Position numbers and translations under genes: made by a program
Source: Candidatus Omnitrophota bacterium
Lineage (GTDB): Bacteria; Omnitrophota; Gorgyraeia; Gygaellales; Profunditerraquicolaceae
NCBI GenBank assembly: GCA_903907475.1
Contig: CAIVOB010000022.1
Location: forward strand, 1 to 11,240
Direction: 5' to 3'
Length of the DNA: 11,240 nt
Notes under the pieces: generated by a model
What the model was told of the DNA's origin: nothing
What the model saw: only the letters and a program-made list of their open reading frames with translations
The model's database searches: none
Shown: piece after piece, positions 1 through 11,240 of the stretch
Numbering within the stretch: position 1 is the first letter of the stretch
Layout of the letters: each line of letters opens with the position of its first letter

Positions 1-120
1 CTTAATCTCGAACGGTTTGAAGATCAACGCTATTTTTCCGTCCTTGATTGCAAGCGCGCCTTCATCCTCTTCCATCAGGTTGCATTCAACGGCGCTCTTG
101 ATATTTTCACCGAAGGTTAA
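1..120 (-). pseudogene. C-terminal fragment of a probable GH38 alpha-mannosidase, cut at both ends in this window
   Basis: On the minus strand one frame stays open from about position 120 to the window edge (last codon 3-1). It contains the strings NLMEEDEGALAIKDGK and FKPFEIK. An acidic N-L-x-E-E-x segment followed by a closing P-F-E-I-K is what I know from the C-terminal beta-sandwich of family GH38 alpha-mannosidases, where the PFEIKT-like end lies a few residues from the stop. The gene's own stop would lie just left of position 1. Upstream the similarity stops at about 112-118, where the sequence becomes a pilin gene in another frame, so neither a start codon nor a catalytic domain is present. 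The family assignment rests on about 37 residues recognised by eye. The fragment may come from an assembly join rather than from a real broken gene. Confidence 0.5.
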
Positions 121-355
121 TACCAGCCGGATCAGTAGATGCAACATAATAACCCGTAGCGGCAGCCGGAGTTTTGCCTTCCATTTTATAGCTTGATTGC
201 GCCACCTTAATTATTTCCAAATTTTTTTTCACCATATTATCTAACTGCCGTTCTTTTAAACCCTCTAATTGCGGTAACGCAACAGACGCTAAAATGCCGA
301 CGACAACGATTATCACTAATAATTCCATCATAGTGAAACCTTTGTTAGTCGGCAT
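107..355 (-). CDS. Type IV prepilin-like protein, C-terminus lost at a junction
   Basis: The protein starts MPTNKG, then FTMMELLVIIVVVGILAS. This is a class III prepilin leader with cleavage after Gly6, Phe at +1 and Glu at +5, followed by the hydrophobic helix that packs in the pilus core. A conserved-looking amphipathic stretch follows (about residues 28-60). The apparent product is only 82 residues, against roughly 130-170 for related pilins. The reading frame ends at a TGA a few bases after the sequence changes to mannosidase-like coding sequence in the +1 frame. The last residues, AGINLR, resemble the middle of a pilin head domain rather than an end. An AAGGA-like ribosome site at 367-372 lies 11 bases before the start. 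The gene follows the longer prepilin after 22 bases, so it is probably co-transcribed as a second or minor pilin. I take the short length as the result of the junction, not as natural. Confidence 0.75.
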   Translation of the reverse strand: MPTNKGFTMMELLVIIVVVGILASVALPQLEGLKERQLDNMVKKNLEIIKVAQSSYKMEGKTPAAATGYYVASTDPAGINLR

Positions 356-377
356 TTTAGCTCAGATCCTTTAAATT

Positions 378-767
378 TTAATAACCTGGCGTTCCATCCC
401 AAACACCAGCTTGAGTTAAACTTTTAGTATATGCAGTTGTAAAAGCCGGACTCTTACCATTAGATGTACAACGCGTAGCAGTACAAGTCCCTCCAGCTGT
501 ACCAGTGGTACAAGCATAAGTAAAATAATGCGTCCCCTCAGTACAAGCCGTCTGTGCACCAACAGCTAAATTAGGTACATCACCAAAAGTAGCATATTCA
601 AAATAATAAGCAGCATCTGTGCTTCTTAAAGTACCAAGTATTGCTTTTGCTTCTGCGCCTCGAGACTTCTCGATTGTTTTAGTATATTGCGTAAACGCAA
701 TCGATCCTAAAATCCCTACGATGATGATAACAATAATTAACTCGATTAACGTAAACCCTTTGCGCAT
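378..767 (-). CDS. Type IV prepilin, probable major pilin
   Basis: The product has 129 residues. The leader MRKG is followed by FTLIELIIVIIIVGILGSIA, so the peptidase site is after Gly4 with N-methylated Phe +1 and Glu +5. The hydrophobic helix spans residues 5-25 and continues as an alpha-1 spine to about 55. The head domain is small and rich in Thr, Ala and Gly. It holds four cysteines (75, 86, 95, 100), enough for two disulfides after export, and ends in WDGTPGY, a tail I associate with Omnitrophota pilins. The start is well supported by AAAGGAGG at 771-778. The gene has its own promoter in the gap after the platform-protein gene, which suits a structural subunit needed in large amounts. 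It lies 22 bases upstream of the second, truncated prepilin gene. Whether the fibre is a true type IV pilus or a type II secretion pseudopilus cannot be told from this protein alone. Confidence 0.9.
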   Translation of the reverse strand: MRKGFTLIELIIVIIIVGILGSIAFTQYTKTIEKSRGAEAKAILGTLRSTDAAYYFEYATFGDVPNLAVGAQTACTEGTHYFTYACTTGTAGGTCTATRCTSNGKSPAFTTAYTKSLTQAGVWDGTPGY

Positions 768-808
768 CTTATTCCTCCTTTGTTAGTTAATAATATATCA
801 TATGAGAA

Positions 809-837
809 AGTATACCTCTTAAAATCCTGCTTGTCAA
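809..837 (-). promoter_or_regulatory. Sigma-70-type promoter of the pilin genes
   Basis: Read on the minus strand, a perfect -35 box TTGACA (837-832) is followed by a 17-base spacer and a -10 box TATACT (814-809), five of six matches to TATAAT. Transcription would start near 802, giving a leader of about 35 bases with a strong ribosome site. The promoter sits in the only sizeable gap of the operon, between the platform-protein stop and the major prepilin start, so it should uncouple pilin level from machine level. The ten bases TATACTTTCT around the -10 occur a second time upstream (862-853), 48 bases away. Confidence 0.8.
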
Positions 838-865
838 TATACGCTTATTTTAAGAAAGTATAGCA

Positions 866-2104
866 TTAAGATCCGATTTGGGAAATTTTAAAGATCGGTA
901 AAAACATCCCCACGACCATAATCCCGATAATCGAACCAATAAAAACCAAAATGATCGGTTCAAACATCGCCACAAAACGCGCGAGAAAAGTCTCACAAAG
1001 TTCCTGATAAAAAATATTAATCTTTTTAAACATTTGCGGCAATTCCCCAATCTCCTCACCAATACTCACCATCTGTACCACCATCGGTTCAAAAAATCCG
1101 CTTCTTTCTAGTGGCTCACGTAAAGGTTTACCCTCCCGTACATCCTCTTTGACCTTACGCACAATATCAGCCATTACCGAATTATCCACCGTACGTTCAG
1201 CGACTTCTAAAGAATAAAGAATCGGTACGCCAGACTCTAAAAGCGTGGACATATCCGAAGAGAACCTTTCCACAATCAACGCTTTAAAAAAATCTCCAAA
1301 AACCGGCAATTTAAATTTAAATTTTTCAAAATTCCGCCGCCCTTCTTTAGTTCGGACATACTTATTAAAAGTAAAAATTCCGGCCCCGACCACTAAAGAT
1401 AAAAACAACAGATTTTTTCTTAAGAAATTACTTACCCCCACCAAAATCTGCGTCAACATCGGCAGCTCAATATTAAATCCTTTAAAAATTTCAGCAAAGG
1501 TGGGAATAATTTTTATCGATAAAAACAAAAGCGCTCCTAAACCCGCCACGGTTAAAATTATGGGATAAATTAATGCCGAAACCACTTTCGCTTTAAAAGC
1601 GGCATCCCGCTCTAAATAGGTCGCCAAACGGCCTAAAACCACCGCTAAATTTCCGCTCGCCTCCCCGCTTTCCACCAAATTAATCCAAAGATCGGAGAAT
1701 ATTCTCGGATGCAAAGCAAGCGCTTCATGAAAACTTAAGCCCGCCTCCATACGCTTATTTAAATCGATAATTACCAAATAAAGTTTTTGACTGGCAACTT
1801 GTTGCGAAATAATATTTAAACTTTTTAAAATTGTGACACCCGCACCGAGTAATGTTGACAGCTGCCGGCAAAATAAAGTCAGGTCATCACCAGTCACGCG
1901 ACTATGTTTAGGCTGAAATTTAACTTTAGTGACATGTTTCGCATTTAAAAGCTGCGCCGCATCAAAACTTTCAGGAATGACGCTCACAACCGTTAACCCC
2001 TTAACTTGAATCTTGCTTACTACATCCTCCTGATTAAAACCCTCTTCAGATCCGGTTTCTTTTCCCCCGGCCCGATTACGCGCAATATAATAATACTTCC
2101 CCAT
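866..2104 (-). CDS. pilC: Inner-membrane platform protein of the pilus/secretion motor (PilC/GspF family)
   Basis: The 412-residue product has the full length and layout of the family: two related cytoplasmic helical domains and three membrane segments (about residues 178-202, 230-248 and 380-405). The paired domain signatures are visible as FCRQLSTLLGAGVTILKSL (78-96) and the equivalent FSSDMSTLLESGVPILYSL (281-299). Each is followed by a conserved glycine/acidic turn (LVESGEASGNL at 143-153, VSIGEEIGEL at 346-355). In the family, this protein sits in the inner membrane above the hexameric ATPase and turns its motion into pilin extraction and addition. The start overlaps the ATPase stop by one base (TAATG), which implies translational coupling. 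It is the last machine gene before the pilin promoter. PilC and GspF cannot be told apart by sequence alone; the PilM/N/O/P neighbours favour PilC. Confidence 0.93.
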   Translation of the reverse strand: MGKYYYIARNRAGGKETGSEEGFNQEDVVSKIQVKGLTVVSVIPESFDAAQLLNAKHVTKVKFQPKHSRVTGDDLTLFCRQLSTLLGAGVTILKSLNIISQQVASQKLYLVIIDLNKRMEAGLSFHEALALHPRIFSDLWINLVESGEASGNLAVVLGRLATYLERDAAFKAKVVSALIYPIILTVAGLGALLFLSIKIIPTFAEIFKGFNIELPMLTQILVGVSNFLRKNLLFLSLVVGAGIFTFNKYVRTKEGRRNFEKFKFKLPVFGDFFKALIVERFSSDMSTLLESGVPILYSLEVAERTVDNSVMADIVRKVKEDVREGKPLREPLERSGFFEPMVVQMVSIGEEIGELPQMFKKINIFYQELCETFLARFVAMFEPIILVFIGSIIGIMVVGMFLPIFKISQIGS

Positions 2105-3819
2105 TATTCAACTCCTAAAGTTGTAGAGAGAATCTCCTCAAGTGAAGTAATACCGCTTTCCACTTTTTTAATCCCGGACTCGTAAAGTGTTTGCATTCCC
2201 GCCGCGCGGGCAGCATCCCGGATCTTTTGCGCTGTCGCACGCTGATTAATCATATCCTGAATTTCTAAAGTTATGGGCATCACCTCAACAATACAAGTTC
2301 TTCCTTTATATCCGGCATTATTACATTTGGCGCAACCTTTAGGCCGATAAATTAACTCCGCTTTAACGCTAGCACCCTTAAGCTGCGCTGCCGTAGGCTC
2401 ATAGGCCTCTTTACAATCTGGACATAACTTACGTACCAATCTTTGCGCGATAACAATTAATAAAGACGGAGCCAGCATATACGGCTCAATTCCAATATCC
2501 ATTAAACGGCTGACGCAAGTCGGAGCGTCATTAGTATGTAAAGTACTTAAAACTAAATGCCCGGTCAAAGCGGAACGAATACAAATCTGCGCGGTTTCTA
2601 AGTCGCGCACCTCACCGACGAGCATAATATCCGGATCTTGGCGCAAGAAACTGCGCAATGCTGCCGCAAAAGTCAAACCCACCTCCGGTTTAATCTGCAC
2701 CTGATTAATCCCATCCATTTTATATTCCACCGGATCTTCAACCGTAACAATATTTTTATCCGGGCTTTTAATCTCATTTAAAATCGCGTAAAGCGAAGTT
2801 GATTTTCCGCTTCCAGTAGGGCCGGTAATAAAAACTAAACCATAGGGAGAAAAAATCGCTTTGCGCACCTGTTCTAATTGTTTGGCGTCAAAACCCATAG
2901 AACTTAAGTTTAAGGTTGTGCCACCCCGATCCAGAATTCTCAAAACTGCCTTCTCCCCGTAAATCGTCGGAATAATTGAAACACGGATATCAATCGGCCG
3001 TTCATCAATGCGCACCAAGATTGCCCCATCCTGAGGTAATCTTTTTTCTGCGATATCTAACTTCGCTAAAATTTTTACTCGGGAAACAATCGGTAAATGC
3101 AAATGCTTTACCGGAGGGGGTATTTCGTAAAGTTTACCGTCAATCCGATAGCGCAAAGAGATGCGATCCTTAAAAGGTTCAATATGAATGTCGGAAGCCC
3201 GCTCATCAATCGCTTGACGAATAATTAAATCCACTAATTTTACCACCGGAGCTTCTTCCGAACGGGCAATGAGCTTATCTAAACTCAACTCTTGACCGTT
3301 ATCTTCCTGGCCCTGAGTAATAGAAACATTAATATCATAACTCGAATCGACCGCATTTTGCAACATCGCGGATTTACCATAAAACTCCTGTGTCGCTTTC
3401 GTAATATCCGGACGCGTGGCAATAATCGGATTAATTTCACAACCGGTAAGTTTTCTCAGGTTATCAATTAAAATAAGGTCTAAGGGATCCGCCATCGCTA
3501 CAGTTAATGAGCGCAAAGTACGCGAAAGTGGTAGCACGGCATTTTTCAAAGCAAACTCTTGAGGAATAAGCTGTTCTAATCCCTGCTCAATCGCAGGCTT
3601 AAGCATTCCGGTCCCTAATGAAAAATAAGGCATATTCAGCTGCTTACCCAAGACCGCAACCATCTGATCTTCTTGAATCATCCCCATTTTCACGAGGATC
3701 TCGCCCAGACGGCCACCCTCCTGCCTTTGCACGACAATAACTTTCTCAAGCTGGTTGGCAGTAATCAAACCTTCGCGAATAAGCAATTCACCTAATCTAA
3801 GATACTTTTCTTTTACCAT
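2104..3819 (-). CDS. pilB: Pilus/secretion assembly ATPase (PilB/GspE family)
   Basis: This 571-residue secretion ATPase is complete. Residues 1-150 form an MshEN-type N-terminal domain (starting LGELLIREGLI, with a second LGEILVKMGMI copy at 38-48), known in relatives to bind cyclic-di-GMP or contact partners. The motor follows: Walker A GPTGSGKST (333-341), Asp box TVEDPVEY (359-366), Walker B DIMLVGEVRD (397-406) with Glu403 as likely catalytic base, and His box STLHTNDA (425-432). A tetracysteine zinc motif is intact (Cys466, 469, 496, 499), which separates PilB/GspE from PilT. Just after the zinc motif the usual GRTGIYE reads GRTCIVE, a small deviation. The protein works as a cytoplasmic hexamer under PilC, powering pilus extension. 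It starts 3 bases after the secretin stop with no clear ribosome site, so it is probably translated by coupling. Confidence 0.95.
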   Translation of the reverse strand: MVKEKYLRLGELLIREGLITANQLEKVIVVQRQEGGRLGEILVKMGMIQEDQMVAVLGKQLNMPYFSLGTGMLKPAIEQGLEQLIPQEFALKNAVLPLSRTLRSLTVAMADPLDLILIDNLRKLTGCEINPIIATRPDITKATQEFYGKSAMLQNAVDSSYDINVSITQGQEDNGQELSLDKLIARSEEAPVVKLVDLIIRQAIDERASDIHIEPFKDRISLRYRIDGKLYEIPPPVKHLHLPIVSRVKILAKLDIAEKRLPQDGAILVRIDERPIDIRVSIIPTIYGEKAVLRILDRGGTTLNLSSMGFDAKQLEQVRKAIFSPYGLVFITGPTGSGKSTSLYAILNEIKSPDKNIVTVEDPVEYKMDGINQVQIKPEVGLTFAAALRSFLRQDPDIMLVGEVRDLETAQICIRSALTGHLVLSTLHTNDAPTCVSRLMDIGIEPYMLAPSLLIVIAQRLVRKLCPDCKEAYEPTAAQLKGASVKAELIYRPKGCAKCNNAGYKGRTCIVEVMPITLEIQDMINQRATAQKIRDAARAAGMQTLYESGIKKVESGITSLEEILSTTLGVE

Positions 3820-3936
3820 AAATTAATTCTTTTTGCTGAATTTATTCATATCAACGTTAATAAGATAATCCCGGCTGCTGACCATCGGCATCCCCTGTTC
3901 TCTTATTGGCAGCTGCAGATTCTTCATTTCCGGGAC
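3814..3936. repeat. Internal copy of a 123-base exact direct repeat
   Basis: This segment is identical, base for base by eye, to 11118-11240 at a constant offset of 7304. It covers the last 37 codons of the secretin gene, the 3-base gap and the ATG of the ATPase gene. Here it lies in its natural operon context, with both genes intact across the boundary, so this is the original copy. The base before it differs (3813 T against 11117 A). The match runs to the window edge, so its real length is unknown. Confidence 0.95.
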
Positions 3937-5400
3937 TTTCGGTTCAACTTTATCCTTTATAATCCGCGGGGTAATAAAGATTAAGAGCTCCCGCTGTTTA
4001 TTCTTTTCCGGAGAAGAAGCCGTGCCGCCTTTATGCCGAAAAAACATTCCTAGCACCGGAATATCTCCTAAGAACGGAAGCTTACTCGTATTCGCGGTAA
4101 CTTCATCACGAATCAATCCGCCCAGGACCACCGTCTCCCCGTCTTTAATCCGCACCACGGATTTAGTACTGCGCTCTTCCGGATCACGGAAGGTATAATC
4201 TTGGCCGGCACTGGTAAAAGTATTACCGGTCACCGCTTCGGCTACTTTAGGATAAACAAACATTGTAATCTGGCCGCTTTCAAGATCGATCTGCGGAGTA
4301 ACCCTTAAGATGACACCGGTTTCCGTACGCTCAGCTTCAGAGGTAATTTCACCGCTTGAGCCTCCAGCAGAAGAAGTAGTCGTAATCACGCCGATTGATT
4401 CATTGGTCGCGATGCGCACCTCGGCAGTTTCATTATTCAAGGTTAAGATTTTCGGCCGGGCTAAAAATTTTGTATCCACCTGCGTTCTTAAAAAATCTAA
4501 CTTTATATCATATTCACTGCCTGTAGGATTAATGGAAAGATTCCCTAACCCTTTATTAAAAAGCTTGGCAATACTGCCATAAGGAAATCCCGTGGCCGCC
4601 GTCGCCCCGGTAATAATCGCGGTCAGCGGAGTAGAGCCGAAATCAAAACCTAAAGCATCAACCGCATTTTTACTCACGTCTAACATTTCCACTTCTAAAA
4701 GCACCTGCGTGGAAGGCACGTCTAAAGAAGCAATCACCTTCTTAATCACCTCCATCTTCGCCGGACTATCAGTAACAATTAAACTATTGGTCCTATAATC
4801 TTCAATCACCGAACCGGTAGCGGAAAGTAACTTCTTAACCGTCGCGGTAATTCCGCTTTCTTCAGCAGATTTCCATTTACCGCTCTCACTCCCGCCGCTA
4901 CTGCTAGAAGCGCTAGAACTAGAAGATCCACCGCTAGAACCACTACCAACTGTAAAATCAGCGGCATTTCTGAGCTGATTTGACATTTCTTCTTTAATCG
5001 AACTGGAAGATACCGAAGCGTGCCTTAAATAAAAAACCTGGGTCACGGTTTCGGCTTCCATCTTGCCCCAATCTTTAACGATAAAAATATTGGCTTTTTT
5101 ATCTAATTCATAAGTTAAATTATTAGCACTAAAAATCTTATTCATCGCCTCGCTTAAAGGCACTTTGTCCAGATAAAGCGTCACCGTGCGGTCTTGAACG
5201 GCTTCAGAGGCGATAAAATTTAATTCCGCCTGGATAGACAAAGCTTTGAGAATATTTTTCAAGCTCGCATCCTGGAAATCCATGGAGATCGTGCGCTCGG
5301 TATCGCCTAAATCCGGTAAACCTTGAGCATTAAGACGCGGGATAAAAAATACCGCCATTAAAAAAACTAGCACTCCTAAAGTAATAAATGTCTTTTTCAT
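3823..5400 (-). CDS. pilQ: Outer-membrane secretin (PilQ/GspD family)
   Basis: I place the start at 5400 (MKKTFITLG), giving 525 residues. It has an excellent AGGAGG ribosome site at 5405-5410 and is followed at once by a signal peptide ending near LNAQG (residue 26). A longer frame reaching back to 5550 overlaps the preceding gene and would bury that signal. Residues 36-112 form the N0/STN domain and about 119-230 an N1 secretin fold, interrupted by a Ser/Gly tract (152-174). The C-terminal half is the pore-forming domain: TKFLARPKILTLNN (310-323), VVLGGLIRDEV (424-434), LPFLGDIPVLGMFFR (441-455) and LLIFITPRII (472-481). The family forms a 12-15-subunit channel for the pilus or substrate. 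Only two N-domains are seen, fewer than in classical GspD. The gap after the PilP-like stop is 16 bases. The last 37 codons are duplicated at the right edge of the window. Confidence 0.93.
   Translation of the reverse strand: MKKTFITLGVLVFLMAVFFIPRLNAQGLPDLGDTERTISMDFQDASLKNILKALSIQAELNFIASEAVQDRTVTLYLDKVPLSEAMNKIFSANNLTYELDKKANIFIVKDWGKMEAETVTQVFYLRHASVSSSSIKEEMSNQLRNAADFTVGSGSSGGSSSSSASSSSGGSESGKWKSAEESGITATVKKLLSATGSVIEDYRTNSLIVTDSPAKMEVIKKVIASLDVPSTQVLLEVEMLDVSKNAVDALGFDFGSTPLTAIITGATAATGFPYGSIAKLFNKGLGNLSINPTGSEYDIKLDFLRTQVDTKFLARPKILTLNNETAEVRIATNESIGVITTTSSAGGSSGEITSEAERTETGVILRVTPQIDLESGQITMFVYPKVAEAVTGNTFTSAGQDYTFRDPEERSTKSVVRIKDGETVVLGGLIRDEVTANTSKLPFLGDIPVLGMFFRHKGGTASSPEKNKQRELLIFITPRIIKDKVEPKVPEMKNLQLPIREQGMPMVSSRDYLINVDMNKFSKKN
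4879..4947 (-). repeat. Low-complexity Ser/Gly codon tract in the secretin gene
   Basis: Residues 152-174 of the secretin are almost only Ser and Gly. The DNA contains the hexamer CTAGAA four times within about 40 bases (plus strand, in the stretch about 4903-4940), so it is an imperfect short repeat that could slip in replication. It sits inside the N1 domain, where other secretins have a disordered loop of variable length. Confidence 0.8.
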
Positions 5401-5416
5401 TCTAATCCTCCTCTTA

Positions 5417-5968
5417 TTAACGTAAATTAACCATCGGGATAGTTCCCGGTTCAGGCTTATTCCCCTGAGGAAACCTGGCCACCGGAGCAGCAGTCCCAAC
5501 TGGCGCATTATTATTGGCCGATGCAGTAGCAGCTCCCGCTCCTGGAGCAAGTAGGCTCACTACTCTTCCGGAAAATCTTAAAACAATTTCATCTTTATTA
5601 ATACTCACAATTTCTCCACCATCTAAAGTATCACCGACGGTATAAACCTGTTTATTAATCAGCGCTTGAGGAATCCTCCCGCCCCAAATGATTCCCTGGA
5701 CCACAAATTTACTTAAATCCGGCAGTGGTTCTTCATCTTGCGCCACGACCACCGGAGCATCAACTTTTGGGAGGATTAAAGTCCGAAAAGGATCGCGTAA
5801 CTGCTGCGATTCATAAACTACCGTCGGACGTTCAATCACCAGCTCTTTTTTACCCGACTCGCTGAGGAGCTCTTCAGCTTTAGTCATTGCCCAAGAAACA
5901 GCAAAAGGATAAGCTATCAGCGTGAAAAGAAAAATCCCGAAAATTATTTTTCGCCCGTGTCTTATCAT
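5417..5968 (-). CDS. PilP/GspC-like periplasmic linker protein
   Basis: This 183-residue protein has one N-terminal membrane segment or uncleaved signal (about 8-27). A periplasmic part follows with RDPF at 58-61 and a small beta domain (VVQGIIWGG, 89-97, through GEIVSINKDEIVLRFSG, 118-134). The R-D-P-F motif before an HR-type beta domain reading Q-G-I-x-W is the hallmark of PilP and GspC proteins, which dock onto the N0 domain of the secretin and join it to the inner-membrane subcomplex. The last 40 residues are an Ala/Pro/Asn-rich tail, probably disordered. There is no lipobox, unlike classical PilP, so it is anchored by a transmembrane helix as in GspC. The start lies 2 bases after the PilO stop and has no obvious ribosome site, suggesting coupled translation. 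The gene directly precedes its expected partner, the secretin. Confidence 0.8.
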   Translation of the reverse strand: MIRHGRKIIFGIFLFTLIAYPFAVSWAMTKAEELLSESGKKELVIERPTVVYESQQLRDPFRTLILPKVDAPVVVAQDEEPLPDLSKFVVQGIIWGGRIPQALINKQVYTVGDTLDGGEIVSINKDEIVLRFSGRVVSLLAPGAGAATASANNNAPVGTAAPVARFPQGNKPEPGTIPMVNLR

Positions 5969-5970
5969 CT

Positions 5971-6498
5971 TTAAAGGTAAGAAATAGTGCTTAAAGTTAA
6001 ATTGACGTTAAAATTCATTCCCGCGATATTCCGGCTTTGATCAATGCCGCTAGCATCAACGCTTACCGCATCTACTAAAAAAATATCTTTTTGACTTTCG
6101 ATTTGGCTGATAAATTCCCCCAAAGCATGATAGCTTGGGATATTGATTACAATCGTAAATGAAGATTTTAAATAATTCTCAAAATTCTCTTCCCGGCCGG
6201 GCTTAATGGAAACAACTTTGACATCATAATTTTTGGCAATCCCAGAAACCTTATCCATCACCGAACTGACATCTTTTTTCACAAAAACTTTTCGATAACC
6301 TTCCAGAGTATCTTCTAAACCTGCGATACTCTGCGTCATATCATTCTTCTTTAACTCATCCTGTTTTTGCTGATTTAAAGCATTAATCTCAAGCTGCGCG
6401 GATTGATAAAGCCGAAAAGCAATAAATAAAGCCAAAATAATAATCCCTAAATTAACAATTTGATTTTTATTTTTGCTAAAAAACTCAAATTTATCCAT
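5971..6498 (-). CDS. pilO: PilO-like inner-membrane alignment protein
   Basis: I place the start at 6498 (MDKFEFFSK), giving 175 residues. A longer frame back to 6585 would overlap the preceding gene by 86 bases and add an Arg/Trp-rich, non-conserved stretch, whereas the ATG at 6498 follows a GGGGGAG ribosome site and sits one base after the upstream stop. The protein has a short cytoplasmic N-terminus, one membrane helix (14-31), a coiled-coil-like stretch (32-72, rich in Gln, Lys and Asp) and a ferredoxin-like periplasmic domain (about 75-175, including VSIKPGREENFENYL and IPSYHALGEFISQIE). That is the standard PilO/GspM architecture. In the family, PilO pairs with PilN and PilP in the periplasm. 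Here its PilN partner is the C-terminal half of the upstream fusion protein. Sequence conservation in the family is low, so the call rests on architecture and position. Confidence 0.85.
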   Translation of the reverse strand: MDKFEFFSKNKNQIVNLGIIILALFIAFRLYQSAQLEINALNQQKQDELKKNDMTQSIAGLEDTLEGYRKVFVKKDVSSVMDKVSGIAKNYDVKVVSIKPGREENFENYLKSSFTIVINIPSYHALGEFISQIESQKDIFLVDAVSVDASGIDQSRNIAGMNFNVNLTLSTISYL

Positions 6499-6499
6499 G

Positions 6500-8053
6500 C
6501 TATTTTTTCTCCCCCGCACTCTTGCAGGAAATCGTAAATACCGCCACGCTTTTTCCCTGCACCATACCGCGATCCAAAGAATCAATCGCCAGTTTAGAAA
6601 AATACTTTAAAAAATCCGGTTCGTTCTTTAAATTGTTTAAGAAAGTATTCACCGCTTCAAACTCCTGTTGGCTGTCTGCCAAATAAGCCTGCCCTTGCAG
6701 CATTAACTCTAAAACCCCGCCCGGTTTTTGATTAAAATCAAGCCGGCTTAACCAAACTCCTTCCGGAATCGCCCGCGGCACAATACTTAAAGGATAAGTC
6801 GCGTAAAGCTGATTTTTTACTAAAGCATCTAAAACCTGAATCTTCTTTTTATCTTTAGCGTCTAAAGCATTCAAGCTCTCGTAGCTATCATCGGTAAGAA
6901 CGGTGTTAATTTTAATACGTTTATTTTTAATCCCGGAAAGCTCCTCCTGCAAAGGCTGAGTACGAATTAAACGGTAACCAAAAACCAGAGCACAAATGAC
7001 AATCCCTAAAAAAATAAATCTAAAATCCAACCTAAAATCTTCTAAGAAAGCCAATGGGTTAACATTTACTCCGCTGGCGACAACCTTGGCAGCTTTAAGC
7101 TTCGCCCCTACTAAATTAATTTTAATCTTTAAGGCACTAGCTTTAAAGAGCGCGGCAGAAAAACTTTTCGCAAAGACCGAGGAATAAACCACCGCTTTAC
7201 CGAAAGCTTTTTGAGTGTTCACGAATTTAGCCGCCAAACCCGCTTCCGCAAAGAACCCTTCCAGCTCCTGACGGCTATCGAGGTCAGAGATCACAAAAAT
7301 ATTCTTAATATTCTTATCCGGAAATTTACGCTTATAATAATCTAAAGAAACCCGAATTTCATTTTTAAGTTTGTCCTGTTTTTGAGCACGGCCGCTTTGA
7401 GCCAGTTCTTCAAACTCTGCCGGAGCCGCTTCTAAAACAATATCCCGGCTAAAAAGCGGAAAACCATTTTCAAAAACCGTGAAATTCGCCTCATCTTCAC
7501 TGTTTAAATCAAAATTTAAATTAGCGATGACCCCGGAATCACTGGCGCCGGTTAATTTTAAGAAACGTAACATACTAAAAGCCGAATACTCTAAAGCATC
7601 GACTTTTAAGTTTAATTGTTTGGCAATCGCGACGTAACTATTTAGAATCTCTTTCTTAATCCCCACAAAAAGCACTAAATTGGTTTTATTCTTGGCATTA
7701 GGCAGGACCTGAAAATCGTAATCCAAATCCTCAATCTTAAAAGGAATGTATTTTTTAACCTCAAAGTTAATCGCACCTTTGAGCTCGTTATGCGGCAAAG
7801 CGGGAATTTCAAAAGTCCGGATGACCATATCCTGGCCGGAAACACAAAAAACCGCTTCCTGAGCATTAATGCGGTAGGTGCGCAGAGCATCTTTTAAGAG
7901 CACGACCATCTTCACATCTCCGGGAACCTTCTCTTCAAGCTCCGACAAAGCAGCGCTCGGATGCGGCAGGCGGATGTTGTTGATGATTTTTTTTCCGCTG
8001 GCCTCTACCAGGTTAATATCCTTAATCCCGAAATAGATCCCTAAAGCGTTCAT
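6500..8053 (-). CDS. pilM: PilM-PilN fusion, pilus inner-membrane scaffold
   Basis: The 517-residue protein joins two parts usually made separately. Residues 1-300 resemble PilM, an actin-like cytoplasmic protein (LGIYFGIKDINLVEA at 4-18; FEVKKYIPFKIEDLDYDFQVL at 97-117 is the typical PilM core). Residues 308-517 resemble PilN: an INLV motif (312-315) where PilN has INLLP, a membrane helix (346-362), then a periplasmic ferredoxin-like domain (about 425-515). In separate systems the INLLP peptide of PilN binds a groove in PilM; here the two are tethered, as in GspL of type II secretion. The usual GIDIG-S phosphate loop reads GIYFG-I, so ATP binding may be weak or lost. The start has GGAG at 8061-8064 and overlaps the helix-turn-helix gene by four bases (ATGA). 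GspL is the main alternative name. Confidence 0.87.
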   Translation of the reverse strand: MNALGIYFGIKDINLVEASGKKIINNIRLPHPSAALSELEEKVPGDVKMVVLLKDALRTYRINAQEAVFCVSGQDMVIRTFEIPALPHNELKGAINFEVKKYIPFKIEDLDYDFQVLPNAKNKTNLVLFVGIKKEILNSYVAIAKQLNLKVDALEYSAFSMLRFLKLTGASDSGVIANLNFDLNSEDEANFTVFENGFPLFSRDIVLEAAPAEFEELAQSGRAQKQDKLKNEIRVSLDYYKRKFPDKNIKNIFVISDLDSRQELEGFFAEAGLAAKFVNTQKAFGKAVVYSSVFAKSFSAALFKASALKIKINLVGAKLKAAKVVASGVNVNPLAFLEDFRLDFRFIFLGIVICALVFGYRLIRTQPLQEELSGIKNKRIKINTVLTDDSYESLNALDAKDKKKIQVLDALVKNQLYATYPLSIVPRAIPEGVWLSRLDFNQKPGGVLELMLQGQAYLADSQQEFEAVNTFLNNLKNEPDFLKYFSKLAIDSLDRGMVQGKSVAVFTISCKSAGEKK

Positions 8054-8241
8054 GGCTGGTCTCCGGAAGTGATTTTACTCTTCTTAGTGATAAGCCAATT
8101 ATCAATATCCTTACGATCAAACCTCCAGACTCCTCCAACCTTAATCCCAGAAATCTTCTTCTGGTTCAGCCAGTTGTAGATCGTCTGCTTCTTTAACTTT
8201 AAGTAATCCGCTAATTCATCAATATCAATCAGTCTTGACAT
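8050..8241 (-). CDS. Small excisionase-type helix-turn-helix DNA-binding protein
   Basis: This 63-residue protein consists almost wholly of one winged-helix domain of the MerR/excisionase (HTH_17) kind. It reads IDELADYLKLKKQTIYNWLNQ (7-27; helix-turn-helix), then KISGIKVGGVWRFDRKDIDNWL (29-50; wing and last helix). The G-x-x-W-R-F-x-x-x-D-I-x-x-W-L end is typical of that family. It lacks any effector or catalytic domain. It is the first gene of the pilus operon, sharing an ATGA overlap with the PilM-PilN gene, and sits about 48 bases downstream of the predicted transcription start. The most economical idea is a local regulator of the pilus operon, possibly of its own promoter, but nothing in the sequence proves the target. 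Such domains also occur in phage excisionases; no integrase or attachment site is seen here. The ribosome site is weak (AAGAAAAT before ATG). Confidence 0.85.
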   Translation of the reverse strand: MSRLIDIDELADYLKLKKQTIYNWLNQKKISGIKVGGVWRFDRKDIDNWLITKKSKITSGDQP

Positions 8242-8295
8242 AATTTTCTTTTTTGCTTTTTCAGCCCCAATTAGTGATAAACTACTACGGATTTA

Positions 8296-8324
8296 ATTAA
8301 AACATAATCAACTTAGTTTGTCAA
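8296..8324 (-). promoter_or_regulatory. Sigma-70-type promoter of the pilus operon
   Basis: On the minus strand TTGACA (8324-8319) is followed by a 17-base spacer and TTTAAT (8301-8296), five of six matches to the -10 consensus. Start of transcription would be near 8289. An imperfect inverted repeat with TAGT/ACTA ends lies at about 8272-8287, just where a repressor could block the polymerase. No second promoter is evident until the pilin genes, so this one probably drives the whole machine operon. Confidence 0.75.
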
Positions 8325-8555
8325 GGTTTTTTTTATCTAAACTTACTCAGACTTACTTGCCATAAAAATGCTTCGATCATCCGAGCCTCGCTACTCCAAT
8401 GTATTTTCAGTTAACTGGTCCTGTCTTGTGAGGAAAAATTTTACTTTCCGGGTCTTGCCACTGCGGCACCCTGTCGTGCTCGCTTATGGCTGCGCGCGAC
8501 AGGGGACCCGCCTCCGTGTCACCCGTAGATTAAAATTTTTCTAAAGTTAGCTTAC

Positions 8556-8807
8556 ACGGTAATGCAATTTGTGGTTTTTACGCGAATGTCGGTTTTAGCC
8601 AATGGAGCTTGAGTATTTTCGAGTATCCCGAGGCCGTCCGCATGGACGGCAATCTCGGGATGGCGATGCTGTTTGAGTCCTTCCCGCTAGAGCGGGATGG
8701 ACGAGTTCAGCAGCCACCGAAAAGACGAAAGATCATTGGCGTGCCCACTTATTGATGCTTTAAGGTAAAACCGACGCTGAGCGGAAAAACTACAAATTCA
8801 TTACCGT
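8556..8807. repeat. Long inverted repeat closing the right structured module
   Basis: The arms 8556-8579 and 8785-8807 are inverted copies, pairing over 23 positions with one single-base bulge (C8565) and one wobble. Inside, 8588-8597 and 8766-8775 are a second perfect inverted pair of 10 bases, and 8598-8604/8734-8740 a third of 7. Viewed as DNA, this is a roughly 250-base element with terminal inverted repeats and GC-rich internal palindromes, as in miniature inverted-repeat elements. No convincing target-site duplication flanks it. Confidence 0.8.
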
Positions 8808-8822
8808 AGATATAACTTGCTT

Positions 8823-8828
8823 TATAAA
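8823..8828 (+). promoter_or_regulatory. Possible -10 box before the secreted-protein gene
   Basis: TATAAA lies 35 bases before the ATG at 8863. The sequence 16-18 bases upstream is a poor -35 and is also part of the long stem (8799-8807). If used, this promoter would start the messenger downstream of the structured element and make that element independent of the gene. Confidence 0.25.
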
Positions 8829-8862
8829 TGTTCACCAAGTAAAATGTAAAAAAGGAGAAGAA

Positions 8863-10086
8863 ATGCCCACGAAAAAGATTATTGCGCTGCTCTTATTATC
8901 CACCATCCTCTTGTGCAATAATGTCTATGCTCGTGAACAAGTAACTGCCAGTATAGATAAGGATTCTTATGAATCATTTCAGAAAATAATAATTACTCTA
9001 GCTAATAACTCCTCTCTCCCTATTCTTTCTGCGCTCGGAGGCGATGATTTAATCTTTGAACAAAAAGACACCCAAGGCGCCTGGCAGGTAGTTGAACACC
9101 AATTTAATTGCTTACCTTCAGATTGCTATGATGATAAGGAGTACCTACCTCAAGAAATTAAACCTCAACAAGCAAGTAATCTAGACTGGGAGCCGCGAAT
9201 CTACCGCAACGGCTATTATCTCCTTCCTCCGGAAGGTATTTATCGGCTCAAGATTCTCTACCGCTTAGCGCGAACAGATAACCCGATTCAAGTACTGACA
9301 CAAAATTTTTTCATTAAGAATAGTTTAAAAGGCGCAATTACGTTGACACAAGTTTCGGCTTATCCTGAAGGGCCGGCGCGAATCAATACACTTAGCGCTA
9401 CAAATCCAGAAAGAGATCCCCTTGGACTTATTAAGGCTTTAACCTTCAAGGCAGACATCACTCTCACCCAAAGCGGCAATTATCTTATCTGTGGATCATT
9501 ATTTAACGAAGGAAAACAGGAAATTCAAACCATCAAGGTAGAAAAAGCCCTAGAATCCGGAACCTACAACTTCACCGGCAAGCTAGATTTAACCAATGTG
9601 CCCTGGTGGCAATATTTACCACCTTCAGCTTTTATCCTCACAATTGGCGACGCTAATGGGAAAATACTGGAAAAACAATGGCAGGCAGGCCAAAAATACC
9701 GCAAAGCGCAATATATAGGAAGCACCGTACAATTTATTCAGGATTGCTTGAATGATGAACTTACCGCTGACGGCAATCTAAAAATCTCGGGCAGAATTAA
9801 TATTTACCAAGCGGGGGACTATTTTATCCGGGCAACTCTTTTTGACCCTCAAGATGACCCCAATAAAACTAGTGGCAATGAAAGTAGCTATATCCAACCA
9901 CATTTAGTGGCCGGCGAGAACAAATTTGAAATTATCTTTCCCGAAAAGTTGTTGGCAATGAACAAAAGCACCGGGCCTTTTAAATTGCAATTAATTTGTA
10001 ATTTACAATCTGATGAAAGCAAAGGCGACCGCTGGAATACTAATTACATCACCAAATCTGATATCGCCAGCTTAACGAAAGAATAA
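8863..10086 (+). CDS. Secreted protein of unknown function with a duplicated beta-sandwich-like domain
   Basis: The 407-residue product starts with a signal peptide (MPTKKIIALLLLSTILLCNNVYA, cleavage after Ala23). The start is supported by AAAGGAG at 8851-8857. Residues 25-152 look like an immunoglobulin-like beta domain of the proteinase-inhibitor/macroglobulin-like kind: a SIDKDSYESFQKIIITLAN opening, then PPEGIYRLKILYRL before the end. Cys83 and Cys88 are close enough to form a disulfide. Two similar blocks follow, about 190-284 and 303-400. Compare LTFKADITLTQSGNYLICGS with LKISGRINIYQAGDYFIRAT, and the later SAFILTIGD with GPFKLQLIC. This matches a repeated extracellular module known from secreted bacterial proteases and surface proteins, but no catalytic motif is present. 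It probably acts in the periplasm or outside the cell, perhaps in binding or adhesion. It follows the structured element by about 20 bases and converges on the next gene with a 9-base gap. I do not recognise a named family. Confidence 0.85.
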   Translation: MPTKKIIALLLLSTILLCNNVYAREQVTASIDKDSYESFQKIIITLANNSSLPILSALGGDDLIFEQKDTQGAWQVVEHQFNCLPSDCYDDKEYLPQEIKPQQASNLDWEPRIYRNGYYLLPPEGIYRLKILYRLARTDNPIQVLTQNFFIKNSLKGAITLTQVSAYPEGPARINTLSATNPERDPLGLIKALTFKADITLTQSGNYLICGSLFNEGKQEIQTIKVEKALESGTYNFTGKLDLTNVPWWQYLPPSAFILTIGDANGKILEKQWQAGQKYRKAQYIGSTVQFIQDCLNDELTADGNLKISGRINIYQAGDYFIRATLFDPQDDPNKTSGNESSYIQPHLVAGENKFEIIFPEKLLAMNKSTGPFKLQLICNLQSDESKGDRWNTNYITKSDIASLTKE

Positions 10087-10095
10087 CTTTAAATT

Positions 10096-11064
10096 TTAAT
10101 TATTGACGTCTATCAAGAAAACTTCATAATTTGTAGCTGGCAGCACCCTAAAATAAAGTTTATCATAAATAGCCGGAGGATGGGTTATAACACTTCTCCT
10201 ACCCAACATTTTCACCCATAAGTAATCTGCTTGAGGTATATTAAAAACAGTGGAACTGGAAACATCAACTGTTTCCATACTGCCAGTCCGATTAAACATC
10301 GTAGAAATATAATAAGCCACAGTCCAACCGTTCATAGGACAAGTAGACAAACAATACCCTTTTAGACCATCCAAAATAACTGGAAAAGTATTATATAAAT
10401 TACAAAATAAATTATCCAGAAAACAATCAAAAACACCTCCCCAAGTTACATCCGGAGGAGAACTATCCATAACTTCATCACCCATAATCACATTTCTCCA
10501 AACTCCCGTAGGAGCGGCTGCGGTACCAGTAGCAACCATTAATTTAACTTTGCCATAAACCGATTCAACGCCATCAACTTGATAAGATTGATTCCAATCA
10601 ATTTGAATCGCAGAACGCCCTACAGTGCCCAACGCAAATCGTTGATGGCTATCTGGATTACCGACATTAGACCAAGCAATTCCCGGCTGCACACCGCCAG
10701 CAAAATCCGATGATAGAACATAAGTACCCAGTGATCTTGCCGGTGGTTTTCCGGCACAACGCCATTGAGGAGCAAATTTAACCGGAGAATTAACAGTATC
10801 AATCGCCCAATAACGTATACAACTAAGAGTAGAATCAAAATAAGTAGTGCCATGCACTGGAGCGTTAGCCCCAACAAAATATGCATTTGCCTGAACCGTT
10901 GTCATGGTAGCAAAATCTAATTGTTTAGTTTTTAATTTCTGATAACTACCAAACGGAGAAGGATAATAAGTAGTAATCGTTAACTCTTCCGCGGCATAAG
11001 CGAAAGAGGAAAATAAAACCACAGCAATTAAACCACTTAAAAACTTCGTTAAGAATCTACTCAT
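10096..11064 (-). CDS. Secreted protein with the TYYPSPFGSY motif, function unknown
   Basis: The 322-residue product begins with a signal peptide (cleavage after AYA, residue 24). The mature N-terminus then reads AEELTITTYYPSPFGSYQKL, followed by KTKQLDFATM. The T-T-Y-Y-P-S-P-x-G-x-Y block directly behind the signal peptide is a recurrent mark of secreted Omnitrophota proteins as I know them; its role is not established. The rest is rich in Thr, Ser, Trp and aromatic residues with little charge and is probably beta-rich. Six cysteines lie at 82, 103, 214, 221, 238 and 242, the last four clustered in a way that suggests disulfides. No enzyme motif is visible. The start is supported by GGAGG at 11071-11075, six bases before ATG. 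Nearness to the pilus operon suggests, but does not show, that it is exported or displayed by that machine. Confidence 0.85.
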   Translation of the reverse strand: MSRFLTKFLSGLIAVVLFSSFAYAAEELTITTYYPSPFGSYQKLKTKQLDFATMTTVQANAYFVGANAPVHGTTYFDSTLSCIRYWAIDTVNSPVKFAPQWRCAGKPPARSLGTYVLSSDFAGGVQPGIAWSNVGNPDSHQRFALGTVGRSAIQIDWNQSYQVDGVESVYGKVKLMVATGTAAAPTGVWRNVIMGDEVMDSSPPDVTWGGVFDCFLDNLFCNLYNTFPVILDGLKGYCLSTCPMNGWTVAYYISTMFNRTGSMETVDVSSSTVFNIPQADYLWVKMLGRRSVITHPPAIYDKLYFRVLPATNYEVFLIDVNN

Positions 11065-11117
11065 TACTGACCTCCATTTTTTCTCACCTGTATCAATATT
11101 TACTTTCTACCAAAATA

Positions 11118-11240
11118 TACCATAAATTAATTCTTTTTGCTGAATTTATTCATATCAACGTTAATAAGATAATCCCGGCTGCTGACCATCGGCATCCCCT
11201 GTTCTCTTATTGGCAGCTGCAGATTCTTCATTTCCGGGAC
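11118..11240. repeat. Edge copy of the 123-base exact direct repeat
   Basis: The segment equals 3814-3936 exactly and runs into the window edge. It begins abruptly in AT-rich sequence upstream of the secreted-protein gene. The ATPase start codon is copied (11123-11121) but then reads M-V-Y-F-G-R-K and a stop, so no ATPase follows here. Either another secretin gene lies to the right or the edge is an assembly artefact. Confidence 0.95.
11127..11240 (-). pseudogene. Duplicate of the last 37 codons of the secretin gene, cut by the window edge
   Basis: On the minus strand this reads VPEMKNLQLPIREQG and on to FSKKN and a TAA stop, identical to residues 489-525 of the complete secretin. It starts in frame at the window edge, so whether the rest of a second secretin lies beyond cannot be seen. 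No ATPase gene follows it, unlike the intact copy. I list it as a fragment; it may be the true end of a paralogue or an artefact. Confidence 0.6.

Follow-up and report, generated by a model that had tools for sequence, protein, structure and literature searches.

The structured interval at 8350-8845 of the window (the whole stretch analysed, 11,240 nucleotides of a Candidatus Omnitrophota contig) is probably best explained as two non-autonomous mobile repeats, with the mechanism proposed below: unit A, a REP-like palindrome, and unit B, a larger folded element. The ends of unit B are well defined, its copies are numerous and share a single conserved fold, and there are signs of recent spread.

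Division of the interval into two repeats

The earlier note had described the interval as one unrecognised, highly structured element of about 400-500 bases. The structure is real: the + strand folded at -193.1 kcal/mol against a shuffle mean of -136.6 (z -9.08; none of 100 dinucleotide shuffles was as good), and the reverse strand gave a z of -7.6. The helices named in that note were also recovered, with 8588-8597/8766-8775, 8598-8604/8734-8740 and 8616-8621/8718-8723 corresponding to consensus helices 4, 5 and 6 of B, and 8566-8579/8785-8798 to the outer stem of the window copy of B. The statement that the interval matches no known large RNA class agrees with the Rfam 15 search: neither the window nor 16 related loci reached the gathering score of any family, and at E up to 10 there were four matches, all far under their gathering scores. 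A tRNA/tmRNA search of the window returned nothing usable. The single element, however, has to be divided, because A and B occur separately in other places and are thus two independently dispersed repeats. Its proposed limits, 8350 and 8845, lie outside both units: A-type likeness extends left to about 8409 in one match from the same genome, and B stops near 8807, with a single 25-base match (E 2e-4) further right.

Searching the genome of origin with the interval revealed 18 places, the window included. The 17 others comprise 13 A-type matches, one of which continues into B, and four that cover only pieces of B. A contig end lies at most 2 bases from the end of the match in 8 of these 17 places, as expected for repeats in a draft assembly, and copy numbers are therefore probably underestimates. 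Among relatives, 33 of 58 genomes searched (own included) matched the interval, some with A only and some with B only; the core of A was also found in relatives without B. The left edge of A varies among copies between 8409 and 8433. An A-type end motif was located within 70 nt of B in 15 of 87 B copies, compared with 10 of 159 control windows, which suggests that the A+B pairing seen in the window recurs, though only in a minority of cases. The coordinates of both units are collected in Table 1.

Two further features of the window were recorded. The last 123 bases (11118-11240) are an exact repeat of 3814-3936 and probably reflect an assembly-graph overlap where the contig ends. On the - strand, 3818-8053 appears on reading to contain genes like parts of type II secretion or type IV pilus systems.

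Table 1. Features of units A and B in the window. Paired cells and both-side changes refer to aligned copies of B; A1 is the alignment of 37 copies.
Feature	Position	Strand	Evidence or remark
Unit A, REP-like palindromic dispersed repeat	8421-8550	+	Fold, z -5.15; 13/17 other own-genome matches A-type; copies aligned
Unit A arms	8433-8453/8521-8541
Unit A inner GC hairpin	8469-8479/8494-8504
Unit A conserved core	8449-8527	+	Alignment of copies; A/T-rich flanks variable
Unit B, mobile structured element	8561-8802	+	Left end AAATGA-like, right end TTCATT; sharp ends, covariance model R1
P1 outer stem	8561-8570/8793-8802	+	Inverted repeat; 10/10 pairs with both-side change, 85% of cells paired; variable, compensated
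P2	8575-8578/8786-8789	+	Consensus fold
P3	8582-8583/8781-8782	+	Consensus fold
Tandem G.A/A.G loop 1	8584.8780, 8585.8779	+	35/37 in A1, 31/36 in second set
P4	8588-8596/8767-8775	+	97.9% of cells paired
P5	8598-8604/8734-8740	+	100% of cells paired; both-side change in 4/7 pairs
P6	8608-8622/8717-8731	+	91.8% of cells paired; both-side change in 8/12 pairs
Tandem G.A/A.G loop 2	8611.8728, 8612.8727	+	32/37 in A1, 25/36 in second set
P7 hairpin	8626-8632/8654-8660	+	99.2% of cells paired; both-side change in 6/7 pairs; tip length variable
P8	8661-8664/8713-8716	+	95.9% of cells paired
P9	8668-8671/8708-8711	+	90.1% of cells paired; no pair with both-side change
Tandem G.A/A.G loop 3	8675.8704, 8676.8703	+	33/37 in A1, 36/36 in second set
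P10 hairpin	8677-8687/8692-8702	+	11/11 pairs with both-side change, 85.9% of cells paired
Optional extra hairpin between P5 and P4	8741-8766	+	A1; few letters there in many copies

Ends and distribution of unit B

The two ends of B are sharp. Relative entropy is 0.00-0.10 bits per column outside the left end and up to 1.44 inside, starting at AAATGA, and beyond the right end TTCATT the base frequencies drop to background within a few columns. The outer stem formed by AAATGA and TTCATT constitutes terminal inverted repeats; in the window copy some of its pairs are broken and it lies partly in another register, reaching 8557/8807. When B was folded alone (8557-8812), the z was -11.4. The 103 nonredundant full-length copies have match lengths of 177-273 nt, with a median of 223.

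A covariance model of B, R1, was built from 29 copies and has 199 positions. Among 193 genomes sampled from the phylum Omnitrophota (own included), it detected B in 36, representing 29 of 149 genera, and all of the positive genomes belong to the class of the window. Copies per genome range from 0 to 12, with gaps within a genus; these are lower bounds, as scoring covered 12 candidates per genome. Only two places in the genome of origin pass E 0.01 with R1, one of them cut by a contig end. A 25-base pattern of B, which would miss divergent copies, was found in 57 stretches among 84,980 species genomes, of which 54 are titled Omnitrophota or Omnitrophica and three come from bacterial MAGs with no such title. 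The same pattern was absent from viral contigs, and no match to the element was found in plasmid and phage records. No account of a repeat like this in Omnitrophota appeared among the literature matches listed, although this does not prove that none exists. B is probably not protein-coding, to judge from core lengths that are not constant modulo 3; an ORF of at least 100 aa spans B in 20 of the 103 copies, and similar ORFs over B are common to six loci.

Conserved fold of unit B

Alignment A1 was made blind to structure, and RNAalifold predicted 58 pairs from it, 40 of them with at least one both-side change. The consensus fold was defined as the 69 pairs common to the folds of both strands, and it comprises ten helices. 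In A1, 92.3% of the cells at these positions are paired, compared with 39-47% in slid controls, and both-side changes occur in 47 pairs, compared with 21-24 in slid controls and a shuffle mean of 25.3. Cells with a both-side change numbered 307 against a shuffle mean of 84.8; none of these measures was reached by any of 500 shuffles. A second set of 36 other copies, some from genomes also represented in A1, was aligned without structure and was not used to define the fold. It gave 86.4% of cells paired (slid controls 40-47%) and both-side changes in 54 of the 69 pairs (slid controls 29-34). Covariation supports the fold; the both-side changes that slid controls also show were counted against the preferred explanation. 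Hairpins P7 and P10 vary strongly in sequence among the copies of A1. At loop 2, the Watson-Crick pairs UA/CG replace the G.A pairs in three of the 37 rows.

The strand that folds better is the + strand of the window. It is the more stable one in all 37 rows of A1, and in 36 of the 37 sequences of the second set plus the window, by 12.5 kcal/mol compared with 5.5 for shuffles. The wobble counts are mixed. In 75 near-neighbour comparisons there were 94 changes to or from G.U versus 52 for A.C, together with 194 double changes, 127 changes to other mismatches and 31 others. The corresponding counts in A1 were 39 versus 16 under the default structure and 58 versus 51 under the ribosum structure, and the second set showed no + strand wobble bias (GU 42, AC 46). 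The + strand preference of B rests more on the G.A loops and the folding energies than on wobble.

Genomic sites and alternative roles of unit B

An ORF of at least 100 aa is present on both sides of 82 of the 103 copies. With B taken as +, the flanking genes are oriented (-,-) in 47, (+,+) in 21, (-,+) in 7 and (+,-) in 7, and the excess of (-,-) over (+,+) has a p of 0.002, for copies that are not independent. B therefore lies mostly between codirectional genes and on the strand opposite to them. An upstream stop codon is at most 15 nt from B in 25 of the 47 (-,-) and in 2 of the 21 (+,+) contexts, or 27 of the 68 codirectional ones. No promoter-like conservation and no conserved hexamers were found in the 55 nt upstream of 101 copies, and the idea that B has its own promoter was dropped on the absence of such hexamers.

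These sites bear on whether B could represent a class of functional noncoding RNA in Omnitrophota, a trans-acting or protein-binding transcript of the + strand whose spread is incidental. We consider this unlikely. The conservation is indeed RNA-like, since both-side changes are frequent in A1 and in the second set, where the slid controls are lower; the three tandem G.A loops are retained, and both energy and near-neighbour changes favour the + strand. However, a conserved fold that leans to one strand is also expected of a folded single-strand DNA substrate. The lack of promoter-like conservation upstream also argues against the RNA, as does the mostly antisense position near the stop of a convergent gene. 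B was not found in 157 of the 193 genomes, its number varies from 0 to at least 12 with gaps within a genus, and copies in the same slot are mostly not orthologous by likeness.

The evidence on slots is as follows. B is found next to the same gene families in different species. In 12 such same-slot pairs the identity of the B copies is 63-88%, which is close to that of the gene end, whereas the other flank can hardly be aligned in 11. That flank can be aligned in L113/L151, and B is less similar than the gene in this pair and in L027/L107. For the 12 pairs, all between different species, the partner ranks first among the relatives of a copy in only 2 of 24 directions, and within the top three in 5 of them; the ranks span 1 to 68 of 102. 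Purifying selection at orthologous B sites was therefore withdrawn as an interpretation; such ranks suggest that insertion or conversion has happened repeatedly at favoured slots. The slot behind one gene, which reads as a metal-dependent hydrolase, was examined in 30 of 41 matching loci (the gene end was unreadable in 2 of the 30), and a profile search detected B or a remnant of it in 3. By eye, other loci showed at this slot A-type palindromes, a third repeat kind (own genome included), plain hairpins or nothing.

Two side observations concern these neighbourhoods. The third repeat kind was seen by eye directly behind the stop codon of this same gene in six genomes, the genome of origin among them (L258; G004, G007, G010, G019 and G020). 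Five B loci of one genome, G196 (L223-L225, L229 and L230), share another motif left of B, which presumably resembles a lac-operator-like palindrome.

The slots might suggest that the host retains the elements as interchangeable structures for 3' ends, stabilisers or terminators, with the fold selected at each site. B often touches the stop codon, one slot holds B, A-type palindromes, the third repeat or plain hairpins according to species (partly by eye), and the same-slot copies are about as similar as the gene end where the other flank is hardly alignable. Yet these copies are mostly not nearest relatives, so their similarity is no evidence of selection at fixed sites. Most neighbouring genes lie antisense to the + strand, and if a role in the 3' UTR were selected the - strand should fold better; in most copies it is the antisense strand that does. 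A plain hairpin would suffice for such a role, with no need for three conserved G.A loops. We regard this reading as distinctly improbable.

An attC-like recombination site, folded on its bottom strand behind a gene, shares with B the position behind stops, the single-strand fold and a folding strand opposite to the coding strand, but inspection of A1 revealed no conserved integron core boxes at the ends (judged by the motif as generally known), the nearest copies on one contig are several kb or more apart and form no cassette arrays, and the whole middle of B is conserved, which makes the identification very implausible. Hardly any weight can be given to a riboswitch-like leader: B ends about 60 bases before the ORF at 8863-10086 (407 aa), but this ORF, perhaps a species-specific gene beside repeats, had no match in 38 relatives, and B lies beside many unrelated genes, mostly on the opposite strand. 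With no constant gene linkage, the leader is refuted as a general role. The complex leader that the earlier note had offered for the interval is thereby rejected, for these reasons and for the missing promoter-like conservation, whereas its suggestion of a mobile inverted-repeat element is borne out by dispersed near-identical copies, sharp ends, recurrent insertion and target duplications in some copies. Its third option, a new noncoding RNA of Omnitrophota, is the reading considered unlikely above.

Movement of unit B and search for the mobilising enzyme

Movement of B is well supported by comparison of its copies. Two copies in G020 lie in different contexts and have a 230-nt identical run in common. 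G157 contains two groups of near-identical copies, and the likeness ends directly past the right end. Some copies of B sit in a 324-331-nt MITE carrier, which has 8-bp direct repeats and terminal inverted repeats reading GGTTC(A/T)TTCGTAA or nearly so. Carriers were found in G048 and G039 (family f6) and in the record UBA12090. Their 8-bp target duplication agrees at 8 of 8 positions in L101, L144 and L233, at 7 of 8 in L141 and L232, and at 5 of 8 in L129; the last base of the L101 carrier differs, and its end was placed by analogy. Two further carrier copies lack a recognisable left end, and no carrier without B was found among 13 matches in G048. B has one orientation relative to the carrier in L101, L141 and L144 and the opposite one in L129, L232 and L233, which suggests that it was inverted or inserted more than once. 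Inversion between its own terminal repeats inside the MITE is possible. The 93 copies outside carriers showed no convincing target duplication; the best of many settings gave 9 matching 3-mers where 2.1 were expected.

The ORFs within 4 kb of 64 B copies were clustered, and no transposase family was noticed by eye in the 25 largest clusters. Nor was any autonomous transposon with B ends noticed beside these 64 copies. Clusters found at three or more B loci appear to stem from neighbourhoods that the loci have in common, from ordinary household genes or from ORFs lying across B. Y1 transposase genes are widespread in the phylum, with 154 of the 193 genomes positive: 35 of 36 B-positive versus 119 of 157 B-negative ones (Fisher 0.002, kinship ignored). 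At 29 Y1 loci inspected (9 IS200-type and 20 others), B was nearby in one, in G040. This locus, L196 (G040:C1:874901-875550), has an IS200-type TnpA frame of 131 aa with no internal stop, about 79 nt downstream of B on the same strand. Another of the nine IS200-type loci, L203, gave a weak R1 match (E 0.011). None of the 20 other Y1 loci has B beside it (0/20), and a scan of them with short exact motifs only showed no A-type ends (0/20). A RAYT as mobiliser is suggested by presence in the genomes with B and not by position at the Y1 loci, and an IS200-type TnpA by the single adjacency in G040; neither candidate was retained. The reverse transcriptase family RVT_1 was found in 10 of 36 genomes with B and 37 of 157 without it (Fisher 0.67, from incomplete genomes) and not in the genome of origin, and retrotransposition was rejected as this enzyme has no association with B.

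Comparison with known repeats and proposed mechanism

A and B appear to belong, in a broad sense, with ERIC, YPAL and REP among the non-autonomous mobile repeats of intergenic DNA, and B is unusually structured for one. YPAL (RU-2) of Yersinia and ERIC (IRU) are small, non-autonomous, folded mobile repeats with proposed effects on neighbouring transcripts, and YPAL targets span or adjoin dyad symmetry, according to PMC2229807; families of such small repeats are enumerated in PMC2267715. In these features B is similar: intergenic, multicopy, stably folded and mobile. Its median of 223 nt exceeds the 127 and about 168 bp of the YPAL/ERIC kind. Unlike them, B folds into a branched structure of ten helices that conserves three tandem G.A loops, and was found in Omnitrophota. 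YPAL target duplications are reported to range from 3 to 26 bp, whereas B has no convincing duplication outside MITE carriers.

YPAL copies lie closely behind stop codons and over terminators. REP and BIME are mosaic palindromic intergenic repeats; A resembles REP, and Y1 genes are common in Omnitrophota. However, B is near only 1 of 29 Y1 loci and is far larger and more complex than REP. The MITE carriers, with their size, terminal inverted repeats and 8-bp target duplications, connect some copies to MITEs, but outside the carriers B is bounded by ends of its own and shows no such duplication, and it occurs in both orientations in carriers (3 and 3 of 6). The conserved multi-loop fold of B exceeds what most MITEs have. 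With attC sites B shares a folded bottom strand behind a gene; it differs in that no core boxes were seen on inspection, no arrays were seen and its middle is conserved, while that of attC is not conserved throughout. The large structured RNAs of Rfam 15 are similar to B in size and branched fold, and B has no match to them at gathering scores.

Under the preferred explanation of two mobile repeats, an enzyme supplied in trans would mobilise B after recognising it in its folded single-strand form, the + strand of the window. Single-strand DNA is more likely than RNA, because no reverse transcriptase was found in 26 of the 36 genomes with B and no promoter-like signal precedes B. The fold and the three tandem G.A loops would be conserved since a copy unable to fold could not move. 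After landing behind a stop codon, B would usually be co-transcribed as a stable 3' structure, which may stabilise, process or end the transcript, as has been proposed for ERIC and YPAL, and the host would tolerate it there. Some copies would travel inside the 324-331-nt MITE by ordinary transposition with an 8-bp duplication. Several points stand against this explanation. No mobilising enzyme was seen by eye near the 64 copies, Y1 genes are almost never close to B at the loci inspected, and bare B has no convincing duplication. The wobble counts of the second set, and those of A1 under the ribosum structure, hardly favour the + strand; selection for a 3' UTR role would predict the - strand to fold better; and the fold is more elaborate than in most MITEs.

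A more specific proposal, which we advance as a tentative one, is that an as yet undescribed enzyme system recognises B by its branched fold with three tandem G.A loops and moves it as a folded single strand, preferentially to sites directly behind stop codons; or, in the RNA version, that B is a mobile structured RNA of Omnitrophota.

Small mobile repeats are best described in cultured model bacteria. B combines an RNA-grade conserved fold with dispersal across one class of Omnitrophota, represented here by MAGs, and it recurs in the same post-stop slots. The more than 100 covarying copies provide a natural set for asking what a transposition enzyme reads in a folded strand. B is also a warning that strong covariation alone is no proof of a functional RNA.
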